Shown: one piece after another, positions 1-64,000 of the stretch
Position numbering within the stretch: the stretch's first letter is position 1
Layout: each line of letters opens with the position of its first letter
NCBI RefSeq assembly: GCF_000787395.1
Contig: NZ_JRAA01000002.1
Coordinates: 558,001-622,000 of the forward strand
Reading direction: 5' to 3'
DNA: 64,000 nt
From: Solemya velum gill symbiont
Lineage (GTDB): Bacteria; Pseudomonadota; Gammaproteobacteria; Chromatiales; Chromatiaceae
Translations under genes and position numbers: made by a program
The notes under the pieces: model-generated
Told to the model about the DNA's origin: nothing
The model's database searches: none
Seen by the model: only the letters and a program-made list of their open reading frames with translations

Positions 1-882
1 TGGGTCCAGGTCCACATTCCGGTTGAAAAGGCAGCAGCTCAAGCAGTTGAGCTGCTGCTGGAAACAATCGGTGCCATCTCCATCACACTCACGGATGCCG
101 GTGACGAACCGCAACTCGAACCGGCTCCCGGTGAAGAGCGCATCTGGAGTGAGACAGTCGTAACAGCACTGTTTGAAAGCGAAACTGACTGGCAACAGTT
201 ACGTAGCGCACTCGAAACTGCTCTCGATCAACTCAACATCAATGCGACACCAGTAATCGAGGTTCTCGAAGAGCAGGAGTGGGAACGCGCCTGGCTTGAT
301 GACTTCAAACCAATGCGATTTGGCGAACGCCTGTGGGTAGTCCCACGCGGGCTGCAGCTTCCGGATGAAGCAACTGATCCCGTCGTAATGACACTTGATC
401 CGGGTCTCGCATTCGGTACAGGCACGCACCCGACGACTGCCCTGTGTCTCGAATGGCTAGACCAGGCGGATCTACCAGGCAAGGATGTTATCGATTTCGG
501 CTGCGGTTCGGGAATACTGGCAATCGCCGCATTGCTGCTCGGGGCACGCCAGGCAACTGGTATCGATCACGACCCCCAGGCGCTGATTGCGAGTGAACAG
601 AATGCAGAAGAGAACGGTGTGCTTGACCGCCTTGTGCTGCAAAACAGCGATACCCCTCCCCAAAAGTCAGCCGATATCGTCATGGCAAATATACTTGCCA
701 GCGTCCTGATTGACCTCTCCACACAATTGGCATCACTACCTCGTCAGGGTGGCCGTATTGCACTCTCCGGCATACTTGCCGACCAGGCAGAGGATGTACG
801 CGCTGCTTTTGATCCCTACTTTCGCCTGGAAGCGACACAAAATCTGGATGACTGGGTATTAATCACTGGCACAAAGCGTTGA
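1..882 (+). CDS. prmA: Ribosomal protein L11 methyltransferase, 5' end cut by the window
   Basis: PrmA is a cytoplasmic SAM-dependent enzyme that trimethylates ribosomal protein L11. The frame is open from base 1, and its first residues (WVQVHIPV) match the family N-terminus just after the initiator, so probably only two or three codons are missing. The N-terminal L11-binding domain is followed by the segment FGERLWV and by the diagnostic LDPGLAFGTGTHPTT. The SAM-binding loop DFGCGSGILAIAA comes next, and the catalytic-site motif appears as MANILA. Length and motif order are normal. The gene is followed by about 110 bp of AT-rich spacer and then a winged-helix gene on the same strand. Identification is firm; only the start codon is unseen. 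Confidence 0.96.
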   Translation, partial: WVQVHIPVEKAAAQAVELLLETIGAISITLTDAGDEPQLEPAPGEERIWSETVVTALFESETDWQQLRSALETALDQLNINATPVIEVLEEQEWERAWLDDFKPMRFGERLWVVPRGLQLPDEATDPVVMTLDPGLAFGTGTHPTTALCLEWLDQADLPGKDVIDFGCGSGILAIAALLLGARQATGIDHDPQALIASEQNAEENGVLDRLVLQNSDTPPQKSADIVMANILASVLIDLSTQLASLPRQGGRIALSGILADQAEDVRAAFDPYFRLEATQNLDDWVLITGTKR

Positions 883-994
883 TTAATAAACTATTTCTTA
901 ATTAACCCCACTTGCAAAGCATGTGCGCACTGCCCCACACCCCTCTTTTATCAAAATTGCGAATTATCAATAAAAAATAGACTATATTTAAGGT

Positions 995-1339
995 ATGGAC
1001 AGAAAGCAGTCATATCTGAAATTTCTTCAGTTGGCACAAGCGGTTAAAGAGACATCAGATTTTCCCGCTCTTGATGCTGTCGAAGAGCGTGTCCTGAACA
1101 TCTTTGCTATCGCATGGCACAAAGGACGCGAAATCACCGTACTCGAGGCAATGAAGATGCTACCAGGCATCTCGGAGAGCACGGTTTTCCGTCGCATCAA
1201 GTCACTGCGCCAGAAAGAGATGATATCGCTTAATATGGACGAAAAAGATCGTCGTACACGTTTTATTCGTCCGACTGAGCGTGCTAATGACTACTTCGGC
1301 AGGCTTGGCAATTGCATGAAAAAAGCACAACAGGCCTGA
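995..1339 (+). CDS. Small winged-helix DNA-binding protein, MarR-like
   Basis: A 114-residue protein of unknown target. Residues about 25-100 read as a winged helix-turn-helix: an initial helix around EERVLNIFAIAW, a recognition helix in ISESTVFRRIKSLRQKEMI, and a charged wing (DEKDRRTRFIRPT) followed by a C-terminal helix. This resembles single-domain MarR-type proteins that sense the differentiation of growth or stress state, but no ligand pocket can be named. An AAGG ribosome-binding site lies just before the ATG. It stands alone between prmA and the mechanosensitive channel gene. Nothing in the sequence shows what it regulates. Confidence 0.7.
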   Translation: MDRKQSYLKFLQLAQAVKETSDFPALDAVEERVLNIFAIAWHKGREITVLEAMKMLPGISESTVFRRIKSLRQKEMISLNMDEKDRRTRFIRPTERANDYFGRLGNCMKKAQQA

Positions 1340-1452
1340 GTCTGTAATCCACGGCAAGATTTCCCTCTACCCACATTACACAATTGACCTGAGCGCCCTT
1401 GTGGCAGTATCTTGTTATTCCCTGAGAATTCCAGAGAAAGAGGTAACTATCC

Positions 1453-2292
1453 GTGGAAAAAATACTACAGTGGCTCGGCCAGATTGACCCCACCCTGATC
1501 ACCAACACAATCATGGAGTATGGCATCTCCATCCTGTCTGCTCTCGCCATCTACATTATCGGTAAGTGGCTGGTAACACGGATATCCACGCTGATAAAGA
1601 AAACCATGACAAGCCGCGGAGTCGAACAAACTCTGGTCAAATTTCTTGGCAATATCGTGCACTGGCTACTGCTCGCCTTTGTCATCATTGCTGCCCTGAC
1701 GCAGCTCGGCGTTGAAACCACTTCGATTGCAGCCATCTTCGCAGCCGCTGGCCTGGCCATTGGTCTTGCACTCAAGGATTCACTATCAAATTTCGCTTCG
1801 GGTGTGATGATCATCATGTTCCGCACTTTCAAGGTTGGTGACTTTGTTGAAATTGCGGGCACATCGGGAACTGTCGAGGAAGTGAGTATCTTTACGACCC
1901 ACCTCAAGACGCCCGACAACAAGCTTGTCATTGTGCCCAACTCATCCATCACCAGCGGCACCATTACCAATTTCTCAGCAAAGCCAACGCGTCGTGTCGA
2001 CATGGTGTTTGGCATCGGTTACCAGGATGACATCAGGAAGGCCAAGAGCCTGCTCGAGGAGATCCTCGCCAGTGATGAGCGCATACTGAAAGATCCCGCA
2101 CCTGTAGTTGCCGTTTCGGAACTGGCCGACAGTAGCGTCAACTTTATTGTCCGTCCATGGACGAAAAAAGAAGACTACTGGGGTGTCTACTGGGATCTGC
2201 AAGAGAACGTCAAACTGAAATTTGATGAAGCCGGTATCAGCATCCCCTTCCCGCAGCAGGAAGTCCATATGCACACGCTTAATGCCGCTTGA
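1453..2292 (+). CDS. mscS: Small-conductance mechanosensitive channel, MscS family
   Basis: An inner-membrane channel that opens under membrane tension to release solutes on osmotic downshock. The 279 residues are close to the length of E. coli MscS. An amphipathic N-terminus and three membrane segments are visible, ending in the glycine/alanine-rich pore helix TM3 (AAIFAAAGLAIGLALKDSL). The beta domain with VGDFVEIAGTSGTVEEV and the C-terminal alpha/beta vestibule domain follow. The start is GTG at 1453, preceded by a purine-rich AGAGAAAGAGG stretch. The gene is monocistronic or weakly linked to the small membrane gene 62 bp downstream. The family assignment is secure; the exact paralogue name is inferred. 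Confidence 0.92.
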   Translation: MEKILQWLGQIDPTLITNTIMEYGISILSALAIYIIGKWLVTRISTLIKKTMTSRGVEQTLVKFLGNIVHWLLLAFVIIAALTQLGVETTSIAAIFAAAGLAIGLALKDSLSNFASGVMIIMFRTFKVGDFVEIAGTSGTVEEVSIFTTHLKTPDNKLVIVPNSSITSGTITNFSAKPTRRVDMVFGIGYQDDIRKAKSLLEEILASDERILKDPAPVVAVSELADSSVNFIVRPWTKKEDYWGVYWDLQENVKLKFDEAGISIPFPQQEVHMHTLNAA

Positions 2293-2354
2293 AGAGATAA
2301 GAAGTTCGAGCCTGGTTTTCATACCGAAGACCAGGCCGGTAACTTGTGTGATTC

Positions 2355-2639
2355 ATGAACGACATTATCACCTGGATTATCATCGCTGCTTTCTATGCGC
2401 CCCTGCACTACCTGCTGCCTGTACTCTTTCTGTTCATCACTGGAGAAGAGGCCGAGAGTGTCCGCAAACAGCTGATACATGCAGCCATTCTCGATTCAAC
2501 ACTCTCTATGGTGATTGCGTTTGCTGTCGTCATCCTTCTGTTTAACAAGGAAATGATCAGCATCGCCATGCTGATCCTGCTGCTGTCAATGTTCTACCCC
2601 TTCGTCAGAATCATCAGGCAACGCAAGAAACTCCATTAA
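2355..2639 (+). CDS. Small inner-membrane protein of unknown function
   Basis: A 94-residue hydrophobic protein. Three membrane segments are visible: about residues 3-30 (IIAAFYAPLHYLLPVLFLFI), 45-65 (LSMVIAFAVVILLF) and 68-85. The first two are separated by a polar loop, TGEEAESVRKQL. The C-terminus is basic (RIIRQRKKLH), suggesting a cytoplasmic tail. I do not recognise a family. It lies 62 bp after the mscS-like gene on the same strand, so a shared transcript is possible. No clear Shine-Dalgarno sequence precedes the ATG. Confidence 0.6.
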   Translation: MNDIITWIIIAAFYAPLHYLLPVLFLFITGEEAESVRKQLIHAAILDSTLSMVIAFAVVILLFNKEMISIAMLILLLSMFYPFVRIIRQRKKLH

Positions 2640-2747
2640 ACATACTCCCTCTTGCAGTGGCTTAACACAAATGCAAGACAACCCAAGTATAATAAGGTAC
2701 TCCACGCTGATAGCGTATTTAATTTCCCCACCCCGGAACAGAGAAAG

Positions 2748-3332
2748 ATGAGCAGTCAAATCTTTAAGGACAATACCTTTCCCCGCCACATCTCGGACGT
2801 CATGAACCTGATGCACATGATGGTATTCCAGGGCACAGATGGTGAAGAGAAGTGGGAGACATACCTGACTCCGAAGCAGAAAGAGTATGTCGCACTGGGA
2901 CTGGCTCTCTATTACCAGTGTGACCACTGTATCGATCACCACCTTGCTGCCCTGTGTAAAATCGATAAGGTCAGCAAGGACACCATCTGCCAACACATCA
3001 ACTCGATGATTCTTTTCCTGAGGATCGACACCCGGGTTATCGGTAGTTCGGAGAAGAACTACTGGATCAAGGCATGGCAGCGTTTCGCCAAACTGATCTC
3101 CTTCCAGAGTAATGATCCGGATCTCCCCTACCTGATTGCGTTGGCCATCGGTATTGCACGAGATGACGAATTCCTCATAGACTTTTGCGGCACCCAGGTC
3201 GTCAACAGTTGTGAATCGAGGGAAATCAACCCGCGTGCAATGGTGGGCGAACTTGAGGCGGTGGTCATTTTCATGAAAGCAGCTGCATCCAAGAACCGCA
3301 TCGTCGACAAGGTCGAGAAGCTGTTTGCCTGA
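2748..3332 (+). CDS. Carboxymuconolactone decarboxylase/AhpD-like protein
   Basis: A 194-residue all-helical protein with the AhpD-type redox signature. In the segment YYQCDHCIDHH, Cys58 and Cys61 form a CxxC pair followed by His64. AhpD-family proteins use this pair and a nearby histidine for peroxide reduction or thiol exchange; the substrate here is unknown. I chose the ATG at 2748 because the conserved part begins right after it and the upstream extension (open from 2652) lacks similarity to the family. The C-terminal half (about 100-194) is longer than in minimal AhpD proteins and is not recognised. It precedes the feo operon but is separated from it by that operon's own promoter. Confidence 0.75.
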   Translation: MSSQIFKDNTFPRHISDVMNLMHMMVFQGTDGEEKWETYLTPKQKEYVALGLALYYQCDHCIDHHLAALCKIDKVSKDTICQHINSMILFLRIDTRVIGSSEKNYWIKAWQRFAKLISFQSNDPDLPYLIALAIGIARDDEFLIDFCGTQVVNSCESREINPRAMVGELEAVVIFMKAAASKNRIVDKVEKLFA

Positions 3333-3386
3333 CCGAATTTCACTTCTCATCGTCACCCGTGCTCTGCCAGGAAGAGCACAAATTGG

Positions 3387-3431
3387 TTGACAAAGCATTA
3401 GAAGATACTAAAATAGGAATCATTCCTATTT
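3387..3431 (+). promoter_or_regulatory. feoABC promoter with overlapping Fur-type operator
   Basis: A near-consensus sigma-70 promoter is present: TTGACA at 3387-3392, a 16-bp spacer and TAAAAT at 3409-3414. A 21-bp palindrome at 3411-3431, with perfect 10-bp arms AAATAGGAAT and ATTCCTATTT around a central C, covers the -10 element and the expected start site. Its core shares the AAT-C-ATT centre of the classic Fur box and sits directly before feoA. Repression by Fe-loaded Fur (the fur gene is at 23.4 kb) is therefore the natural reading, although the arms differ from consensus at several positions. Confidence 0.8.
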
Positions 3432-3449
3432 ACTGCGTGATAACACCTG

Positions 3450-3680
3450 ATGACGTCACAACCGCTCAACAGTATTCCGGTCGGCCACAAGGTCAGGCTG
3501 AATGCTATTCAGGGTGGTCGCCAGCTTACCCGGCGCCTGTTGGCGCTCGGCATCAGCCTGGGCAGTGAATTCGAAGTCATCAACCATCGCGACCACGGCG
3601 TTGTCGTTGCCCGTGAACAGAATCGCGTGGCACTTGGAAGCGGTATAGCCAGCAAGCTCTCTGTTGAGCTCCTCGACTAA
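3450..3680 (+). CDS. feoA: Ferrous iron transport protein A
   Basis: FeoA is a small SH3-like cytoplasmic protein needed for ferrous iron uptake by FeoB. The 76 residues show the family pattern: a short N-terminal strand with IPVGHKVRL, the basic loop GGRQLTRRLLALGI and a second half GSEFEVINHRDHGVVV. The stop codon overlaps the feoB start by one base (TAATG), indicating translational coupling. No good ribosome-binding site is visible before the ATG at 3450. The promoter and palindromic operator just upstream imply iron control. Confidence 0.93.
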   Translation: MTSQPLNSIPVGHKVRLNAIQGGRQLTRRLLALGISLGSEFEVINHRDHGVVVAREQNRVALGSGIASKLSVELLD

Positions 3681-6022
3681 TGCCTTGCCACGACACCGGC
3701 AAGGCGTCAGAGAGTATTAAAGGCAATCTGCGCATCGCAATCGCGGGTAATCCCAATTGCGGCAAGTCAGCCCTGTTCAACAGCTTTACCGGGATTCGCC
3801 AGAAAACCGGCAACTGGCCGGGTGTCACCGTTGATCGCAAAGAGGGACACTTCCAGATAGATGACCGCCAGGTCACCGCTATCGATCTGCCAGGTATCTA
3901 CTCACTCGATGCCAACTCACTGGATGAACAGGTAACGCGCGACTACCTGTTGTCACGGGATGCCGATCTCATCGTTAATGTCATCGATGCCTCAAACCTG
4001 GAACGCAATCTCTATATGACTGTGCAGTTGCTGGAGATGGGTGTTCCGCTAATCGTCTCTCTCAACATGATGGATATTGCGCGCAAACGCGGTATCGATA
4101 TCGACATCACCATGCTGAGTCGGGAACTCGGTTGCCCTGTGGTTCCGATCGTCGCCACCAGTGGTGAAGGGATCAGTGAACTCAAGGCGCGCATGCTGGA
4201 TGTTGTGGACAACAAGGTAACAGGCGGTTACTCACTTGCCTTTGATGAAACCATTGAGTCCGCTGCCAGCGAACTCTCCGGGATGATCGAACACGAACAC
4301 GCAGCTAACAGGCGCTGGCTGGCAATCAAGCTACTTGAAAATGACGCCCATGCAACCGCCAGTGTCAGCGATGCGACCCGAGAGCAAGCGACTCACCTGC
4401 AACAGCAAATCCTGGTGCGTAACGACGAGGATGCAGATGTCCTGATTGCTGACAGTCGCTTTGGACATGCGCATACCCTCGCTCGCAGTGTCCTCAAACA
4501 TCGCTCACGCATCACGCGCACCATGAGTGACCGTATCGATCAGTTCGTACTCGGAAAGTGGAGCGGCATTCCACTGTTCCTGGTCATCATGTACCTGATG
4601 TTTCTCTTCACCATCAATTTTGGTGGTGCTTTTATCGACTTTTTTGACGGCATTGCAGGTGCAATCTTTGTTGACGGACTTGGCGAACTGCTGACATCAC
4701 TCGGTAGCCCTGCATGGCTGCGCGTCGCGCTGGCTGACGGAATCGGTGGTGGCATCCAGATTGTTTCAACATTTATTCCGATCATCGCCTCGCTCTACCT
4801 GTTCCTGTCACTACTTGAAGATTCCGGTTACATGTCACGTGCCGCTTTTGTCATGGATCGCGCCATGCGTGCAATCGGATTACCCGGCAAGGCATTTGTA
4901 CCCCTGATTGTCGGTTTTGGATGCAACGTGCCTGCGATCATGGCAACCCGTACACTTGAACACGAACGTGAACGCAAGTTGACCATTCTCATGAATCCTT
5001 TCATGTCTTGCGGTGCACGCCTGCCTGTCTATGCACTCTTTGCGGCGGCATTCTTTCCACATTCAGGTCAGGATATCGTTTTCCTACTCTATATTGCCGG
5101 AATCGCGGTTGCGATTCTTACCGGCTTGTTGATGAAAAAGACCCTGCTGCCAGGTGAAAGCAGCGGCTTTATGATGGAGTTACCCTCCTATCACATGCCG
5201 TCAATGAAAGGTGTTCTGCTGCGTGCATGGGATCGTGTGAGCCTGTTTATCAGGGAAGCAGGCCAGGTCATCATCGTCATGGTGTTGGCGCTGAACCTGC
5301 TCAACTCGATCGGTACTGACGGCAGCTTCGGTAACGAAAACAGTGAAGAGTCTGTGCTCAGTGAAGCGAGCAAGCAAATCACACCCCTGTTTGCACCAAT
5401 GGGCATCCAGGATGACAACTGGCCTGCCATTGTCGGCATCCTCTCAGGTGTCCTTGCCAAGGAAGTCGTCGTCGGCACACTCGACACGCTCTACACGCAA
5501 ATTGGCCAAAAGGGCATGCCTGAAACCGAATTTGATTTTTGGCAATCAGTCAACGATGCAGCCGCAACTGTTCCGGACAATCTTGCCGGCCTTGCTGCTT
5601 CGGTAGCAGATCCGCTGGGGCTCGATATTGGTAATCTCGATGATCACGGTGAGGCAGCTGCCAGCCAGGGTGTCAGGGAGAGTGTATTTGGTGCAATGAA
5701 TCAGCGTTTTGACGGGCAGGCCGGTGCATTCGCCTACCTGCTGTTTATTCTGCTCTACTTCCCATGCGTCGCAACTATCGGTGCTATCAAGCGTGAAGCC
5801 GGTCGTAAATGGGCAGCCTTTGTCGCATTCTGGACAACCTCTGTCGCTTACCTGACTGCCAGCAGTTACTATCAACTGGCTACTTATGCAGACCACCCCC
5901 AGCTCTCCATCATCACACTCTCTCTGATGTGGATGCTGTTTTTACTGCTGATCATCGGGCTGCGTTACTGGGGCAGAAAAGTACCTGCGTCTGCTGCAGT
6001 TGTGGATGGTAGCAGCGGATGA
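3680..6022 (+). CDS. feoB: Ferrous iron transporter FeoB
   Basis: FeoB is the inner-membrane Fe(II) permease with an N-terminal G domain. The 780 residues are typical. The G1 loop GNPNCGKS is at residues 23-30, the G3 motif DLPG follows near residue 70 and the G4-like motif NMMD comes later. After a helical spacer the membrane domain begins near residue 285 with WSGIPLFLVIMYLMF. It contains the two Gate segments, the first with GFGCNVPAIMATR followed by the conserved cysteine in MNPFMSCGARLPVY. The C-terminal half ends in several hydrophobic helices. It overlaps feoA by one base and feoC by four (ATGA), so the three genes form one operon. Confidence 0.97.
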   Translation: MPCHDTGKASESIKGNLRIAIAGNPNCGKSALFNSFTGIRQKTGNWPGVTVDRKEGHFQIDDRQVTAIDLPGIYSLDANSLDEQVTRDYLLSRDADLIVNVIDASNLERNLYMTVQLLEMGVPLIVSLNMMDIARKRGIDIDITMLSRELGCPVVPIVATSGEGISELKARMLDVVDNKVTGGYSLAFDETIESAASELSGMIEHEHAANRRWLAIKLLENDAHATASVSDATREQATHLQQQILVRNDEDADVLIADSRFGHAHTLARSVLKHRSRITRTMSDRIDQFVLGKWSGIPLFLVIMYLMFLFTINFGGAFIDFFDGIAGAIFVDGLGELLTSLGSPAWLRVALADGIGGGIQIVSTFIPIIASLYLFLSLLEDSGYMSRAAFVMDRAMRAIGLPGKAFVPLIVGFGCNVPAIMATRTLEHERERKLTILMNPFMSCGARLPVYALFAAAFFPHSGQDIVFLLYIAGIAVAILTGLLMKKTLLPGESSGFMMELPSYHMPSMKGVLLRAWDRVSLFIREAGQVIIVMVLALNLLNSIGTDGSFGNENSEESVLSEASKQITPLFAPMGIQDDNWPAIVGILSGVLAKEVVVGTLDTLYTQIGQKGMPETEFDFWQSVNDAAATVPDNLAGLAASVADPLGLDIGNLDDHGEAAASQGVRESVFGAMNQRFDGQAGAFAYLLFILLYFPCVATIGAIKREAGRKWAAFVAFWTTSVAYLTASSYYQLATYADHPQLSIITLSLMWMLFLLLIIGLRYWGRKVPASAAVVDGSSG

Positions 6023-6252
6023 TCCTCTCCGAGGTACGTGAATATGTAAAAGAGCGTGGCCGTGTCACACTCGGGGATATCGCCTTGCATTTCGACAGCG
6101 ATCCCGAATCTGTGCGCCCTATGCTGGATCTCTGGATCAAAAAAGGAAAGATCAGAAAAGAGATGCTCACCAGCGCCTGCGGAAGCAGTTGCAACTCCTG
6201 CGATGCAGCGACAACCGAGATTTATACCTGGAATGGGCAGAAAGCTATTTGA
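6019..6252 (+). CDS. feoC: FeoC-like winged-helix protein with a cysteine cluster
   Basis: A 77-residue protein translationally coupled to feoB. The first 50 residues form a winged helix (ILSEVREYVKERGRVTLGDI, then a recognition-helix region around SDPESVRPMLDLW). The wing carries Cys54, Cys58 and Cys61 (segment CGSSCNSC), the position where FeoC proteins bind an oxygen-sensitive iron-sulfur cluster. FeoC is proposed to regulate FeoB stability or activity rather than act as a classic repressor. The gene ends 22 bp from the convergent ATPase gene with no obvious terminator between them. Confidence 0.85.
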   Translation: MILSEVREYVKERGRVTLGDIALHFDSDPESVRPMLDLWIKKGKIRKEMLTSACGSSCNSCDAATTEIYTWNGQKAI

Positions 6253-6273
6253 GCTCTACAGCGAAACCATCAA

Positions 6274-8910
6274 TTAGTTGTATATCCATCCCTGGCGTAC
6301 AGCATATTTTTCCATCTCGACAGCCACGAACACCACCAACGGTAACAACATACACAGAAGCAAATCATGCGCAGACAGCGGGCTAGTATGAAATATCTCA
6401 TTGAAAAATGGAACATAGATAATCATCATCTGTAGCGAGACCGTCAGCAAAATTGCACCTATCAGTGCAGGATTTGAAAAAAGCCCGATAGAAAACAGTG
6501 ATTCCTGCTCGGAACGAATCGCCAGCACATGCATAAGTTGTGAAAAAGTCAGCACGGTAAAGACGATTGTCTGCCAGTTGTCTGAACCACCATGAAAAGC
6601 CCAGGCTTGTGCACCCAGCGACAAGGCGGCAATAAACAACCCTACCCACACGACATGCTGCCACATACCATGAGAGAAGATCGTCTCCTCCGGCCTGCGT
6701 GGCGGCCTGCTCATAATGCCCTTTTCCCTGTGCTCGGCTGAGAGTGCGAGTCCGGGCAGACCATCCGTCACCAGGTTGATCCAGAGAATCTGCACTGGCA
6801 GAAGCGGCAACGGCAGACCGATGAATGGCGCAAGGAATAGTACCCAGACCTCACCGGCGTTACTCGTCATGGTGTACTTGATGAACTTGCGAATATTATC
6901 AAAGATACGGCGACCTTCACTGACAGCATGAACAATGGTGGCGAAGTTGTCATCCAACAGCACCATGTCACTCGCTTCACGAGCAACATCGGCACCCTTC
7001 TTACCCATGCCAATACCTATGGTTGCACGTTTCAACGCCGGTGCATCATTGACGCCATCACCGGTCATGGCGACAAACTCACCATGTTTCTGCAACGCCT
7101 TGACGATGGCTATTTTCTGCTCCGGAGATACTCTTGCATAGACGGATATCTCCTCAACCCTGTCAGCAAACTCCTCCTCTGACAGTGCAGCAATATCTGA
7201 TCCTTTCATCACTTCGATATCACTGGCGATGTCGAGGCGGCGTGCAATTGCACTGGCAGTTGCCGGATGATCACCTGTGATCATTACCGGATTGATACCT
7301 GCTGTTTTACACGCGCTGATAGCCGCAGGCACTTCCGTACGCGGTGGATCAATCAGACCAACAAGACCCAAGAGAACAAGCTCGGTCTCGATACACTCTT
7401 GCGTAATACAATCCGGCAGATGAGGAAACCTGCGCATCGCCAGTGCCAGCACCCTGTATCCCTCGGTTGCCATCTCCTCGGCCTGTTGCAGAATCTCCTG
7501 CTGATCAATCGCCTCGTCACCAGTAGAGTGAAGTTGTTTCGTACAGCATGGAATGACTGCTTCAGGTGCACCCTTTGTGAAGGCCACCACTTCATCGCCG
7601 ATAGTGTGCAGGGTGGTCATCGCTCGACGGCTGGTATCGAATGCCAGTTCGGCGATACGTGGGAAATCCGTCTCTATATCATGCTTCCTGATGCCACCAT
7701 CAAGAGCACCAAGGTAAAGAGCGACTTCTGTTGGATCACCAAGCGGCTCGTCGTGTTCATCAAGAGTCACGTCGGTGCTGAGCGCGAGCAACCTTCCAAG
7801 CCATTGCCACGGCTCAGAGCCGATATCGATCTCGCTGAGACTGTTAATACTTGTCCCGTCTGCATCGATACGCTCAACACGCATACGATTGCTGGTGAGT
7901 GTGCCTGTCTTGTCTGAGCAGATGTAGGTAACAGAACCGAGCGACTCTACTGTCGGCAAACGACGCATCAGGGCGTTGTGTTTACCCATCTTCTGGGCAC
8001 CCATGGCCAGTGAAATGGTGACTGCCGCAGGCAGAGCTTCGGGTATCGCGGCAACAGCAAGACTGATTGCCGTGAGCAGCATCAGCATCACTTCCTCACC
8101 GCGCGCAAGTCCGGCAAAAAAAACCACTGCTGCGATAATTAGGATAGCAACGGCGAGTTTACCGCCAAATCGTTCGAGCCGATGCTGCAGCGGGGTCAGC
8201 ACTGTACCCGAGGTTTTCAGCAGATCAGCTATCTTGCCAAGTTCCGTCTGGTGACCTGTCGCGACGACTACTCCCAGTGCTCTTCCGCGTGTCACATTGG
8301 TGCCTTTGAAAGCCATATTACTGCGGTCACCGACAGGCAGCTCTGCATCATCCAACTGCTCTTCCTGCTTTGTAACCGTGAAAGATTCTCCGGTCAGCGC
8401 GGCCTCATCAAGTTCACAATCTGCCACCTCGAAAAGGCGCAGATCGGCAGTCACGACATTACCAGCCTCTATGGAAACGACGTCTCCCGGAACAAGTTGT
8501 GTGGAGGGGATTGACTGCAGATGACCACCCCGGCGTATACGCGCTTCCGGCTCAGTCATTCGTTTTAGGGCATCCACTGCTCTTTCGGCGCGATACTCCT
8601 GAATCAAACCTATGGTTGCATTGAGTATGACAATGATGAGAATAACAACAGTGTCACTGATTTCACCAATGGCACCAGCAATCACTGCGGCAGCCAGCAG
8701 GATCAGGATCATCGCATCCTTGAACTGAGCAATAAACTTCTCTGCAAGGGTGGTGCGGCGTTTCTCGCGAAGCTCATTGGCGCCGTAAATCGCCGACCGT
8801 TGGGCTACCTGCTGATCAGAAAGACCGTCACGCAGGTCCACCTCGAGGAGTGATGCAACTTGCTCGGCTGATAATGTATGAAATAACGCGTTCTGTGGAG
8901 TCGTGTCCAT
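6274..8910 (-). CDS. P2-type cation-transporting ATPase (Ca2+-ATPase-like)
   Basis: An 878-residue membrane pump of the P2 class, which includes SERCA-like bacterial Ca2+ ATPases. An N-terminal cation ATPase domain is followed by the actuator loop TGES (residues 173-176), the M4 ion-site motif AIPEALP (about 288-294) and the phosphorylation site DKTGTLT with Asp333. Further on are the nucleotide-domain motif FTKGAPE, the hinge motif TGDGVNDAPAL and six C-terminal membrane segments including the M6-like NLVTDGLPGLAL. The PEALP form of M4 fits Ca2+ or Mn2+ pumps better than heavy-metal P1B pumps, which would have CPC. The specific ion is inferred, not shown. The gene is transcribed alone, convergent to feoABC. 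Confidence 0.93.
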   Translation of the reverse strand: MDTTPQNALFHTLSAEQVASLLEVDLRDGLSDQQVAQRSAIYGANELREKRRTTLAEKFIAQFKDAMILILLAAAVIAGAIGEISDTVVILIIVILNATIGLIQEYRAERAVDALKRMTEPEARIRRGGHLQSIPSTQLVPGDVVSIEAGNVVTADLRLFEVADCELDEAALTGESFTVTKQEEQLDDAELPVGDRSNMAFKGTNVTRGRALGVVVATGHQTELGKIADLLKTSGTVLTPLQHRLERFGGKLAVAILIIAAVVFFAGLARGEEVMLMLLTAISLAVAAIPEALPAAVTISLAMGAQKMGKHNALMRRLPTVESLGSVTYICSDKTGTLTSNRMRVERIDADGTSINSLSEIDIGSEPWQWLGRLLALSTDVTLDEHDEPLGDPTEVALYLGALDGGIRKHDIETDFPRIAELAFDTSRRAMTTLHTIGDEVVAFTKGAPEAVIPCCTKQLHSTGDEAIDQQEILQQAEEMATEGYRVLALAMRRFPHLPDCITQECIETELVLLGLVGLIDPPRTEVPAAISACKTAGINPVMITGDHPATASAIARRLDIASDIEVMKGSDIAALSEEEFADRVEEISVYARVSPEQKIAIVKALQKHGEFVAMTGDGVNDAPALKRATIGIGMGKKGADVAREASDMVLLDDNFATIVHAVSEGRRIFDNIRKFIKYTMTSNAGEVWVLFLAPFIGLPLPLLPVQILWINLVTDGLPGLALSAEHREKGIMSRPPRRPEETIFSHGMWQHVVWVGLFIAALSLGAQAWAFHGGSDNWQTIVFTVLTFSQLMHVLAIRSEQESLFSIGLFSNPALIGAILLTVSLQMMIIYVPFFNEIFHTSPLSAHDLLLCMLLPLVVFVAVEMEKYAVRQGWIYN

Positions 8911-8992
8911 TCAGGCTGCAGCCATGTGCTAACAGAGACTCCATCTTAACTTAAATACCAGCTCTCCTATAATCCTGCTAATAGGGACTGGA

Positions 8993-9205
8993 TCAGCGGA
9001 TAAGATCTGAATAGGAAAATATCAGAACCGAGCTTAATGGATCTTCCATATTGACTATCACGGTGACGGGGGTGTTACTCTCCCTCACACTGTGGAGTCG
9101 ATTCTTATGTCTGAGCAGATGATGCTCAAGATCTCCACCCGGAATAAGCAGTTGGTCATTGGTGTAGCTGTTTCCATTAAACTGATAGCTATAGGTAACA
9201 GCCAT
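8993..9205 (-). pseudogene. Short DUF3592-like remnant
   Basis: The 70-codon minus-strand frame encodes VTYSYQFNGNSYTND near its start and PVTVIVNMEDPLSSVLI near its end. This resembles the beta-strand pattern of DUF3592 proteins (an extracytoplasmic YxYxxxGxxY strand and a V-x-V/I-x-x-N-P/E-x-D-P strand), but the flanking membrane helices of that family are missing. It lies in the 319-bp gap between the ATPase gene and norD. It is most simply a decayed fragment; a real small protein is possible. The rest of the gap (8911-8992 and 9206-9229) shows nothing I can name beyond the ATPase upstream region. Confidence 0.35.
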
Positions 9206-9229
9206 GGCAATATTGGCAACCTTACTTGA

Positions 9230-11062
9230 TCAGGCTGTCAAACGTGCATAGAGCAGTGGCAGCCTGTTCGGCAATTCACCCGGGTCATGTATGACAACGA
9301 AATTGTTGCTGCCAAAAAGATGCGGTAGATACTCACTACCCTTGGTATCAATGGTCACGCAGAAAGGCTGCATACCAAGCTTTCTCGCTGCCTGTACAGC
9401 ATGGCGTGTATCTTCAATGCCATGCCTACCCTCGTACTTGTCGATGTCATTGGGTTTTCCGTCGGTAAGAATCAACAGCAGGCGACGGTTGGCCGGCTGG
9501 TTTTCCAACTGCCGGGTTGCATAACGAATACCTGCACCCAGGCGAGTATAGTATCCCGGCTTGATCATCCCGATACGCCCCCTGATCTCACCGCTGTATT
9601 TTTCGTCGAACTCCTTCAATTGGTGCAAACGAACCGGGTTTCGTTTGCGCGAGGAGAAGCCATAGATTCCGAAACGGTCCCCGGTTGCCGCAAGTGACTC
9701 TGCAAACAGGAATAAAGCGTCCCTGATGACATCGATAACACGATGCTGATCATTGATCCAGGTATCGGTAGACAGCGACAGGTCAGCGAGAAGAAAACAG
9801 GCAAGGTCGCGGCCACCACTGCGCAGTTCACGATAAAGTCCATGTGCCGTGTCACCATGTCCGGACTCCCTGTCCGCGGCAAAACGCAAATAGGCATCAA
9901 GATCGATCTCCTGTCCATCTGCCTGCGCCCTGTGCCATACACGTGAAGGTGCCAGTGTCTGAAACTGGTGACGCAGACGTCTGGCAGTCTTGACCAGGTG
10001 CTGTGGTAGTTCCAATGAGCCCGGGGCATCGGCAACAAGATGAATAATCCTGCAGGCATCAGGCAAAAGTTCCTGACGTTTCCAGTCCCATTCAGGTAAT
10101 AAAAGTCCCTCATCAAGAACAAGATCATCATCCGCCTCAGACGGCAGATCCAGATCAAATTTAAGCGATGCCGCCGAACTCCTGCGGTTACGTGCCACGG
10201 CCAGTTTGTCGAGGTCATCTGCAATCGCCTCGGCACGCCCGAGATCTTCGTCATCCTCCTGGCCACGGTCTACATTGACAAACTCACCCCAGGTAAAGAT
10301 GTTCTCCATGCGGACAGTGATGAGACCGCGATCACTTTCCGGTGAGTCAACGCGTTGCGCCTGTTTACGTTTCGCATTTTCCGGCGTATGGCTTACTCCA
10401 CCGTGATCGTTATTATTCTCATCGACATCATCTTCTGGCTGCAGCTGTGTTCCAGGTGGCGCCGGATGCAACCAAAGGGGAATCGGGTATGGATCACGAT
10501 TAATATCGGGCAACCGGGTGACCGAGCCGGGATTGGTTAACGCCTGGCGTAACAGCTGCTCGGCTTCTGCCTCGGCATGATTCAATCTACCGCGCGTAGG
10601 CCTCTGCTCAAGGTGTGCCTCGACCAGCCTCTTGTATCGAGCCCGCATACCGGGAAACTGTTGCAGTGTATTTCGGGTTAACTCCTGGTTGTGTACGTAC
10701 CACTCCTGTCGATGCGGATGATCGCTCACGGCAAGCGCCGACAGCCACAGGTAGAGGTCACGATTGAGGCTCCTGTGCGGGAACCAGTCAAGTGATAAAG
10801 GCAGGCGTAATGAACGCTCATCTCGCCATGCAAGCTCGACCTTGTTATGCGACCCTGCAATGCGCTGCAACAGCTTTCTGCGCATGCTGATCGCAGTAGC
10901 GTCAACGGCTTCTATCCGTAAACCACCGTCTCCGCCAAGCGCACGAAACAGGATGCCAACTGTCTCTCGCACCTCGTCCAGGCAAACTGCGGCGTCCGGA
11001 AAATGATCATCAGCCATGCGGGTGATAAAACGGTGCCAGAAAGCTCCTACCTGCTCTTCCAT
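9230..11062 (-). CDS. norD: Nitric oxide reductase activation protein NorD
   Basis: NorD is a cytoplasmic VWA-domain protein that works with the AAA+ ATPase NorQ to activate the cytochrome-c-dependent nitric oxide reductase NorCB, probably by inserting the non-haem iron. The protein has about 610 residues. A long N-terminal helical region precedes an acidic linker (EDDEDLGR and neighbours), and the C-terminal 200 residues form a von Willebrand A domain. That domain has the MIDAS motif DLSLS and the downstream acidic loop LTDGKPNDID. I start it at the ATG at 11062, one base after the stop of the preceding gene (TAAcATG); an in-frame GTG at 11101 would add 13 residues. It is the last gene of the nor block. 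Confidence 0.92.
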   Translation of the reverse strand: MEEQVGAFWHRFITRMADDHFPDAAVCLDEVRETVGILFRALGGDGGLRIEAVDATAISMRRKLLQRIAGSHNKVELAWRDERSLRLPLSLDWFPHRSLNRDLYLWLSALAVSDHPHRQEWYVHNQELTRNTLQQFPGMRARYKRLVEAHLEQRPTRGRLNHAEAEAEQLLRQALTNPGSVTRLPDINRDPYPIPLWLHPAPPGTQLQPEDDVDENNNDHGGVSHTPENAKRKQAQRVDSPESDRGLITVRMENIFTWGEFVNVDRGQEDDEDLGRAEAIADDLDKLAVARNRRSSAASLKFDLDLPSEADDDLVLDEGLLLPEWDWKRQELLPDACRIIHLVADAPGSLELPQHLVKTARRLRHQFQTLAPSRVWHRAQADGQEIDLDAYLRFAADRESGHGDTAHGLYRELRSGGRDLACFLLADLSLSTDTWINDQHRVIDVIRDALFLFAESLAATGDRFGIYGFSSRKRNPVRLHQLKEFDEKYSGEIRGRIGMIKPGYYTRLGAGIRYATRQLENQPANRRLLLILTDGKPNDIDKYEGRHGIEDTRHAVQAARKLGMQPFCVTIDTKGSEYLPHLFGSNNFVVIHDPGELPNRLPLLYARLTA

Positions 11063-11063
11063 G

Positions 11064-12038
11064 TTAGCGTCGACCTGCAGGCTTGCCTGCCTGCCCTTCA
11101 CGTTGAGAATCGGAACTGCGGCCTGTTACGACCACTTTGGCATCCTCTCCTTCCACCCATCGCAACAAGCTCTGTTTATGATCTCTGTCCTCAACCTTTG
11201 TACAGGCAGAAATACATTCGCCACACTCGGTGCAGGTAAACATCTTCCGTTTCAGTGTTCTCGGGCGTAGCCGCATGGGGCATGCATTGTCGCAGGCGTT
11301 GTTACAGCTGTTACAGTCAGTTGCGCGCTGTATATCAAAACCGACCACCATCGCCTTGTCATTCGCCATCCAGGCAAGGCTCTGAAACAGACCCACTGCA
11401 CAACCAAAACGACAAAAGAGATGACGGGCAAAACCAAATTCAATCGACAGAAGGAGCGTGCCGACACCCAGAAAAATCGACTGGTTTCGAGTCAGGTTAC
11501 CAGTAAAAAGATTGGAATAGATTTCTCCCGGTGGAAGCAGGTAGGTGAGCAAGGTCAGCGCCCACAGGAATGCAAAACCGATAATTGCAACAGCAGTCGG
11601 AATCCAGTAAACGGGATCCGGTTTCAGTTTGCTCCCATCTGGCTGTTTCTCAGGCAGGGTTTTACGTTCCCAGATGCTGGGCTTTCCGCTGGCACGCAAC
11701 ATTAAACGATTGATCACTTCAACAACCGAAAAGTGCGGACACAACCAACCGCAGTAGAGTCGCCCCCAGCGCCACGCTGACCAGATCAGCAAGCCGCCAA
11801 TCAGCAAGATCGGGAAGAAGCCCCTGATAATCAGGTTAATCGCAGCATCGAGGCTGCTTGCCTCACCGGCAATAAATGCATCAATTCCCAGGGTCCAGTG
11901 AAAACCGAAAAGGATGAAATGCCCAAGATTGAGATCAAGTCTGAACAGGTCAAGCGGAGGTGCTATCACGAAGAGAATAAAGAAACCCATCTGAAACCAG
12001 GCGCGTTTTTGCTGAAGTGAAGTGCGAGGTATGCTCAT
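11064..12038 (-). CDS. Membrane-anchored 4Fe-4S ferredoxin protein (CcoG/NapH-like) in the nor cluster
   Basis: A 324-residue inner-membrane protein with several hydrophobic segments near residues 15-40, 70-95, 140-165 and 185-205. It carries CxxxCP-type motifs after the second segment (YCGWLCPH) and after the last (CRFGCAVG). The C-terminus contains two clusters, one irregular (CNSCNNACDNACP) and one typical ferredoxin motif (CTECGECISAC). This arrangement matches NapH/NosR/CcoG polyferredoxins, which move electrons or reduce metal centres at the membrane. The ATG at 12038 overlaps the preceding stop (ATGA). Its position between norQ and norD suggests a role in maturation or electron supply for NorCB; that is inference. 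Confidence 0.82.
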   Translation of the reverse strand: MSIPRTSLQQKRAWFQMGFFILFVIAPPLDLFRLDLNLGHFILFGFHWTLGIDAFIAGEASSLDAAINLIIRGFFPILLIGGLLIWSAWRWGRLYCGWLCPHFSVVEVINRLMLRASGKPSIWERKTLPEKQPDGSKLKPDPVYWIPTAVAIIGFAFLWALTLLTYLLPPGEIYSNLFTGNLTRNQSIFLGVGTLLLSIEFGFARHLFCRFGCAVGLFQSLAWMANDKAMVVGFDIQRATDCNSCNNACDNACPMRLRPRTLKRKMFTCTECGECISACTKVEDRDHKQSLLRWVEGEDAKVVVTGRSSDSQREGQAGKPAGRR

Positions 12039-12457
12039 CTCAATGCGTGGCAACCGTCAGGCAATGTTTTGCCAACCAGCGGATAACGCCAGCAACGCCC
12101 TGCCATTGCCTGGGCAAGGCCAAGAATACCCAGTATCACCAGGCTTGCATGACAGATAGTAAAATAGGTAATCAGCACGACCCACGTCCAGGGGCCGTCA
12201 AAGCCACCCAGCAGAAGAATCAGGCCAACGACAAGAATCAGAAGCACACCGGCCCACAGGGATGCATTCATTGTCTGTGACAGGTGTGCTGCAGCCAGTG
12301 GAGGCGCTTTGTCGACCTTGAGAAAATAGAGCAGCAGGAGAATCAGAAAGGCAGCACCGGGCAGTAGCAGCAGGTTGAGGAGATAGAGCCCCTCTGCAGC
12401 AACTGCGAGAGAAAAACCAGGTACATCCGTATCTGAATTAATCTCCGATGGTTGCAT
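12035..12457 (-). CDS. Four-helix membrane protein of the nor cluster, unknown function
   Basis: A 140-residue hydrophobic protein with about four membrane segments (near residues 20-45, 65-88, 92-118 and a weaker one before). The ATG at 12457 is preceded by GGAGG six bases upstream, which decides the start; an upstream TTG would extend it by two codons. It overlaps the 3' remnant of norQ in another frame and its stop overlaps the ferredoxin gene (ATGA). The family is not recognised, although proteins of this size and hydrophobicity occur between norQ and norD in other denitrifiers. A partner role with the neighbouring polyferredoxin is plausible from the coupling alone. Confidence 0.65.
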   Translation of the reverse strand: MQPSEINSDTDVPGFSLAVAAEGLYLLNLLLLPGAAFLILLLLYFLKVDKAPPLAAAHLSQTMNASLWAGVLLILVVGLILLLGGFDGPWTWVVLITYFTICHASLVILGILGLAQAMAGRCWRYPLVGKTLPDGCHALR

Positions 12458-13021
12458 GCACAACCTCCATCAATGCCTCGATCGTATCTGTATCGTCTGT
12501 CAGTGGTTCTACCAGCGCTGCCGCGTTGAGGGCTTCATGCCCTTGAGAAGATTCTGATAACCCGGGTTATAGGAGACCACAAGCATGAACCCGGGCGGTG
12601 CTTTCAAAGTCTCACCGGTACGCTCAATCGGAAGAATACGCCTGTCATCAGTAAGAGGATGCAGAACCACGGTTGTATCCTTGCGTGCCTCGACAACCTC
12701 ATCAAGGTAACAGATAGCGCCCTCGCGCACTGCGCGGGTCAGTGGTCCGTCACACCAGTAGGTTCCCTGCTCACCAATCAGGTGGCGCCCAACCAGGGCT
12801 GCAGCAGTCAGATCCTCATGACAGGCAACCGTATAGAGCGGACGCCCGAGTTTAGCCGCCATATGCTGTACAAAGCGCGTCTTGCCACAACCGGTCGGTC
12901 CCTTGATCATTACCGGAAGATTGTGATTCCATGCATGTTCAAACAGGGAGAGCTCATCACCCTGGGGCCTGTACCACGGCACTTCATCCTGTGTGTATAG
13001 ATTTCTATCGTTTGTATTCAT
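12438..13021 (-). pseudogene. norQ: norQ with internal deletion and frameshift
   Basis: NorQ is the MoxR-type AAA+ ATPase that pairs with NorD to activate nitric oxide reductase. The frame from 13021 gives an intact N-terminal part: Walker A GPTGCGKT, the NorQ segment [19 protein letters not shown] (Walker B) and sensor-1 region [22 protein letters not shown]. It then stops at 12509 after about 170 residues, where full-length NorQ proteins have roughly 260. In a different frame directly after that point (12530 down to 12438) the sequence encodes [20 protein letters not shown], which is the family C-terminus. So about 75-80 codons, including the arginine-finger and lid region, are missing and the reading frame is shifted. 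Confidence 0.85.
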
Positions 13022-13024
13022 TAT

Positions 13025-13312
13025 TTAACTTGCCGAGAAAATATAAGCTGCTGACACGAGAATAGCAGTAATTGAGAGCCAGATAACAATCACCAGGCCC
13101 CAGATACCCCTGACTTGCTTCAGTTGCATGAAATAGTCACCGATCAGATGCACCTTGAAGAGCGCCATCGCGAACACCAGTAGTGAAACCCACAGGGCTT
13201 CTACCCCACTCATTCCTATCAACCATGTCAACACCGTCAGTGTAACGAGAACAAGGTAGACAAGCAGTGCGCTGCGACTCGTGAGGAGGTTTGTTGACAC
13301 AGACTCTTTCAT
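13025..13312 (-). CDS. norF: NorF-like / cytochrome oxidase subunit IV-like small membrane protein
   Basis: A 95-residue protein with three membrane segments (SALLVYLVLVTLTVLTWLI, VEALWVSLLVFAMALFKVHLIG and a C-terminal WGLVIVIWLSITAIL). The pattern, including FKVHLIGDYFM, matches the prokaryotic cytochrome oxidase subunit IV / NorF group that accompanies NorE. The ATG at 13312 overlaps the norE stop (ATGA), so an upstream in-frame start at 13348 is unlikely. It sits three bases before norQ. NorF has a modest accessory role in nitric oxide reductase function. Confidence 0.78.
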   Translation of the reverse strand: MKESVSTNLLTSRSALLVYLVLVTLTVLTWLIGMSGVEALWVSLLVFAMALFKVHLIGDYFMQLKQVRGIWGLVIVIWLSITAILVSAAYIFSAS

Positions 13313-13902
13313 CGCATCACGTAGACCAGCGGGAAAAGAATCAGCCATACCAGGTCGACCATGTGCCAGTAACTGGCACCAGTCTCTACACCTGTGTGTT
13401 CATCCCTGCTGTAGAGTCCCTGGCGTGCCTTCCATGCGACCACGGCAAGAATAATCATGCCCATCAAGACGTGCATGAAATGAAAAAATGTCAGTGACAG
13501 GTAGAACATGTAGAAGCTGTTTGTGCTGAGCGAAACACCTTGTGAAAAATGGTGGGAGAATTCAGCCATCTTGACGACAATGAAGAGCATGCCCATCCCG
13601 ACTGCTGCCCATATCCATGCGGCACAAGCACGGTTATCTCCCTCACGGATACGCATAACGCCCTGCACCACAAAGTAACTTGAAGTCAGTAGTGCAACAG
13701 TATTGATCAACGCTGAATTTCGATCCAGCGTGAGCTGGTATTGATTGAAGAGCTCAACATTGTTCATACGCGCAAATGCGTACGCGGCAAAGAAAACCGC
13801 AAAGACAAGCAACTCGGCAAGAATAAATATCCAGATAGCCAGGTCACCCGGCGGATATTTATGATGTGACTGAATGCCATTGATTGCAGCCTGTGTATTC
13901 AT
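13309..13902 (-). CDS. norE: NorE, cytochrome c oxidase subunit III-like protein
   Basis: A 197-residue five-helix membrane protein of the haem-copper oxidase subunit III family. It shows the family features GDLAIWIFILAELLVFAVFF in helix 1, the H-containing LSLTFFHFMHVLMGMI in helix 4 and a C-terminal SYWHMVDLVWLILFPLVY. NorE is not part of purified NorCB but supports its activity or stability. It follows norB after a 128-bp gap that contains a hairpin terminator, so it is transcribed by partial read-through or from a promoter I could not identify. It is coupled to the NorF-like gene by a four-base overlap. Confidence 0.9.
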   Translation of the reverse strand: MNTQAAINGIQSHHKYPPGDLAIWIFILAELLVFAVFFAAYAFARMNNVELFNQYQLTLDRNSALINTVALLTSSYFVVQGVMRIREGDNRACAAWIWAAVGMGMLFIVVKMAEFSHHFSQGVSLSTNSFYMFYLSLTFFHFMHVLMGMIILAVVAWKARQGLYSRDEHTGVETGASYWHMVDLVWLILFPLVYVMR

Positions 13903-13984
13903 ACTATTCTTGAATCGAGTAGTGGCGTATTCGCCGGGGAGAAGCAGTCACAAGAAAAAGCCGCACATTCGCCTGCATCGACAT

Positions 13985-14014
13985 AAAAAAGCATCCCCGC
14001 ATTTGCGGGGATGC
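13985..14014 (-). terminator. Intrinsic terminator after norB
   Basis: Read on the minus strand, GCATCCCCGC, a short AAAT loop and GCGGGGATGC are followed by TTTTTT. It lies 17 bp past the norB stop and would separate norCB from norEFQ. Confidence 0.88.
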
Positions 14015-14030
14015 CGTTCAGCGCATATAA

Positions 14031-15880
<1,850 letters not shown>

Positions 15881-15916
15881 AGATACCCCCTTCAGATATC
15901 AAGAATACTGTCTGCA

Positions 15917-15957
15917 AGTGTATGCCTCACAGAAGGGGCATCCTTGACAAGTGTCAA
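15917..15957 (-). promoter_or_regulatory. Dnr/FNR-type promoter of norCB
   Basis: The palindrome TTGACAAGTGTCAA at 15944-15957 matches the FNR/Dnr half-site pattern. A -10-like TACACT (minus strand) at 15917-15922 is centred 31 bp downstream of the palindrome centre. That is the spacing of a class II FNR-type promoter with the activator centred near -41.5. The regulator gene lies two genes upstream. Confidence 0.8.
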
Positions 15958-15984
15958 GAAGAGGAATTGATCACTCTGATGTCA

Positions 15985-17181
15985 TCAGCCCGGACGGCCA
16001 TCAATACGCGCACGCACCAGTTGAGGTAGATAGATGATGGAGAAGCCAGCGAAAGAGGCCATCCACAGAACTTGTGACACGCCGATCCACAGCATGTAAT
16101 CCCGCGCTGCGACAATTGGCATCACGACACGAAACAGAAAACCTAGCAGCAACAGAATGAAAACGATCACCACTCCCCTGGGCGGTGTGAATATATCCCT
16201 GCCGGTATAACCGAGAGTCACACGCGACATCATGCCGAGAGTCATCACGCCAATTCCACCGACAGCAAAAGCATGCAGGGCGAGCGAAGGTGATAACAAT
16301 GACCATGCAGAGAGGGCCTTGAGCAGAAAGGCGATAGCCAGGGCGATATATGCAGTATAAAGAGACCACAACAGCGGAGCCTTCCAGATAGCAGGTGTAT
16401 GCCAGTCACGCAGGCGCACCAGGTGCAGAACGAACAGCAGAAGCGAAAACCCGGCGAGCAACTCCCTGGAGTTCATAAACAGATCGGCAAGCACCCACAG
16501 TGCAAAAAGAACAATACTGCTGATATCGAGCCATTTCCTGTTGCGTGGCTTGAAACCATCCCCTGCACCCCGCTCGATAAAAAAGGGCAGCACCCGGCGC
16601 ATCATCATGAAGAGCAGCGCCAGAATCATATAAATGCCGAGATAGAGACCGATATGGGTGCTCAACTCCATGTAATCCAACGCACCTGCGTAAAAAAGCA
16701 GGTTGGCGACAAACATCAACACCAGCTTCACCAGGATGCCTGCCTGTTTCCACATTTTCACACGTAGCACCGGCAGGCTGACACCAACAATCAGTCCGAT
16801 TCCGAAAAGCAGGTCAGCCACTGCTGCAAGCAGCAAGGCATTCTCTATTGGAAGCAGCAACGCAACTCTTGCGACTACCCACAAGGAGACAAGCAGTGCC
16901 AGTCTCCAGCCTTTCCAGGTTGGAACACCCGTCCAGTTGCTCACAGCTGTGAGCAGAAACCCTGCCACCACGGCCATTGCATAACCAAAGATCATCTCGT
17001 GAGCATGCCAGTCCATTGGCACCAGCGTTGCCGTCGGAATCTGTGCAGCAAAAAGAAAGAGCAGCATCCACAGCAACATGGCAATAACACCATACAGGCC
17101 TGCCAGGGTAAAAAAAGGCCTGAAGCCGAGCTCAAAAAGTGCGAATTGCGGCACCGGCTTTCTCTCATCAATTTGTAGCAT
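15985..17181 (-). CDS. nnrS: NnrS family haem/copper membrane protein
   Basis: NnrS proteins are twelve-helix membrane proteins that bind haem and protect cells from NO-related stress; their molecular activity is unsettled. The protein has the family opening FALFELGFRPFFTLAGLYG and the histidine segments MDWHAHEMIFGYAMAVVAGF, LHAFAVGGIGVMTLGMMSRV and GYTGRDI. I start it at the ATG at 17181 (398 residues), which has GGAAAA six bases upstream. The frame is open to 17268, but that start would lie upstream of the transcription start expected from the Dnr box at 17287-17300. It sits between dnr and norC and is probably its own transcription unit. Confidence 0.9.
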   Translation of the reverse strand: MLQIDERKPVPQFALFELGFRPFFTLAGLYGVIAMLLWMLLFLFAAQIPTATLVPMDWHAHEMIFGYAMAVVAGFLLTAVSNWTGVPTWKGWRLALLVSLWVVARVALLLPIENALLLAAVADLLFGIGLIVGVSLPVLRVKMWKQAGILVKLVLMFVANLLFYAGALDYMELSTHIGLYLGIYMILALLFMMMRRVLPFFIERGAGDGFKPRNRKWLDISSIVLFALWVLADLFMNSRELLAGFSLLLFVLHLVRLRDWHTPAIWKAPLLWSLYTAYIALAIAFLLKALSAWSLLSPSLALHAFAVGGIGVMTLGMMSRVTLGYTGRDIFTPPRGVVIVFILLLLGFLFRVVMPIVAARDYMLWIGVSQVLWMASFAGFSIIYLPQLVRARIDGRPG

Positions 17182-17253
17182 ATTGTTTTCCATTACCGTG
17201 AAAAGCGGCATTTCCGGCTTTATACAAAACCGGGCTGAGCGGTTCCGCAATGC

Positions 17254-17300
17254 TCTATACAAGAACACACATTCACCGGATTGTGCTTGATATTGATCAA
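17254..17300 (-). promoter_or_regulatory. Dnr/FNR box and -10 of nnrS
   Basis: TTGATATTGATCAA at 17287-17300 is a perfect TTGAT-N4-ATCAA box. A -10-like TATAGA on the minus strand lies at 17254-17259, a little further than the ideal class II spacing. It is placed between the stop of dnr and the start of nnrS. Confidence 0.8.
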
Positions 17301-17315
17301 GCCGGATTTTCGCGC

Positions 17316-18056
17316 CTACTCAGATTCGCTAATGCGGGGATCGTGCGGGTAGTGAAAGGTCGCCTGCAACTGATCCTGCTGAACCGCACAGGCATCAGCT
17401 GTTTTTTTCAGGTTGCTGCGGTCAATAATTTCAATTTTGCTACCCTTGACCTGGATTATTTCATTTTGAACCAGTTGCTTCATGATGCGCGAAAGGGTTT
17501 CAGGCTTGACCGACAAGCGCGAAGCCAGCACCTGCTTCGGTACGGGCAATTCAAAAGTGTCACTCTTCTGCGGAGCCGACTGCAGCAGGTAGGCGGCAAC
17601 ACGACTGATGGCGCTGTACTGGCTGAGTTCATCGATTTCACGCAACAGGCCACGCAAGCGCTGGCTCATGTCACCCAGCAACAGAAAACAGGTATCAACC
17701 GACTCCTTCAGCATCGCAGCAAAATTGACTGAATTAATGCTGATGACCTCGGCAGGTGTCAGCGCCTGTGCACCGACAGGAAACAGGGGCCGCTCAAGAA
17801 ACATCAAGGCTTCCGCAAATGTACTGCCCGGAGTGATCACCTCGATGATTTTCTCACTGCCTGTAGGCGTAGCCCTGAAGAGTTTGATCTGGCCACTGAC
17901 AACATAGTAGAAACGATCGGCATTATCTCCCTGGTCAAACAGGAACTCTCCCGTATCCAGAGTTTTCCTGACTGCATGCTGACTCACTCTCGCAAGTTGT
18001 TCTTCATCCAGTTGGGCAAACAGATGCCCATTCCTTAGCTCAGCTTCTATCGTCAT
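17316..18056 (-). CDS. dnr: Crp/Fnr-family NO-responsive regulator, Dnr type
   Basis: A 246-residue transcription activator with an N-terminal cyclic-nucleotide-like sensor fold (DTGEFLFDQGDNADRFYYVV), a dimerisation helix and a C-terminal winged helix. The recognition helix includes ETLSRIMKQL; its E-x-x-S-R pattern is that of FNR/Dnr proteins, which read TTGAT half-sites. The N-terminal cysteine cluster of oxygen-sensing FNR is absent, so sensing of NO through haem, as in Dnr, is more likely. The two matching boxes just downstream, before nnrS and norC, support this. The last 20-30 residues extend beyond the usual family end. Confidence 0.88.
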   Translation of the reverse strand: MTIEAELRNGHLFAQLDEEQLARVSQHAVRKTLDTGEFLFDQGDNADRFYYVVSGQIKLFRATPTGSEKIIEVITPGSTFAEALMFLERPLFPVGAQALTPAEVISINSVNFAAMLKESVDTCFLLLGDMSQRLRGLLREIDELSQYSAISRVAAYLLQSAPQKSDTFELPVPKQVLASRLSVKPETLSRIMKQLVQNEIIQVKGSKIEIIDRSNLKKTADACAVQQDQLQATFHYPHDPRISESE

Positions 18057-18200
18057 GTATCAATCCATGCCCCATTCAATGAAAGCATTATAGTAGCAAA
18101 GCCGACAGGTGGGCCCACTCAATCCGGCAATTTCTATGCAAAACAACTATTTTTCTTGCTCTTACATGCGACAAGAAGAATACGGGCGCCCGTTTTTTTG

Positions 18201-18206
18201 TATAAT
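18201..18206 (+). promoter_or_regulatory. -10 element before the DAHP synthase gene
   Basis: A consensus TATAAT lies 41 bp before the ATG at 18248. I see no convincing -35 at 16-18 bp; a GGGCGCCC palindrome and a T-run precede it. Confidence 0.5.
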
Positions 18207-18247
18207 GCACCGCGATAAAGCTGATATTACCACCGGGCAGAAGTCAC

Positions 18248-19306
18248 ATGACAAGTTACGCTACTGACGATCTGCGCATCGTCAAAATCAAGGAAGTTGC
18301 TGCACCTGAAAAAGTGCACGCGGCTTTCCCGATTAGTGAAGAGGCCTCCAGAACCGTGTTCGAAACACGCCAGGCAATTCACAATATTCTTGCTCACAAG
18401 GATGACCGCATGGTTATCATTGTTGGCCCATGCTCGGTGCATGACACCAAGGCGGCCCTCGAGTACGCTGAAAAGCTGGCTCCATTGCAAGAGGAGCTCA
18501 AGGATGACCTGCTGATCATCATGCGCGTCTACTTTGAAAAACCGCGTACAACAGTTGGCTGGAAAGGTCTGATCAATGATCCTTTTCTTGATGACTCCTT
18601 CCATATCAACAAGGGTCTGCATGTAGCACGCGAACTGCTGCTCAACCTGAACAATATGGGCATGCCGACTGCGACCGAATTTCTTGACCTGATCAGCCCG
18701 CAGTACATCGCCGACCTCATCGCATGGGGCGCTATCGGTGCGAGAACCACTGAAAGCCAGGGACATCGTGAACTCGCTTCAGGACTCTCCTGCCCTGTCG
18801 GTTTCAAAAACGGTACAGATGGCCGCCTGCAGATCGCCATTGATGCAATCCGTTCTGCAAGTAATCCGCACAGCTTCATGTCACTCACCAAAGAGGGACA
18901 TTCAGCGATCTTCTCGACCAGCGGCAACGAAGATTGCCACGTCATCCTGCGCGGCGGCTCTCGTCCAAACTATGATGCCGAGAGTATCGAGGAAGCAGCA
19001 CAGGATCTCGAGAAAGCGGGTCTCACGCCTAACCTGATGGTTGATTTCAGCCACGCCAACAGCAAGAAACAGCATGAGCGCCAGGTTGATGTCGGCAACG
19101 ATGTGGCCGGGCAGGTTTCTCGTGGTGACAAGCGGATAATCGGCGCAATGATCGAGAGCCATCTTGTCGGTGGCAGACAAGATCACAAGCCGGATGTTGA
19201 ATTGATTTACGGGCAGAGCATCACGGATGCATGTCTCGCATGGGATGATACCAAGCCGCTGCTATATACACTTGCCGAGGCTGTGCGGGAACGTCGCAAT
19301 GTTTGA
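18248..19306 (+). CDS. aroG: 3-deoxy-7-phosphoheptulonate synthase, class I (AroF/G/H type)
   Basis: Catalyses the first step of the shikimate pathway, condensing phosphoenolpyruvate and erythrose 4-phosphate. The 352 residues match the E. coli AroFGH class. Motifs seen are VGPCSVHD (metal cysteine), MRVYFEKPRTTVGWKGL, ATEFLDLISPQY, GARTTESQGHRELASGLSCPVGFKNGT with the active-site lysine, HVILRGG, and the C-terminal metal ligands in DFSHANS and ESHLVGG. Feedback specificity (Phe, Tyr or Trp) cannot be decided by eye, so the symbol is generic. The gene is monocistronic with its own -10 box and a strong terminator. Confidence 0.95.
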   Translation: MTSYATDDLRIVKIKEVAAPEKVHAAFPISEEASRTVFETRQAIHNILAHKDDRMVIIVGPCSVHDTKAALEYAEKLAPLQEELKDDLLIIMRVYFEKPRTTVGWKGLINDPFLDDSFHINKGLHVARELLLNLNNMGMPTATEFLDLISPQYIADLIAWGAIGARTTESQGHRELASGLSCPVGFKNGTDGRLQIAIDAIRSASNPHSFMSLTKEGHSAIFSTSGNEDCHVILRGGSRPNYDAESIEEAAQDLEKAGLTPNLMVDFSHANSKKQHERQVDVGNDVAGQVSRGDKRIIGAMIESHLVGGRQDHKPDVELIYGQSITDACLAWDDTKPLLYTLAEAVRERRNV

Positions 19307-19312
19307 TGTAAT

Positions 19313-19379
19313 GAGTGTGCAATAGCGCACACTCACCCCAAAAAAATTGTCATGCCGGCCTTGAGCCGGCATTTTTTTG
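19313..19379 (+). terminator. Two successive hairpins after the DAHP synthase gene
   Basis: GAGTGTGC/GCACACTC (19313-19334) is followed by a canonical terminator ATGCCGGC-CTTGA-GCCGGCAT with a T-run (19352-19379). Confidence 0.9.
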
Positions 19380-19390
19380 TGTGCTGTTCC

Positions 19391-19417
19391 TGATGGATCC
19401 CGGGTCAAACCCGGGGT
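19391..19417. repeat. GC-rich palindromic repeat, copy 1
   Basis: TGATGGATCCCGGGT, CAA and ACCCGGGG form a hairpin. The same sequence design (TGATGGACCCCGGGC ... GCCCGGGG) occurs at 48296-48321, also between convergent gene ends. It looks like a dispersed intergenic repeat. Confidence 0.6.
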
Positions 19418-19458
19418 GACGATAATTGTGGCCAGAGATGACGAAAACGCTGTCTGGA

Positions 19459-20643
19459 TCAGAGCCCCGAAAAAGCACGCTCCAGGTCGGCAAGCAGATC
19501 ATCCACGTTTTCCAGTCCAACCGAAATACGCACCAGGCCCTCAGCAATACCAGCCGCTTCCTTCTCCTCCGGAGTCAGGCGCGCATGGGTTGTCGTTGCC
19601 GGGTGGGTTATGGTGCTCTTGGTATCCCCGAGGTTGGCTGTAATCGACATCAGGGTGACTGAGTCAATCAGTTGCCACGCCTTCTCCCTGCCCCCCTTGA
19701 GAATGAAAGAGACGATACCGCCGGGCATACGCTGCTGCTTCTGAATCAACGCAAACTGGCGGTGTGATTCAAGTCCCGGAAAATAGACCTCTTCAACTGC
19801 ATCCTGTTGCTCGAGCCAGGTTGCCAGACTGGCGGCATTGTCACAGTGGCGCTGCATACGCAATTCAAGGGTTTCGAGGCCCTTCAGGAAGACCCAGGCA
19901 TTGAACGGACTCATGGCCGGACCACCTGTGCGCAGAACACCAAACACCTCTTCACCAACACGTTTACTGTCACCAACAACAGCGCCGCCAACACAACGTC
20001 CCTGCCCGTCGATATACTTGGTAGCAGAGTGCACCACGATATCCGCACCCAGTTTCAGCGGCTGTTGTACAACCGGGGTACAGAAGCAGTTATCGACAAC
20101 CAGGATTGCATCGTTATCGTGCGCAAGCTGCGCCAGCGCCTCGATGTCGCCCACCTCGGTTAACGGATTGGAAGGCGTCTCGAGAAACAGCATGCGTGTC
20201 TCGGGGGTAATCGCATCCTTCCATGAATCGAGATCAGAAAGTTCTGCGTAGCTGGTCGTAATACCGAAGCGTGACAGGTACTTGTTGAACAGCATGACCG
20301 TCGAGCCGAAGATTGCACGTGAACTGACGATGTGATCGCCCTGCTCCAGCAGGCCCATACAGGTGGCGAGAATCGCGGCCATGCCGGAAGCCGTGGCCAC
20401 ACAGGAGTCTCCGCCTTCCATCGCTGCAAGACGCGCTTCAAATGTTTTTACGGTGGGATTGGTAAAGCGTGAATAGACATTACCTGGCATGTCGCCTGAA
20501 AAGCGCGCTGCGGCTTCGGCAGCCGTGTCGAATACAAAGCTGGAAGTCGGGTAGATTGGTTCCGAGTGCTCACTCTCCGCCGTGCGCTGGTGGCCGGTTC
20601 GGATTGCTATAGTTGATACATCCCACTCATGTTCATCATGCAT
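19459..20643 (-). CDS. metZ: O-succinylhomoserine sulfhydrylase
   Basis: A cytosolic PLP enzyme that makes homocysteine directly from O-succinylhomoserine and sulfide. The 394 residues carry the Cys/Met metabolism signature: the phosphate-binding YSRFTNPT, the ATASGMAAI loop, DNCFCTP and the PLP lysine Lys209 in HSATKYIDGQGR. The form SATKYIDGQGR and the ending ISVGLENVDDL are characteristic of MetZ rather than MetB or MetC. It is divergent from nadK across a 189-bp spacer in which I see no recognisable riboswitch. Confidence 0.93.
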   Translation of the reverse strand: MHDEHEWDVSTIAIRTGHQRTAESEHSEPIYPTSSFVFDTAAEAAARFSGDMPGNVYSRFTNPTVKTFEARLAAMEGGDSCVATASGMAAILATCMGLLEQGDHIVSSRAIFGSTVMLFNKYLSRFGITTSYAELSDLDSWKDAITPETRMLFLETPSNPLTEVGDIEALAQLAHDNDAILVVDNCFCTPVVQQPLKLGADIVVHSATKYIDGQGRCVGGAVVGDSKRVGEEVFGVLRTGGPAMSPFNAWVFLKGLETLELRMQRHCDNAASLATWLEQQDAVEEVYFPGLESHRQFALIQKQQRMPGGIVSFILKGGREKAWQLIDSVTLMSITANLGDTKSTITHPATTTHARLTPEEKEAAGIAEGLVRISVGLENVDDLLADLERAFSGL

Positions 20644-20832
20644 TTTCTAATAACCCTCAATCTGTACAACAAGGGTTTACTCAAAAAAAAGCATAACCCT
20701 CGTTTTAGCTGAATTTATCAAGCGCCCGCAATCTGAGACAAATCGGCGCCATCAATCGGAAATCCAAGTGTAGCGCAATAATGCCACACATGTTAATTTT
20801 CACTATTAATATAGACGAACAGGCGCGATCAC

Positions 20833-21714
20833 TTGAGCAGCATCTTCCCCTGCATTGGCATTACCGGCAAAAGAGGCGACCCGACCCTCGGTGAATTGCT
20901 GCAGCCGCTGCATGCCCACCTGCAGGCAGCCGGCATCGAGTTGCTCGTCGACGAGAGAATGGCCGAATTCCTGCCGGAAAGCAGGCAGATGCCACTCAAC
21001 CAGCTTGCAGAAACTGCCAACCTTGTCATCGTGGTTGGTGGCGATGGCACCCTGCTGCACAGCAGCCGTACCCTGGCACCCTACGATGTACCTATAGTTG
21101 GTATTAACCGCGGGCGTCTCGGTTTTCTTGCCGATATCTCCCCGCAGGAGATGCTCGACAGTCTCGACAGAATACTTGCCGGCAGTTACGAGGAAGACCT
21201 GCGTTTTCTACTGCAGGCAGAAATTCGTGACCAGGATGGTACAGTCCTCGACTCGGCACAGGCGCTCAATGATGTCGTTTTCCACAAGTGGAACACCGCG
21301 CGCATTATCGAGTTTGAACTTCGCATCGACAATAATTTTGTTGAGACCCAACGATCCGACGGCATTATCATATCGACGCCGACAGGCTCAACCGCCTATG
21401 CCCTGTCAGGTGGTGGCCCACTCATCATGCCATCTATGGGCGCCATTCTACTGGTGCCTATATTCCCGCATACACTGAGTAACCGGCCGATCGTGGTAGC
21501 TGACACCAGCCTGATCGAGATCCGCAGTTGTGGTCGCACGCCCAGCGAGCATGTCTGCATCACCTGTGACGGGCAGACACACCTGAGCATTAGAGAAAAC
21601 CAGGTCCTGGCAATCAGCCGTGCAAGCCATCCTGTACGCCTCATCCATCCGAGTGGTCATGATCATTTCCAGATCCTGCGCGAGAAACTCGGCTGGGGCC
21701 ATAATCGTACCTGA
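20833..21714 (+). CDS. nadK: NAD kinase
   Basis: Phosphorylates NAD to NADP. The 293-residue protein contains the family motifs GGDGTLL (residues 69-75), GINRGRLGFLAD, the LND segment in QALNDVVFHK, TPTGSTAYALSGGGP and a C-terminal DGQ loop. The start is a TTG at 20833 behind an AGG sequence; no better start is in frame upstream. It is followed after 15 bp by recN, a common gammaproteobacterial pairing. Confidence 0.95.
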   Translation: MSSIFPCIGITGKRGDPTLGELLQPLHAHLQAAGIELLVDERMAEFLPESRQMPLNQLAETANLVIVVGGDGTLLHSSRTLAPYDVPIVGINRGRLGFLADISPQEMLDSLDRILAGSYEEDLRFLLQAEIRDQDGTVLDSAQALNDVVFHKWNTARIIEFELRIDNNFVETQRSDGIIISTPTGSTAYALSGGGPLIMPSMGAILLVPIFPHTLSNRPIVVADTSLIEIRSCGRTPSEHVCITCDGQTHLSIRENQVLAISRASHPVRLIHPSGHDHFQILREKLGWGHNRT

Positions 21715-21729
21715 CCGGAAACCTACAGG

Positions 21730-23403
21730 ATGCTGACTGCGCTCCAGATTCACAACTTCGTGACGATCGAGTCACTGGAAATTGATTTCAGCAACGGCAT
21801 GACGACCCTCACCGGTGAAACCGGTGCCGGTAAATCGATTCTGGTCGATGCACTCGGACTGGTGCTCGGTGACAAGGCCGACAGTTCTCTGATTCGCAGC
21901 CAGTGCGAACGCGCTGAAATTACAGCCCAATTCACCCTGCCGGATGTGGAAATGGCAACCTGGCTCGAACAGCAGGAGATCCCGACTGATGAAGGTGAAT
22001 GCATCATCAGGCGCGTACTCAACAGCAACGGACGCTCCAAGGCCTACATCAATGGTTCGATGGTAACACTTGCCCTGCTCGATGATTTTGGCAGCCGTCT
22101 TATCGATATCCATGGCCAGCACGCACACCAGTCACTCGGATCCAGGCAACATCAGCGCCAGCTGCTCGACGGATTTGCTGCGCATGACAAACTCTGCAAG
22201 GCAGTTGAGTCTGCCTGGCAGGAGTGGCTGACAACAAAAGATAAGCTGCAGGAACTGAGCGACCAGCAGAATGAACATCGTGATCAACTGCGACTGCTGC
22301 AGTTTCAGTTGCAGGAGCTCGATGGCCTCTCCCCCATTGACGGTGAATGGCACGAACTTGAACAGCAGCAGAAACGCCTCGCCAATGCACAAACACTCAT
22401 CAGGACTGCTGATGAGATCACGCAGCAGCTCTATGCCGGTTCCGGGGCTGAGGAGCGACTGCAAAATGCCGACAACCGACTCGGGGAACTGGTTGAACTC
22501 GACCCGTCGCTTGCCGAAAGCCATGCGATGATCAAATCCGCATTGATCGAGATCCAGGAGGCGTCGAGCGGACTGCAAGGCTATGCCGGCACGGTGGAGC
22601 TTGACCCCCAGCTGCTTGCAGAGGTTGATGAGCGTCTCGGAAACTATCATTCGCTGGCAAAAAAATACCAATGCGATCCTGACCAACTGGCTGGCCTGCA
22701 AGAGGGTCTGAAAACACAACTTGCCAGCCTCGAAAATGCCGACGAGACACTCGAGGCCCTGCAGCAGCAACTTGACAAGGCAGAACAAACATGGAAATCA
22801 GCTGCACAAAAACTTGCTAAATCACGCCAAAAGGCTGCAAAAAAACTGCAGCAGGATGTGACAGAACAGATTCAGCAATTATCAATGCCGCATGGTGAGT
22901 TCCAGGTGGCACTGCATCCGGCCAAGAGCGAAGAGCCACTAAGATACGGTCAGGAGACAGTCGAATTCCTGGTCTCGGCAAATCCCGGCATGGCACCTCA
23001 ACCGATATCTAAGGTTGCCTCTGGCGGCGAACTGTCACGCATCAGCCTTGCCATCCAGGTTGTCACCGCTGGCATCGGTAAAATTGAAACGCTGATATTT
23101 GATGAAGTGGATGTCGGCATTGGCGGCGCAACCGCCGAGGTGGTCGGTCAGCTGTTGCGGCAAATCGCATCAAAGCGACAGATTCTGTGCGTTACCCATC
23201 TGCCACAGGTGGCATCACAGGCACATCAACACCTGCGAGTCGAAAAAGAGAGCAGCAAAAGTGGCACAAGCTCAACTGTCGTTGCGCTGGATGAAGAGCA
23301 GCGAGTGCAGGAGATTGCACGCATGCTAGGTGGTGTGGAGATGACCGAGCGAACCCTTGATCATGCGGCCGAGATGGTCAGCCGGGGCAATCAGCTGCGA
23401 TGA
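21730..23403 (+). CDS. recN: DNA repair protein RecN
   Basis: An SMC-like ATPase acting in double-strand-break repair. The 557 residues show an N-terminal Walker A GETGAGKS (29-36) and two long central heptad-rich coiled-coil arms (about 155-360, rich in Q, E and L). The C-terminal ATPase half follows with the signature SGGELSRISLAIQ, Walker B TLIFDEVDVGIGG and the D-loop/H-loop VTHLPQVASQAH. It is the second gene of the nadK-recN pair and overlaps the 3' end of the convergent fur gene by 13 bp. Confidence 0.96.
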   Translation: MLTALQIHNFVTIESLEIDFSNGMTTLTGETGAGKSILVDALGLVLGDKADSSLIRSQCERAEITAQFTLPDVEMATWLEQQEIPTDEGECIIRRVLNSNGRSKAYINGSMVTLALLDDFGSRLIDIHGQHAHQSLGSRQHQRQLLDGFAAHDKLCKAVESAWQEWLTTKDKLQELSDQQNEHRDQLRLLQFQLQELDGLSPIDGEWHELEQQQKRLANAQTLIRTADEITQQLYAGSGAEERLQNADNRLGELVELDPSLAESHAMIKSALIEIQEASSGLQGYAGTVELDPQLLAEVDERLGNYHSLAKKYQCDPDQLAGLQEGLKTQLASLENADETLEALQQQLDKAEQTWKSAAQKLAKSRQKAAKKLQQDVTEQIQQLSMPHGEFQVALHPAKSEEPLRYGQETVEFLVSANPGMAPQPISKVASGGELSRISLAIQVVTAGIGKIETLIFDEVDVGIGGATAEVVGQLLRQIASKRQILCVTHLPQVASQAHQHLRVEKESSKSGTSSTVVALDEEQRVQEIARMLGGVEMTERTLDHAAEMVSRGNQLR

Positions 23404-23813
23404 ATGCACTCTTTTTTGGTGCATCTTGCGTAGAGAATCAGAGAATGATCTGACAATTCAAAACCTTTTTCTTCAGCCACCCGGTGTTGTGCCTGCTCGA
23501 TCCCCTCATCGACAAACTCCTCGACATGACCGCAATCCATACACACGATATGGTCGTGATGGCCACCGTGGTCCAGTTCGAAAACAGCCTGCCCACCTTC
23601 AAAATTGTGGCGCTGAACCAGTCCCGCACCCTCAAACTGGGTCAATACCCGGTAGATTGTGGCCAGGCCAATCTCCTCTTCCCGCTCCAGCAGTGCCTTG
23701 TAGACATCTTCTGCGCTCATATGGCGCAAATCACTGCTTTCGAGGATTTCAAGGATTTTGACTCTCGGCGTGGTGACCTTGAGTCCTGCATCACGAATGT
23801 TCTGATCGTCCAT
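23391..23813 (-). CDS. fur: Ferric uptake regulator Fur
   Basis: A 140-residue Fe(II)-dependent repressor. It has the Fur winged helix (GLKVTTPRVKILEIL, then ATIYRVLTQFEGAGLV as recognition helix) and the dimerisation/metal domain with HHDHIVCMDCG. A shortened C-terminus with CTKKEC follows. Genome context fits Fur rather than Zur: bamE is divergent upstream, as in other gammaproteobacteria, and a separate Zur is encoded with znuACB at 55 kb. Its likely target in this window is the feoA palindrome. Confidence 0.94.
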   Translation of the reverse strand: MDDQNIRDAGLKVTTPRVKILEILESSDLRHMSAEDVYKALLEREEEIGLATIYRVLTQFEGAGLVQRHNFEGGQAVFELDHGGHHDHIVCMDCGHVEEFVDEGIEQAQHRVAEEKGFELSDHSLILYARCTKKECIHRS

Positions 23814-23903
23814 TATTTTCCGTCACTGCTGTCAAATAATCGCTTTTTTAGGTTATAGTATGGCCTGATTCTGTCCCGGACACGCTAATTGCAAGTATCA
23901 CCA

Positions 23904-24389
23904 ATGAACAAGATTCTAACACTATCAGCCATTTTCACCGGTCTGCTCGCCTCGGGCTGCAGTACCACTGAAAAAATCACCTCTATAGTACCCGATTCCA
24001 TCTCCAATTGGTCACTTGTCCACAAGGCGACAATCCAGCAAGGCAATATTCTGACGGAAGACGCGCTGGAGGAGCTATCACCTGGCATGTCCAAGGATGA
24101 AGTACGTATCTCGCTAGGCTCACCTTCACTGGTTGATGTATTCCACCAGGAGCGCTGGGATTATATCTACTCAATTGATGTTCCAGGCGAGGAACCTGTT
24201 CTGAAAACCCTGTCGATTTACTTCACCGATGATCTCGTCGACCGCGTCGAAGGCGATTACGAGGCAGACGAGCGCAGTGAGCAGGAAGCGAAGCGTGTTG
24301 TCGTAACAGTACCCGATTACCGGGGTGAAGACATCTTCAAGCGCACCCTGAAAAAAATCGGCATCGCCGACGAAGCCAGAAGCGAATAA
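23904..24389 (+). CDS. bamE: Outer membrane assembly lipoprotein BamE
   Basis: A lipoprotein of the BAM complex that inserts outer-membrane beta-barrels. The precursor has a signal peptide with the lipobox LLASGC, giving an acylated cysteine near residue 18. The SmpA/OmlA fold is seen in ILTEDALEELSPGMSKDEVRISLGSP and the following WDYIYSIDVPG strands. The tail (about residues 125-161) is longer and more charged than in E. coli BamE. I chose the ATG at 23904 over an upstream TTG at 23889 because it begins the signal peptide. Divergent from fur. Confidence 0.93.
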   Translation: MNKILTLSAIFTGLLASGCSTTEKITSIVPDSISNWSLVHKATIQQGNILTEDALEELSPGMSKDEVRISLGSPSLVDVFHQERWDYIYSIDVPGEEPVLKTLSIYFTDDLVDRVEGDYEADERSEQEAKRVVVTVPDYRGEDIFKRTLKKIGIADEARSE

Positions 24390-24728
24390 TCAGGCCTCTT
24401 TTTTAGCACCAGCCGGGGCACTCTTGGCCCGGTTTGTGAGTTTCTTGCCCTCGGCCGCACGTTTCTTGCGAGCCTCTTTGGGATCAGCGATCAGTGGGCG
24501 ATAAATTTCGACCCTGTCTCCATTATTGAGCACGGCATCCATCTTCGCCAGCTTGCCGAAAACACCGACCTTAACCGTTTCAATATCAATCTCGGGAAAT
24601 TCAGCGAGAATCCCCGAATCGACAATCGCCTGTTTCACGGTAATCCCGGCATCAGCATCAAAATCGAGAATCAACTGTCGCTGTGGCAATGCATAGGCGA
24701 CTTCTACATGTATCTGTTCAGTTTGCAT
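24390..24728 (-). CDS. rnfH: RnfH family ubiquitin-like protein
   Basis: A 112-residue beta-grasp protein of the RnfH/PasI family, of unsettled function (antitoxin-like partner of RatA in some reports). The core runs from IHVEVAYALPQRQLIL to VGVFGKLAKMDAVLNNGDRVEIYRPL, ending in the family segment DPKEARKKRA and a lysine/alanine-rich tail. The ATG at 24728 overlaps the ratA stop by 11 bp, which fixes the start. It is the last gene of a transporter-ratA-rnfH unit. Confidence 0.92.
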   Translation of the reverse strand: MQTEQIHVEVAYALPQRQLILDFDADAGITVKQAIVDSGILAEFPEIDIETVKVGVFGKLAKMDAVLNNGDRVEIYRPLIADPKEARKKRAAEGKKLTNRAKSAPAGAKKEA

Positions 24729-25152
24729 AAATCTCGTCAGCCCTTTTGCAGAAAGAATCCACCATGGTATTGGCAATTTGCGAAAATACAGCTCCAAAAG
24801 CTGCGTTCATGAGTCGGCCGCTGAATTCAAACTCAAGTCTTAATGACACCTTGCAGGCATCCTCACGCAGTGGCGTGAATTCCCACTGACCTGTGAGCCT
24901 TTTGAATGGCCCTTTGTCAAGCTGCAGTTCAACCCGTCTGTTTTCAGTGAGGGTATTGCGGGTACTGAAACTCTGCGTGACACCCGACTTTGCTACAACC
25001 AATTCACCAATCATTGTATCGCCTTCAAGCGATACCAGGCGTGACGATTTGCACCATGGCAGGAAATTCTGGTATTGCTCCACATCATTTACCAGGCGGT
25101 ACATCTCACCCGCCGAGTGCTGTACCAGGGCGCTTTTCTCTACCACTGCCAC
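24718..25152 (-). CDS. ratA: RatA-type START/SRPBCC protein
   Basis: A 144-residue SRPBCC-fold protein. Family features are VEKSALVQHSAGEMYRLVNDVEQYQNFLPWC at the start (a hydrophobic pocket helix) and a C-terminal helix ending in ADEIYAN. E. coli RatA was reported to block 70S ribosome formation; the eukaryotic relative is the coenzyme Q protein COQ10, so a quinone-binding role is equally possible. The start is GTG at 25152, directly after the transporter stop, with GGAG upstream. It overlaps rnfH. Confidence 0.92.
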   Translation of the reverse strand: MAVVEKSALVQHSAGEMYRLVNDVEQYQNFLPWCKSSRLVSLEGDTMIGELVVAKSGVTQSFSTRNTLTENRRVELQLDKGPFKRLTGQWEFTPLREDACKVSLRLEFEFSGRLMNAAFGAVFSQIANTMVDSFCKRADEIYAN

Positions 25153-26553
25153 CTATACAACTCCGATGGCATTGAGAAAGATAACGAAAATCCCCAGCGG
25201 TGCGAGAAAGCGGAGAACAAACCACCATGCCTTAAATAGTCCGGGTGATAATGACAACTCTGATTCTGACAGGTGGCGCTTGCTGATCCAACCGACAAAG
25301 ATTGCGATAAACAATCCACCCAGTGGCAACAGGATATTGGCGGTCAGGTAATCGAGAAGATCAAAGAAAGTCCTGTCGAACAATTTGTAGTCAGACCACA
25401 GATTGAAAGAGAGTACTGTGCCTATACCCAGTACCCAGCAAATTCCACCAACTGTGGATGCTGCCAATGGGCGTGACATTCCCTTGTTTTCCACCAGGTA
25501 GGCGGCCGCAGGCTCGATTAGTGAAATCGATGAAGTCCAGGCGGCGAACACCAGCAGCACAAAAAACAGTCCTCCGATGAGCAACCCACCTGGCATCTGA
25601 CCGAAGGCAATCGGCAGTGTCTGGAATATCAGGCCCGGGCCGGAACCAGGTTCAAGACCGTTGGCGAATACCAGTGGGAAAATTGCCATACCCGCGAACA
25701 GTGCAATGACAGTATCTGCAGCCACAACCATCAATGCTGCACGTGTTATCGAAACATTGGACGGCATGTAAGAACCGTAAACCATGATCGCTCCCATACC
25801 CAGGCTGAGGGTGAAAAAAGCATGACCAAGCGCAACAAGCAGAGGTTCACGGGTAAAGGTGCAAACCTGCGTACCGGACTCTTCAGTACATTTTTGGAAA
25901 ACAGCATTGAAATCAGGCTGGAACAAAAACCTGAGACCCTCAGCGGCAGCACCCTGCGCAAGGGCATAGCCAACCATGATGGCAAGCAGAATCGCAAGTA
26001 TGGGCATCAGGATAGTGACAGCTTTCTCAAGCCCCTGCTTGACTCCGCGCCCAACCACATACATGGTCAGCAGCATAAACAGGGTGTGATAGAAAAGCAG
26101 TTGCCCGGGTGAAGAGACCAGTGTGCCAAAGACATCGCCAACCTCCTCGGCGCTGGCTCCCGAAAAAGTCCCTGAAAAAGTCTCCCAGGCATAGGAGATT
26201 GCCCAACCGGCTATGACGCTATAGAAAGAGAGAATCAGAAAACCGGTAATCACACCGGCCCAGCCAAGCCATGACCACGCGGGAGAGACTCCCTGGGCAG
26301 AGGCAAGCATACGCATGGTGTTGATCGGGCTCTGACGCCCACGACGACCGAGAAGAATCTCGGCAATCATGACCGGCAGGCCAACCAGGAGAATACAACC
26401 CAGGTAGACGAGTACGAATGCTCCGCCGCCATATTCGCCAGTGATATAGGGAAATTTCCAGATATTTCCCAATCCGACAGCCGAACCGGTCGCCGCCAGT
26501 ACAAACACCAGTCGCGAGGACCATTGTCCATGGATTGAGGTTGACTCACTCAT
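25153..26553 (-). CDS. Sodium-dependent transporter of the NSS/SNF family
   Basis: A 466-residue inner-membrane symporter, likely for amino acids or another small amine, driven by sodium. The N-terminus has the NSS signature WSSRLVFVLAATGSAVGLGNIWKFPY and then GGGAFVLVYL; twelve or so membrane helices follow. Later segments such as FFTLSLGMGAIMVYGSY and WTSSISLIEP match helices 6 and 8 of the family. The ATG at 26553 has GGGAG upstream and is preferred to a TTG at 26577. Substrate cannot be inferred. It is co-directional and contiguous with ratA. Confidence 0.92.
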   Translation of the reverse strand: MSESTSIHGQWSSRLVFVLAATGSAVGLGNIWKFPYITGEYGGGAFVLVYLGCILLVGLPVMIAEILLGRRGRQSPINTMRMLASAQGVSPAWSWLGWAGVITGFLILSFYSVIAGWAISYAWETFSGTFSGASAEEVGDVFGTLVSSPGQLLFYHTLFMLLTMYVVGRGVKQGLEKAVTILMPILAILLAIMVGYALAQGAAAEGLRFLFQPDFNAVFQKCTEESGTQVCTFTREPLLVALGHAFFTLSLGMGAIMVYGSYMPSNVSITRAALMVVAADTVIALFAGMAIFPLVFANGLEPGSGPGLIFQTLPIAFGQMPGGLLIGGLFFVLLVFAAWTSSISLIEPAAAYLVENKGMSRPLAASTVGGICWVLGIGTVLSFNLWSDYKLFDRTFFDLLDYLTANILLPLGGLFIAIFVGWISKRHLSESELSLSPGLFKAWWFVLRFLAPLGIFVIFLNAIGVV

Positions 26554-26720
26554 CAGATTCTCCCGCTCGGCAGCCAAATTCTATAGTACAAATAAAAGGC
26601 TATTGTCCCCCATCTGGCCAAGTCTCTCAAATCCTGAAAATTGAACGAGACACATCTTTGTCTTGACCAAGGAGTCAGGCTTCCATAGGATTGCCCTTCC
26701 AGTCGAAAAAACAGCGCAGT

Positions 26721-27683
26721 ATGACAGTAGAAACAGCCCGTACCCTCGTTAGCCGTGACCTCCACCTGGTAGATGACCTGATTCTTTTGCAGCTCTACTC
26801 AGACGTCACCCTGATCAACCAGATCGGTCAGTACATCGTCAATAGCGGTGGCAAACGCCTGCGTCCGTTACTTGTGCTTCTGGCAGCAAAGGCCGTTGGT
26901 TACGAGGGCGCCAAGCATCTCGACATCGCTGCCATCATTGAATTTATCCATACCGCAACCCTGCTGCACGATGATGTTGTCGATAGCTCGGATCAGCGTC
27001 GTGACCGTGATACAGCCAATCATGTATGGGGCAACCCGGCAAGTGTGCTGGTAGGCGACTTTCTCTACTCGCGCGCATTCGAGATGATGGTCTCCGTCGG
27101 GGAGATGCGGGTTATGGATGTCCTCTCGCATGCAACCAACCAGATTGCCGAGGGCGAGGTGCTGCAACTGCTTAACTGTAACGATCCGGATATTAGCGAA
27201 GAGCAGTATATCGACGTCATCGTCCGAAAAACTGCCACCCTGTTCGAGGCCGGCACCAGGCTTGCAGCGGTGATTACGCAGAGCGACTCAAATATCGAAT
27301 CGGCCCTTGCCAACTACGGCATGCAACTTGGTATCGCCTTCCAGATTATCGATGACGCTCTCGACTATAGCGGCCAGGATATCGGCAAAAATATCGGTGA
27401 CGACCTCGAAGAAGGTAAGCCAACCCTGCCACTGCTTCGTGCCATGGAGAGCGGAAATCCAAAATCCAGAAACCTGATCCGCTCTGCCATCGAAGAGGGC
27501 GGGCGTGATAAAATCGAGCGCGTCATGGCAGCAATCAATCAAAGCGATGCCATCGAATACACAACCAACCGTGCAAAAGAGCATGCAGAAAAAGCCAAAC
27601 AGGCATTAGGGGCATTACCTGCATCTGAATACCGTGATGCACTGTCGGATCTCGCTGATTTTGCGGTCGCACGGGCTTTCTAA
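26721..27683 (+). CDS. ispB: Octaprenyl diphosphate synthase
   Basis: A cytosolic trans-prenyltransferase that makes the quinone side chain. The 320-residue protein contains both aspartate-rich motifs: the first, LLHDDVVDSSDQRRD, at about residues 81-95 and the second, IIDDALDY, near 210. KRLRP and the GKTATLFEAG-like RKTATLFEAG segments also fit. Chain length (C40) is assigned from similarity to IspB, not from the pocket. It ends five bases before tRNA-Pro, so the tRNA may be processed from the same transcript. Confidence 0.93.
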   Translation: MTVETARTLVSRDLHLVDDLILLQLYSDVTLINQIGQYIVNSGGKRLRPLLVLLAAKAVGYEGAKHLDIAAIIEFIHTATLLHDDVVDSSDQRRDRDTANHVWGNPASVLVGDFLYSRAFEMMVSVGEMRVMDVLSHATNQIAEGEVLQLLNCNDPDISEEQYIDVIVRKTATLFEAGTRLAAVITQSDSNIESALANYGMQLGIAFQIIDDALDYSGQDIGKNIGDDLEEGKPTLPLLRAMESGNPKSRNLIRSAIEEGGRDKIERVMAAINQSDAIEYTTNRAKEHAEKAKQALGALPASEYRDALSDLADFAVARAF

Positions 27684-27688
27684 CATTT

Positions 27689-27765
27689 CGGGGTGTAGCT
27701 CAGCTTGGTAGAGTACTCCGTTCGGGACGGAGCGGTCGGAGGTTCAAATCCTCTCACCCCGACCA
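27689..27765 (+). tRNA. tRNA-Pro (anticodon CGG)
   Basis: A 77-nt cloverleaf with an encoded CCA end. Acceptor CGGGGTG pairs with CACCCCG. The anticodon stem CTCCG/CGGAG closes the loop TTCGGGA with anticodon CGG, reading CCG. The T arm is GGAGGTTCAAATCCTC-like. Directly followed by a terminator. Confidence 0.97.
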
Positions 27766-27774
27766 AAAATGAAA

Positions 27775-27816
27775 AAAACCGGCTCCCTCACCCATCGGGG
27801 AGGCGGTTTTTTTTTG
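27775..27816 (+). terminator. Terminator after tRNA-Pro, copy 1
   Basis: ACCGGCTCCC and GGGGAGGCGGT form an imperfect stem followed by a run of nine T. An almost identical copy is at 27957-27998. Confidence 0.85.
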
Positions 27817-27854
27817 TGCCTGAGAGGGCGATGGAACCGAATTAAAGGTTCAGC

Positions 27855-27924
27855 GATTCGCAAAGCGAATCACGACAATCCCGTGCAGCGGGATTGGCCC
27901 AAAGGGCCGCCGGCAACGCCGGCG
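27855..27924. repeat. Array of four consecutive small hairpins
   Basis: Four inverted repeats lie end to end: GATTCGC-AAA-GCGAATC (27855-27871), CAATCCCG-TGCAG-CGGGATTG (27876-27896), GGCCC-AAA-GGGCC (27896-27908) and GCCGGC-AAC-GCCGGC (27909-27923). Loops are three to five bases. No coding frame is apparent. Confidence 0.85.
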
Positions 27925-27956
27925 AGCAAATCCTCTCACCCCGACCAAAAATGTAA

Positions 27957-27998
27957 AAAAACCGGCTCCCTCACCCATCGGGGGAGGCGGTTTTTTCA
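27957..27998 (+). terminator. Terminator, copy 2
   Basis: Second copy of the tRNA-Pro terminator, with stem ACCGGCTCCC / GGGGGAGGCGGT and six T residues, ending the duplication. Confidence 0.85.
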
Positions 27999-28063
27999 TA
28001 TACGGATACATGACGGATACATGAATGATAGGCATAACCCTTTAGTTATGTATTGATTTAGAA

Positions 28064-29133
28064 CGTGAATTCAATTTCCAAGTGCAACTCAACAGAGTTG
28101 GTTAGAGGGCAAGCTGCGGTAGCATAGGTAGCTTCTCTCACCGACCAAAGTTAGAGGAGCACCATGTACACGCAGCTTACCCAGGAAGAACGATACCAGA
28201 TTCAGGCACTGATGAAAGCAGGTCACAATCAAACAGAGATAGCCAAGATACTTGGGCGCCACAAATCCACTGTCAGCCGCGAACTGAGGCGTAACCGTGG
28301 CTTGCGCGGCTATCGCCCCAAACAGGCCCATCGGCTGTCTGTAGAGCGCCGTCAGAGCAAGAGCCAGCCCCGTATTGCCACTACCCACTGGGAGCGAGTC
28401 GAGCATCTGTTGCGCGAGGACTGGAGTCCGGAACAAATCAGCCTGTGGCTGTGCAATGAGGCTGACATTCAAATCTCTCATGAGTGGATTTACCAGTACG
28501 TTCTCCAGAACAAATCCATGGGCGGTAACCTATACCGCCACCTGCGTTGCCAGAAGCAGCGTCGAAAGCGCTATGGCAGCTATAGCCGCCGAGGGCAACT
28601 GATTAACCGAGTCAGCATCGATGAACGTCCTGCCGTGGTTGATGAGCGTTCACGCTTCGGTGATTGGGAACTTGATACCATTATCGGAAAAGGCCACAAA
28701 CAGGCCATCGTTTCAATCACCGAGCGTAAATCCCGATTGACGCTCATCCATAAGGTGGAGAGAAAAACCGCCAGCAACGTCACCAGCGCTATCCTCAAAC
28801 TGCTCAAACCCATCGCCGGCCGCGTTCACACGCTGACCTCAGATAATGGTAAGGAATTCGCCGGTCACGAGACCATCGCTAAAGGCCTCAGTGCCAGGTT
28901 CTTCTTTGCCCATCCCTATGCCTCCTGGGAACGTGGCTTGAATGAGAACACCAATGGACTCATTCGCCAATACTTCCCAAAGCATCGGGACTTTACAACC
29001 ATCACTCAGGCGGAAATCAACCAGGTGATGAATAAACTGAACAATCGTCCCCGAAAATGTCTTGGCATTAAAACGCCCAATCAAGTATTTTTCGGGATTA
29101 ACCCATCCGTTGCACTAGTGAGTTGAATCCGCG
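28064..29133 (+). mobile_element. IS30-family insertion sequence, copy 1 (1070 bp)
   Basis: The ends are imperfect inverted repeats: left CGTGAATTCAATTTCC and, on the complement of the right end, CGCGGATTCAACTCAC, both leading into AGTGCAAC. A 3-bp target duplication GAA flanks it (28061-28063 and 29134-29136). A second copy at 41808-42877 has the same length, and I noted a single base difference (A28670 versus G42414, silent). It is inserted 84 bp upstream of a porin gene. Confidence 0.93.
28164..29126 (+). CDS. IS30-family transposase, copy 1
   Basis: A 320-residue DDE transposase. The N-terminal helix-turn-helix (YTQLTQEERYQIQALMKAGH, then TEIAKILGRHKSTVSRELRR) is typical of IS30. The catalytic core shows the three acidic positions in GDWELDTI, TSDNGKEFAGH and ERGLNENTNGLIRQYFPK, the last being the IS30 hallmark. 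A purine-rich AGAGGAG site precedes the ATG. The gene is intact and identical in protein sequence to the copy at 41.9 kb. Confidence 0.96.
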   Translation: MYTQLTQEERYQIQALMKAGHNQTEIAKILGRHKSTVSRELRRNRGLRGYRPKQAHRLSVERRQSKSQPRIATTHWERVEHLLREDWSPEQISLWLCNEADIQISHEWIYQYVLQNKSMGGNLYRHLRCQKQRRKRYGSYSRRGQLINRVSIDERPAVVDERSRFGDWELDTIIGKGHKQAIVSITERKSRLTLIHKVERKTASNVTSAILKLLKPIAGRVHTLTSDNGKEFAGHETIAKGLSARFFFAHPYASWERGLNENTNGLIRQYFPKHRDFTTITQAEINQVMNKLNNRPRKCLGIKTPNQVFFGINPSVALVS

Positions 29134-29150
29134 GAAAAAAGTATTATTTA
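29123..29150 (+). promoter_or_regulatory. Possible hybrid promoter at the IS30 right end
   Basis: TTGAAT inside the IS30 terminal repeat (29123-29128) lies 16 bp before TATTTA (29145-29150) in flanking DNA, pointing at the porin gene 67 bp downstream. Insertion may have created or altered porin expression; speculative. Confidence 0.35.
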
Positions 29151-29216
29151 GAATGTGGGAATATGGAAATTTTGTAAATATGGAAATTGCTGAGAATGTA
29201 TATGGGGATACACAAA

Positions 29217-30167
29217 ATGAATAAAACTATTATCGCTCTTGCAACTGCTGCAGCTATCGCAGCACCTGTTGCAAATGCAAACGTCACAATATACGGAAAA
29301 GTCCACGTATCAGTGGATCATGTCGATCAGGACGGTTCAACTGTCTGGAATGTCATGAGCCGTGCTTCACGCATTGGATTTAAAGGCACTGAAGACCTCG
29401 GTAATGGCCTGAGCCTGATCTGGAAAGCAGAAACTACCTATGATTTTTCTGATGGAAGTGCCTGGGATAGTGCTCGTAACGCCTATATTGGTCTGACTGG
29501 TGACTGGGGTACATTCCTCTACGGGATTCACGACACACCTTTCAAAATGTCAACAGGCAAGCTGGATCTTTTCGCCGATACTCTTGCCGATAACAACAGC
29601 ACCATCGGCTTCCACGATGTTCGTGCCGATAATGCCATTGCTTATATCAGTCCAAACATGAATGGTCTGACAGTTGCGGCCGCGATAATTGCTAAAGAAG
29701 GACAGCACAGTGATACTGGCCTTGCAGACGCATACTCGATAGCGGCCATGTACAGCAACAATGGCCTCTATCTCTCGGCAGCCTATGAAGATCTTGGTGG
29801 CCCCGGCAACAGCATTGATCATGTTTCCAAATGGCGTGTTGGTGCTGGCTATACCATGAATGCATTTACCTTAAACGGAATCTACGAAAGCCGTGACAGA
29901 AATAACCAGGGTACACAGAACCACTGGCAGGTTCAGGGTGGATACAGCTTTGGCAACAATGTTGCAAAAGCCATGTATGGTGTGAGTGATTCGCTGAATG
30001 ACAGTAACAAGAGTTCATGGGCTCTTGGCCTGGATCACAAGCTGAGCAAGAGAACGAGTGCTTATGCGCTCTATGTCGACTCAGAGCATAACCTCGCAAG
30101 CGAAATGGGTTGTGACTCTCCTTGCGCTGGTGATGGTTTCTCGTTTGGTATGATCCACAACTTCTAA
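29217..30167 (+). CDS. Gram-negative general porin, paralogue A
   Basis: A 316-residue outer-membrane trimeric porin. The signal peptide MNKTIIALATAAAIAAPVANA is followed by the first strand NVTIYGKVHVSVD. The family hallmarks RIGFKGTEDLGNGL and the eyelet loop follow, then repeated amphipathic strands ending in the terminal aromatic GMIHNF needed for BAM recognition. The ATG at 29217 has GGGGA upstream and starts the signal peptide. A paralogue in opposite orientation lies at 45.1 kb. An IS30 copy is inserted in its upstream region, so its regulation has probably changed. Confidence 0.93.
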   Translation: MNKTIIALATAAAIAAPVANANVTIYGKVHVSVDHVDQDGSTVWNVMSRASRIGFKGTEDLGNGLSLIWKAETTYDFSDGSAWDSARNAYIGLTGDWGTFLYGIHDTPFKMSTGKLDLFADTLADNNSTIGFHDVRADNAIAYISPNMNGLTVAAAIIAKEGQHSDTGLADAYSIAAMYSNNGLYLSAAYEDLGGPGNSIDHVSKWRVGAGYTMNAFTLNGIYESRDRNNQGTQNHWQVQGGYSFGNNVAKAMYGVSDSLNDSNKSSWALGLDHKLSKRTSAYALYVDSEHNLASEMGCDSPCAGDGFSFGMIHNF

Positions 30168-30193
30168 ACTGATTCAGTCAGCAATAGAAATTG

Positions 30194-30220
30194 AAACGGG
30201 ACCTTCGGGTCCCGTTTTTC
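30194..30220 (+). terminator. Porin A terminator
   Basis: AAACGGGACC-TTCG-GGTCCCGTTTTTC. The same hairpin sequence ends the paralogous porin gene at 45013-45041. Confidence 0.93.
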
Positions 30221-30460
30221 ATTTCTGCAACCACCCTCTCTGATCGAGTGAGGTTACGCACCACATTTCCCGGGGATGGAATTAGCCGGATTTCAGTCAC
30301 ATGTTTACTGTATACTCCCCTGCAATTCGAGGTGCACTTCGGTCTGCACCCAACTTCCAAGCAGTCATCCACAACGATCACCGCTGAAAACAGATAGTTT
30401 CCGCCTGGACCGTACCAGTAGCACCCTATTGGTCAGGCCGATCCCAGAGAAATAATTTCC

Positions 30461-31771
30461 ATGTCATTTAAATCCCTCGGTCTCAGAACCGAACTCCTGC
30501 GTGCCGTGTCAGAACAAGGCTACAGCAAACCGACTCCTATCCAGTCGAAAGGCATTCCACCCGTTCTCGAAGGACGGGATATCATGGGTGGTGCACAGAC
30601 AGGCACCGGCAAAACAGCAGGCTTTACCCTGCCACTGCTGCAACGCCTGATGGAATCCGGCCAAGCAACAAAAGGCAAACGCCCGCTACGCGCCCTGGTA
30701 CTGACACCCACACGCGAACTGGCAGCCCAGGTTGAAGACAGCATCGATACCTACGGCAAATACCTGCCACTAAAATCGATGGTGATTTTCGGTGGTGTCA
30801 GCATTCGCCCGCAGATTGATAAACTGCGCAACGGTGTCGACATCCTTGTTGCTACACCGGGCAGACTGCTCGATCATGCCGGTCAGAAAACCATCGACCT
30901 TTCGAATATCGAAATCCTCGTGCTCGATGAAGCCGATCGTATGCTCGATATGGGCTTCATCCGTGATATCCGCAAGGTGCTCGCGCTACTGCCAAAACAG
31001 AAACAGACACTGCTCTTCTCTGCCACCTTCTCGAAAGAGATCAGGGTGCTCGCGCATGAGTTGCTTGAGAAACCAGCACTGGTTGAAGTCGCACGCCATA
31101 ACACGGCTGCTGAGCGTGTCACACAGGTCGTACATCCCGTCGACAAGGGACGCAAACGTGAACTCCTCTCCTGGCTGATCGGTTCCAACAACTGGAAGCA
31201 GGTATTGGTCTTCACACGTACCAAGCATGGTGCAAACCGCCTCGCCAAGCAGTTGGAGGGTGATGGCATCACCTCTGCCGCGATCCATGGCAACAAGAGC
31301 CAGGGCGCTCGTACAAAAGCACTGGCAGGTTTCAAGGCGGGAGATGTGCGCGTACTGGTGGCAACCGATATCGCCGCGCGCGGACTGGATATAGACCAGC
31401 TCCCCCACGTGGTCAATTTCGAACTGCCCAACGTACCTGAAGATTATGTCCACCGCATCGGCCGCACCGGCCGGGCCGGCAACGAGGGTGAGGCGATATC
31501 ACTCGTCTGTGTTGACGAGCTGAAGTTACTGAGAGATATCGAACGCCTGTTGAAACGTGAGATTCCGAAAGTGGTTATGGATGGCTATGAACCAGATCCT
31601 AGTATCAAACCCGAACCAATAAATAAGGGGCGAGGTGGTCAGCAGAGATCATCCCGTGGCAGGTCTGGCGACGGTAATCCGGCGGGCAAAAGAAACAGCG
31701 GTAACAGCAACAACAGAAACAGTGGCAACAGGCAGTCAAAAGGCCGCTCTGGCAACAGGAGAAATGCATAA
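30461..31771 (+). CDS. rhlE: DEAD-box ATP-dependent RNA helicase, RhlE type
   Basis: A 436-residue RNA helicase. The motifs appear in order: Q motif with [13 protein letters not shown] (I), PTRELAAQ (Ia), TPGRLLD (Ib), [13 protein letters not shown] (II, the RhlE-type extension), SATFS (III), VFTRTKHGA (IV), [10 protein letters not shown] (V) and [10 protein letters not shown] (VI). The C-terminal tail from about residue 385 is a low-complexity region rich in G, N, R and S, typical of RhlE RNA-binding tails. Preceded by an AGAGAA ribosome-binding site and followed by a clear terminator. It is not obviously linked in function to its accessory-region neighbours. Confidence 0.93.
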
Positions 31772-31835
31772 CACTTTCCTGCTCCATCACTTGCAAGAAG
31801 CAATCAAGCCATACGAGATATACATCTGGATAATG

Positions 31836-31869
31836 AAAAAGGGAGCATGACAACTTGCTCCCTTTTTTC
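31836..31869 (+). terminator. Terminator after the RhlE-type helicase
   Basis: AAAAAGGGAGCA, an 8-base loop and TGCTCCCTTTTTT. Confidence 0.92.
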
Positions 31870-31911
31870 TTGCAGCTTTTTCAGGTCATGCTCTTCCCGT
31901 ACAGCGCCCGC

Positions 31912-34533
31912 CTAACCTGTCTGGATAAATTTCTTTACATGTTGAAACGTCATTTCATAATTCCATGATGAGATAAACACCAGGTCATCTTCACCAGCTC
32001 TTCCCAGAACACTAGTCACGGCATCATCCTCAGATGCGTGTACAAATATCGCCTGCCGGGAAACTCCTTCATCCAGCAATCCCCGGGTAAGAAGATCCGT
32101 CAACTCACCTGCCGTACGGTTGCGCAGGTAATGATCAGTGGTGTACAGGTGGTATTCATCATAATCCCCGGCAACCACTTGCATCGCCTTGCTATAGTCT
32201 GCATCCCTTCTATTCCCGGTCATCGAGTAGACAAGAAAACGCCTATCTCCATCAATCTTTCTGACTGCAGGTTCTACAGCTGCAAGGGCGCTTGGGTTAA
32301 GGCAGTGATCAACGACAACGCGAAAAGGAAAACCATCGATAGTAGTCATGCGACCAGGATTATCTGAAGCATCACATTGAAAAGTACCTAATGACTCGAC
32401 TATAGATTCAAGCTCCTGATCCAATCCATAGGCAATGGCGGCCGCACACATTGCATTTTCGATATTATATAAAGCTGCTCCACCAAGGGACGCAGGAAGG
32501 TCTGTCACTGCCAACAGTGGATGGCGCATGCTGTTATCGTAGAGGACCATCCATAACTCACTATCGACCTGCTCAAGCCGCAGCGCAGGGTGACCAGACG
32601 CAATATGCTCCGCTACAAGTGGATTCTCCTCCATCATGCTGAAGTAACAGACACGATCAGCACGAGAGCGTTTGGAAAGAGCGGCAGTAAGAGGGTCATC
32701 CGCACCCAGAATGACCATCTTCCGAGCCAGCTCCACCAACAGGCCCTTGACCTTTGCCATCTCCTCCCTTGATTGCACACCAAGCTCACCAATATGTTCA
32801 TCGGCAACATTGGTTACAGCCATGACATCGCAAGAATCAATTCCTGTGCCCCACTTGAGAATTGCCCCACGTGCAATCTCAAGTACCGCAGCATCGATAC
32901 GGGGATCAATCAGAAGTTGCTGTGCGGCTGACCCACCTGACAAATCCCCTCTGTGAACCAGCTCATCATCTACATAAACACCACTTGTACTGGTCATACC
33001 AACACAACCCCCGGAATGGCGCAGGATATGTGTGCTCATACGGGTCGTGGTTGTCTTTCCGTTACTTCCGGTTACGACCGCAACGGGTATGCGTGATGGT
33101 TCACCTGCAGGGAAAAGCATCTCGAAAATGGGACCAGCCACATCATGTGGCTCTCCTTCGGTTGGAGAATGATGCATACGCAAACCGGGAGATGGATTAA
33201 TCTCGCAGATCTTGCCGCCTGTCTCCTTCCAGGACCGTGTGATATCGGTCGTAATATAGTCGATACCGGCAATATCCAAACCGATAACCTTGGCAGCCAG
33301 AAGTGCCATCTCCTGGTTGTCCGGATGCACGTCGGAGGTCACATCAACACAGGTCCCACCCCTGGAAAGATTACTTGTGCCGCGCAAAAAAACCTGTTTG
33401 CCGGCTGGAGGAATACCATCAATTGTGTAACCTGCCTTTGCCAGCACTGCCTCCGCTTCCTGGTCCAGTTCAATCCGACCGAGTACTGATTGCTTTCCTA
33501 CACCACGTCGTGGATCACGGTGAAGCATATTCACCAGTTCCCTGATGGTATGGCGACCATCACCAGTCACATGTGCCGATATGCGGTGTGCTGCAGCAAC
33601 AAACTTTCCATTGATGACAAGCAGACGGTACTCATCTCCGTCTATAAAGTTTTCCAGCAAAACCATTGGAGAATGCTGCTTTGCCGTGTCGAACGCAGTC
33701 AGTAGAGAGCGCTCATCCTGAATACCAATCGTAATTCCTATCCCCATATCTGTCGTGGAAGGTTTAGCAACAAGGGGGAACCCCAACTGCCTGGCGGCCC
33801 GGGGTACTGTTTCGCGATTATTTACAACTACCTGGTCAGCAACAGGTAAACCAACGCGACGTAGCTCAATATTAGCGTGTGGCTTGTACTGGGCCAGATG
33901 AAACGCGACCCAACTCGTGCCGGGTGTGGTTTTTTTCCACAAACGCTTTTGATATCGACCCTGCCCAAGAATCAATGAATCCGGGCTTAAGCCCATCGTG
34001 ATGGGAATATCCCTCTCTCTGGCCGATTGGTAAAGATATCGTGTATCAATATTCCTGCTTAGCGGTACTGCTTTTTGAAGAAATAGCTTGTGCTCACGAT
34101 TCATTATCGACGCAAGCGCTTCCCTATCTACCTCTTTTGCCTCTGTCAGGCGCTTCAGAACTTCTTGAGCGTAATTGACGGTCAGTGTTGTAACCTGGCG
34201 CTCCTCATATGAAAAGAGAAGATCCAAACCACCTCTATCCGGAAGTGAAACGACTTTTTTGTAAGTCAACATCCATCCGAGTTCGGCAGCCGCCATTTCA
34301 ATCAGGCTGAATAAAACGTGGCCAGCATGCGAGCTTTCAACGCCCACCGGGTTGATCGTCTCCAGCACCTCTTGCAACTGTGGAAAAACTTGCATCCAAC
34401 GACGTAACAGGATGGCAGGAACTGGCGTTACGACAGATTCACCGGGCTGGTCGGCTTCCAATCGGAGGCGGCACACCTGGTTATCCAAATAGAGATTAAC
34501 CCCGACAAAAAAGCGCAATTCAGAGACTTTCAT
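31912..34533 (-). CDS. cphA: Cyanophycin-synthetase-like enzyme (ATP-grasp plus Mur ligase)
   Basis: An 873-residue two-engine ligase. Residues about 1-160 form the N-terminal domain (start MKVSELRFFVGVNLYLDNQ). Residues about 215-475 are an ATP-grasp domain with VAKPSTTDMGIGI, the lid FIDGDEYRLLVINGK, HVTGDGRHTI and the metal ligands Glu and Asn in CEINPSPG. From about 483 a Mur-ligase domain begins with P-loop TGSNGKTTTTRM (489-500) and continues with TNVADEHIGE and the DNPGRM segment. CphA1 uses the first site to add Asp and the second to add Arg, building cyanophycin. Length and domain order are those of CphA. No cyanophycinase (cphB) is visible nearby, and the partner genes across the 94-bp divergent spacer are unusual, so the product may not be classic cyanophycin. 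Confidence 0.88.
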   Translation of the reverse strand: MKVSELRFFVGVNLYLDNQVCRLRLEADQPGESVVTPVPAILLRRWMQVFPQLQEVLETINPVGVESSHAGHVLFSLIEMAAAELGWMLTYKKVVSLPDRGGLDLLFSYEERQVTTLTVNYAQEVLKRLTEAKEVDREALASIMNREHKLFLQKAVPLSRNIDTRYLYQSARERDIPITMGLSPDSLILGQGRYQKRLWKKTTPGTSWVAFHLAQYKPHANIELRRVGLPVADQVVVNNRETVPRAARQLGFPLVAKPSTTDMGIGITIGIQDERSLLTAFDTAKQHSPMVLLENFIDGDEYRLLVINGKFVAAAHRISAHVTGDGRHTIRELVNMLHRDPRRGVGKQSVLGRIELDQEAEAVLAKAGYTIDGIPPAGKQVFLRGTSNLSRGGTCVDVTSDVHPDNQEMALLAAKVIGLDIAGIDYITTDITRSWKETGGKICEINPSPGLRMHHSPTEGEPHDVAGPIFEMLFPAGEPSRIPVAVVTGSNGKTTTTRMSTHILRHSGGCVGMTSTSGVYVDDELVHRGDLSGGSAAQQLLIDPRIDAAVLEIARGAILKWGTGIDSCDVMAVTNVADEHIGELGVQSREEMAKVKGLLVELARKMVILGADDPLTAALSKRSRADRVCYFSMMEENPLVAEHIASGHPALRLEQVDSELWMVLYDNSMRHPLLAVTDLPASLGGAALYNIENAMCAAAIAYGLDQELESIVESLGTFQCDASDNPGRMTTIDGFPFRVVVDHCLNPSALAAVEPAVRKIDGDRRFLVYSMTGNRRDADYSKAMQVVAGDYDEYHLYTTDHYLRNRTAGELTDLLTRGLLDEGVSRQAIFVHASEDDAVTSVLGRAGEDDLVFISSWNYEMTFQHVKKFIQTG

Positions 34534-34627
34534 TTAGGTTTTATTCATCATAAAGGTATAGTTACAGTATTGTGATAGTCTAAACCAGTTCTATTTTACT
34601 CACCTTTTAATTGCGGATTCACTGAGA
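34534..34627. promoter_or_regulatory. Divergent promoter region of the cphA-like locus
   Basis: A 94-bp AT-rich spacer. Rightwards, TTGTGA (34570-34575) and TATTTT (34592-34597) with a 16-bp spacer make a plausible sigma-70 promoter for the fusion gene. A leftward promoter must lie in the same stretch but is not clear. Confidence 0.5.
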
Positions 34628-35998
34628 ATGAAACTACCAGCAAACGGGGCGCTTTATGGTGGAAATCCACCCCAGGGCATTAGCCAGGAGCCCCTGATTA
34701 TCAACGCCTGCCTGTCGGGTAATATCACCAACAGGGCAAGCAACCCCAATGTTCCCTGTAGTGTTCAGGAAATCACTGATAATGCAGGAGCCGTCATCGA
34801 GGCAGGCGCAAGTATTCTCCATGTTCACGCCTATGAGAATGATGGCACCCCAAGCTGGCGCCCGGAAATTTTCGGTAACATTTTTGACTCCATCCGCAGT
34901 GATCATCCTGAGGTGGTGCTGGTTGCAACAACAAGCGGACGACTTTACCCCGAATTTGAAAAACGCTCGGCAGTCCTCGAACTGGACGGCAAGGCCAAAC
35001 CCGATATGGCCTCGTTGACCCTTGCATCACTCAACTTCCCCAGGCAGGCATCGATAAATGATCCTGAAACCGTTCAAGGACTGTGCCAGCGAATGCGTGA
35101 CAGGGGCATAACACCTGAACTGGAAGCTTTCGATCTCGGCATGCTGAACTACGCATTTTATCTGCAGCGCAAGGGAATGTTGCCATTGCACTGCTATGTC
35201 AATCTGCTACTTGGTTCACTCGGCACGGTGCCCGGGCGTACTCTTGATCTCGCCAACCTTGCGCGCGAGATTCCACAGGACTGGACATGGGCAGCAGCAG
35301 GGATCGGGCGTTATCAATTACCCATCAATGCCACGGCAATTACCATGGGCGGTAACGTACGGGTCGGACTGGAAGATAATCCGTTTTATGACTACGCTGA
35401 ACGGGAACCGGCCAGTAATGAAGAGTTGATTAAACGCCTCGTCCGCATTGCCGGTGAACTCGGGCGAACAATTGCATCACCCGGAGAAACACGTCAACGA
35501 CTGCATCTTGATAATCCTGACAACTGGAGTGCGACTCAAATTACGATCCGGAAAATGAAATCCGGTGACATGGATCGTGTGATGGGAATACTGGCAGAGT
35601 GGAATATGGCGCCAATCGAAGCAGATGCGAATACCCCTGCTCCGGAACGTGACCGAATAGAGATCGGCAATACATTTGTTGCCGAACTTCAGGGAAATAT
35701 AGTCGGTACCTGCGGTTACTATGTTCTCGATGAAACGCATGCTGAAACAGCAAGCCTTGCAGTCGACCCGGAATTTCTTGGTTGTGGAATCGGTTTTCAA
35801 CTGCAGGAGGCACGGCTGCAGGAGATACGTGAGCGAGGGATTCGTCATTTACGAACTGAATCGGATCGACCTGAAGTCATACATTGGTATATCAATAAAT
35901 TTGGTTACCGGAAGACAGGAATAAATCCCAAAAAGCATGCATTTGGTCACCCTGATAAGGACTCCTGGACAATCCTTGAGCTTGAACTGGAGCAGTGA
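34628..35998 (+). CDS. Fusion of a beta-keto acid cleavage enzyme (BKACE/DUF849) with a GNAT acetyltransferase
   Basis: A 456-residue protein with two parts. Residues about 20-300 match the BKACE family, zinc TIM-barrel enzymes that react a beta-keto acid with acetyl-CoA. They show LIINACLSGN, the zinc pair His65 and His67 in ILHVHAYENDGTPSWRPE, the strand PELEAFDLGML and a C-terminal ASPGETRQRL segment. Residues about 308-456 are a GNAT acyltransferase fold with AVDPEFLGCGIGFQLQEARL as the acetyl-CoA loop (the usual first R/Q of the loop is Leu) and HWYINKFGYRKTG. Both halves use acyl-CoA. I know of no described protein with this fusion. It is followed after two bases by an ATP-grasp gene and faces cphA. 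Substrates are unknown. Confidence 0.82.
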   Translation: MKLPANGALYGGNPPQGISQEPLIINACLSGNITNRASNPNVPCSVQEITDNAGAVIEAGASILHVHAYENDGTPSWRPEIFGNIFDSIRSDHPEVVLVATTSGRLYPEFEKRSAVLELDGKAKPDMASLTLASLNFPRQASINDPETVQGLCQRMRDRGITPELEAFDLGMLNYAFYLQRKGMLPLHCYVNLLLGSLGTVPGRTLDLANLAREIPQDWTWAAAGIGRYQLPINATAITMGGNVRVGLEDNPFYDYAEREPASNEELIKRLVRIAGELGRTIASPGETRQRLHLDNPDNWSATQITIRKMKSGDMDRVMGILAEWNMAPIEADANTPAPERDRIEIGNTFVAELQGNIVGTCGYYVLDETHAETASLAVDPEFLGCGIGFQLQEARLQEIRERGIRHLRTESDRPEVIHWYINKFGYRKTGINPKKHAFGHPDKDSWTILELELEQ

Positions 35999-36000
35999 CA

Positions 36001-37830
36001 ATGCAGGAAACGTTCGTGCAGAACCAGAATGGTTTCAGAGATGGACTGCAACAACCCGGGCAAGCCATAACAATCTCTTTTTCTGTTCCTGAAGGGAACA
36101 ATGACATCAAATCATTAGATGAATGGCTGATAAACAGACTTGAAGTTGAAATTGATCCGGAACCAGATCAAACAATCGGGCTGATCGAATCCAAATCAAA
36201 AGAAGTCTTCTCTCTTTTCTGGAGAGTTCTCCTCTTAGGGCGCTATTTCCAGCAAACAGCCCGCATCCCCGTTTTTGATCCGGGAATTATACTTTCGGTT
36301 TCACAAAGCCAAGACGATCAAACCAAATGGCAATCAAGGGTAGCTATACCCATGATTGATAACCTCTCCACTAACATTATTCACAAGGCCTATAGCTCTG
36401 CGACAGAGCTAATCCATCATGTATTGAATAATAGCCGTTCGTCCGATACCCCCGATGAGCCGTACAAAATCCTCCAGGAAAATACCCTGAAGCCTCTCCA
36501 GTCAATGATCAGGTCGGGCATTTCTACAATACCCATACTCAAAACCGCTCATCAGAACCATATACCCTTTCGCCACTTGAAGAGCGGGGTATACCAGCTG
36601 GGTTGGGGGTGTAATAAACGTTTGATCGACAGAAGTTCAGTGGATGCTGATTCCAGCATAGGCGTCACATTCACGCATAACAAATTTCAAACAGCAACCA
36701 TGATTCGAATGGCCGGACTTCCTGCTCCGGTTCATGTCATGGTGAAAAGCTATGAAGAAGCGAGGCAGGCTGCTGACAGGCTCGGCTGGCCTCTCGTTGT
36801 CAAACCGGCAAATCTGGACAGAGGAGAAGGTGTTACCGTTGCCATTGCAAACGATGAAAAACTCGAATTTGCATACAAGAGGGCATCAGCCCTCTCTAAA
36901 TCGATACTCGTGGAACGCGAAGTACCGGGTGTCTGTTATCGCGTACTGATTACCAATGGAAAAATGCTGTATGCAATAAAAAGGAGTCCCAGGTCAATTG
37001 AAGGCGATGGCAGGCACAAGGTGACCGAGCTTGTTCGTATGGCGACTGAGGCCAATGACAACAAACCTCCTTGGCTTCAGGAGAAACCCTACCCCCTGGA
37101 TGCCCTCGCGCTGGAATCCATGTCCCTTGCCGGATTCACTACTGATTCCATACCGGAAAAAGGCGAATGGGTACCACTGCGCAGAATTGAGTCAACAGCC
37201 TGGGGTGGACACATTGAAGAGGTGACAGAACTGGTGCATCCGGAAAACCTGCAGATCGCTGAACAGGCTGCATCCTTGTTTCGGCTGTCAAATGCAGGGA
37301 TAGATATCATTTCAAGTGATATCTCACGACCATGGTATGAGAACCAGGCGATCATCAATGAAGTCAATTATGCTCCCTACTTTGGTGGAAATGATATTGC
37401 CAGGTCGGCCATGCCGGCTTACCTGAAAACACTCATTCACGGTGACGGACGGATTCCCATCGAAATTGTTCTAGGCAAGGATTCAGAAATGTCCGAAGCC
37501 CGTTCACGACAACAAGCTCTTCTCAAGCAGGGAGTCGACTGCCACCTGACAAGCCATTCTGAAACATTGAAACCGGATGGGCAACCAATGCCCTTTCCCT
37601 TTCAAAGCCTTTTCAACAGGACCTCTGCCCTGTTGATGAACAGGCATGTTGAGGCACTCGTACTTAGCGTTCAGACGGATGAGTTGTTACACACCGGATT
37701 ACCTGTCAACCAGGTTGACCAGCTGATCCATTTAAATGATGAGATTAGTGATTGGAAGAATCCGGACGTCAGTTCTGAAGCAACCATACAGAAGCTGATA
37801 GAGCAGATTGAACACTATTTAGCTACATAG
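36001..37830 (+). CDS. ATP-grasp ligase related to cyanophycin synthetase, with degenerate Mur-ligase tail
   Basis: A 609-residue protein translationally coupled to the fusion gene; the ATG at 36001 has GGAG eight bases upstream, overriding a GTG at 35995. Residues about 1-190 are a divergent N-terminal domain. An ATP-grasp domain (about 220-480) follows with TFTHNKFQTATMIRMAGLPAP, VVKPANLDRGEGVTV, EREVPGVCYRVLITNGKM, IEGDGRHKVTELV and metal ligands in NEVNYAPYFGG. These track the CphA protein at 31.9 kb motif for motif. The last 120 residues align by eye with the start of the CphA Mur domain (RIPIEIVLGKDS for RIPVAVVTGSNGKTTT), but the P-loop is lost and the rest of the domain is missing. 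It is probably a single-engine amino acid ligase. Confidence 0.8.
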   Translation: MQETFVQNQNGFRDGLQQPGQAITISFSVPEGNNDIKSLDEWLINRLEVEIDPEPDQTIGLIESKSKEVFSLFWRVLLLGRYFQQTARIPVFDPGIILSVSQSQDDQTKWQSRVAIPMIDNLSTNIIHKAYSSATELIHHVLNNSRSSDTPDEPYKILQENTLKPLQSMIRSGISTIPILKTAHQNHIPFRHLKSGVYQLGWGCNKRLIDRSSVDADSSIGVTFTHNKFQTATMIRMAGLPAPVHVMVKSYEEARQAADRLGWPLVVKPANLDRGEGVTVAIANDEKLEFAYKRASALSKSILVEREVPGVCYRVLITNGKMLYAIKRSPRSIEGDGRHKVTELVRMATEANDNKPPWLQEKPYPLDALALESMSLAGFTTDSIPEKGEWVPLRRIESTAWGGHIEEVTELVHPENLQIAEQAASLFRLSNAGIDIISSDISRPWYENQAIINEVNYAPYFGGNDIARSAMPAYLKTLIHGDGRIPIEIVLGKDSEMSEARSRQQALLKQGVDCHLTSHSETLKPDGQPMPFPFQSLFNRTSALLMNRHVEALVLSVQTDELLHTGLPVNQVDQLIHLNDEISDWKNPDVSSEATIQKLIEQIEHYLAT

Positions 37831-38007
37831 CACTCCCACAATCTCTACCAGCGAGATTGTCAATCTGTACGTGTCCACCGGTGCTATTGCGCCGACAGGT
37901 AATCAGGGTCAGTGTAACCACATCCTGGTCACCCTTTGACTTTCGCAGGATGTAAGACAATCGTTTTAGTCACTGACTCTAAACACCTGACACAGCAAAA
38001 TCGAATG

Positions 38008-39315
38008 TTATTCAAACTCCATCATCTTATAAATTCTCGCTGCGTTCCTTAACGAAAGCTCTCTGAAGGTTTTCCACTGCATATAGGCAGACTGATCGAT
38101 TTGATAGGCATCAGTTAAATCGCCACCATCATCAAGAACCTGTTCAACTTTTCCTTGCATATAGACCAGGTAATCTTTTGTAAAAGATGTAACTGTCTGC
38201 ATGTCAGTAACATCACCATGCCCCGGAATAATAATCCCCGGGTTTAATGTCTCAAGCTTGTCCCAGTTTTCTATCCACTCCCCGACACTTGTATGCTCCA
38301 GGATTGGTAGCATGCGTTCGTTAAAAGCGAAATCACCGGAGATTAAGAGATTATTTTCAGGCAACCACAACTGGATATCATCCGGGCTATGGGCATTGCC
38401 AAAATGCTTCAGGATAATTTTTCTTCCTTTAACCGGAAGAGCATACTCGTCACTAAATGTATGGTCGGGCATCAACAGTCGAGACTTGAAATATTTATCC
38501 TTTAAACTGTTCCTGGCCTGCTCGATCACCTGTTCTGAAGTATGCTCCAGAATCTCCGGCGTGTTGTCGTGCGCGATAATTTCAACGCCCTGCTCCTTCC
38601 AGTAACTACCGCCAAATACAGCATGTCCCTGTGCGTTTTCATACACCAGGTACTTGACTGGCAGATCAGTAACCTTCTTGATCTCTTCGTGCATCGCTTG
38701 TGCGAGTAAGTAGCTACCGCCACCGTTAAAAACGACAACCGCATCATCAGCGACGATGAAGCTAAGGTTATTGTTGTGACCCGAATTTTCATAGGTCGAT
38801 GGTTGTGGTGCGCCAATCGCTGAGTAGACACCATCCACAACCTGCTTAGGTCGCTGGTACAGCAGTGTTGTACTATCCAGCGTGCCCATATTCAGATCCA
38901 GGCCTCTCTTTTTCCAATCAAAATAGCCTTCATCATAATTTTTCACATTGGTATAGCCCATCTCCATCAGCGTTTTAGCTGCCAGGGGACTGCGAACATT
39001 CGTACCGCAATAAACAACGATGGGTGTATCAAGTGAGGGAACTGTTTCTGCAATGCGAAACTCCAGCCAGCCCCTGGGAATATTGACATTTTGATATAAA
39101 CCGAGGGTTCCAAGCAGCTTGACTTCAAACTGTGTCCTCACGTCAATAATGACTGCATCTGGTTGCTTGTCGATTAGCTGCATTATCTCGTCAGATGAAA
39201 TACTGCTAATCGATTGATTAGCCGCATCGAGGATTTGTTGTCCGGTAACAGGGGCGTCCTGCGCAAAAATGGCGTTTGAGAACAACAGGCAAAGAATTAG
39301 TAGTCGAGTCTTCAA
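38008..39315 (-). CDS. Periplasmic rhodanese plus metallo-beta-lactamase-fold protein
   Basis: A 435-residue secreted protein with signal peptide MKTRLLILCLLFSNAIFA. Residues about 40-140 are a rhodanese domain with the active-site loop VYCGTNVRSP (Cys103), suited to handling sulfane sulfur. Residues about 155-400 are a metallo-beta-lactamase fold. The later metal-site elements are present (GNAHSPDD, LISGDFAF, IIPGHGD), but the usual HxHxDH ligand motif reads ENAQGH (226-231), so only its last histidine remains. The order resembles SoxH-type and rhodanese-MBL proteins of sulfur oxidisers. Either it binds metal differently or this domain is catalytically changed. Transcribed alone. Confidence 0.8.
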   Translation of the reverse strand: MKTRLLILCLLFSNAIFAQDAPVTGQQILDAANQSISSISSDEIMQLIDKQPDAVIIDVRTQFEVKLLGTLGLYQNVNIPRGWLEFRIAETVPSLDTPIVVYCGTNVRSPLAAKTLMEMGYTNVKNYDEGYFDWKKRGLDLNMGTLDSTTLLYQRPKQVVDGVYSAIGAPQPSTYENSGHNNNLSFIVADDAVVVFNGGGSYLLAQAMHEEIKKVTDLPVKYLVYENAQGHAVFGGSYWKEQGVEIIAHDNTPEILEHTSEQVIEQARNSLKDKYFKSRLLMPDHTFSDEYALPVKGRKIILKHFGNAHSPDDIQLWLPENNLLISGDFAFNERMLPILEHTSVGEWIENWDKLETLNPGIIIPGHGDVTDMQTVTSFTKDYLVYMQGKVEQVLDDGGDLTDAYQIDQSAYMQWKTFRELSLRNAARIYKMMEFE

Positions 39316-39637
39316 GGTTTAAGGCTCCTGCTTCATATTAGTCTGTATGGGGCACCGTAAACGGCACTAAAATCATACGTCAGTCTAACAATATCCATAC
39401 AATCCATTGGCACACACTTCATGCTGGAAAGTTGCTGTAGCATAAATTAAGACTATCCACGTGATATTCACACACACCATTGTCGTAACCAATATTAATC
39501 ACCAATATAAAAACGATACCTGATAGGTCAACTCCTTCAACAAGGAGACAAGAGTCAACGAGGCGATGGCTCTCTCCGCCTAACTAGTTAGTAATGTATA
39601 ATATGCTTATATTTGCTAACGAATGTAAGTGAATCCA
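39316..39637. other. Non-coding gap with promoter-like sequence
   Basis: This 322-bp AT-rich stretch lies between the divergent rhodanese-MBL gene and the truncated hydrolase. It holds a perfect palindrome CTAACTAGTTAG (39580-39591) directly followed by a TATAAT box (39597-39602), likely the promoter and operator of the hydrolase gene. CTCCTT-CAAC-AAGGAG (about 39530-39546) could form a small hairpin. No gene is seen. Confidence 0.5.
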
Positions 39638-39841
39638 ATGAACGCAACTTATGTAAAACAAGCCCTGTTGCTGCTCACCCTCTTGCTACCACTGGGCACC
39701 GCAAGAGCTGAGGTCATTGTCTTTGTACATGGTTATATGGGCAGTGCCAATTCATGGACTGCAAGTGGTATTACTTCCGAGCTCGGCAAGGCCGGCTGGG
39801 TCCATGTCGGACTGCCTGCAACAAGTGATCAACCCAAGGCT
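39638..39841 (+). pseudogene. Alpha/beta hydrolase truncated by an IS3 element
   Basis: The N-terminus of a secreted hydrolase: signal peptide with LLLLTLLLPLGTARA, then EVIVFVHGYMGSANSWTASG, where HGYMGS is the oxyanion-hole region of alpha/beta hydrolases. After about 68 codons the insertion sequence begins and a stop follows. The catalytic serine region and the rest of the fold are missing, and I do not find them on the other side of the element, so DNA was lost as well as interrupted. The ATG at 39638 begins the signal peptide. Confidence 0.8.
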
Positions 39842-39898
39842 TGATCCTCCCCCAATAAGTTGGTCCACCCTTATGATGAGTAAAACGGAGGACCGAAA

Positions 39899-40177
39899 AT
39901 GGGAATCAAACGACACAAACCGGAAGAAATCGTCCAGAAACTGCGGCAAGTTGAAGTCCTGGTTGGACAAGGCACTGCCCGCATCGATGCGATCCGCGAA
40001 ATTGGCATCACTGAGCAGACTTACTACCGCTGGCGCAAAAAGTACGGTGGGATGGGGATTGACCAGTTAAAAGAACTGAAACGGCTACAGAAGGAGAATG
40101 AACGTTTGCGCAAGGCCGTTTCTGATCTGACACTGGATAAGCAGATTCTGTCGGAGGCTGCCAAGGGAAACTTCTGA
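39899..40177 (+). CDS. IS3-family OrfA
   Basis: A 92-residue DNA-binding protein: helix-turn-helix KPEEIVQKLRQVEVLV...GITEQTYYRWRKKYGG, then a leucine-zipper region with KRLQKENERLRKAV. Near its 3' end a slippery heptamer GGGAAAC (40165-40171) lies in phase for -1 frameshifting into the orfB frame, which would give the fused OrfAB transposase. Confidence 0.93.
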   Translation: MGIKRHKPEEIVQKLRQVEVLVGQGTARIDAIREIGITEQTYYRWRKKYGGMGIDQLKELKRLQKENERLRKAVSDLTLDKQILSEAAKGNF

Positions 40178-40218
40178 GCCCCTCGCGTCGCAGGGCCTGT
40201 ATCGAAAACGTTTGTTGC

Positions 40219-41025
40219 ATGATGGCTGTTTCCGAGCGCAGGGCTTGCCGTGTACTCGGACAACATCGCTCAACCCAGCGCCGTATTCCACAGGGGCGTC
40301 GTGATGAAACACGACTTGTCGCTGATATGATCGCTCTAGCAAGGGAGTATGGCCGTTATGGTTACCGTCGTATCGCCGCTCTCCTGAGAGAGGCAGGCTG
40401 GCAAGTTAACGACAAGCGTGTCGAGCGGTTATGGCGACAAGAGGGGCTGAAAATACCTGCCAAGCAGAAGCCGCGTGGCCGTTTATGGCTCAATGATGGC
40501 TCTTGTATCAGACTCCGTGCACAATACAGAAATCATGTCTGGTCCTACGACTTTGTCCACCATAGAACCGATGATGGCAGAGCCTTCCGGACATTGAACC
40601 TGATTGATGAATACAGTCGGGAATGTCTGGCAATCCGGGTGAAACGTAAGTTGAACTCAGCCGATGTCATTGATGTGCTGACTGACCTGTTCATTCTGCG
40701 TGGGGTACCGGCCTATATCCGTTCGGATAACGGCCCCGAGTTTATTGCAGAAGCCGTGAGGAAGTGGATCGCTGCTGTCGGCGCTAAAACGGCATACATC
40801 GAACCAGGCTCACCTTGGGAGAACGGCTACTGCGAGAGCTTCAATGCCCGGTTCAGGGATGAATTGCTCAATGGTGAGGTCTTTTACACGCTACACGAAG
40901 CGAAAGTGATCATTGAACAATGGAGAAAACATTACAACACCAAGCGGCCACATAGCTCGCTGGGCTATCGCCCTCCAGCTCCTGAATCCATCATTCCACT
41001 GGAGCTGAAACCGGCGATGAACTAA
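40219..41025 (+). CDS. IS3-family OrfB transposase
   Basis: A 268-residue DDE integrase-type transposase. It has the HTH_21-like segment YGYRRIAALLREAGW and the catalytic residues in YDFVHHRTDDGR, IRSDNGPEF and ENGYCESFNARFRDELLNGE, the last a family signature. The orfB frame is open back to the GGGAAAC slip site at 40165, so the natural product is probably the OrfA-OrfB fusion. No internal stop is present, so the element may still be active. Confidence 0.93.
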   Translation: MMAVSERRACRVLGQHRSTQRRIPQGRRDETRLVADMIALAREYGRYGYRRIAALLREAGWQVNDKRVERLWRQEGLKIPAKQKPRGRLWLNDGSCIRLRAQYRNHVWSYDFVHHRTDDGRAFRTLNLIDEYSRECLAIRVKRKLNSADVIDVLTDLFILRGVPAYIRSDNGPEFIAEAVRKWIAAVGAKTAYIEPGSPWENGYCESFNARFRDELLNGEVFYTLHEAKVIIEQWRKHYNTKRPHSSLGYRPPAPESIIPLELKPAMN

Positions 41026-41059
41026 CATTCAAACTGGACCACTTGTTGGGGGCAGGTCA

Positions 41060-41459
41060 AACCGGCCTGGCCGTTGTGAACATCATTAATAAAGTGAAAA
41101 AACATAAGGTCGATGTTGATAATGACCTGCTCGAAATATTCCCTCCAAGATCAGTGCATAAAACTCCCACTGAAGTACACGGCCCCCATAAGAAACACAC
41201 ACATCAGGTAGATATCAGTCCTATCGAACCCTGGCTGAACATGGCGAAAAGATTACAAATGGTAGTTGCTGTGCATAGTCATCACATCGAAATAGACATG
41301 CAGGTATTGGCGCGTCATTTAAATTCAGAGAACGAGACGATCAGGAACAACCTACTAAATAGCATCATCGATTTGCATAATGCAGGTTATGAAATACGAA
41401 ATCATCCACATCTGACACATTCAGAGGCCCATCTGATTGGTGATGAAGGATCTACTTAA
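41060..41459 (+). pseudogene. Remnant reading frame downstream of the IS3 element
   Basis: An open frame of about 133 codons that begins inside the right end of the IS and runs to a stop at 41459. It encodes a polar, histidine-rich stretch (HGPHKKHTHQ, VHSHHIEID, RNHPHLTHSEAH) with no recognised domain. Because it has no start of its own outside the IS, it looks like the 3' part of an older gene whose front was removed together with the hydrolase C-terminus. It does not resemble the missing part of an alpha/beta hydrolase. Confidence 0.45.
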
Positions 41460-41538
41460 ATTAGCCTATCACCCAAGCCACTTCGTAATAACCTCAAATG
41501 ATCTGTTGATCCAGAATGTTCCGGAAAATAATATTGCG

Positions 41539-41565
41539 TCTGCTTTTGGCCGAAAGCAGGCTTTC
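41539..41565. repeat. Palindromic repeat, copy 1
   Basis: TCTGCTTTTGGCCGAAAGCA is the diverged core of the dispersed palindrome family described in the findings. Confidence 0.7.
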
Positions 41566-41593
41566 ACGGGTAACTAGTCAGTTCAACCATGCT

Positions 41594-41626
41594 GAACGAC
41601 CGCTTCCGACCCAAAGCGGACGTTTA
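41594..41626. repeat. Palindromic repeat, copy 2
   Basis: GAACGACCGCTTCCGACCC followed by AAAGCGGACGTTTAT. Same design as copies at 44975 and 46354. Confidence 0.85.
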
Positions 41627-41807
41627 TCTATGAAGGATGGCAATGAGGGAAATTATGATATTCCTTTTTCCTGAAAAAAAGGTTTGAATTTCATATCTTC
41701 CTCAAGAATATGATTTGTCCACCAGTCAACGAGGAATTCCAATATGAGTGGAGAAAGTTTGTATTTATTGCCACTCACTACATCTTTGGAAAAATGTTCC
41801 AATGCAA

Positions 41808-42877
41808 CGTGAATTCAATTTCCAAGTGCAACTCAACAGAGTTGGTTAGAGGGCAAGCTGCGGTAGCATAGGTAGCTTCTCTCACCGACCAAAGTTAGAG
41901 GAGCACCATGTACACGCAGCTTACCCAGGAAGAACGATACCAGATTCAGGCACTGATGAAAGCAGGTCACAATCAAACAGAGATAGCCAAGATACTTGGG
42001 CGCCACAAATCCACTGTCAGCCGCGAACTGAGGCGTAACCGTGGCTTGCGCGGCTATCGCCCCAAACAGGCCCATCGGCTGTCTGTAGAGCGCCGTCAGA
42101 GCAAGAGCCAGCCCCGTATTGCCACTACCCACTGGGAGCGAGTCGAGCATCTGTTGCGCGAGGACTGGAGTCCGGAACAAATCAGCCTGTGGCTGTGCAA
42201 TGAGGCTGACATTCAAATCTCTCATGAGTGGATTTACCAGTACGTTCTCCAGAACAAATCCATGGGCGGTAACCTATACCGCCACCTGCGTTGCCAGAAG
42301 CAGCGTCGAAAGCGCTATGGCAGCTATAGCCGCCGAGGGCAACTGATTAACCGAGTCAGCATCGATGAACGTCCTGCCGTGGTTGATGAGCGTTCACGCT
42401 TCGGTGATTGGGAGCTTGATACCATTATCGGAAAAGGCCACAAACAGGCCATCGTTTCAATCACCGAGCGTAAATCCCGATTGACGCTCATCCATAAGGT
42501 GGAGAGAAAAACCGCCAGCAACGTCACCAGCGCTATCCTCAAACTGCTCAAACCCATCGCCGGCCGCGTTCACACGCTGACCTCAGATAATGGTAAGGAA
42601 TTCGCCGGTCACGAGACCATCGCTAAAGGCCTCAGTGCCAGGTTCTTCTTTGCCCATCCCTATGCCTCCTGGGAACGTGGCTTGAATGAGAACACCAATG
42701 GACTCATTCGCCAATACTTCCCAAAGCATCGGGACTTTACAACCATCACTCAGGCGGAAATCAACCAGGTGATGAATAAACTGAACAATCGTCCCCGAAA
42801 ATGTCTTGGCATTAAAACGCCCAATCAAGTATTTTTCGGGATTAACCCATCCGTTGCACTAGTGAGTTGAATCCGCG
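41808..42877 (+). mobile_element. IS30-family insertion sequence, copy 2 (1070 bp)
   Basis: Same element as at 28064-29133, with a CAA target duplication at 41805-41807 and 42878-42880. Inserted into the hemerythrin gene, antisense to it. Confidence 0.95.
41908..42870 (+). CDS. IS30-family transposase, copy 2
   Basis: The protein is identical to the one at 28164 (320 residues, helix-turn-helix plus DDE core with NENTNGLIRQYFPK). The only base change I noticed is a silent GAA to GAG at 42412-42414. The near-identity implies very recent transposition. Confidence 0.96.
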   Translation: MYTQLTQEERYQIQALMKAGHNQTEIAKILGRHKSTVSRELRRNRGLRGYRPKQAHRLSVERRQSKSQPRIATTHWERVEHLLREDWSPEQISLWLCNEADIQISHEWIYQYVLQNKSMGGNLYRHLRCQKQRRKRYGSYSRRGQLINRVSIDERPAVVDERSRFGDWELDTIIGKGHKQAIVSITERKSRLTLIHKVERKTASNVTSAILKLLKPIAGRVHTLTSDNGKEFAGHETIAKGLSARFFFAHPYASWERGLNENTNGLIRQYFPKHRDFTTITQAEINQVMNKLNNRPRKCLGIKTPNQVFFGINPSVALVS

Positions 42878-43237
42878 CAATAATGAAGTCTCCGTGTGAT
42901 TCCTTATGTTGATCAAAATCTGGATAACCATGTTTTTTCATCAACATTTCTTCATATTTCAGATGAAGTTCTGCATATTCCACCATTTTAGACAGAATTT
43001 CTTGATCTGGTTCATATTGATGTCCATCTTCATGATTGGCAGACAACTTGTTTATCATTGTGACGATCATCTGGTGTTGTTCATCTAATTTGCTTACACC
43101 AACACTGTATTCATCAGTCCAGTTAATTCTGTTCACTCTATTACCCACTTTGAAAACTTCACCATCGCAATTTAACACATACAATTATCATATTAATAGT
43201 CGATTGATTCGTTTCGTCTTGAACAGATTTTCCGTGT

Positions 43238-43257
43238 GAATGACCGCTTTTGGCTGC
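43238..43257. repeat. Palindromic repeat, copy 3, left half
   Basis: GAATGACCGCTTTTGGCTGC. Its right half, GCAGCCGAAAGCAGTCGTTC, lies at 44475-44494 on the far side of an IS30-family element. Confidence 0.85.
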
Positions 43258-44474
43258 GATTTCAACCGGTCGATGCAACACATTGTGCAAATCGCTCAGC
43301 TGGTGTTTCAAAGTCTAGCGTTTGTCTCGGCCGTTCATTCAGTCGTCTTGCCACAGCATTTAGTTTAGCTTGAGACACATCTGATAGGTCCATCCCTTTC
43401 GGGAAGTACTGCCTTAGCAGCCCATTGGTATTCTCATTCGATCCGCGCTGCCAGGGATTGTGAGGGTCACAGAAGTAGACCTTGATATCCGTGGCCAGTG
43501 TAAAGCGTTTATGATCAGCCATCTCCTTGCCACGATCCCATGTCAGCGACTTGTAGAGTTCCCTCGGCAACTTGTGCGCATGCTTGATCAGCGCATTGAT
43601 GACGGTCTCGGTCTCCTTGCTGTTGGTCTTCACCAGCATGACGTACCTGGTATGGCGCTCTACCAGTGTCGCAATCTGGCTGTTGTTGCTGCCCATCAGC
43701 AAGTCACCTTCCCAGTGACCCGGGACAGCACGGTCTTCCACTGAGGCAGGCCGTTCACGGATTGAGACCGTATTGGTGATCCTGCCGTGATTCTCCGTTT
43801 TCTGCGTATGATGGCGTGAACGGCGCATTCCACGTGTTCGCCTAAGATGCTGTAATAGCTCTTTTTTCAAGGCGCCACGCGCCTGGATAAAGAGGCTCTT
43901 GTAGATCGTTTCGTGTGACACCTGTTGTTTCTCTTCTTCCGGATGTTGCCGTTTTAGCCAACCCGCGATTTGTACAGGTGACCACTCCAGTTGGAGCTTC
44001 CTGGCAACGCATCGGGCCAAGGATCGATTCTCTACCAGTTTACAGATTTTAGGACGTTGTGCTCGATCCCAGGCTGCCTGATCAGCTTCACTGGCACGAT
44101 AGTCAGATCGACCACCATTGCGCCTGATTTCACGACTGATGGTTGACGGTGCTCGACCAAGAACAGCTGCAATCATGCGGATTGAATGTCCAGAGGCAAG
44201 GCCACGTGAAATCTCTTCACGTTCTGCCAGTGTCAGTGAACGGGATGATCGTCGTCGAGGTGCAGGACGTATCCCGCCAGTTTCAGCGAGAACACGCCGA
44301 ACGGATGAATGGCCTCTGCCAAAAAGTCTGGCAATCGTGTGCAGGGACTCGCCTTGTTGCCAGCGGTCCCACATCAGGGCTTTTTGTGCTTCGGTGTAAT
44401 AGATTCTTGGTCGTTGTTTCATGGCTAACATCTCCTCCCTTTGAGATTAGATGTTGCACTGACCGATTGAAATC
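43258..44474 (-). mobile_element. Second type of IS30-family element, inside a palindromic repeat
   Basis: The ends are GATTTCAACCGGTC (left) and GATTTCAATCGGTC (complement of right), each leading into a TGCAACA segment. The two bases GC are repeated on each side (43256-43257, 44475-44476). Removing the 1217 bp and one GC restores a continuous palindrome. Because the target is itself palindromic, the exact boundary could shift by a few bases. Confidence 0.85.
43262..44422 (-). CDS. IS30-family transposase, second type
   Basis: A 386-residue transposase, longer than the other one in this window because of an additional N-terminal helix-turn-helix. It has TEAQKALMWDRWQQGESLHT plus a second LAEREEISRGLASGHSIRMI...APSTISREIRRNGG. 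The DDE core is intact: GHWEGDLLMG, LTWDRGKEMADH and RGSNENTNGLLRQYFPKG. The ATG at 44422 is used; the frame extends three codons further. The C-terminal ...LDFETPAERFAQCV is the family ending. Confidence 0.95.
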   Translation of the reverse strand: MKQRPRIYYTEAQKALMWDRWQQGESLHTIARLFGRGHSSVRRVLAETGGIRPAPRRRSSRSLTLAEREEISRGLASGHSIRMIAAVLGRAPSTISREIRRNGGRSDYRASEADQAAWDRAQRPKICKLVENRSLARCVARKLQLEWSPVQIAGWLKRQHPEEEKQQVSHETIYKSLFIQARGALKKELLQHLRRTRGMRRSRHHTQKTENHGRITNTVSIRERPASVEDRAVPGHWEGDLLMGSNNSQIATLVERHTRYVMLVKTNSKETETVINALIKHAHKLPRELYKSLTWDRGKEMADHKRFTLATDIKVYFCDPHNPWQRGSNENTNGLLRQYFPKGMDLSDVSQAKLNAVARRLNERPRQTLDFETPAERFAQCVASTG

Positions 44475-44494
44475 GCAGCCGAAAGCAGTCGTTC
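44475..44494. repeat. Palindromic repeat, copy 3, right half
   Basis: GCAGCCGAAAGCAGTCGTTC, the complement-like partner of 43238-43257. Confidence 0.85.
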
Positions 44495-44799
44495 AACTTG
44501 TCGACTGACCTATTACTCTCTTAAGAGTGAAGTGTGAACTGAACGGTGGCGGATTAATAGCCAAACCGACTGTGAAAGATTTTGCACCGAGTGGTAACTC
44601 AGACAAACAAAAAGCCTAGCCATTTCTAGCTAAGCCTTTGATTTATATTCTGGACCGTGAAGGATGATTCGCTTCCGCTCATGCTGCGAGCCTGCGGCGC
44701 TTGTCGAACGCGTCCATTTTGATTATCGAAGGTTCAAATCCTTCCGGCGAAGGTCCATATGAAAAAAGCCCGACTATCGTCGAGCTTTTTTGCGAATTA
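44495..44799. other. Gap with hairpins and tRNA-derived debris
   Basis: No gene is seen. An inverted repeat AAAAAGCCTAGC / AGCTAAGCCTTT lies at 44609-44640. At 44654-44757 the ends TGGACCGTGAAGGAT and ATCCTTCCGGCGAAGGTCCA are inverted and contain a T-arm-like GAAGGTTCAAATCCTTC, which looks like a rearranged tRNA 3' end. A bidirectional terminator lies at 44761-44793 (AAAAAGCCCGAC-TATC-GTCGAGCTTTTTT). Confidence 0.6.
44761..44793. terminator. Bidirectional terminator beside the tRNA-Lys remnant
   Basis: AAAAAGCCCGAC-TATC-GTCGAGCTTTTTT, with A and T runs on both sides. On the minus strand it follows the tRNA-Lys 3' end as a natural tRNA terminator would. Confidence 0.8.
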
Positions 44800-44844
44800 T
44801 GGTGGGCCGTGAAGGATTCGAACCTTCGACCAACTGATTAAAAG
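44800..44844 (-). pseudogene. 3' half of a tRNA-Lys gene
   Basis: On the minus strand the sequence CTTTTAATCAGTTGGTC continues as a complete T arm (GAAGGTTCGAATCCTTC) and acceptor strand ACGGCCCACCA. This is tRNA-Lys(TTT) from the anticodon loop to the CCA end. The bases upstream (GGCAA and beyond) do not pair with the anticodon stem and show no D arm, so the 5' half is missing. Such 3' halves are typical integration scars. Confidence 0.8.
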
Positions 44845-44974
44845 TTGCCCATCATATTTATAACTAATTGTTTTTATTTAATTTAATTGCGTGTCGTCCG
44901 TTGCTAATTACACCACAATGCATAACCGTGCAGGACCGATCCCGGCAGTAGCAGCAAGACTTTTACTTGTTCTC

Positions 44975-45010
44975 GATTGACCGCTTCCGACCCAAAGCGG
45001 TCATTTATAA
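44975..45010. repeat. Palindromic repeat, copy 4
   Basis: GATTGACCGCTTCCGACCC followed by AAAGCGGTCATTTATAAG. Confidence 0.85.
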
Positions 45011-45012
45011 GA

Positions 45013-45041
45013 ATAAAAACGGGACCCGAAGGTCCCGTTTA
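45013..45041 (-). terminator. Porin B terminator
   Basis: On the minus strand AAACGGGACC-TTCG-GGTCCCGTTTTTATTC, the same hairpin that ends porin A. Confidence 0.93.
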
Positions 45042-45066
45042 TCGATCTGACAATTTCTAAAATGAA

Positions 45067-46164
45067 TTAGAATTTGTGGATCATACCGACAGAGATAGTG
45101 TCTGTATCAATAGTTTCTTCAGAAGGAATGAAGTTATTGTTGTCTGTATATTCCTTACTGGAGTACACAACATAGGCTTGGGTACGCTTGCTGAAGCTAT
45201 GGAATCCACCAACACCCCATCCAGTTTGCTCTCTGTCATCATCACCACCATTATTTTCATGATGACCGTAAGTGGCTTTCAAAGCATTGTTACCCATGGT
45301 GTATGTTGCACTGACTGCCCATGTCTCGCCATCAGTACAAGGAGAGCCGATGTCACATGAATTGTGTCCACTTGGTGCAGAGAAATCATTAACATTCAAT
45401 ACTGTTGCGCCATCACTCATGTCTTCATATATGGCTGCAATCTTCAGGTTATTCATAGTATAAGATGCACTAAGCCCCCACCACGTTGGATTATCACCAG
45501 AGGCATCCCACCACATTGGATCATCACCAGAGGCATTGGCAGTCTGGTAACTAGCACCAAGATAGAGTCCGTTTGCACTGTAGATCAGGCCCGCAGAAAT
45601 AGTGTCAGCCAGACCGTCGTTGCCACCTGAGCCTTCGCCAGGAACGATAGCAACCGCAGCTGTCAGACCATTCATGGACGGGCTGACATACGCGATAGCA
45701 TTTGAAACAGAGCCTTGGTTAGAGATGTTAGCCAAGCTTGAGGTATCAGCAGCAGTATCGCCCATGTTCTCAATGCCTGAACCCATCATCGCCACCTTGT
45801 ATGGAGTATATTGACGACCGACAGTAAAGGTACCCCAGTCACCGGCCAAGCCGAGGTAGGATTGACGAGTGCTCGAGGCCCATGCACCGCCGTCAGCAAA
45901 ATCATAACCGGATTCTGCCAACCAGATCGCTTTCATGCCGTTGCCGAGGTCTTCGCTACCCTTGAAACCGATGCGACTACCGCGACTGTTAACTTCCCAC
46001 TGGTCCTTCATGTTCGAACTGATGTCATACCAAAAAGGTGAGCTCACATCCATATCGACTGAGTCAATAGAGACATGAACCTGACCATAGATAGTGACTC
46101 CAGCATTTGCTGCTGGTGCAGCGATTGCTGCTGCAACTGCTGCAGCGATAATTGCTTTTTTCAT
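45067..46164 (-). CDS. Gram-negative general porin, paralogue B
   Basis: A 365-residue outer-membrane porin. The signal peptide MKKAIIAAAVAAAIAAPAANA precedes GVTIYGQVHVSIDSVD, and the family motifs RIGFKGSEDLGNGM and NAIAYVSPSMNGL follow. The C-terminus is GMIHKF. It is about 50 residues longer than porin A. An internal 10-residue tandem duplication (SGDDPMWWDA / SGDNPTWWGL, DNA 45476-45537) lies in a likely surface loop. Divergent promoter region of about 400 bp upstream. It is the minus-strand counterpart of the porin at 29.2 kb, with an identical terminator. Confidence 0.93.
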   Translation of the reverse strand: MKKAIIAAAVAAAIAAPAANAGVTIYGQVHVSIDSVDMDVSSPFWYDISSNMKDQWEVNSRGSRIGFKGSEDLGNGMKAIWLAESGYDFADGGAWASSTRQSYLGLAGDWGTFTVGRQYTPYKVAMMGSGIENMGDTAADTSSLANISNQGSVSNAIAYVSPSMNGLTAAVAIVPGEGSGGNDGLADTISAGLIYSANGLYLGASYQTANASGDDPMWWDASGDNPTWWGLSASYTMNNLKIAAIYEDMSDGATVLNVNDFSAPSGHNSCDIGSPCTDGETWAVSATYTMGNNALKATYGHHENNGGDDDREQTGWGVGGFHSFSKRTQAYVVYSSKEYTDNNNFIPSEETIDTDTISVGMIHKF

Positions 46165-46571
46165 GAGATATCCCCTGTGATTCTCAAAGTTAAGTTGTAA
46201 GTATTAACACAAACAGAAAAGCCTGTATCAATGTGACAAGGTTAAACGGCATTTCCAGTTAATGCAATAAAAATACACTGCTTAATTGTTGCAATTTTAC
46301 CACATCAACCCGTCAGAATTTTACTTCCACGTAGAAGATTACCCATGATTACTCAATGACCGCTTCTGGCCGCAAGCAGTCATTCAGGACAATTCATTTG
46401 TATCTGCCAATAACTTGGCACTATCACCCGCTATTTACGCCACCAGTCTACGGAGAGCGATAGACTCGTTGGTGTAATAGCCATGTTTCACTCTCGGATT
46501 CCCACCTAACAGCAATGATAGTTTATGAGCAATATAGGTATTCTCTGGATATTTCCGGAAGCTATCAGAAT
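46165..46571. other. Gap upstream of porin B
   Basis: This 407-bp stretch holds the porin upstream region, one palindromic repeat copy (46354-46386) and an imperfect inverted repeat CACCAGTCTACGG...TAGACTCGTTGGTG (about 46440-46475). No gene is seen. Confidence 0.55.
46354..46386. repeat. Palindromic repeat, copy 5
   Basis: CAATGACCGCTTCTGGCCG followed by CAAGCAGTCATTCAGG. Confidence 0.85.
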
Positions 46572-47438
46572 CTACTCAATGTTCTGAATCTGCTCACGCA
46601 TCTGCTCTATCAGAACCTTAAGCTCAACAGCAACTGCGGTCATCTCCTTGTCGGATGATTTTGAAGCCAGGGTGTTTGCCTCGCGGTTGAGTTCTTGCAT
46701 GAGAAAATCGAGACGACGCCCGATTGGTTTACCCGTGGTAAGTACGCGGTCAATTTCATCGAGATGTGTCAGCAGACGATCCATCTCCTCGTCGACATCC
46801 AGCTTCTGTGCCGCAATGACAATCTCCTGTTCTACGCGTTCGCTATCTACCTCTTCCATGATCTCTGCAAGCCTGTCATGCAATTTTGTACGCAACGCCT
46901 CAATCACCACCGGCATGCGCTCGCGTGCCAGTTGAACCTGCTGACGACAGCCAGCAGTGCGCTCGGTGATCATCTGCGCAAGCTTTCCACCCTCACGTTC
47001 ACGCGTCTCTACCAGCTGCGTCAATGTCTCGTCCAGCAGTGACATGACCTCCTGTTGTAACTGCTCGGGATCACGACTTGGTGGCACAACAACACCCGGC
47101 CAACGCAGGATATCGATTGAAGTGGGCGACTTGCTATCGGAAATGTGGATCGAGATCTGGTGCAGGGCCTTCTTCATCTGAACGAGTAACTCCTCGTTGA
47201 GATTGATGCCTTGCGCATTACTCTCGGACGCCTTGAAACGCAGTATCGCTTCAATTTTTCCACGGTTGAGTCTTTTATTGACCTGTTCACGCACACTGGT
47301 TTCGAACGCACGCAGTTCATCCGGCATTCGAATGAAGAGTTCGAGATAGCGATGGTTAACAGAGCGAATCTCCCACACCAGTTCACCGGCATCGGCCTGT
47401 CTCTCACCCCTGGCGAAAGCTGTCATACTCTTAGTCAT
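46572..47438 (-). CDS. yicC: YicC family endoribonuclease-like protein
   Basis: A 288-residue protein of the YicC/YloC family, recently linked to RNA cleavage. The N-terminus MTKSMTAFARGERQ and EIRSVNHRYLELFIRMPDELR are family hallmarks, as is the C-terminal block DEEMDRLLTHLDEIDRVL followed by GRRLDFLMQELNREANTLASKS. The ATG at 47438 starts the conserved sequence; the frame extends 30 codons further without support. Divergent from rph, the standard gammaproteobacterial arrangement. Confidence 0.95.
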   Translation of the reverse strand: MTKSMTAFARGERQADAGELVWEIRSVNHRYLELFIRMPDELRAFETSVREQVNKRLNRGKIEAILRFKASESNAQGINLNEELLVQMKKALHQISIHISDSKSPTSIDILRWPGVVVPPSRDPEQLQQEVMSLLDETLTQLVETREREGGKLAQMITERTAGCRQQVQLARERMPVVIEALRTKLHDRLAEIMEEVDSERVEQEIVIAAQKLDVDEEMDRLLTHLDEIDRVLTTGKPIGRRLDFLMQELNREANTLASKSSDKEMTAVAVELKVLIEQMREQIQNIE

Positions 47439-47550
47439 GCGAGAGGAACTCCTTATTGTGTTTTCGCCTGATTCTAATTGGCGTTTTGTCTCACCTATGA
47501 TAGTTTGACCCGCAACAAGTTTCAGCAACTAATTGAATAAGGATTCAGAC

Positions 47551-48276
47551 ATGACAAGACCCAGCGGCCGCAACCCGGACGAGATGCGCCATATCAGCTT
47601 CGAACGCAACTTCACCATGCATGCAGAAGGCTCTGTGCTGGTCTCCTTCGGTGACACCCGGGTGCTGTGTAATGCGACAGTCGAATCACGTGTTCCACGC
47701 TGGATGAAAGCACAGGATAAAAAAGGCGGATGGGTGACTGCCGAATACGGCATGCTGCCGCGTTCAACCAACATGCGTATGGGGCGTGAGGCCGCTCGTG
47801 GCAAGCAAGGCGGCCGTACCATGGAGATCCAGCGATTGATCGGACGCTCTCTGCGCGCAGCAGTTGATCTTGAAAAACTCGATGGCTTCACCATTACGGT
47901 CGATTGTGATGTCATACAGGCTGATGGCGGCACCCGTACTGCCTCGATTTCCGGTGGGTGGGTTGCCCTGCATGATGCGATCCAGTCACTAATCGTCGAT
48001 GGCCGAATTAATGCCGACCCCATGCTCGACCCTGTCGCATCAGTTTCGGTTGGTATATTTGATGGCACACCGGTACTCGACCTGGATTATGCAGAGGATT
48101 CCAATGCCGAAACCGATATGAATGTCGTCACCAACAGTAAGCAGGGATTGATCGAGATTCAGGGCACTGCTGAAGCCGCACCGTTCAGTGACACGGAACT
48201 GCAGGCGATGATGCAGTTGGCGCACAAGGGAATTGGTGAAATCCTCGAGGCGCAGGCAAACGCAATTGGTGATTGA
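47551..48276 (+). CDS. rph: Ribonuclease PH
   Basis: A phosphorolytic 3'-5' exoribonuclease that trims tRNA 3' ends. The 241-residue protein shows [19 protein letters not shown], the arginine-rich [33 protein letters not shown], the phosphate-site motif [16 protein letters not shown] and [17 protein letters not shown]. The ATG at 47551 has AAGGA eight bases upstream and starts the conserved region; an upstream TTG at 47533 is less likely. Confidence 0.97.
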
Positions 48277-48295
48277 TATTGCGTGTAGTGGGTTC

Positions 48296-48321
48296 TGATG
48301 GACCCCGGGCAAAGCCCGGGG
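48296..48321. repeat. GC-rich palindromic repeat, copy 2
   Basis: TGATGGACCCCGGGC, AAA, GCCCGGGG. It lies between the convergent rph and pssA genes and may also act as a transcription end hairpin, although no T-run follows. Compare 19391-19417. Confidence 0.6.
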
Positions 48322-48333
48322 CTCCTGCACTTG

Positions 48334-49068
48334 CTAACCTTTACGCAGGCGCCGCTTGCGTGCCAGGGTTGTTACCACACCTGACAGGGAATAAAGAAGG
48401 AAAAGCAGAAACAGGACGGTTGCCGGCTGTACCAGCACCACGGCAATACCAAAAGCGATCGCTGCGAGCACCATAAAAGGAATCCTGCCACGCATGTTGA
48501 TCTCCTTGAAGCTGTAGTAACGCAGCCTGGTGACCATCGCGATGCCTGCAAAAATTGTCAGAATTGCAGAAACAATCGACACATCTGCCGGGCTGACTTC
48601 GTAGTGCTCCATCATCCATACCCAACCGGCCGTAACTGCCGCAGCAGAGGGGCTTGGCAGACCAATGAACCAGCTTTTATCTGTGCTGCCGGCCTGAGTG
48701 TTGAATCGTGCCAGGCGCAGTGCTGCCGCGGCGACATAAACAAAAGCGGCAAACCAGCCAAACTTGCCGAGTGGCTGCAACGCCCACAGGTAGACCACCA
48801 GTCCGGGAGCAAGACCAAAGGCGATCATGTCCGAAAGCGAGTCATACTCGGCACCAAAGTCTGTCTGGGTGTGCGTCATACGTGCAACCCGTCCATCGAG
48901 CCCATCAAGAATCATGGCAGCAAATATTGCCACTGCTGCATGTTCAAAGCGTCCGTCTACGGCTGACAATATTGCATAGAAGCCGCTGAACAGGGCTGCA
49001 GTTGTAAACAGGTTGGGCAGCAGGTAGATGCCGCGTCCCGGGTTTGGATGTGGGTCTTGTTCGTTCAT
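48334..49068 (-). CDS. pssA: CDP-diacylglycerol-serine O-phosphatidyltransferase
   Basis: A membrane CDP-alcohol phosphotransferase making phosphatidylserine for phosphatidylethanolamine synthesis. The 244 residues contain the catalytic motif across DGLDGRVARMTHTQTDFGAEYDSLSD (DG-x2-GR-x8-G-x3-D-x3-D pattern) and about seven membrane segments. The opening GIYLLPNLFTTAALFSGFYA is typical of the Bacillus-type/integral PssA found in many proteobacteria. The C-terminus is basic (ARKRRLRKG). It lies downstream of ilvC on the same strand, but a terminator separates them. Confidence 0.93.
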   Translation of the reverse strand: MNEQDPHPNPGRGIYLLPNLFTTAALFSGFYAILSAVDGRFEHAAVAIFAAMILDGLDGRVARMTHTQTDFGAEYDSLSDMIAFGLAPGLVVYLWALQPLGKFGWFAAFVYVAAAALRLARFNTQAGSTDKSWFIGLPSPSAAAVTAGWVWMMEHYEVSPADVSIVSAILTIFAGIAMVTRLRYYSFKEINMRGRIPFMVLAAIAFGIAVVLVQPATVLFLLFLLYSLSGVVTTLARKRRLRKG

Positions 49069-49126
49069 AGGCTGAGTATATCCGCTTCCTTTGCGTAAGA
49101 CATCCGGTAATCATTCCTTCATAAAA

Positions 49127-49158
49127 AGAAAACGCCGGTCATTGACCGGCGTTTTTGC
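49127..49158 (-). terminator. Terminator after ilvC
   Basis: On the minus strand AACGCCGGTCA-A-TGACCGGCGTT followed by TTCTTTT. It lies about 25 bp past the ilvC stop. Confidence 0.88.
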
Positions 49159-49177
49159 ATGCATCAGATAAAGTCGA

Positions 49178-50203
<1,026 letters not shown>

Positions 50204-50234
50204 TTAACCTTGTAGTGTTTTCTAAAATTGTAAA

Positions 50235-50726
50235 TCAGAGCGTGAGTGCTTTTGGTCCGCGCGAAATGCCACTTGCACCCGTACGTACCACTTCAATAAT
50301 CAGCTCTTCCGGAATTGCGCGTACGAATGAGTCCAGCTTGGACGAATCACCCGTCATCTCGACAACATAACTGGTGTCTGTGACATCAATAATCTTGCCG
50401 CGAAAAATATCACTGAGACGCTTGATCTCCTCACGCATGCCCATTTCGGCACGCACCTTGATCATCATCATCTCGCGTTCGATGTGAATGCCTTCAGAGA
50501 GATCAACCAGCTTGACCACGTCAACCAGCTTGTTGAGCTGCTTGGTGATCTGCTCGATAACGCGCTCGTCACCGATAGTCACCAGTGTCATACGTGACAG
50601 GGTCTGATCCTCTGTCGGTGCAACACTGAGAGACTCGATGTTATAGCCGCGTGCGGTAAAAAGACCGGCAACGCGTGAAAGTGCACCAGCCTCGTTTTCC
50701 ATCAGGATAGAAATTATGTGTCTCAT
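50235..50726 (-). CDS. ilvH: Acetolactate synthase small (regulatory) subunit
   Basis: A 163-residue ACT-domain subunit giving valine feedback control and full activity to the large subunit. It opens with the ACT signature RHIISILMENEAGALSRVAGLFTARGYNIESLSVAPTEDQ, and a C-terminal regulatory domain follows. The start ATG overlaps the ilvI stop by one base (TGATG), which couples their translation. Confidence 0.96.
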   Translation of the reverse strand: MRHIISILMENEAGALSRVAGLFTARGYNIESLSVAPTEDQTLSRMTLVTIGDERVIEQITKQLNKLVDVVKLVDLSEGIHIEREMMMIKVRAEMGMREEIKRLSDIFRGKIIDVTDTSYVVEMTGDSSKLDSFVRAIPEELIIEVVRTGASGISRGPKALTL

Positions 50727-52456
50727 CAGGCCAGCTCCCTCTCGGTTGCCTGTTGTGGCGACAGGTGCATCTGGTGATGCCCCTTGCCCGCCTCAATCAT
50801 CGGGTAAACATTTTCCGATGGATCAACAACAACATCAATGAAAACCAGTTCATCCTTGCGGCTAAACGCCTCTTCGAAGCCTGCGGCAAGTTCGCCCGGC
50901 TTGTCGATACGCATACCGACATGGCCAAAACTCTCTGCGAGTTCGACGAAATCAGGTAGTGCATCAACATAGGAGTGGGAGTAACGACCCTCGTAGAACA
51001 TCTCCTGCCACTGGCGAACCATGCCCATGTAGCCGTTGTTCAGCAGGATGATCTTGAGCGGCAAATTGTACTGCTTACAGGTTGCCAGCTCCTGGATACA
51101 CATGAGGATACTAGCCTCGCCGGTAATACAGGCAACAGTCGCATCTGGATGCGCCATCTGTACACCGATTGCTGCAGGCAGGCCAAAGCCCATGGTGCCG
51201 AGGCCACCTGAATTGACCCAGCGACGTGGCTTGTCAAATGGATAATACTGGGCTGCGAACATCTGGTGCTGTCCGACATCGGAAGTCAGGTAGAGACCGC
51301 CGTCAGTTACCTTGTGAAGGGTATCTACTGCAAATTGCGGTTTGATGACCTCGTCGCTCTTCGGATATTCAAGACACTTGACTGCACGCCAGCTTTCAAT
51401 CTGCTTCCACCATGCGTCCAGCGCATCAGCATCAGCCAGTATTTCTCTCTCAGTGAGAATACGCAGCATGTCATTCAGGACACTCTTGACCTGCCCGACA
51501 ATTGGAATATCGATGCGAACATTTTTTGAGATGGATGCAGGATCGACATCAATATGAATGATTTTCGCATGCGGACAGAATTCGGCAATCTTGCCGGTAA
51601 CACGATCATCGAAACGCGCGCCAATGGCTACCAGCACGTCTGTCTCGTGCATCGCCATGTTCGCCTCGTAGGTACCGTGCATGCCGAGCATACCGATATT
51701 TTGGTTGTCGGTACCCGGATAGGCACCCAGACCCATCAGGGTATTGGTGATCGGGAAACCGGTTTTCTGAACAAGTTCTGTCAACTCGGCGCTCGCGTCA
51801 CCGATGACAACACCACCGCCAGAATAAATTACCGGGCGCTTGGCACCCATCATCAGCTCGACAGCCTTCTTGATCTGTCCCAGATGGCCCTTCTCTACCG
51901 GGCTGTAGGAGCGCATTTTGACCTTTGATGGGTACTCGTAGGGCACCTTGATATTGGGATCAGTGACATCCTTGGGGATATCGACCACAACCGGGCCCGG
52001 GCGTCCTGTATTGGCAATGTGGAACGCCTTTTTCATTGTCTCGGCAAGATCCTCGACACGCTTGACGAGAAAATTATGCTTCACGCATGGACGTGTAATA
52101 CCAATGGTATCAACTTCCTGGAAAGCATCCGAACCAATCAACGGCGATGGCACCTGTCCGGTAATGACGACCATTGGAATTGAGTCGAGATGTGCGGTTG
52201 CGATGCCTGTGACAGCATTGGTCGCTCCCGGTCCTGACGTGACCAGCACGACGCCAGGCTTACCTGTTGCACGTGCATAACCGTCAGCAGCATGGGTTGC
52301 ACCCTGTTCGTGACGTACCAGCACATGACGCACGTCCTCCTGCTGGAAAATGGCATCGTAAATATGCAGTACGGACCCGCCAGGGTAACCGAAAACATGC
52401 TCAACACCTTCGTCTTTCAATGATTGAACGACGATCTGGGCTCCGCTGAGTTCCAC
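50726..52456 (-). CDS. ilvI: Acetolactate synthase large subunit
   Basis: A 576-residue thiamine-diphosphate enzyme making acetolactate and acetohydroxybutyrate. The catalytic glutamate is in VRHEQGATHAADGYARATGKPG. FAD-binding and C-terminal ThDP domains follow, with GGLGTMGFGLPAAIG and the metal-binding segment CITGEASILMCIQEL...LLNNGYMGMVRQWQ. In that segment the usual GDGS appears as GEAS. The start is GTG at 52456 with GGAGG ten bases upstream. A terminator-like hairpin lies in its leader. Confidence 0.95.
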   Translation of the reverse strand: MELSGAQIVVQSLKDEGVEHVFGYPGGSVLHIYDAIFQQEDVRHVLVRHEQGATHAADGYARATGKPGVVLVTSGPGATNAVTGIATAHLDSIPMVVITGQVPSPLIGSDAFQEVDTIGITRPCVKHNFLVKRVEDLAETMKKAFHIANTGRPGPVVVDIPKDVTDPNIKVPYEYPSKVKMRSYSPVEKGHLGQIKKAVELMMGAKRPVIYSGGGVVIGDASAELTELVQKTGFPITNTLMGLGAYPGTDNQNIGMLGMHGTYEANMAMHETDVLVAIGARFDDRVTGKIAEFCPHAKIIHIDVDPASISKNVRIDIPIVGQVKSVLNDMLRILTEREILADADALDAWWKQIESWRAVKCLEYPKSDEVIKPQFAVDTLHKVTDGGLYLTSDVGQHQMFAAQYYPFDKPRRWVNSGGLGTMGFGLPAAIGVQMAHPDATVACITGEASILMCIQELATCKQYNLPLKIILLNNGYMGMVRQWQEMFYEGRYSHSYVDALPDFVELAESFGHVGMRIDKPGELAAGFEEAFSRKDELVFIDVVVDPSENVYPMIEAGKGHHQMHLSPQQATERELA

Positions 52457-52473
52457 TATGTCTGACCCTCCAC

Positions 52474-52504
52474 AAAAATAGCCCCACCTCGCTCAGGTAA
52501 GGCT
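52474..52504 (-). promoter_or_regulatory. Terminator-like hairpin in the ilvI leader (possible attenuator)
   Basis: On the minus strand AGCCTTACCT-GAGCG-AGGTGGGGCT is followed by ATTTTTG, 18 bp before the ilvI GTG. Upstream, TTGACG-N17-TACTTT forms a candidate promoter (about 52525-52560). The ilvI ribosome-binding site follows the T-run directly, so termination here would block the operon. I see no leader peptide rich in Ile, Leu or Val. Confidence 0.55.
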
Positions 52505-52705
52505 CATAGTCAGTATAAGAAAGTAAACAGGGGAAAGTACTGCCAAACTCACTTTGCGTCAAGGTTTTTCAGACATTTTTACGTTAAATTCACAGCATTT
52601 ACCGGGTTTTATGTCGCCAAACCTTCTCCTTAAGGTTGAATATCGTTTAGACTATTAGAACAAGATGTGGAATCATAGACGGAATTACTATCCGGGGGCC
52701 GCCAA

Positions 52706-53179
52706 TTGCGCCATTTTCGTTTATTACTGGGCATTGTGATCATGCTGCTTATTACAGTTGCTGATTTAAATGCCGCAATTTATAAATGGATCGACGAGAA
52801 TGGCAACATTGTCTACTCCGGAACTCGCCCACCCAGTGGCAATAAATCACTCAACTCTCCATCGTTGCCACCGACACCCAGACCAATAGCCACGACAACC
52901 CTGCCTTTTTCTACAAGCGCTAAAAAACAGTCGGCCGCTGCCAAACAGGATAAAACCGTCAAAAAAGAGAAGAGTGCACTAGAAGTAGCGTGTGAAAGAC
53001 TTCGTAATAACCTGACGGTAATGAACTCTTCAGACAAAATTTATGAAAAAGATTCACAGGGAGTGCGCAAGTTTCTTACCGCAACTGAACGCAAAGAGAG
53101 AATCAGGAGCACCGAAAGAAGGATAAGGGAAGAGTGCCCCCTAATCAGCCAGACGGACTCTTATGCCGGCTCGAGGTGA
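52706..53179 (+). CDS. DUF4124-type secreted protein
   Basis: A 157-residue exported protein. A signal sequence (LLLGIVIMLLITVADLNA) is followed by the DUF4124 segment AIYKWIDENGNIVYSGTRPPSG, a short beta unit common at the start of proteobacterial envelope proteins. A Pro/Ser/Thr-rich linker, a Lys/Ala stretch and a charged C-terminal helix with CERLRNNLTV...ERRIREEC follow. Start TTG at 52706 has GGGGG upstream. Function is unknown. Divergent from ilvI and overlapping the end of recJ by 19 bp. Confidence 0.8.
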   Translation: MRHFRLLLGIVIMLLITVADLNAAIYKWIDENGNIVYSGTRPPSGNKSLNSPSLPPTPRPIATTTLPFSTSAKKQSAAAKQDKTVKKEKSALEVACERLRNNLTVMNSSDKIYEKDSQGVRKFLTATERKERIRSTERRIREECPLISQTDSYAGSR

Positions 53180-54894
53180 CGCACCAGCAGTTGCAGGCTC
53201 TCTCGTCCCATGTAGTGATTGATATCGAGCTGATATAGGACCCGCACACTCGCACCGGCAACATCACCAATCTCCTCAGCCTGTCCAAATGCAATCGCAT
53301 CGATTGTGTCGCCATTCGAATCCTGTGGTGCAAGGACGAGCTTAAGATGATTGTCTCCCACGACTCTTTGACTAACAACGATGAACTCATCATCAAAACC
53401 CGGTTCAGGGAACTGCTGCCCCCAGGGTGAAGCAAACTTCAGCTGCTGCGCCACCCCAACATCCAGCCATTCAGAGGGAACACTGCCATCCGAGTAGTGG
53501 CGGTTCTGCAGCGTCGTATCATCTATCACTGCAGCAACCTGTTTCCGGAAGAGCTCGCTGAAGCGCTCAAAATTCCTCTGCGGAAGTGTCAGGCCTGCAG
53601 CCATCGCATGACCACCGAATTTTTCGATCAGCCCTGGCACCTGTTTACTCACTGCATCGAGCACATCCCGGATGTGCAGCCCCGTAATCGAGCGTGCCGA
53701 CCCTTTCAGATTACCTTCACCATCCGAGGCAAACGCTATGACTGGGCGGTGCCACTGCTCCTTGATGCGCGATGCAAGGATACCGATGACACCCTGGTGC
53801 CACTGCTCCTGGTACAGGGTCAATGCAACCGGCATGTTTTCACTTGCAGCATCCAGGTGCAGGCCCTCCAGCATCTCCTGCGCCTGCTGTTTCATTTCAC
53901 CTTCAATCTCGCGACGTTGCCTGTTGAGATCATCCAGCTGACCGGCAAGCTCATCCGCCTTCAGGCTATCCGTCGCCAGCAGGCATTCGATGCCGACTGA
54001 CATATCCTCGAGACGACCGGCCGCGTTCAGACGAGGGCCCAGCGCAAAGCCGAGATCGGAACTGACCAGTTGCGCAGGGACGCGCTTGGAAACACGGCAC
54101 AGGGCTTCAATGCCGGGACGCGTCTTTCCGGCACGCATACGTCTCAGCCCCTGCTCCACCATAATCCTGTTATTGCGTGTCAGCGGTACAACATCTGCAA
54201 CAGTACCGAGTGCAACAAGATCAAGCCAGTCACCCATGCGTGGCTGTTCAACTGCGGTTTTCTCAAACCAGCCCGCGTCTGCAAGCTGTTTAACAAAAGC
54301 CGTCATGACATAAAAGATCACGCCAACACCGACGAGCGATTTGTCTGGAAAGCACTCTCCCGGCGAATTAGGATTGACGATGACATCGGCATCCGGCAAC
54401 TCGTCTCCCGGCAGGTGATGATCAGTCACAAGAACATGCACGCCGGCTGCCTTTGCCGCGACGACACCCTCAATACTTGAGATGCCGTTATCAACGGTAA
54501 TGATCAGGTCAGGGGACGACTCCAGCGCGACGCCGACAATACCGGGAGTCAGGCCATAACCGAAAGCGAAACGGTTTGGTACCAGGTAATCAACATTCGC
54601 ACCCAGTTTTCGCAACAGGGAGACAGCCAGTGCTGTGCTGGTTGCACCATCTGCATCAAAGTCTCCAATCACGAGGATATTCCAGCTGCTGTCGAGAGCC
54701 TGCTCCAGCAAGCCTGCAGCCGCATCGACCTGGCCGAGGGATGAGACAGGAAGTAGTCCAGACAGATCCAGTTCAAGCTCCTCACTGCAACTGATACCGC
54801 GATTTGCGAATACACGCGCCAGTAACGGATGCAGATCACCACTGAAATCGACTGTCCCGGTCGCCTGGCGGCGAACAATCTCGCAAGCATTCAC
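53161..54894 (-). CDS. recJ: Single-stranded-DNA exonuclease RecJ
   Basis: A DHH-family 5'-3' exonuclease in recombination and mismatch repair. The 577 residues show the phosphoesterase motifs in order: [16 protein letters not shown] (I), ITVDNGISS (II), [15 protein letters not shown] (III, the DHH box) and [14 protein letters not shown] (IV). The DHHA1 motif [11 protein letters not shown] and a C-terminal OB-like domain follow. The start is GTG at 54894, overlapping the yidD stop (GTGA). It is the last gene of the znu operon. Confidence 0.96.
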
Positions 54895-55187
54895 TTTGAT
54901 TCTCTCTCCGTTTCAGGTTTTTCATGCTGCTGCGTCTCATCTGCATGATGCTCACAGCAGGTTGCCGCCTCGGGGCTTCCCGGGACAGGATCAACTCCGC
55001 CCTCATGCCACGGGTGGCAACGTCCGATACGTCTCAGCCCCATCCAGCCCCCTTTCAGCACACCATGAATTTCAATTGCCTGGATCATGTAGGAAGAACA
55101 GGTTGGATAATAGCGACAGCTACTTCCAAGCACAGGGCTCAGCAGCAGCTGGTAACCACGCACCAGCTTGAGCAGCAACCACTTCAT
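54891..55187 (-). CDS. yidD: Membrane protein insertion efficiency factor YidD
   Basis: A small amphipathic protein thought to assist YidC-dependent membrane insertion. The 98 residues contain the signature [31 protein letters not shown] and then [20 protein letters not shown]. The charged C-terminal tail is longer than usual. The ATG at 55187 overlaps the zur stop (ATGA). In most genomes yidD sits with rpmH-rnpA-yidC; here it is in the zinc operon instead. Confidence 0.94.
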
Positions 55188-55636
55188 GAACGCACCCGTT
55201 TGCACTCTCCGCAACGCCCGAGTATCTCGACAATCTCGTCATCCATGTCGAAACCAGCCTTGTCTGCAGCCTTGCACAGGCTGGTGTGAATGGCGCCGTC
55301 CTCCATCTCCCTGACCCTGCCGCAATCGGAACAGATCAGGAACTGCCCCTGGTGTTCATCGTGAGGGTGGTTACAGGCCAGGTAGGCTTGCAATGATGCG
55401 AGGCGGTGAACCAGGCCCTGCTCCTGCAAAAAATCGAGGGCACGATAGACCGTTGGAGGGGCAGCATTCGGGCGTTCCTGTTGCAGCTTCTGCAAAATTT
55501 CATAAGCGCCAACCGGCTTACCTGATGCAGCAATGATAGAGAGCACCTCGAGGCGCTGCGGCGTCAGACGCACCTCACGTGTTTCGCATAAACTTGCGGC
55601 ATACTCGAGAAACTCCGCGAGCTTTTTGCTGTTCAT
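55184..55636 (-). CDS. zur: Zinc uptake regulator Zur
   Basis: A Fur-family zinc-sensing repressor of 150 residues. The winged helix is [26 protein letters not shown] and [21 protein letters not shown]. The metal domain has [25 protein letters not shown] and the structural-zinc cysteines CSDC plus C-terminal CGEC. Its position directly after znuB, coupled by ATGA, and the operator before znuA support Zur rather than Fur or PerR. It probably represses its own operon. Confidence 0.95.
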
Positions 55637-56463
55637 ACACGCCTCACTTTACGTCGATGCAGCATGGCTGCAAGTGCGGAGACAAGATAGATTATTGCTG
55701 CAACCAGGATCATGGTTGCCCCTGACGGTAAATCATATGCGTAAGAGACTGCCATACCACTACTGGTGACAAGGAAGCCAATCAGAACCGCCAGCAACAT
55801 CATTGCCGAAAGCGTTTTCGTATAGTGTCCTGCCACAGCCGCCGGCAGTGTCAACAAGGCGATGACAAGGATCAGGCCAACGACCTGTATCAGCAGTACC
55901 ACGGTCAGCGCGACCATCGCCAGTAACAGCAGGTAAACCAGCGTGACAGGCAATCCACGCAGGCGTGCGAACTCCTCATCGAAGATGACCGCGTTAAACT
56001 GATTATGGAACAGCACCACCATCAGCACCAGGAAAACATCCAGCACTATCATCAATTGCAGATGCTCACCCGAGACCATGAGGATATTGCCGAACAGGTA
56101 GCTGAACAGATCCAGCTGGTAACCGGGCGTAGCTGAAATGAACAGAATACCCACCGCCATACCGATCGCCCACAGGGCACCTATTACCGTATCCTCGCGC
56201 TCTTTCCATACAAGGCTGACACCGCCGATGATAACGGCAGCGATCAAGGCGGCAACAATCGCCCCTCCATATGGTGCATATCCAAAAAAAAGTGCGGCAC
56301 CCATACCGCCAAGTACAGCGTGAGCAATACCTCCGGCGACAAAGCTTATGCGCCGGACAACCACGTATGTACCAACCAGGCCACAGCCAATGGCAGCCAG
56401 AACACCGGCAATCAGGGCTCGCTGTAGAAAGTCATACTGGAAAAGTGCGTCAATAAAATTCAT
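55633..56463 (-). CDS. znuB: Zinc ABC transporter permease ZnuB
   Basis: The membrane subunit of the ZnuABC zinc importer. The 276 residues have eight or so helices. The opening is FLQRALIAGVLAAIGCGLVGTYVVVRRISFVAGGIAHAVLGG, a family signature, with FARLRGLP in the coupling region and a C-terminal DLPSGATMILVAAIIYL. It follows znuC by 21 bp and its stop overlaps the zur start. Confidence 0.95.
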   Translation of the reverse strand: MNFIDALFQYDFLQRALIAGVLAAIGCGLVGTYVVVRRISFVAGGIAHAVLGGMGAALFFGYAPYGGAIVAALIAAVIIGGVSLVWKEREDTVIGALWAIGMAVGILFISATPGYQLDLFSYLFGNILMVSGEHLQLMIVLDVFLVLMVVLFHNQFNAVIFDEEFARLRGLPVTLVYLLLLAMVALTVVLLIQVVGLILVIALLTLPAAVAGHYTKTLSAMMLLAVLIGFLVTSSGMAVSYAYDLPSGATMILVAAIIYLVSALAAMLHRRKVRRV

Positions 56464-56484
56464 TTGTCTTACAGGTTATCCGGG

Positions 56485-57207
56485 CTAGTGTGAATGTGCG
56501 ATATGATGAACATTCTCACCGTAGAGGTGGGTGATAGCCTCGCTTGTCAACGCCTCAGTCTGGTGGCAGACAAGTGTCTGATTGAGACAGGCAACGCGAT
56601 TGACATAACCGGATATAAAAGCGATGTCGTGTGACACCACGACCACCGTCATACGCTTGTTAAGAAGCTTGAGCAGATCGAAAATTTCATTTTCAACTCG
56701 CATATCGATATTGGCGGTGGGTTCATCCAGGAGCAGTATCTGTGGATCGCCAACCAGCGCACGAGCAATCAGCACACGCTGCAATTCACCGCCGGAAAGT
56801 GACCCAACTGGACGTGTGGCAAGACGGCTGATTTCAGTCTCTTTCAAGGCACGCACGACAGCCTCGCGGTCATCTCGTCGGTAGCGCCCGGTAAATCCCT
56901 TCAGGCGTCCCATCAACACTACCTGCTCGACCGTGATGGGAAAATCACGGGCAAATGCCGGGTATTGTGGTACGTATCCAATTGCAGAGCGTGCCTGTCG
57001 CGGTGTTTTTCCCAATACCTTGACCTTGCCAATACCAGGCTCAATAAGACCGGCAATGAGCCTGACAAGAGTGCTTTTGCCACCACCATTGGGACCGACC
57101 AGGCCGATAAACTCCCCTGCCTCAATACTCAACGAAACATCACGCAACACTGGTATCTCACCAAATGAGAAGCTGACATTGTCAATTTCAATCACGCTTG
57201 CGCTCAT
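56485..57207 (-). CDS. znuC: Zinc ABC transporter ATPase ZnuC
   Basis: The ATP-binding subunit of the zinc importer. The 240 residues contain Walker A GPNGGGKST, the Q-loop region, the signature LSGGELQRVLIARAL, Walker B ILLLDEPTANID and the H-loop VVVSHDI. The C-terminus is histidine-rich (HLYGENVHHIAHSH), as in other ZnuC proteins. The start overlaps the znuA stop by four bases (ATGA). Confidence 0.96.
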   Translation of the reverse strand: MSASVIEIDNVSFSFGEIPVLRDVSLSIEAGEFIGLVGPNGGGKSTLVRLIAGLIEPGIGKVKVLGKTPRQARSAIGYVPQYPAFARDFPITVEQVVLMGRLKGFTGRYRRDDREAVVRALKETEISRLATRPVGSLSGGELQRVLIARALVGDPQILLLDEPTANIDMRVENEIFDLLKLLNKRMTVVVVSHDIAFISGYVNRVACLNQTLVCHQTEALTSEAITHLYGENVHHIAHSH

Positions 57208-58100
57208 TCCAGCACCTGCATGGCATCGAGAAAATCGTTCAGCGATTGCACAAGATCATCGGACAAGGGATCAACGACCACCAGTTTTGCATCGATTGCA
57301 TCGGCTATCACCGCGGCAATACGCTGATCGAATTGCGGCTGCACAAATATTTTGCCAATGCCTTTTTGCCCGGCCATTTCAATCAGCTCTGCAAGACGCC
57401 TTGGACCCGGCTCCTTGCCATCCATCTCAATGACAACCTGCACCAGTCCATACTCACTTGCGAGATAGCCCCAGGCAGGATGAAAGACAAGAAAGTATGG
57501 TGACTCGATGACAGGCAGCACCTCGACAGCGCGTCGGTCAACCTGCCTGAAACGCTGCTGTGCCGCCTGTAAATTGCCTTGGTAATAGTCAGCACCATGC
57601 GGATCATTTGCCGTCAACTCTTCTGCTATCAGGGCAAGAATCACATCGATGTTTGCCGGTGATGTCCAGACGTGAGGATCACCACCCTCATGCCCGTGTC
57701 CGTGCCCGTGCCCGTGCCCGTGCCCGTGCGGATGGGATTCGTGTTGATCAGAATCAGTACCGTCTTCAGCATCGACAGGCAGATTTTGGCGCAAATCGAT
57801 GATCTTCATGCGCGGATTCAGCGCACGAATCTTTCCCATCCAGACTTTCTCGAAAGGCAGGCCGCTGGTGAAATAGAGATCAGCCTCACCAAGGCGCTGT
57901 AACTGTGAAGGTTGCGGATCGTAAGTAACCGGGTCATGACCAGCAGTTACCAGCGCCTCAACACTGACCCGCTCTCCACCAACCAGCGAGACAAGCGAGG
58001 CAATTGGCAATACGCTTGTGAAAAGCTTCAAAGATGCGGCACTCAGAGGTGCTGAGAGCAACAACAGCAACAGTGCAAGCGTGATACGATTCTTTTTCAT
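57204..58100 (-). CDS. znuA: Periplasmic zinc-binding protein ZnuA
   Basis: The periplasmic receptor that delivers zinc to ZnuBC. The 298-residue precursor has a signal peptide (MKKNRITLALLLLLLSAPLSAASL). The zinc histidines appear in GHDPVTYDPQPSQ, the DPHVWTSP segment and VFHPAWGYLASEYGL. The acidic, histidine-rich loop is extreme here: a (GH)6 run encoded by tandem 6-bp repeats near 57694-57727. The ATG at 58100 begins the signal peptide; the frame extends upstream through the operator, so longer starts are unlikely. No clear Shine-Dalgarno sequence. Confidence 0.95.
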   Translation of the reverse strand: MKKNRITLALLLLLLSAPLSAASLKLFTSVLPIASLVSLVGGERVSVEALVTAGHDPVTYDPQPSQLQRLGEADLYFTSGLPFEKVWMGKIRALNPRMKIIDLRQNLPVDAEDGTDSDQHESHPHGHGHGHGHGHGHEGGDPHVWTSPANIDVILALIAEELTANDPHGADYYQGNLQAAQQRFRQVDRRAVEVLPVIESPYFLVFHPAWGYLASEYGLVQVVIEMDGKEPGPRRLAELIEMAGQKGIGKIFVQPQFDQRIAAVIADAIDAKLVVVDPLSDDLVQSLNDFLDAMQVLE

Positions 58101-58123
58101 TAACAGGGGGAAGCGAATAATAT

Positions 58124-58138
58124 TGTTACAATATAACA
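58124..58138. promoter_or_regulatory. Zur-type operator shared by znuA and the divergent gene
   Basis: TGTTACAATATAACA, with TGTTA/TAACA arms, differs at one position from the TGTTATAATATAACA core of Zur boxes. It lies 23 bp before the znuA ATG and 45 bp before the ATG of the divergent gene at 58184. Confidence 0.85.
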
Positions 58139-58183
58139 TAACTCTATTCCCTCCGTCCGATACCCTCAAATTTTGATGAAACC

Positions 58184-58732
58184 ATGAACAAAGGCTCCCT
58201 GTTACTTCACCCGCTCAAAACCGGTTTGATGCCTGACCTGGAAACGCTGCAAGCAACACTACACAGTATCGGTTTCACAGGCGATGCGATAAACGAGCGG
58301 AGCTGGATGGTTGGCGAACAATTTCTGCAACTATTGACCTTCATGGGCTGCTCCCCGCATATCCGTCTTGAGCCTGACTCTGAAGATGACCATGATTTCT
58401 GCCATATTTCGCTGCGCCTGGCAGATACACCACAACTACTCTACAGCGAGCATTCACGTCCCTGTCGTTGTAACAATTGCGCTAAACCAGTGGTAAAAAG
58501 CTGGGAAGCATTCGACTCAAATGCAGGAAGCTGGAGTTGCGGCCATTGCAATACCCCGCACCAGCGTCTTGAAGAGCTACGCTGGCGAAACGACTCCGGT
58601 GTTGCGGTCTGTTTTATCGAAATTCACTCGATCTATCCTGGTGAAGCCCAGCCTGTCGACTCACTGATGAAACAACTCGAGAAAGTCACCAACAGTGACT
58701 GGCGTTATTTCTACCTGCATGGCCAGAATTAA
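58184..58732 (+). CDS. Putative zinc-ribbon protein divergent from znuA
   Basis: A 182-residue soluble protein I do not recognise. Its centre has two CxxC pairs, Cys96-Cys99 (CRCNNCAK) and Cys119-Cys122 (WSCGHCNTP), 20 residues apart, which looks like a zinc ribbon or rubredoxin-like knuckle. An extra Cys94 precedes them. Flanking regions are acidic (LEPDSEDDHDFCHIS) and end in a SLMKQLEKVTNSDWRYFYLHG helix-strand. Sharing the Zur operator with znuA suggests induction under zinc shortage. That would fit a zinc-handling protein or a low-zinc back-up, but this is inference from position. Confidence 0.75.
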   Translation: MNKGSLLLHPLKTGLMPDLETLQATLHSIGFTGDAINERSWMVGEQFLQLLTFMGCSPHIRLEPDSEDDHDFCHISLRLADTPQLLYSEHSRPCRCNNCAKPVVKSWEAFDSNAGSWSCGHCNTPHQRLEELRWRNDSGVAVCFIEIHSIYPGEAQPVDSLMKQLEKVTNSDWRYFYLHGQN

Positions 58733-58770
58733 GAGACCGGCAACTGAGTGAGAATTTTGTTCTGAAAGAG

Positions 58771-59571
58771 TCAGTCAGGAATCGATTCATTGAGCTTGAA
58801 TGGCAGAACCACGTCAACAGACACCGGCAGATGATCCGATAACGGAAAATCGATGACATGCGGTGTGTCAGTATCGAGTGAGTCAGACAGAAAAATGTGG
58901 TCAATTTTTCGCACCGGTTGCCACGATGGATATGTCGGTGCACCGCAGGTCGCATCCTTGAGACCGTTCTTCGCCATAAAATCGACCAGGCTTCCGGAAT
59001 CAGTGGGGCAGTTCAGGTCTCCCATCACGGCAATATGTTTGCGTGATGCAATCAGGTCAGAAACAAAGGACAACTGGCGCAGACGACCATGCCTGCTCAG
59101 TGCAAGATGCAGGAAAACGACAGAGAACTGCTCATCGCCTTCACCATAGTCAACGAGTATCGCGCCTCTTCCCGGCAGTCCCGGGAGACTGTAGGTATGT
59201 GTCTCCATCGGTCGGATGCGGCTCAGGAATCCGTTACTGTATTGCGCTAACGGACCAACATTCCGATTGACCTGCTTGTTCCAGTAAGGGAAGTCGGCAC
59301 GGTGTGCAAGATAGGCAGTCTGGTCGAGAAACGAGGATCGCAGGCTGCCCGCATCGACCTCCTGCAAACCAACAATATCAAAATCAACAACCAGCTTTGA
59401 GATCAGGTCGAGATTTTCCTGCTTTTCAGGATGAGGAAAGAAATGCTTCCAGCCCTTGGTGATGTATTCCCGCGGGCTGGCAGTCTGAAGGCCACTCTGA
59501 ATATTGTAGCTCAGCAGCCGGATACGCTGTTCTCCGGCTGCTGGCATTTTCTTTGCGGCCTTCTCGGACAT
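58771..59571 (-). CDS. Endonuclease/exonuclease/phosphatase (EEP) family hydrolase
   Basis: A 266-residue metal-dependent phosphoesterase with the EEP motifs in order: RLLSYNIQSG, VGLQEVDAGS, VVFLHLALSRHGR, MGDLNCPTDSGS, KIDHIFLSD and the terminal SDHLPV. Members range from nucleases to lipid phosphatases, so the substrate is not assigned. No signal peptide. It lies eight bases after dsbA on the same strand, a neighbourhood seen in several gammaproteobacteria. Confidence 0.92.
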   Translation of the reverse strand: MSEKAAKKMPAAGEQRIRLLSYNIQSGLQTASPREYITKGWKHFFPHPEKQENLDLISKLVVDFDIVGLQEVDAGSLRSSFLDQTAYLAHRADFPYWNKQVNRNVGPLAQYSNGFLSRIRPMETHTYSLPGLPGRGAILVDYGEGDEQFSVVFLHLALSRHGRLRQLSFVSDLIASRKHIAVMGDLNCPTDSGSLVDFMAKNGLKDATCGAPTYPSWQPVRKIDHIFLSDSLDTDTPHVIDFPLSDHLPVSVDVVLPFKLNESIPD

Positions 59572-59579
59572 ACCCTGGT

Positions 59580-60200
59580 TTATTTCGCCATGGCCGCACG
59601 TTCAGCACGTATCTTGCTGACAAGGTAATCAGCGATTGTGAACTTCTGAGCCCAGGAATAGGCCTGCTCTACCTTGTATTGGCCATCGACGATAAGTGCC
59701 GGAACACCTGTGATCTGGTACTGCTTGGCGTACTTGACTGCTTCCTGCATTTTCAGATTCACAACAAAAGAATCCATCATGTCGTGATAGGCATTCAGAT
59801 CAACGCCATGGGATGCGAGAAACTGGTCCATCGTCTCCTGCGTATTGAGGCGCTGTTTTCTGTCATGCATCGCACTCATAATTACATCATGCAGTTCCGG
59901 TTTCCCCATCTGCTCCAGGGCGAAGAAAGTCTTGGCATGCATTTGTACATTGGGTCGATTAAAGGTCGCCGGGTAGCGGACAAATTCGACGTCATCAGCC
60001 TTGGTCTTCAACCACTCTTTTACGGCAGGCTCAAAAGCATAACAATGGGGGCAGGCGTACCAGAAAAACTCGATAACCTGGATTTTTTCCTTGCCCGAAG
60101 AGTCCATACCGATGACCGAGTAGTTAACCCCTTCAACAGGCTGTGCAGCCATTGCTACAGGTGAAATCAGCAAAAGAAAAGCAATTAGTATTTTTTTCAT
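59580..60200 (-). CDS. dsbA: Periplasmic thiol:disulfide oxidoreductase DsbA
   Basis: Introduces disulfide bonds into exported proteins. The 206-residue precursor has signal peptide MKKILIAFLLLISPVAMA, the thioredoxin-fold active site FFWYACPHCYAFEP (CPHC) and the cis-proline loop TGVPALIVDG. The ATG at 60200 starts the signal peptide, and five upstream codons are left out. It forms a pair with the EEP gene downstream. Confidence 0.95.
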   Translation of the reverse strand: MKKILIAFLLLISPVAMAAQPVEGVNYSVIGMDSSGKEKIQVIEFFWYACPHCYAFEPAVKEWLKTKADDVEFVRYPATFNRPNVQMHAKTFFALEQMGKPELHDVIMSAMHDRKQRLNTQETMDQFLASHGVDLNAYHDMMDSFVVNLKMQEAVKYAKQYQITGVPALIVDGQYKVEQAYSWAQKFTIADYLVSKIRAERAAMAK

Positions 60201-60287
60201 TGAATTGTCGCCCAACTAAATTAAATTAAAAAATCATGTCTGTTAAGACACGAGCGCAGTACATCAGTTCCATATATAGGCATGCGT

Positions 60288-60728
60288 TCATGTCTCAAGC
60301 CAGAAAGTTACTGGCCCATCATTAACCAGCGAAACCTGCATATCTGCACCAAAGCGACCACATCCGATGTCGCCACTGTAATCTGTTCTGACCCTGCCAA
60401 CAAGATACTCAAACAGCCGCTGTGCATCCTGTGGCGGTGCACCCTTGCTAAATCCCGGGCGCATACCCTTGTGCGTTTCTGCAGCAAGTGTAAATTGGGG
60501 GACCAGCAGAATTCCACCCTGTGTGTCATTAACACTGAGATTCATCTTACCATCTGAATCATTGAAAATGCGGTAATTACACAGGCGATGTGCGAGCTTG
60601 TCGGCACTCTGTTCCGTATCATCCCGAGTCACTCCGACAAGCACCAGCATGCCGGTGCCAATTTCAGCAATACGTTCAGCATCAACATCGACAGATGCAC
60701 CGGTTACTCTCTGCACCAGGCCGATCAT
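60288..60728 (-). CDS. dtd: D-aminoacyl-tRNA deacylase
   Basis: A cytosolic proofreading enzyme that removes D-amino acids from tRNA. The 146 residues show the family start MIGLVQRVTGASVDVD, the catalytic-threonine segment VPQFTLAAETHKGMRPGF (usual SQFTLxA with Pro in place of Ser) and the NxGPxT motif as VNDGPVTFWLET. Transcribed toward dsbA, 87 bp apart. Confidence 0.95.
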   Translation of the reverse strand: MIGLVQRVTGASVDVDAERIAEIGTGMLVLVGVTRDDTEQSADKLAHRLCNYRIFNDSDGKMNLSVNDTQGGILLVPQFTLAAETHKGMRPGFSKGAPPQDAQRLFEYLVGRVRTDYSGDIGCGRFGADMQVSLVNDGPVTFWLET

Positions 60729-60793
60729 ACCAAACGACCTGCCATCAACACATTAATCAAGCGGCTAGAGTCCATTTCACACCAATCTACATC

Positions 60794-61013
60794 GTGTAGG
60801 AATTTTCCTACACTATTTTCAGAAAAAGGCCATATTGCCAGTTCAGCAGACACACTATAGTTAAACCATCACCAAACGAGATGGAATTCAGTCTACTCGT
60901 GGATAAGGAAGTCTACAGTAGTCAGGAACTGGATGTCATTACATGGAAGATCCCTTTGTCACCACCAATTTGACGTGGTGATAGAGCCCCGATGGACCGG
61001 GGCTCGTCTTTTT
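60794..61013 (+). other. Possible small transcript with palindromic operator and terminator
   Basis: The 331-bp gap between dtd and nth has an ordered set of signals. A perfect palindrome GTGTAGGAA-TT-TTCCTACAC lies at 60794-60813, followed by TTGCCA (60835-60840) and TATAGT (60856-60861), a weak promoter with a short 15-bp spacer. A 30-codon frame starts at the ATG at 60881 (MEFSLLVDKEVYSSQELDVI...), and a terminator lies at 60984-61013. The frame has only a weak ribosome-binding site. It could be a small protein, a regulatory RNA or decayed sequence. Confidence 0.45.
60984..61013 (+). terminator. Terminator upstream of nth
   Basis: GAGCCCC-GATGGACC-GGGGCTC followed by GTCTTTTT. Confidence 0.85.
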
Positions 61014-61059
61014 CCGGAGCCTCTGAAGCAGGGGCTCCATTGGTGTATTATCATGCGCC

Positions 61060-61692
61060 ATGAACAGAGAGAAACGCACGCAGATTTTTGAGCGCCTTCG
61101 AGCTGAAAATCCAAATCCTACGACCGAACTGCACTTTGAAACAGCCTTTGAACTGTTAGTTGCCGTGGTTCTCTCCGCCCAGGCAACCGACAAGGGCGTC
61201 AATAAGGCGACTGCCAAGCTTTATCCCGTAGCAAATACACCAGAGAAAATACTGGCGCTTGGCGAAGATGGACTGAAAGAGAAAATCAGGACGATCGGCC
61301 TTTTCAACAGCAAGGCCGCCAATATCATCAAGAGCTGCGCCATTCTGATTGACCAACACGACAGCCAGGTACCATCTGAAAGAAAAGCGCTCGAAGCCCT
61401 GCCGGGTGTCGGCAGAAAAACTGCCAATGTCATTCTCAACACCTGGTTCAAACAGCCTACCATGGCAGTTGATACGCATATCTTCCGCGTCTCCAATCGC
61501 ACAGGCATCGCTCCCGGCAAGAACGTTGTCGAGGTGGAAAAGCGGCTGCTGCGCTTGATTCCGGAAGAATTTCTGATGGATGCCCACCACTGGCTGATCC
61601 TGCATGGCCGCTATACATGCATCGCACGCAAACCACGCTGCGGATCCTGTGTGATCGAGGATCTGTGTGAGTTCAAAAAGAAACAAAGCTAA
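61060..61692 (+). CDS. nth: Endonuclease III
   Basis: A base-excision-repair glycosylase/AP lyase for oxidised pyrimidines. The 210 residues carry the helix-hairpin-helix LPGVGRKTANVIL with the catalytic lysine, VDTHIFRVSNR with the catalytic aspartate, and the C-terminal 4Fe-4S loop C-x6-C-x2-C-x5-C (CIARKPRCGSCVIEDLC). No rnf genes are next to it, unlike in E. coli. Confidence 0.97.
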   Translation: MNREKRTQIFERLRAENPNPTTELHFETAFELLVAVVLSAQATDKGVNKATAKLYPVANTPEKILALGEDGLKEKIRTIGLFNSKAANIIKSCAILIDQHDSQVPSERKALEALPGVGRKTANVILNTWFKQPTMAVDTHIFRVSNRTGIAPGKNVVEVEKRLLRLIPEEFLMDAHHWLILHGRYTCIARKPRCGSCVIEDLCEFKKKQS

Positions 61693-61794
61693 TCGCTGGT
61701 CGCTGGCCGTTGAAAGACGAACAATGATGTACAAAACCGGAATCTGCGTAATAATGCACTGATACCAAGCAATCAATATCTGGACAGAACTAAC

Positions 61795-62808
61795 GTGTAC
61801 GACAAAGCACCATTCCCCGATAATCAACCGGTTCGCACCGGCATCTTGCTGGTCAACCTGGGAACACCAGACTCAGCCTCTGTCAGTGACGTGCGCCGCT
61901 ACCTTGATGAATTCCTCAGCGATCCACGCGTGGTCGAGGTCCCTCGCCTGCCGTGGTTTCTGATTCTGCACCTGGTGATTCTGCGTATCCGTCCAGGCCG
62001 TTCGACCAAGGCTTACCAGAGTGTCTGGAGTGATGAGGGATCACCCCTGCTGGCCATCTCCCGTCGCCAGGCCGACAAGCTTCAACAACAACTCGACCCT
62101 GAGAAGTCGTCAACTGTGGTTGCGCTGGGTATGCGCTATGGAAATCCATCGATTGCCGATGCCCTGGATGAATTGAAAAAACAGAATGCACGACGCATCC
62201 TGGTACTACCGCTCTACCCGCAGTACTCGGCGAGTACGGTTGCTTCCGTTTTTGATGCCGTAACTGACGAGTTACAGACATGGCGCTGGATTCCTGAATG
62301 CCGTTTTATCAATAACTATCCCGAACACCCTGATTACATCGAGGCATTGGCAGAATCAGTAAGACAACACAGGGAGCAGCATGGGTCGGCTGACAAGCTG
62401 CTGCTCTCTTTCCACGGTATTCCGCAGGAGTATGTCGACAAGGGCGACCCCTATGCTGATGAGTGCAGGCAGACTGCTGAGAAACTGGCGCAGGCGCTCA
62501 ATCTGGACAACTCCGACTGGCTGCAAACCTTCCAGTCACGCGTTGGTAACAAGCCCTGGTTACAGCCCTACACGGATGCGACCATGAAATCACTCGCAGC
62601 AGAGGGAGTCAAAAGCGTGCAGGTGATCTGCCCCGGCTTCTCTGTCGACTGCCTCGAAACCATCGAGGAGATTGATGATGAGAACCGCCACTACTTTCTG
62701 GACAACGGCGGTGAACGTTTTGAATACATCCCGGCCCTGAATGATTCTGACGACCATATCGCCATGATGTCGTCACTGATTGCTCAGCATACAAACGGGT
62801 GGGACTGA
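61795..62808 (+). CDS. hemH: Ferrochelatase
   Basis: Inserts Fe(II) into protoporphyrin IX, the last step of haem synthesis. The 337 residues show GILLVNLGTPDSASVSDVRRYLDEFLSDPRV, the pocket GMRYGNPSI, LPLYPQYSASTVASV, the metal-binding LLSFHGIPQEY with its histidine, and CPGFSVDCLETIEEI with the conserved glutamate. The start is GTG at 61795. The gene is followed after one base by the DUF971 gene. Confidence 0.97.
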   Translation: MYDKAPFPDNQPVRTGILLVNLGTPDSASVSDVRRYLDEFLSDPRVVEVPRLPWFLILHLVILRIRPGRSTKAYQSVWSDEGSPLLAISRRQADKLQQQLDPEKSSTVVALGMRYGNPSIADALDELKKQNARRILVLPLYPQYSASTVASVFDAVTDELQTWRWIPECRFINNYPEHPDYIEALAESVRQHREQHGSADKLLLSFHGIPQEYVDKGDPYADECRQTAEKLAQALNLDNSDWLQTFQSRVGNKPWLQPYTDATMKSLAAEGVKSVQVICPGFSVDCLETIEEIDDENRHYFLDNGGERFEYIPALNDSDDHIAMMSSLIAQHTNGWD

Positions 62809-62809
62809 T

Positions 62810-63193
62810 ATGTCTGACACGCCTCATCCGACAAACATCGTCATGCACCAGGCCTCACATCGTCTCGAAATCGAATTTGATGACGGCAGCAGCTTCGAAT
62901 ATCCGGCTGAATTCCTGCGCGTCTACTCTCCATCTGCGGAAGTACGCGGACACTGGGGCCAGGGCGCCAAGCTGCAGCTCGACAAACAAGATGTCAATAT
63001 TGAAAATATCCTTCCGGTTGGACAATACGCAATCAAAATAGTCTACGACGACGGTCATGACTCGGGCCTCTACGACTGGGCCTACCTGCATGACCTCGGC
63101 CGCAAGCAGGCGCTCTACTGGAACGAATATCTCGAAAAACTGCGTGAAGCCGGACATACGCGCACCCCGTCAAAACTGGAATCCGATGGCTGA
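62810..63193 (+). CDS. DUF971 (GBBH-like) domain protein
   Basis: A 127-residue protein consisting of one DUF971 domain: IVMHQASHRLEIEFDDGSSFEYPAEFLRVYSPSAEVRGH, then PVGQYAIKIVYDDGHDSGLYDWAYLHDLG. The fold is that of the N-terminal domain of gamma-butyrobetaine hydroxylase; single-domain versions are often linked to iron-sulfur or haem/ubiquinone genes, but their role is not established. The ATG at 62810 follows the hemH stop by one base, and its end overlaps xseA by eight, so it belongs to a hemH-DUF971-xseA unit. Confidence 0.92.
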   Translation: MSDTPHPTNIVMHQASHRLEIEFDDGSSFEYPAEFLRVYSPSAEVRGHWGQGAKLQLDKQDVNIENILPVGQYAIKIVYDDGHDSGLYDWAYLHDLGRKQALYWNEYLEKLREAGHTRTPSKLESDG

Positions 63194-64000
63194 ACTTGAG
63201 CGCCAACGTGATATTTTCACCGTCAGCCGCCTCAATATGGAAGTGCGTTCGGCACTGGAAGGCAGTTTCCCGCTGCTATGGATTAGCGGTGAAATCAGCA
63301 ATCTTGCCATGCCACGTTCCGGCCACATCTATTTTTCACTGAAAGATTCGCAGGCACAGGTTCGCGCGGCCCTGTTCAGAAACAAACGCAACTATCTGCG
63401 ATTTGCTCCCGAAAATGGCATGCAAGTGATCGTCCGTGCCCGCGTCACCCTGTATGAACCACGCGGTGACTACCAGCTGATTATCGAACAGATGGAGATG
63501 GCCGGTGAAGGTGCGCTGCGCCAACAGGTCGAGCAGCTCAGGCAGAAACTCGATGCCGAGGGCCTGTTCGATGCTGCAGCAAAGCAGGAGATTCCACCCT
63601 TCCCAGCCAGTGTCGGCGTCATGACATCTGCTTCAGGTGCGGCTCTGCATGATGTTATCAGCGTCATGCAGAGACGCAGCCCGATGACCCGTCTTATCAT
63701 CTACCCTGTCACGGTACAGGGTGCAGAGGCAGCTGCAGAGATGACACGCATGGTGCAGCTGATCGGAAAACGTAACGAATGTAATTTACTCATCGTGACA
63801 CGCGGCGGCGGTTCGTTTGAGGACCTGATGCCATTCAACGACGAGCAGCTGGTACGAAGTATCGGGCAACTGCCAATGCCGGTCATATCAGCAGTCGGGC
63901 ACGAGGTCGATACCAGTCTGTGCGACTATGTTGCAGACCAGCGTGCTGCAACACCGTCGGCGGCAGCCGAGCTTGCCTGCCCGGACCAGCGCGCACTGCT
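63186..64000 (+). CDS. xseA: Exodeoxyribonuclease VII large subunit, 3' end cut by the window
   Basis: The frame is open from the ATG at 63186 to the window end (271 codons of an expected 400-450). The N-terminal OB-fold domain is complete: FTVSRLNMEVRSALEGSFPLLWISGEISNL, SGHIYFSLKDSQAQVRAALFR and RGDYQLIIEQM. The conserved catalytic domain begins with PFPASVGVMTSASGAALHDV, IYPVTVQGAEAA and TRGGGSFEDLMPFN. It degrades single-stranded DNA together with XseB. Confidence 0.96.
   Translation, partial: MAELERQRDIFTVSRLNMEVRSALEGSFPLLWISGEISNLAMPRSGHIYFSLKDSQAQVRAALFRNKRNYLRFAPENGMQVIVRARVTLYEPRGDYQLIIEQMEMAGEGALRQQVEQLRQKLDAEGLFDAAAKQEIPPFPASVGVMTSASGAALHDVISVMQRRSPMTRLIIYPVTVQGAEAAAEMTRMVQLIGKRNECNLLIVTRGGGSFEDLMPFNDEQLVRSIGQLPMPVISAVGHEVDTSLCDYVADQRAATPSAAAELACPDQRAL

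Follow-up and report, generated by a model that had tools for sequence, protein, structure and literature searches.

What would a gill symbiont make with two ligases of the cyanophycin synthetase (CphA) family set beside an enzyme that fuses a beta-keto-acid cleavage enzyme (BKACE) to a GNAT acyltransferase? We analyzed such a locus of the Solemya velum gill symbiont in a window of 64,000 nucleotides (contig NZ_JRAA01000002.1, positions 558,001 to 622,000, forward strand); all positions below are those of the window. Three genes had been described there in an earlier note, and they are real, in position, in strand and in the 94-bp gap between the divergent pair. The features are as follows:

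31912 to 34533, minus strand: CphA-like gene, 873 aa, with N domain, ATP-grasp (G) domain and Mur-ligase (M) domain
34534 to 34627, no strand: divergent intergenic region, 94 bp
34628 to 35998, plus strand: BKACE-GNAT fusion gene, 456 aa
34691 to 35509, plus strand: BKACE domain of the SGR clade, residues 22-294 of the fusion
35648 to 35908, plus strand: GNAT domain core, residues 341-427 of the fusion
35995 to 37830, plus strand: P3 (611 aa), a single-site ATP-grasp ligase of the CphA family that has a degenerate Mur remnant

P3 starts at a GTG codon and overlaps the fusion gene by 4 bp. In Pfam searches the CphA-like protein matched ATP-grasp-type domains, Mur_ligase_M and Mur_ligase_C, and P3 matched ATP-grasp-type domains and no other domain type. 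The first half of the fusion is a BKACE, as had been proposed (PF05853, residues 22-294, E=3.8e-80, 269.6 bits vs. a gathering score of 24.8), and the second half matched Acetyltransf_1 (PF00583, residues 341-427, E=1.4e-12, 48.4 bits vs. a gathering score of 20.7). The predicted models of the fusion and P3 had mean pLDDT values of 81.0 and 85.7, respectively. A shared divergent promoter had also been suggested for the 94-bp gap. The geometry agrees with this, but a scan of 31700-38100 found five promoter-like sites against 7.8 expected from shuffles, one of the five being inside the gap on the minus strand; since such sites were no commoner than in shuffles, the case for a shared promoter region is one of geometry. 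Two IS30-type copies (named by eye) lie on either side of 28.1-42.9 kb. The idea of composite-transposon cargo, which such a flanking pair might hint at, was set aside.

BKACE enzymes are known mainly from catabolism. The domain in the fusion resembles Kce/BKACE (2y7d) over its whole length and in its catalytic frame, with HxH 65/67, Glu166, Arg245, Glu249, and Asp250 kept. It differs in carrying Ile33 at the position of the amine-binding Glu14 of Kce, in having SGR instead of the STGGR of five control loci, in its fused GNAT, and in a Kce equivalog score of 244 bits, below the cut-off of 382. To place the domain among its relatives we used 33 BKACE loci: the best 20 of 30 in the phylum of the Desulfobacterales MAG G055, 7/7 in the phylum of G056, 3/3 in Gammaproteobacteria, and the loci L020, L108, and L148. 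Two BKACE genes of G050 were left out, L103 (identical with L149) was counted once, and L099 and L100 come from one genus. A branch with 100/100 support separated 28 SGR loci from 5 STGGR loci. An acyltransferase gene was fused to the BKACE gene or found within ∼1 kb of it in 27 of the 28 SGR loci vs. none of the five STGGR loci (Fisher p=2.5e-5, or 5.1e-5 with the four same-order fusions left out, for loci that are not independent). The single SGR exception, L101, is at a contig edge.

The partner at these 27 loci was a GNAT in 13 cases (fusions included) and a hexapeptide acyltransferase of the NeuD/PglD sort in 14. It is ∼1 kb away in L132 and L138 and on the opposite strand in L103 and L144, and G454 carries a fusion in reversed order, with the GNAT first. 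Pfam or NCBIfam models confirmed all 14 hexapeptide acyltransferases, and phmmer/HMM matches were the basis for calling GNATs in L100, L106, L133, and L136. The GNAT part of the tally was filled in post hoc over three rounds, which brought the total to 22, 24, and 27 of 28 loci: the second added L131 and L134 (by eye), and the third used an HMM, trained in part on their sequences, which found L106, L133, and L136 and was also run on the controls. The STGGR loci (L139-L143) had neither a GNAT (E<=0.05) nor a hexapeptide match (E<=1e-5); this control consists of five rows only, and ORFs were poorly called in the G+C-rich L140. On the BKACE tree the partner type changed at least four times (hexapeptide) or five times (GNAT) on well-supported branches, so that two unrelated acyltransferase folds appear to replace each other. 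The proposal that the acyl group comes from the BKACE and is used by the acyltransferase fits this clade-wide pattern, and the fusion is likely to produce an unusual acyl group that it then transfers to an amine.

At several SGR loci (L102, L103, L105, L107, L108, L131, L132) the surroundings include glycosyltransferase, WbqC-like or CapK-like genes, and the acceptor could therefore be an amino sugar. Two plasmid-borne SGR BKACEs (L150 from Streptomyces, L152 from Salmonella) adjoin a methyltransferase gene and flavin-type genes; their gene table, itself incomplete, lists neither a GNAT nor a hexapeptide acyltransferase. On a Roseateles plasmid, a BKACE outside the SGR group has a GNAT neighbor in an amino-acid transporter operon, and two Shinella plasmid matches also seem to have a GNAT beside the BKACE. 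GNAT pairing is thus not confined to the SGR clade, and outside it may mean plain N-acetylation.

The Roseateles operon, which holds a histone-deacetylase-family gene and an aminotransferase gene as well, lends some weight to a different order of events. The GNAT would act first, with acetyl-CoA, to acetylate an amine so that the BKACE could cleave or build the keto acid thus protected; the pair would form a catabolic or salvage module, and P3 would be an amide ligase in another step. The fusion in G055, which adjoins a liv-type ABC transporter operon (by eye), would suit such a module. We regard this order as quite improbable: the STGGR loci, 4/5 of them with a regulator or transporter gene (by eye), are without either acyltransferase, and the SGR clade also uses hexapeptide acyltransferases, some of them beside glycan genes.

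The closest solved relatives by sequence of both P3 and the CphA-like protein are cyanophycin synthetases, and we compared both ligases with the functional residues of TeCphA1 (PMC9427784). P3 carries the motifs RGEG and ESTAWGGH and keeps the ATP/Mg residues and the Arg323 equivalent (Lys230, Lys270, Arg316, Arg330, Asp437, Glu456). The P-loop His267 of CphA1 is replaced by Arg276, three of the four Asp-contacting residues are lost (Asn394 to Ser400, Ser396 to Ala402, Arg458 to Gly464), and the Mur P-loop of CphA1 is absent. The P3 model aligned with TeCphA1 (7wae) at Z 26.6 over 572 residues and 6.0 Å, and with CphA2 (7ta5) at Z 22.8 over 543 residues and 5.5 Å. P3 is like CphA2 (7ta5, 8fxh) in size (about 600-640 aa) and in combining an ATP-grasp domain with an inactive Mur remnant, but it differs at the P-loop His (Arg276) and the large-loop Asn/Ser (Ser400/Ala402), and its partner genes encode tailoring enzymes. 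In a tree of 28 ligase rows, P3 belonged to a seven-row clade (100/100) outside CphA1 and CphA2, in which the three members coupled to BKACE-GNAT grouped together (100/99); the single CphA2 row and the PDB rows of this tree are G-domain fragments. Four rows were omitted from it: two mostly dead-G-domain proteins, one truncated protein and, for the split G092 gene, one of its halves. On its P-loop and large-loop residues and its separate clade, P3 was rejected as a plain CphA2.

At E below 1e-140, a search of 331 Gammaproteobacteria genomes gave P3-clade members in four (twice in the S. velum symbiont, and in G092, G219, and G304), and one of 375 genomes of the G055 phylum had a member. RGEG is present in five members and RGEA in G304 (the motif was not read in the split G092 protein), and the NxSxGG loop of CphA1 corresponds to WGG in five members, DGG in G304, and WSG in G092. 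A biosynthetic enzyme gene adjoins the ligase gene in 7/7 members. The partner is BKACE-GNAT in three of them (the window, L020, and G616) and an aKG-HExxH-type peptide beta-hydroxylase (TIGR04267) in two, namely the paralog at C4:329 kb of the S. velum symbiont and G092 (E=1.3e-28 and 5.4e-27, respectively). In G092 the hydroxylase gene is divergent and two ORFs make up the split ligase. The remaining partners are a Fe/2OG dioxygenase in G219 and an OCD/mu-crystallin enzyme in G304.

A GNAT plus an ATP-grasp enzyme is also the logic of N-acetylglutaminylglutamine synthesis, a likeness that the earlier note had pointed out. The pairing of the two enzyme types holds, but for the ligase the likeness is partial: P3 scored 118 bits vs. 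a cut-off of 569 with TIGR03103 and matched only positions 265-513 of 547, and its assignment as N-acetylglutaminylglutamine synthetase was rejected. No asparagine-synthetase-type or peptidase gene was seen beside the locus in the window (by eye).

We examined how far the trio is conserved. The gill symbiont of S. elarraichensis (L020) has the genes in identical order, again with a 4-bp overlap of fusion and P3, and with amino acid identities to the window of 68% for CphA, 93% for the fusion, and 78-80% for P3. Omega between the two symbionts was 0.17, 0.06, and 0.19-0.21, respectively, values which indicate that all three genes are under purifying selection. The corresponding dS values were 1.2, 0.53, and 0.58-0.60; for comparison, in the same genome pair an EF-G-like gene gave 0.34, a 544-aa gene 0.37, and another CphA-family ligase 0.77. 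The L020 P3 gene is divided between two contigs, C21 ending and C65 starting within it, so that an insertion and an assembly break are indistinguishable, and downstream of P3, C65 carries other genes than the window does.

An assembly artifact can be dismissed as the source of the fusion, which is also intact in the S. elarraichensis symbiont, in G616 (75% identical) and in the Desulfobacterales MAG G055 (64%). A scan of genome contigs gave three loci. The same-order fusion occurred in 2 of 55 genomes (the S. velum symbiont and G001), in 1 of 369 Gammaproteobacteria (the S. velum symbiont), in 2 of 395 genomes of the G055 phylum (G055 and G616) and in 0 of 337 genomes of the G056 phylum; G056 itself has GNAT and BKACE as separate adjacent genes beside a Mur-ligase-type gene. 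Of 621 matching plasmid records, five covered at least 80% of the fusion, and the three such records among the matches listed showed 24-26% identity and had BKACE and GNAT as separate genes. None of 128 matching plasmid records covered 80% of P3.

It had been proposed that the fusion and the second ATP-grasp ligase belong together, with CphA as a constant third neighbor. The first part is upheld: fusion and P3 are adjacent in three of the four genomes that have the same-order fusion (both Solemya symbionts and G616, where a P3 ortholog, 59% identical, directly follows the fusion). The second part is not borne out by the refuting condition that the note itself set, as among these genomes CphA adjoins the cassette in the two Solemya symbionts only. 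The fusion and P3 of G616 are flanked by glucan-phosphorylase-like and pyruvate-kinase-like genes (named by eye) with no adjoining CphA, and a different CphA-like pair is on another contig. In G055, a possibly incomplete MAG, the fusion is present with no P3 or CphA match, so that in at least this MAG the fusion would work without P3. G616 and G055 rule out an obligate three-gene unit, and they suggest that fusion and P3 form the unit and that CphA is a local addition.

The locus might even house two functions, one being a pathway of the fusion and P3, the other that of an unrelated ligase, the divergent CphA-like protein, which is a neighbor by chance. G616 is compatible with this, as is the greater divergence of CphA between the symbionts (68% identity, dS 1.2) compared with the fusion or P3; chance proximity is also not absurd in a genome with at least six CphA-family ligases. 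We nevertheless consider an unrelated ligase rather unlikely, given the divergent arrangement over 94 bp and a trio that is intact in both symbionts even though the genes after P3 differ (if C65 is the continuation).

The ligases of the S. velum symbiont include the two at this locus and the C4 paralog. A further one at C3:721 kb adjoins methyltransferases and a KS-AT-KR-type PKS, one at C1:267 kb is found with a P450, UbiA, and a glycosyltransferase, and an ATP-grasp+Mur protein at C3:214 kb adjoins a weakly formyltransferase-like gene. The main text of the S. velum symbiont genome paper does not mention cyanophycin, polyketide or ligase (PMC4287430). In the open literature searched there was nothing joining cyanophycin with BKACE or Solemya with cyanophycin, and nothing on HExxH beta-hydroxylases with ATP-grasp enzymes or on cyanophycin synthetase-like biosynthetic ligases.

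The CphA-like protein itself aligned over residues 73-867 (per match) with CphA1 structures (7wac TeCphA1, 7lgn, 7lgm) across three domains. Like CphA1 it has N, G, and M domains. It retains the ATP/Mg residues Lys217, Lys257, Arg303, Asp425, and Glu444, the Asp-recognition set (Arg317, Asn388, Ser390, and Arg452 for Arg323, Asn394, Ser396, and Arg458 of CphA1), and the M-domain P-loop (Lys499/Thr500 of CphA1). These retained Asp-binding and P-loop residues are what one would expect if the locus made a cyanophycin or cyanophycin-like storage polymer, with CphA as the synthetase, P3 as a re-polymerase of the CphA2 type, and the fusion adding a cap. The differences from CphA1 tell against it. 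His267 on the G-domain P-loop, which is essential in CphA1 (PMC9427784, PMC9262961), is Met263 here and also Met in the S. elarraichensis ortholog, and Glu215, Asp585, and His748 are changed to His212, Glu579, and Leu745. The N-domain Cx19HxxEH motif, a primer-making site, is present in 83% of CphA1 (PMC9262961); by eye, no HxxEH was found in residues 41-100 of either symbiont's protein. The score with the NCBIfam cyanophycin synthetase equivalog was 742.8 bits, below the cut-off of 850.

The earlier note had seen no cyanophycinase in the window, and this extends to the whole genome: the cyanophycinase model TIGR02069 (E<=0.001) had no match in the S. velum symbiont, G001 or G616, and matched 5 of 14 control genomes. 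As a cyanophycinase is recognized in only 658 of 1614 CphA1 genomes (PMC10206079), its absence is weak support alone. Canonical cyanophycin storage was rejected on the residue changes, with this absence as minor support. A storage role for the locus is unlikely by these comparisons, and we give the full storage scheme, with all three proteins contributing, very little credence.

The finding of the fusion beside a CphA-derived ligase suggests a small acyl-capped peptide, not a storage polymer. Our preferred reading, which we hold at just under an even chance, is that the locus is a small biosynthetic cassette whose product is an amino acid or short peptide with an N-acyl cap. By analogy with its family, the BKACE domain would swap acetyl-CoA with a beta-keto acid, presumably one that lacks a free amine in the usual position; the products would be acetoacetate and an acyl-CoA other than acetyl-CoA. 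The fused GNAT, in line with the fusion and the clade-wide pairing, would then transfer the acyl group to an amine, in the simplest case the alpha-amine of an amino acid. P3, going by its retained ATP/Mg residues and its fold, would activate a carboxylate as an acylphosphate and join it to a second amine, acting once rather than polymerizing. The divergent CphA-like protein would be an optional accessory: it may extend the product in the Solemya symbionts, perhaps by adding Asp-type units, or it may be independent.

More broadly, and tentatively, the SGR BKACEs may be a previously unrecognized biosynthetic branch that feeds a non-acetyl acyl-CoA to a dedicated acyltransferase. In one lineage the BKACE would have gained a fused GNAT and been linked with a new single-site ligase clade, derived from CphA, whose partners are interchangeable. 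Together they would make capped or tailored short peptides free of NRPS and ribosome, a route expanded in a chemosynthetic animal symbiont with six or more ligases of the superfamily; we rate this broad proposal as possible, somewhat short of evens. If true, the acyltransferase-linked BKACE clade would offer a way to make unusual acyl-CoAs with which to cap amines, and CphA-derived ligases with tailoring partners would widen the scope of their family beyond storage polymers to include small molecules. The product of the clam symbiont could, speculatively, be a metabolite that is passed to the host or acts on it.

The block with the three genes (the divergent CphA-like gene, the BKACE-GNAT fusion and the single-site ATP-grasp ligase P3) is flanked in the window by two insertion-sequence copies, which we named as IS30-type by eye. 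Their first 608 bases are identical, as are their proteins.

28062-29126 and 41806-42870 of the window, same orientation: two IS30-type copies

The P3 gene of the Solemya elarraichensis gill symbiont is cut between two contigs, and its first piece ends in unrelated bases.

L020 5672-5772 and L061 1-441: contig ends at which this P3 gene is cut

Ligases of the P3 clade, which lies outside CphA1 and CphA2, also adjoin genes for an aKG-HExxH-type peptide beta-hydroxylase.

L055 6934-10140, own genome: hydroxylase gene and P3-clade ligase
L062 8592-11926, gammaproteobacterial genome G092: the same pairing

Two further clusters of the symbiont's own genome carry CphA-family ligases. The first holds the ligase, a zinc dehydrogenase, three methyltransferase-like genes and a KS-AT-KR-type PKS with a condensation domain; the second combines the ligase with a glycosyltransferase, a UbiA prenyltransferase, a P450 and a weakly squalene-cyclase-like protein.

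L056 4016-18001: PKS and CphA-family ligase cluster
L057 8250-14427: P450/UbiA and CphA-family ligase cluster

BKACE genes were found in other settings. Those of the SGR type on two plasmids are clustered with genes for riboflavin synthase, GTP cyclohydrolase II, gamma-glutamyltransferase and a methyltransferase, a candidate flavin- or pteridine-like pathway that includes a BKACE. At L102, a fusion of reverse order follows two genes, one for a decarboxylase like lysA and the other for a CapK-like AMP ligase.

L150 6287-10685, Streptomyces plasmid: SGR-type BKACE cluster
L152 2477-8844, Salmonella plasmid: SGR-type BKACE cluster
L102 3960-8051: GNAT-BKACE fusion, reverse order

Adjacent pairs of CphA-like genes occur at three loci.

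L065 9254-11404 and 11613-13901: CphA-like pair
L066 1871-3961 and 4142-6481: CphA-like pair
L128 2701-4635 and 4678-6861: CphA-like pair

Residues were compared for the L065 and L066 pairs. In both, one of the two proteins retains the ATP-grasp site and has a degraded Mur P-loop, and its counterpart has a Mur P-loop, GTNGKTT, and is missing the ATP-grasp loop in the alignment. Judged by these residues, the L065 and L066 pairs may possibly be split, two-subunit cyanophycin-type enzymes.
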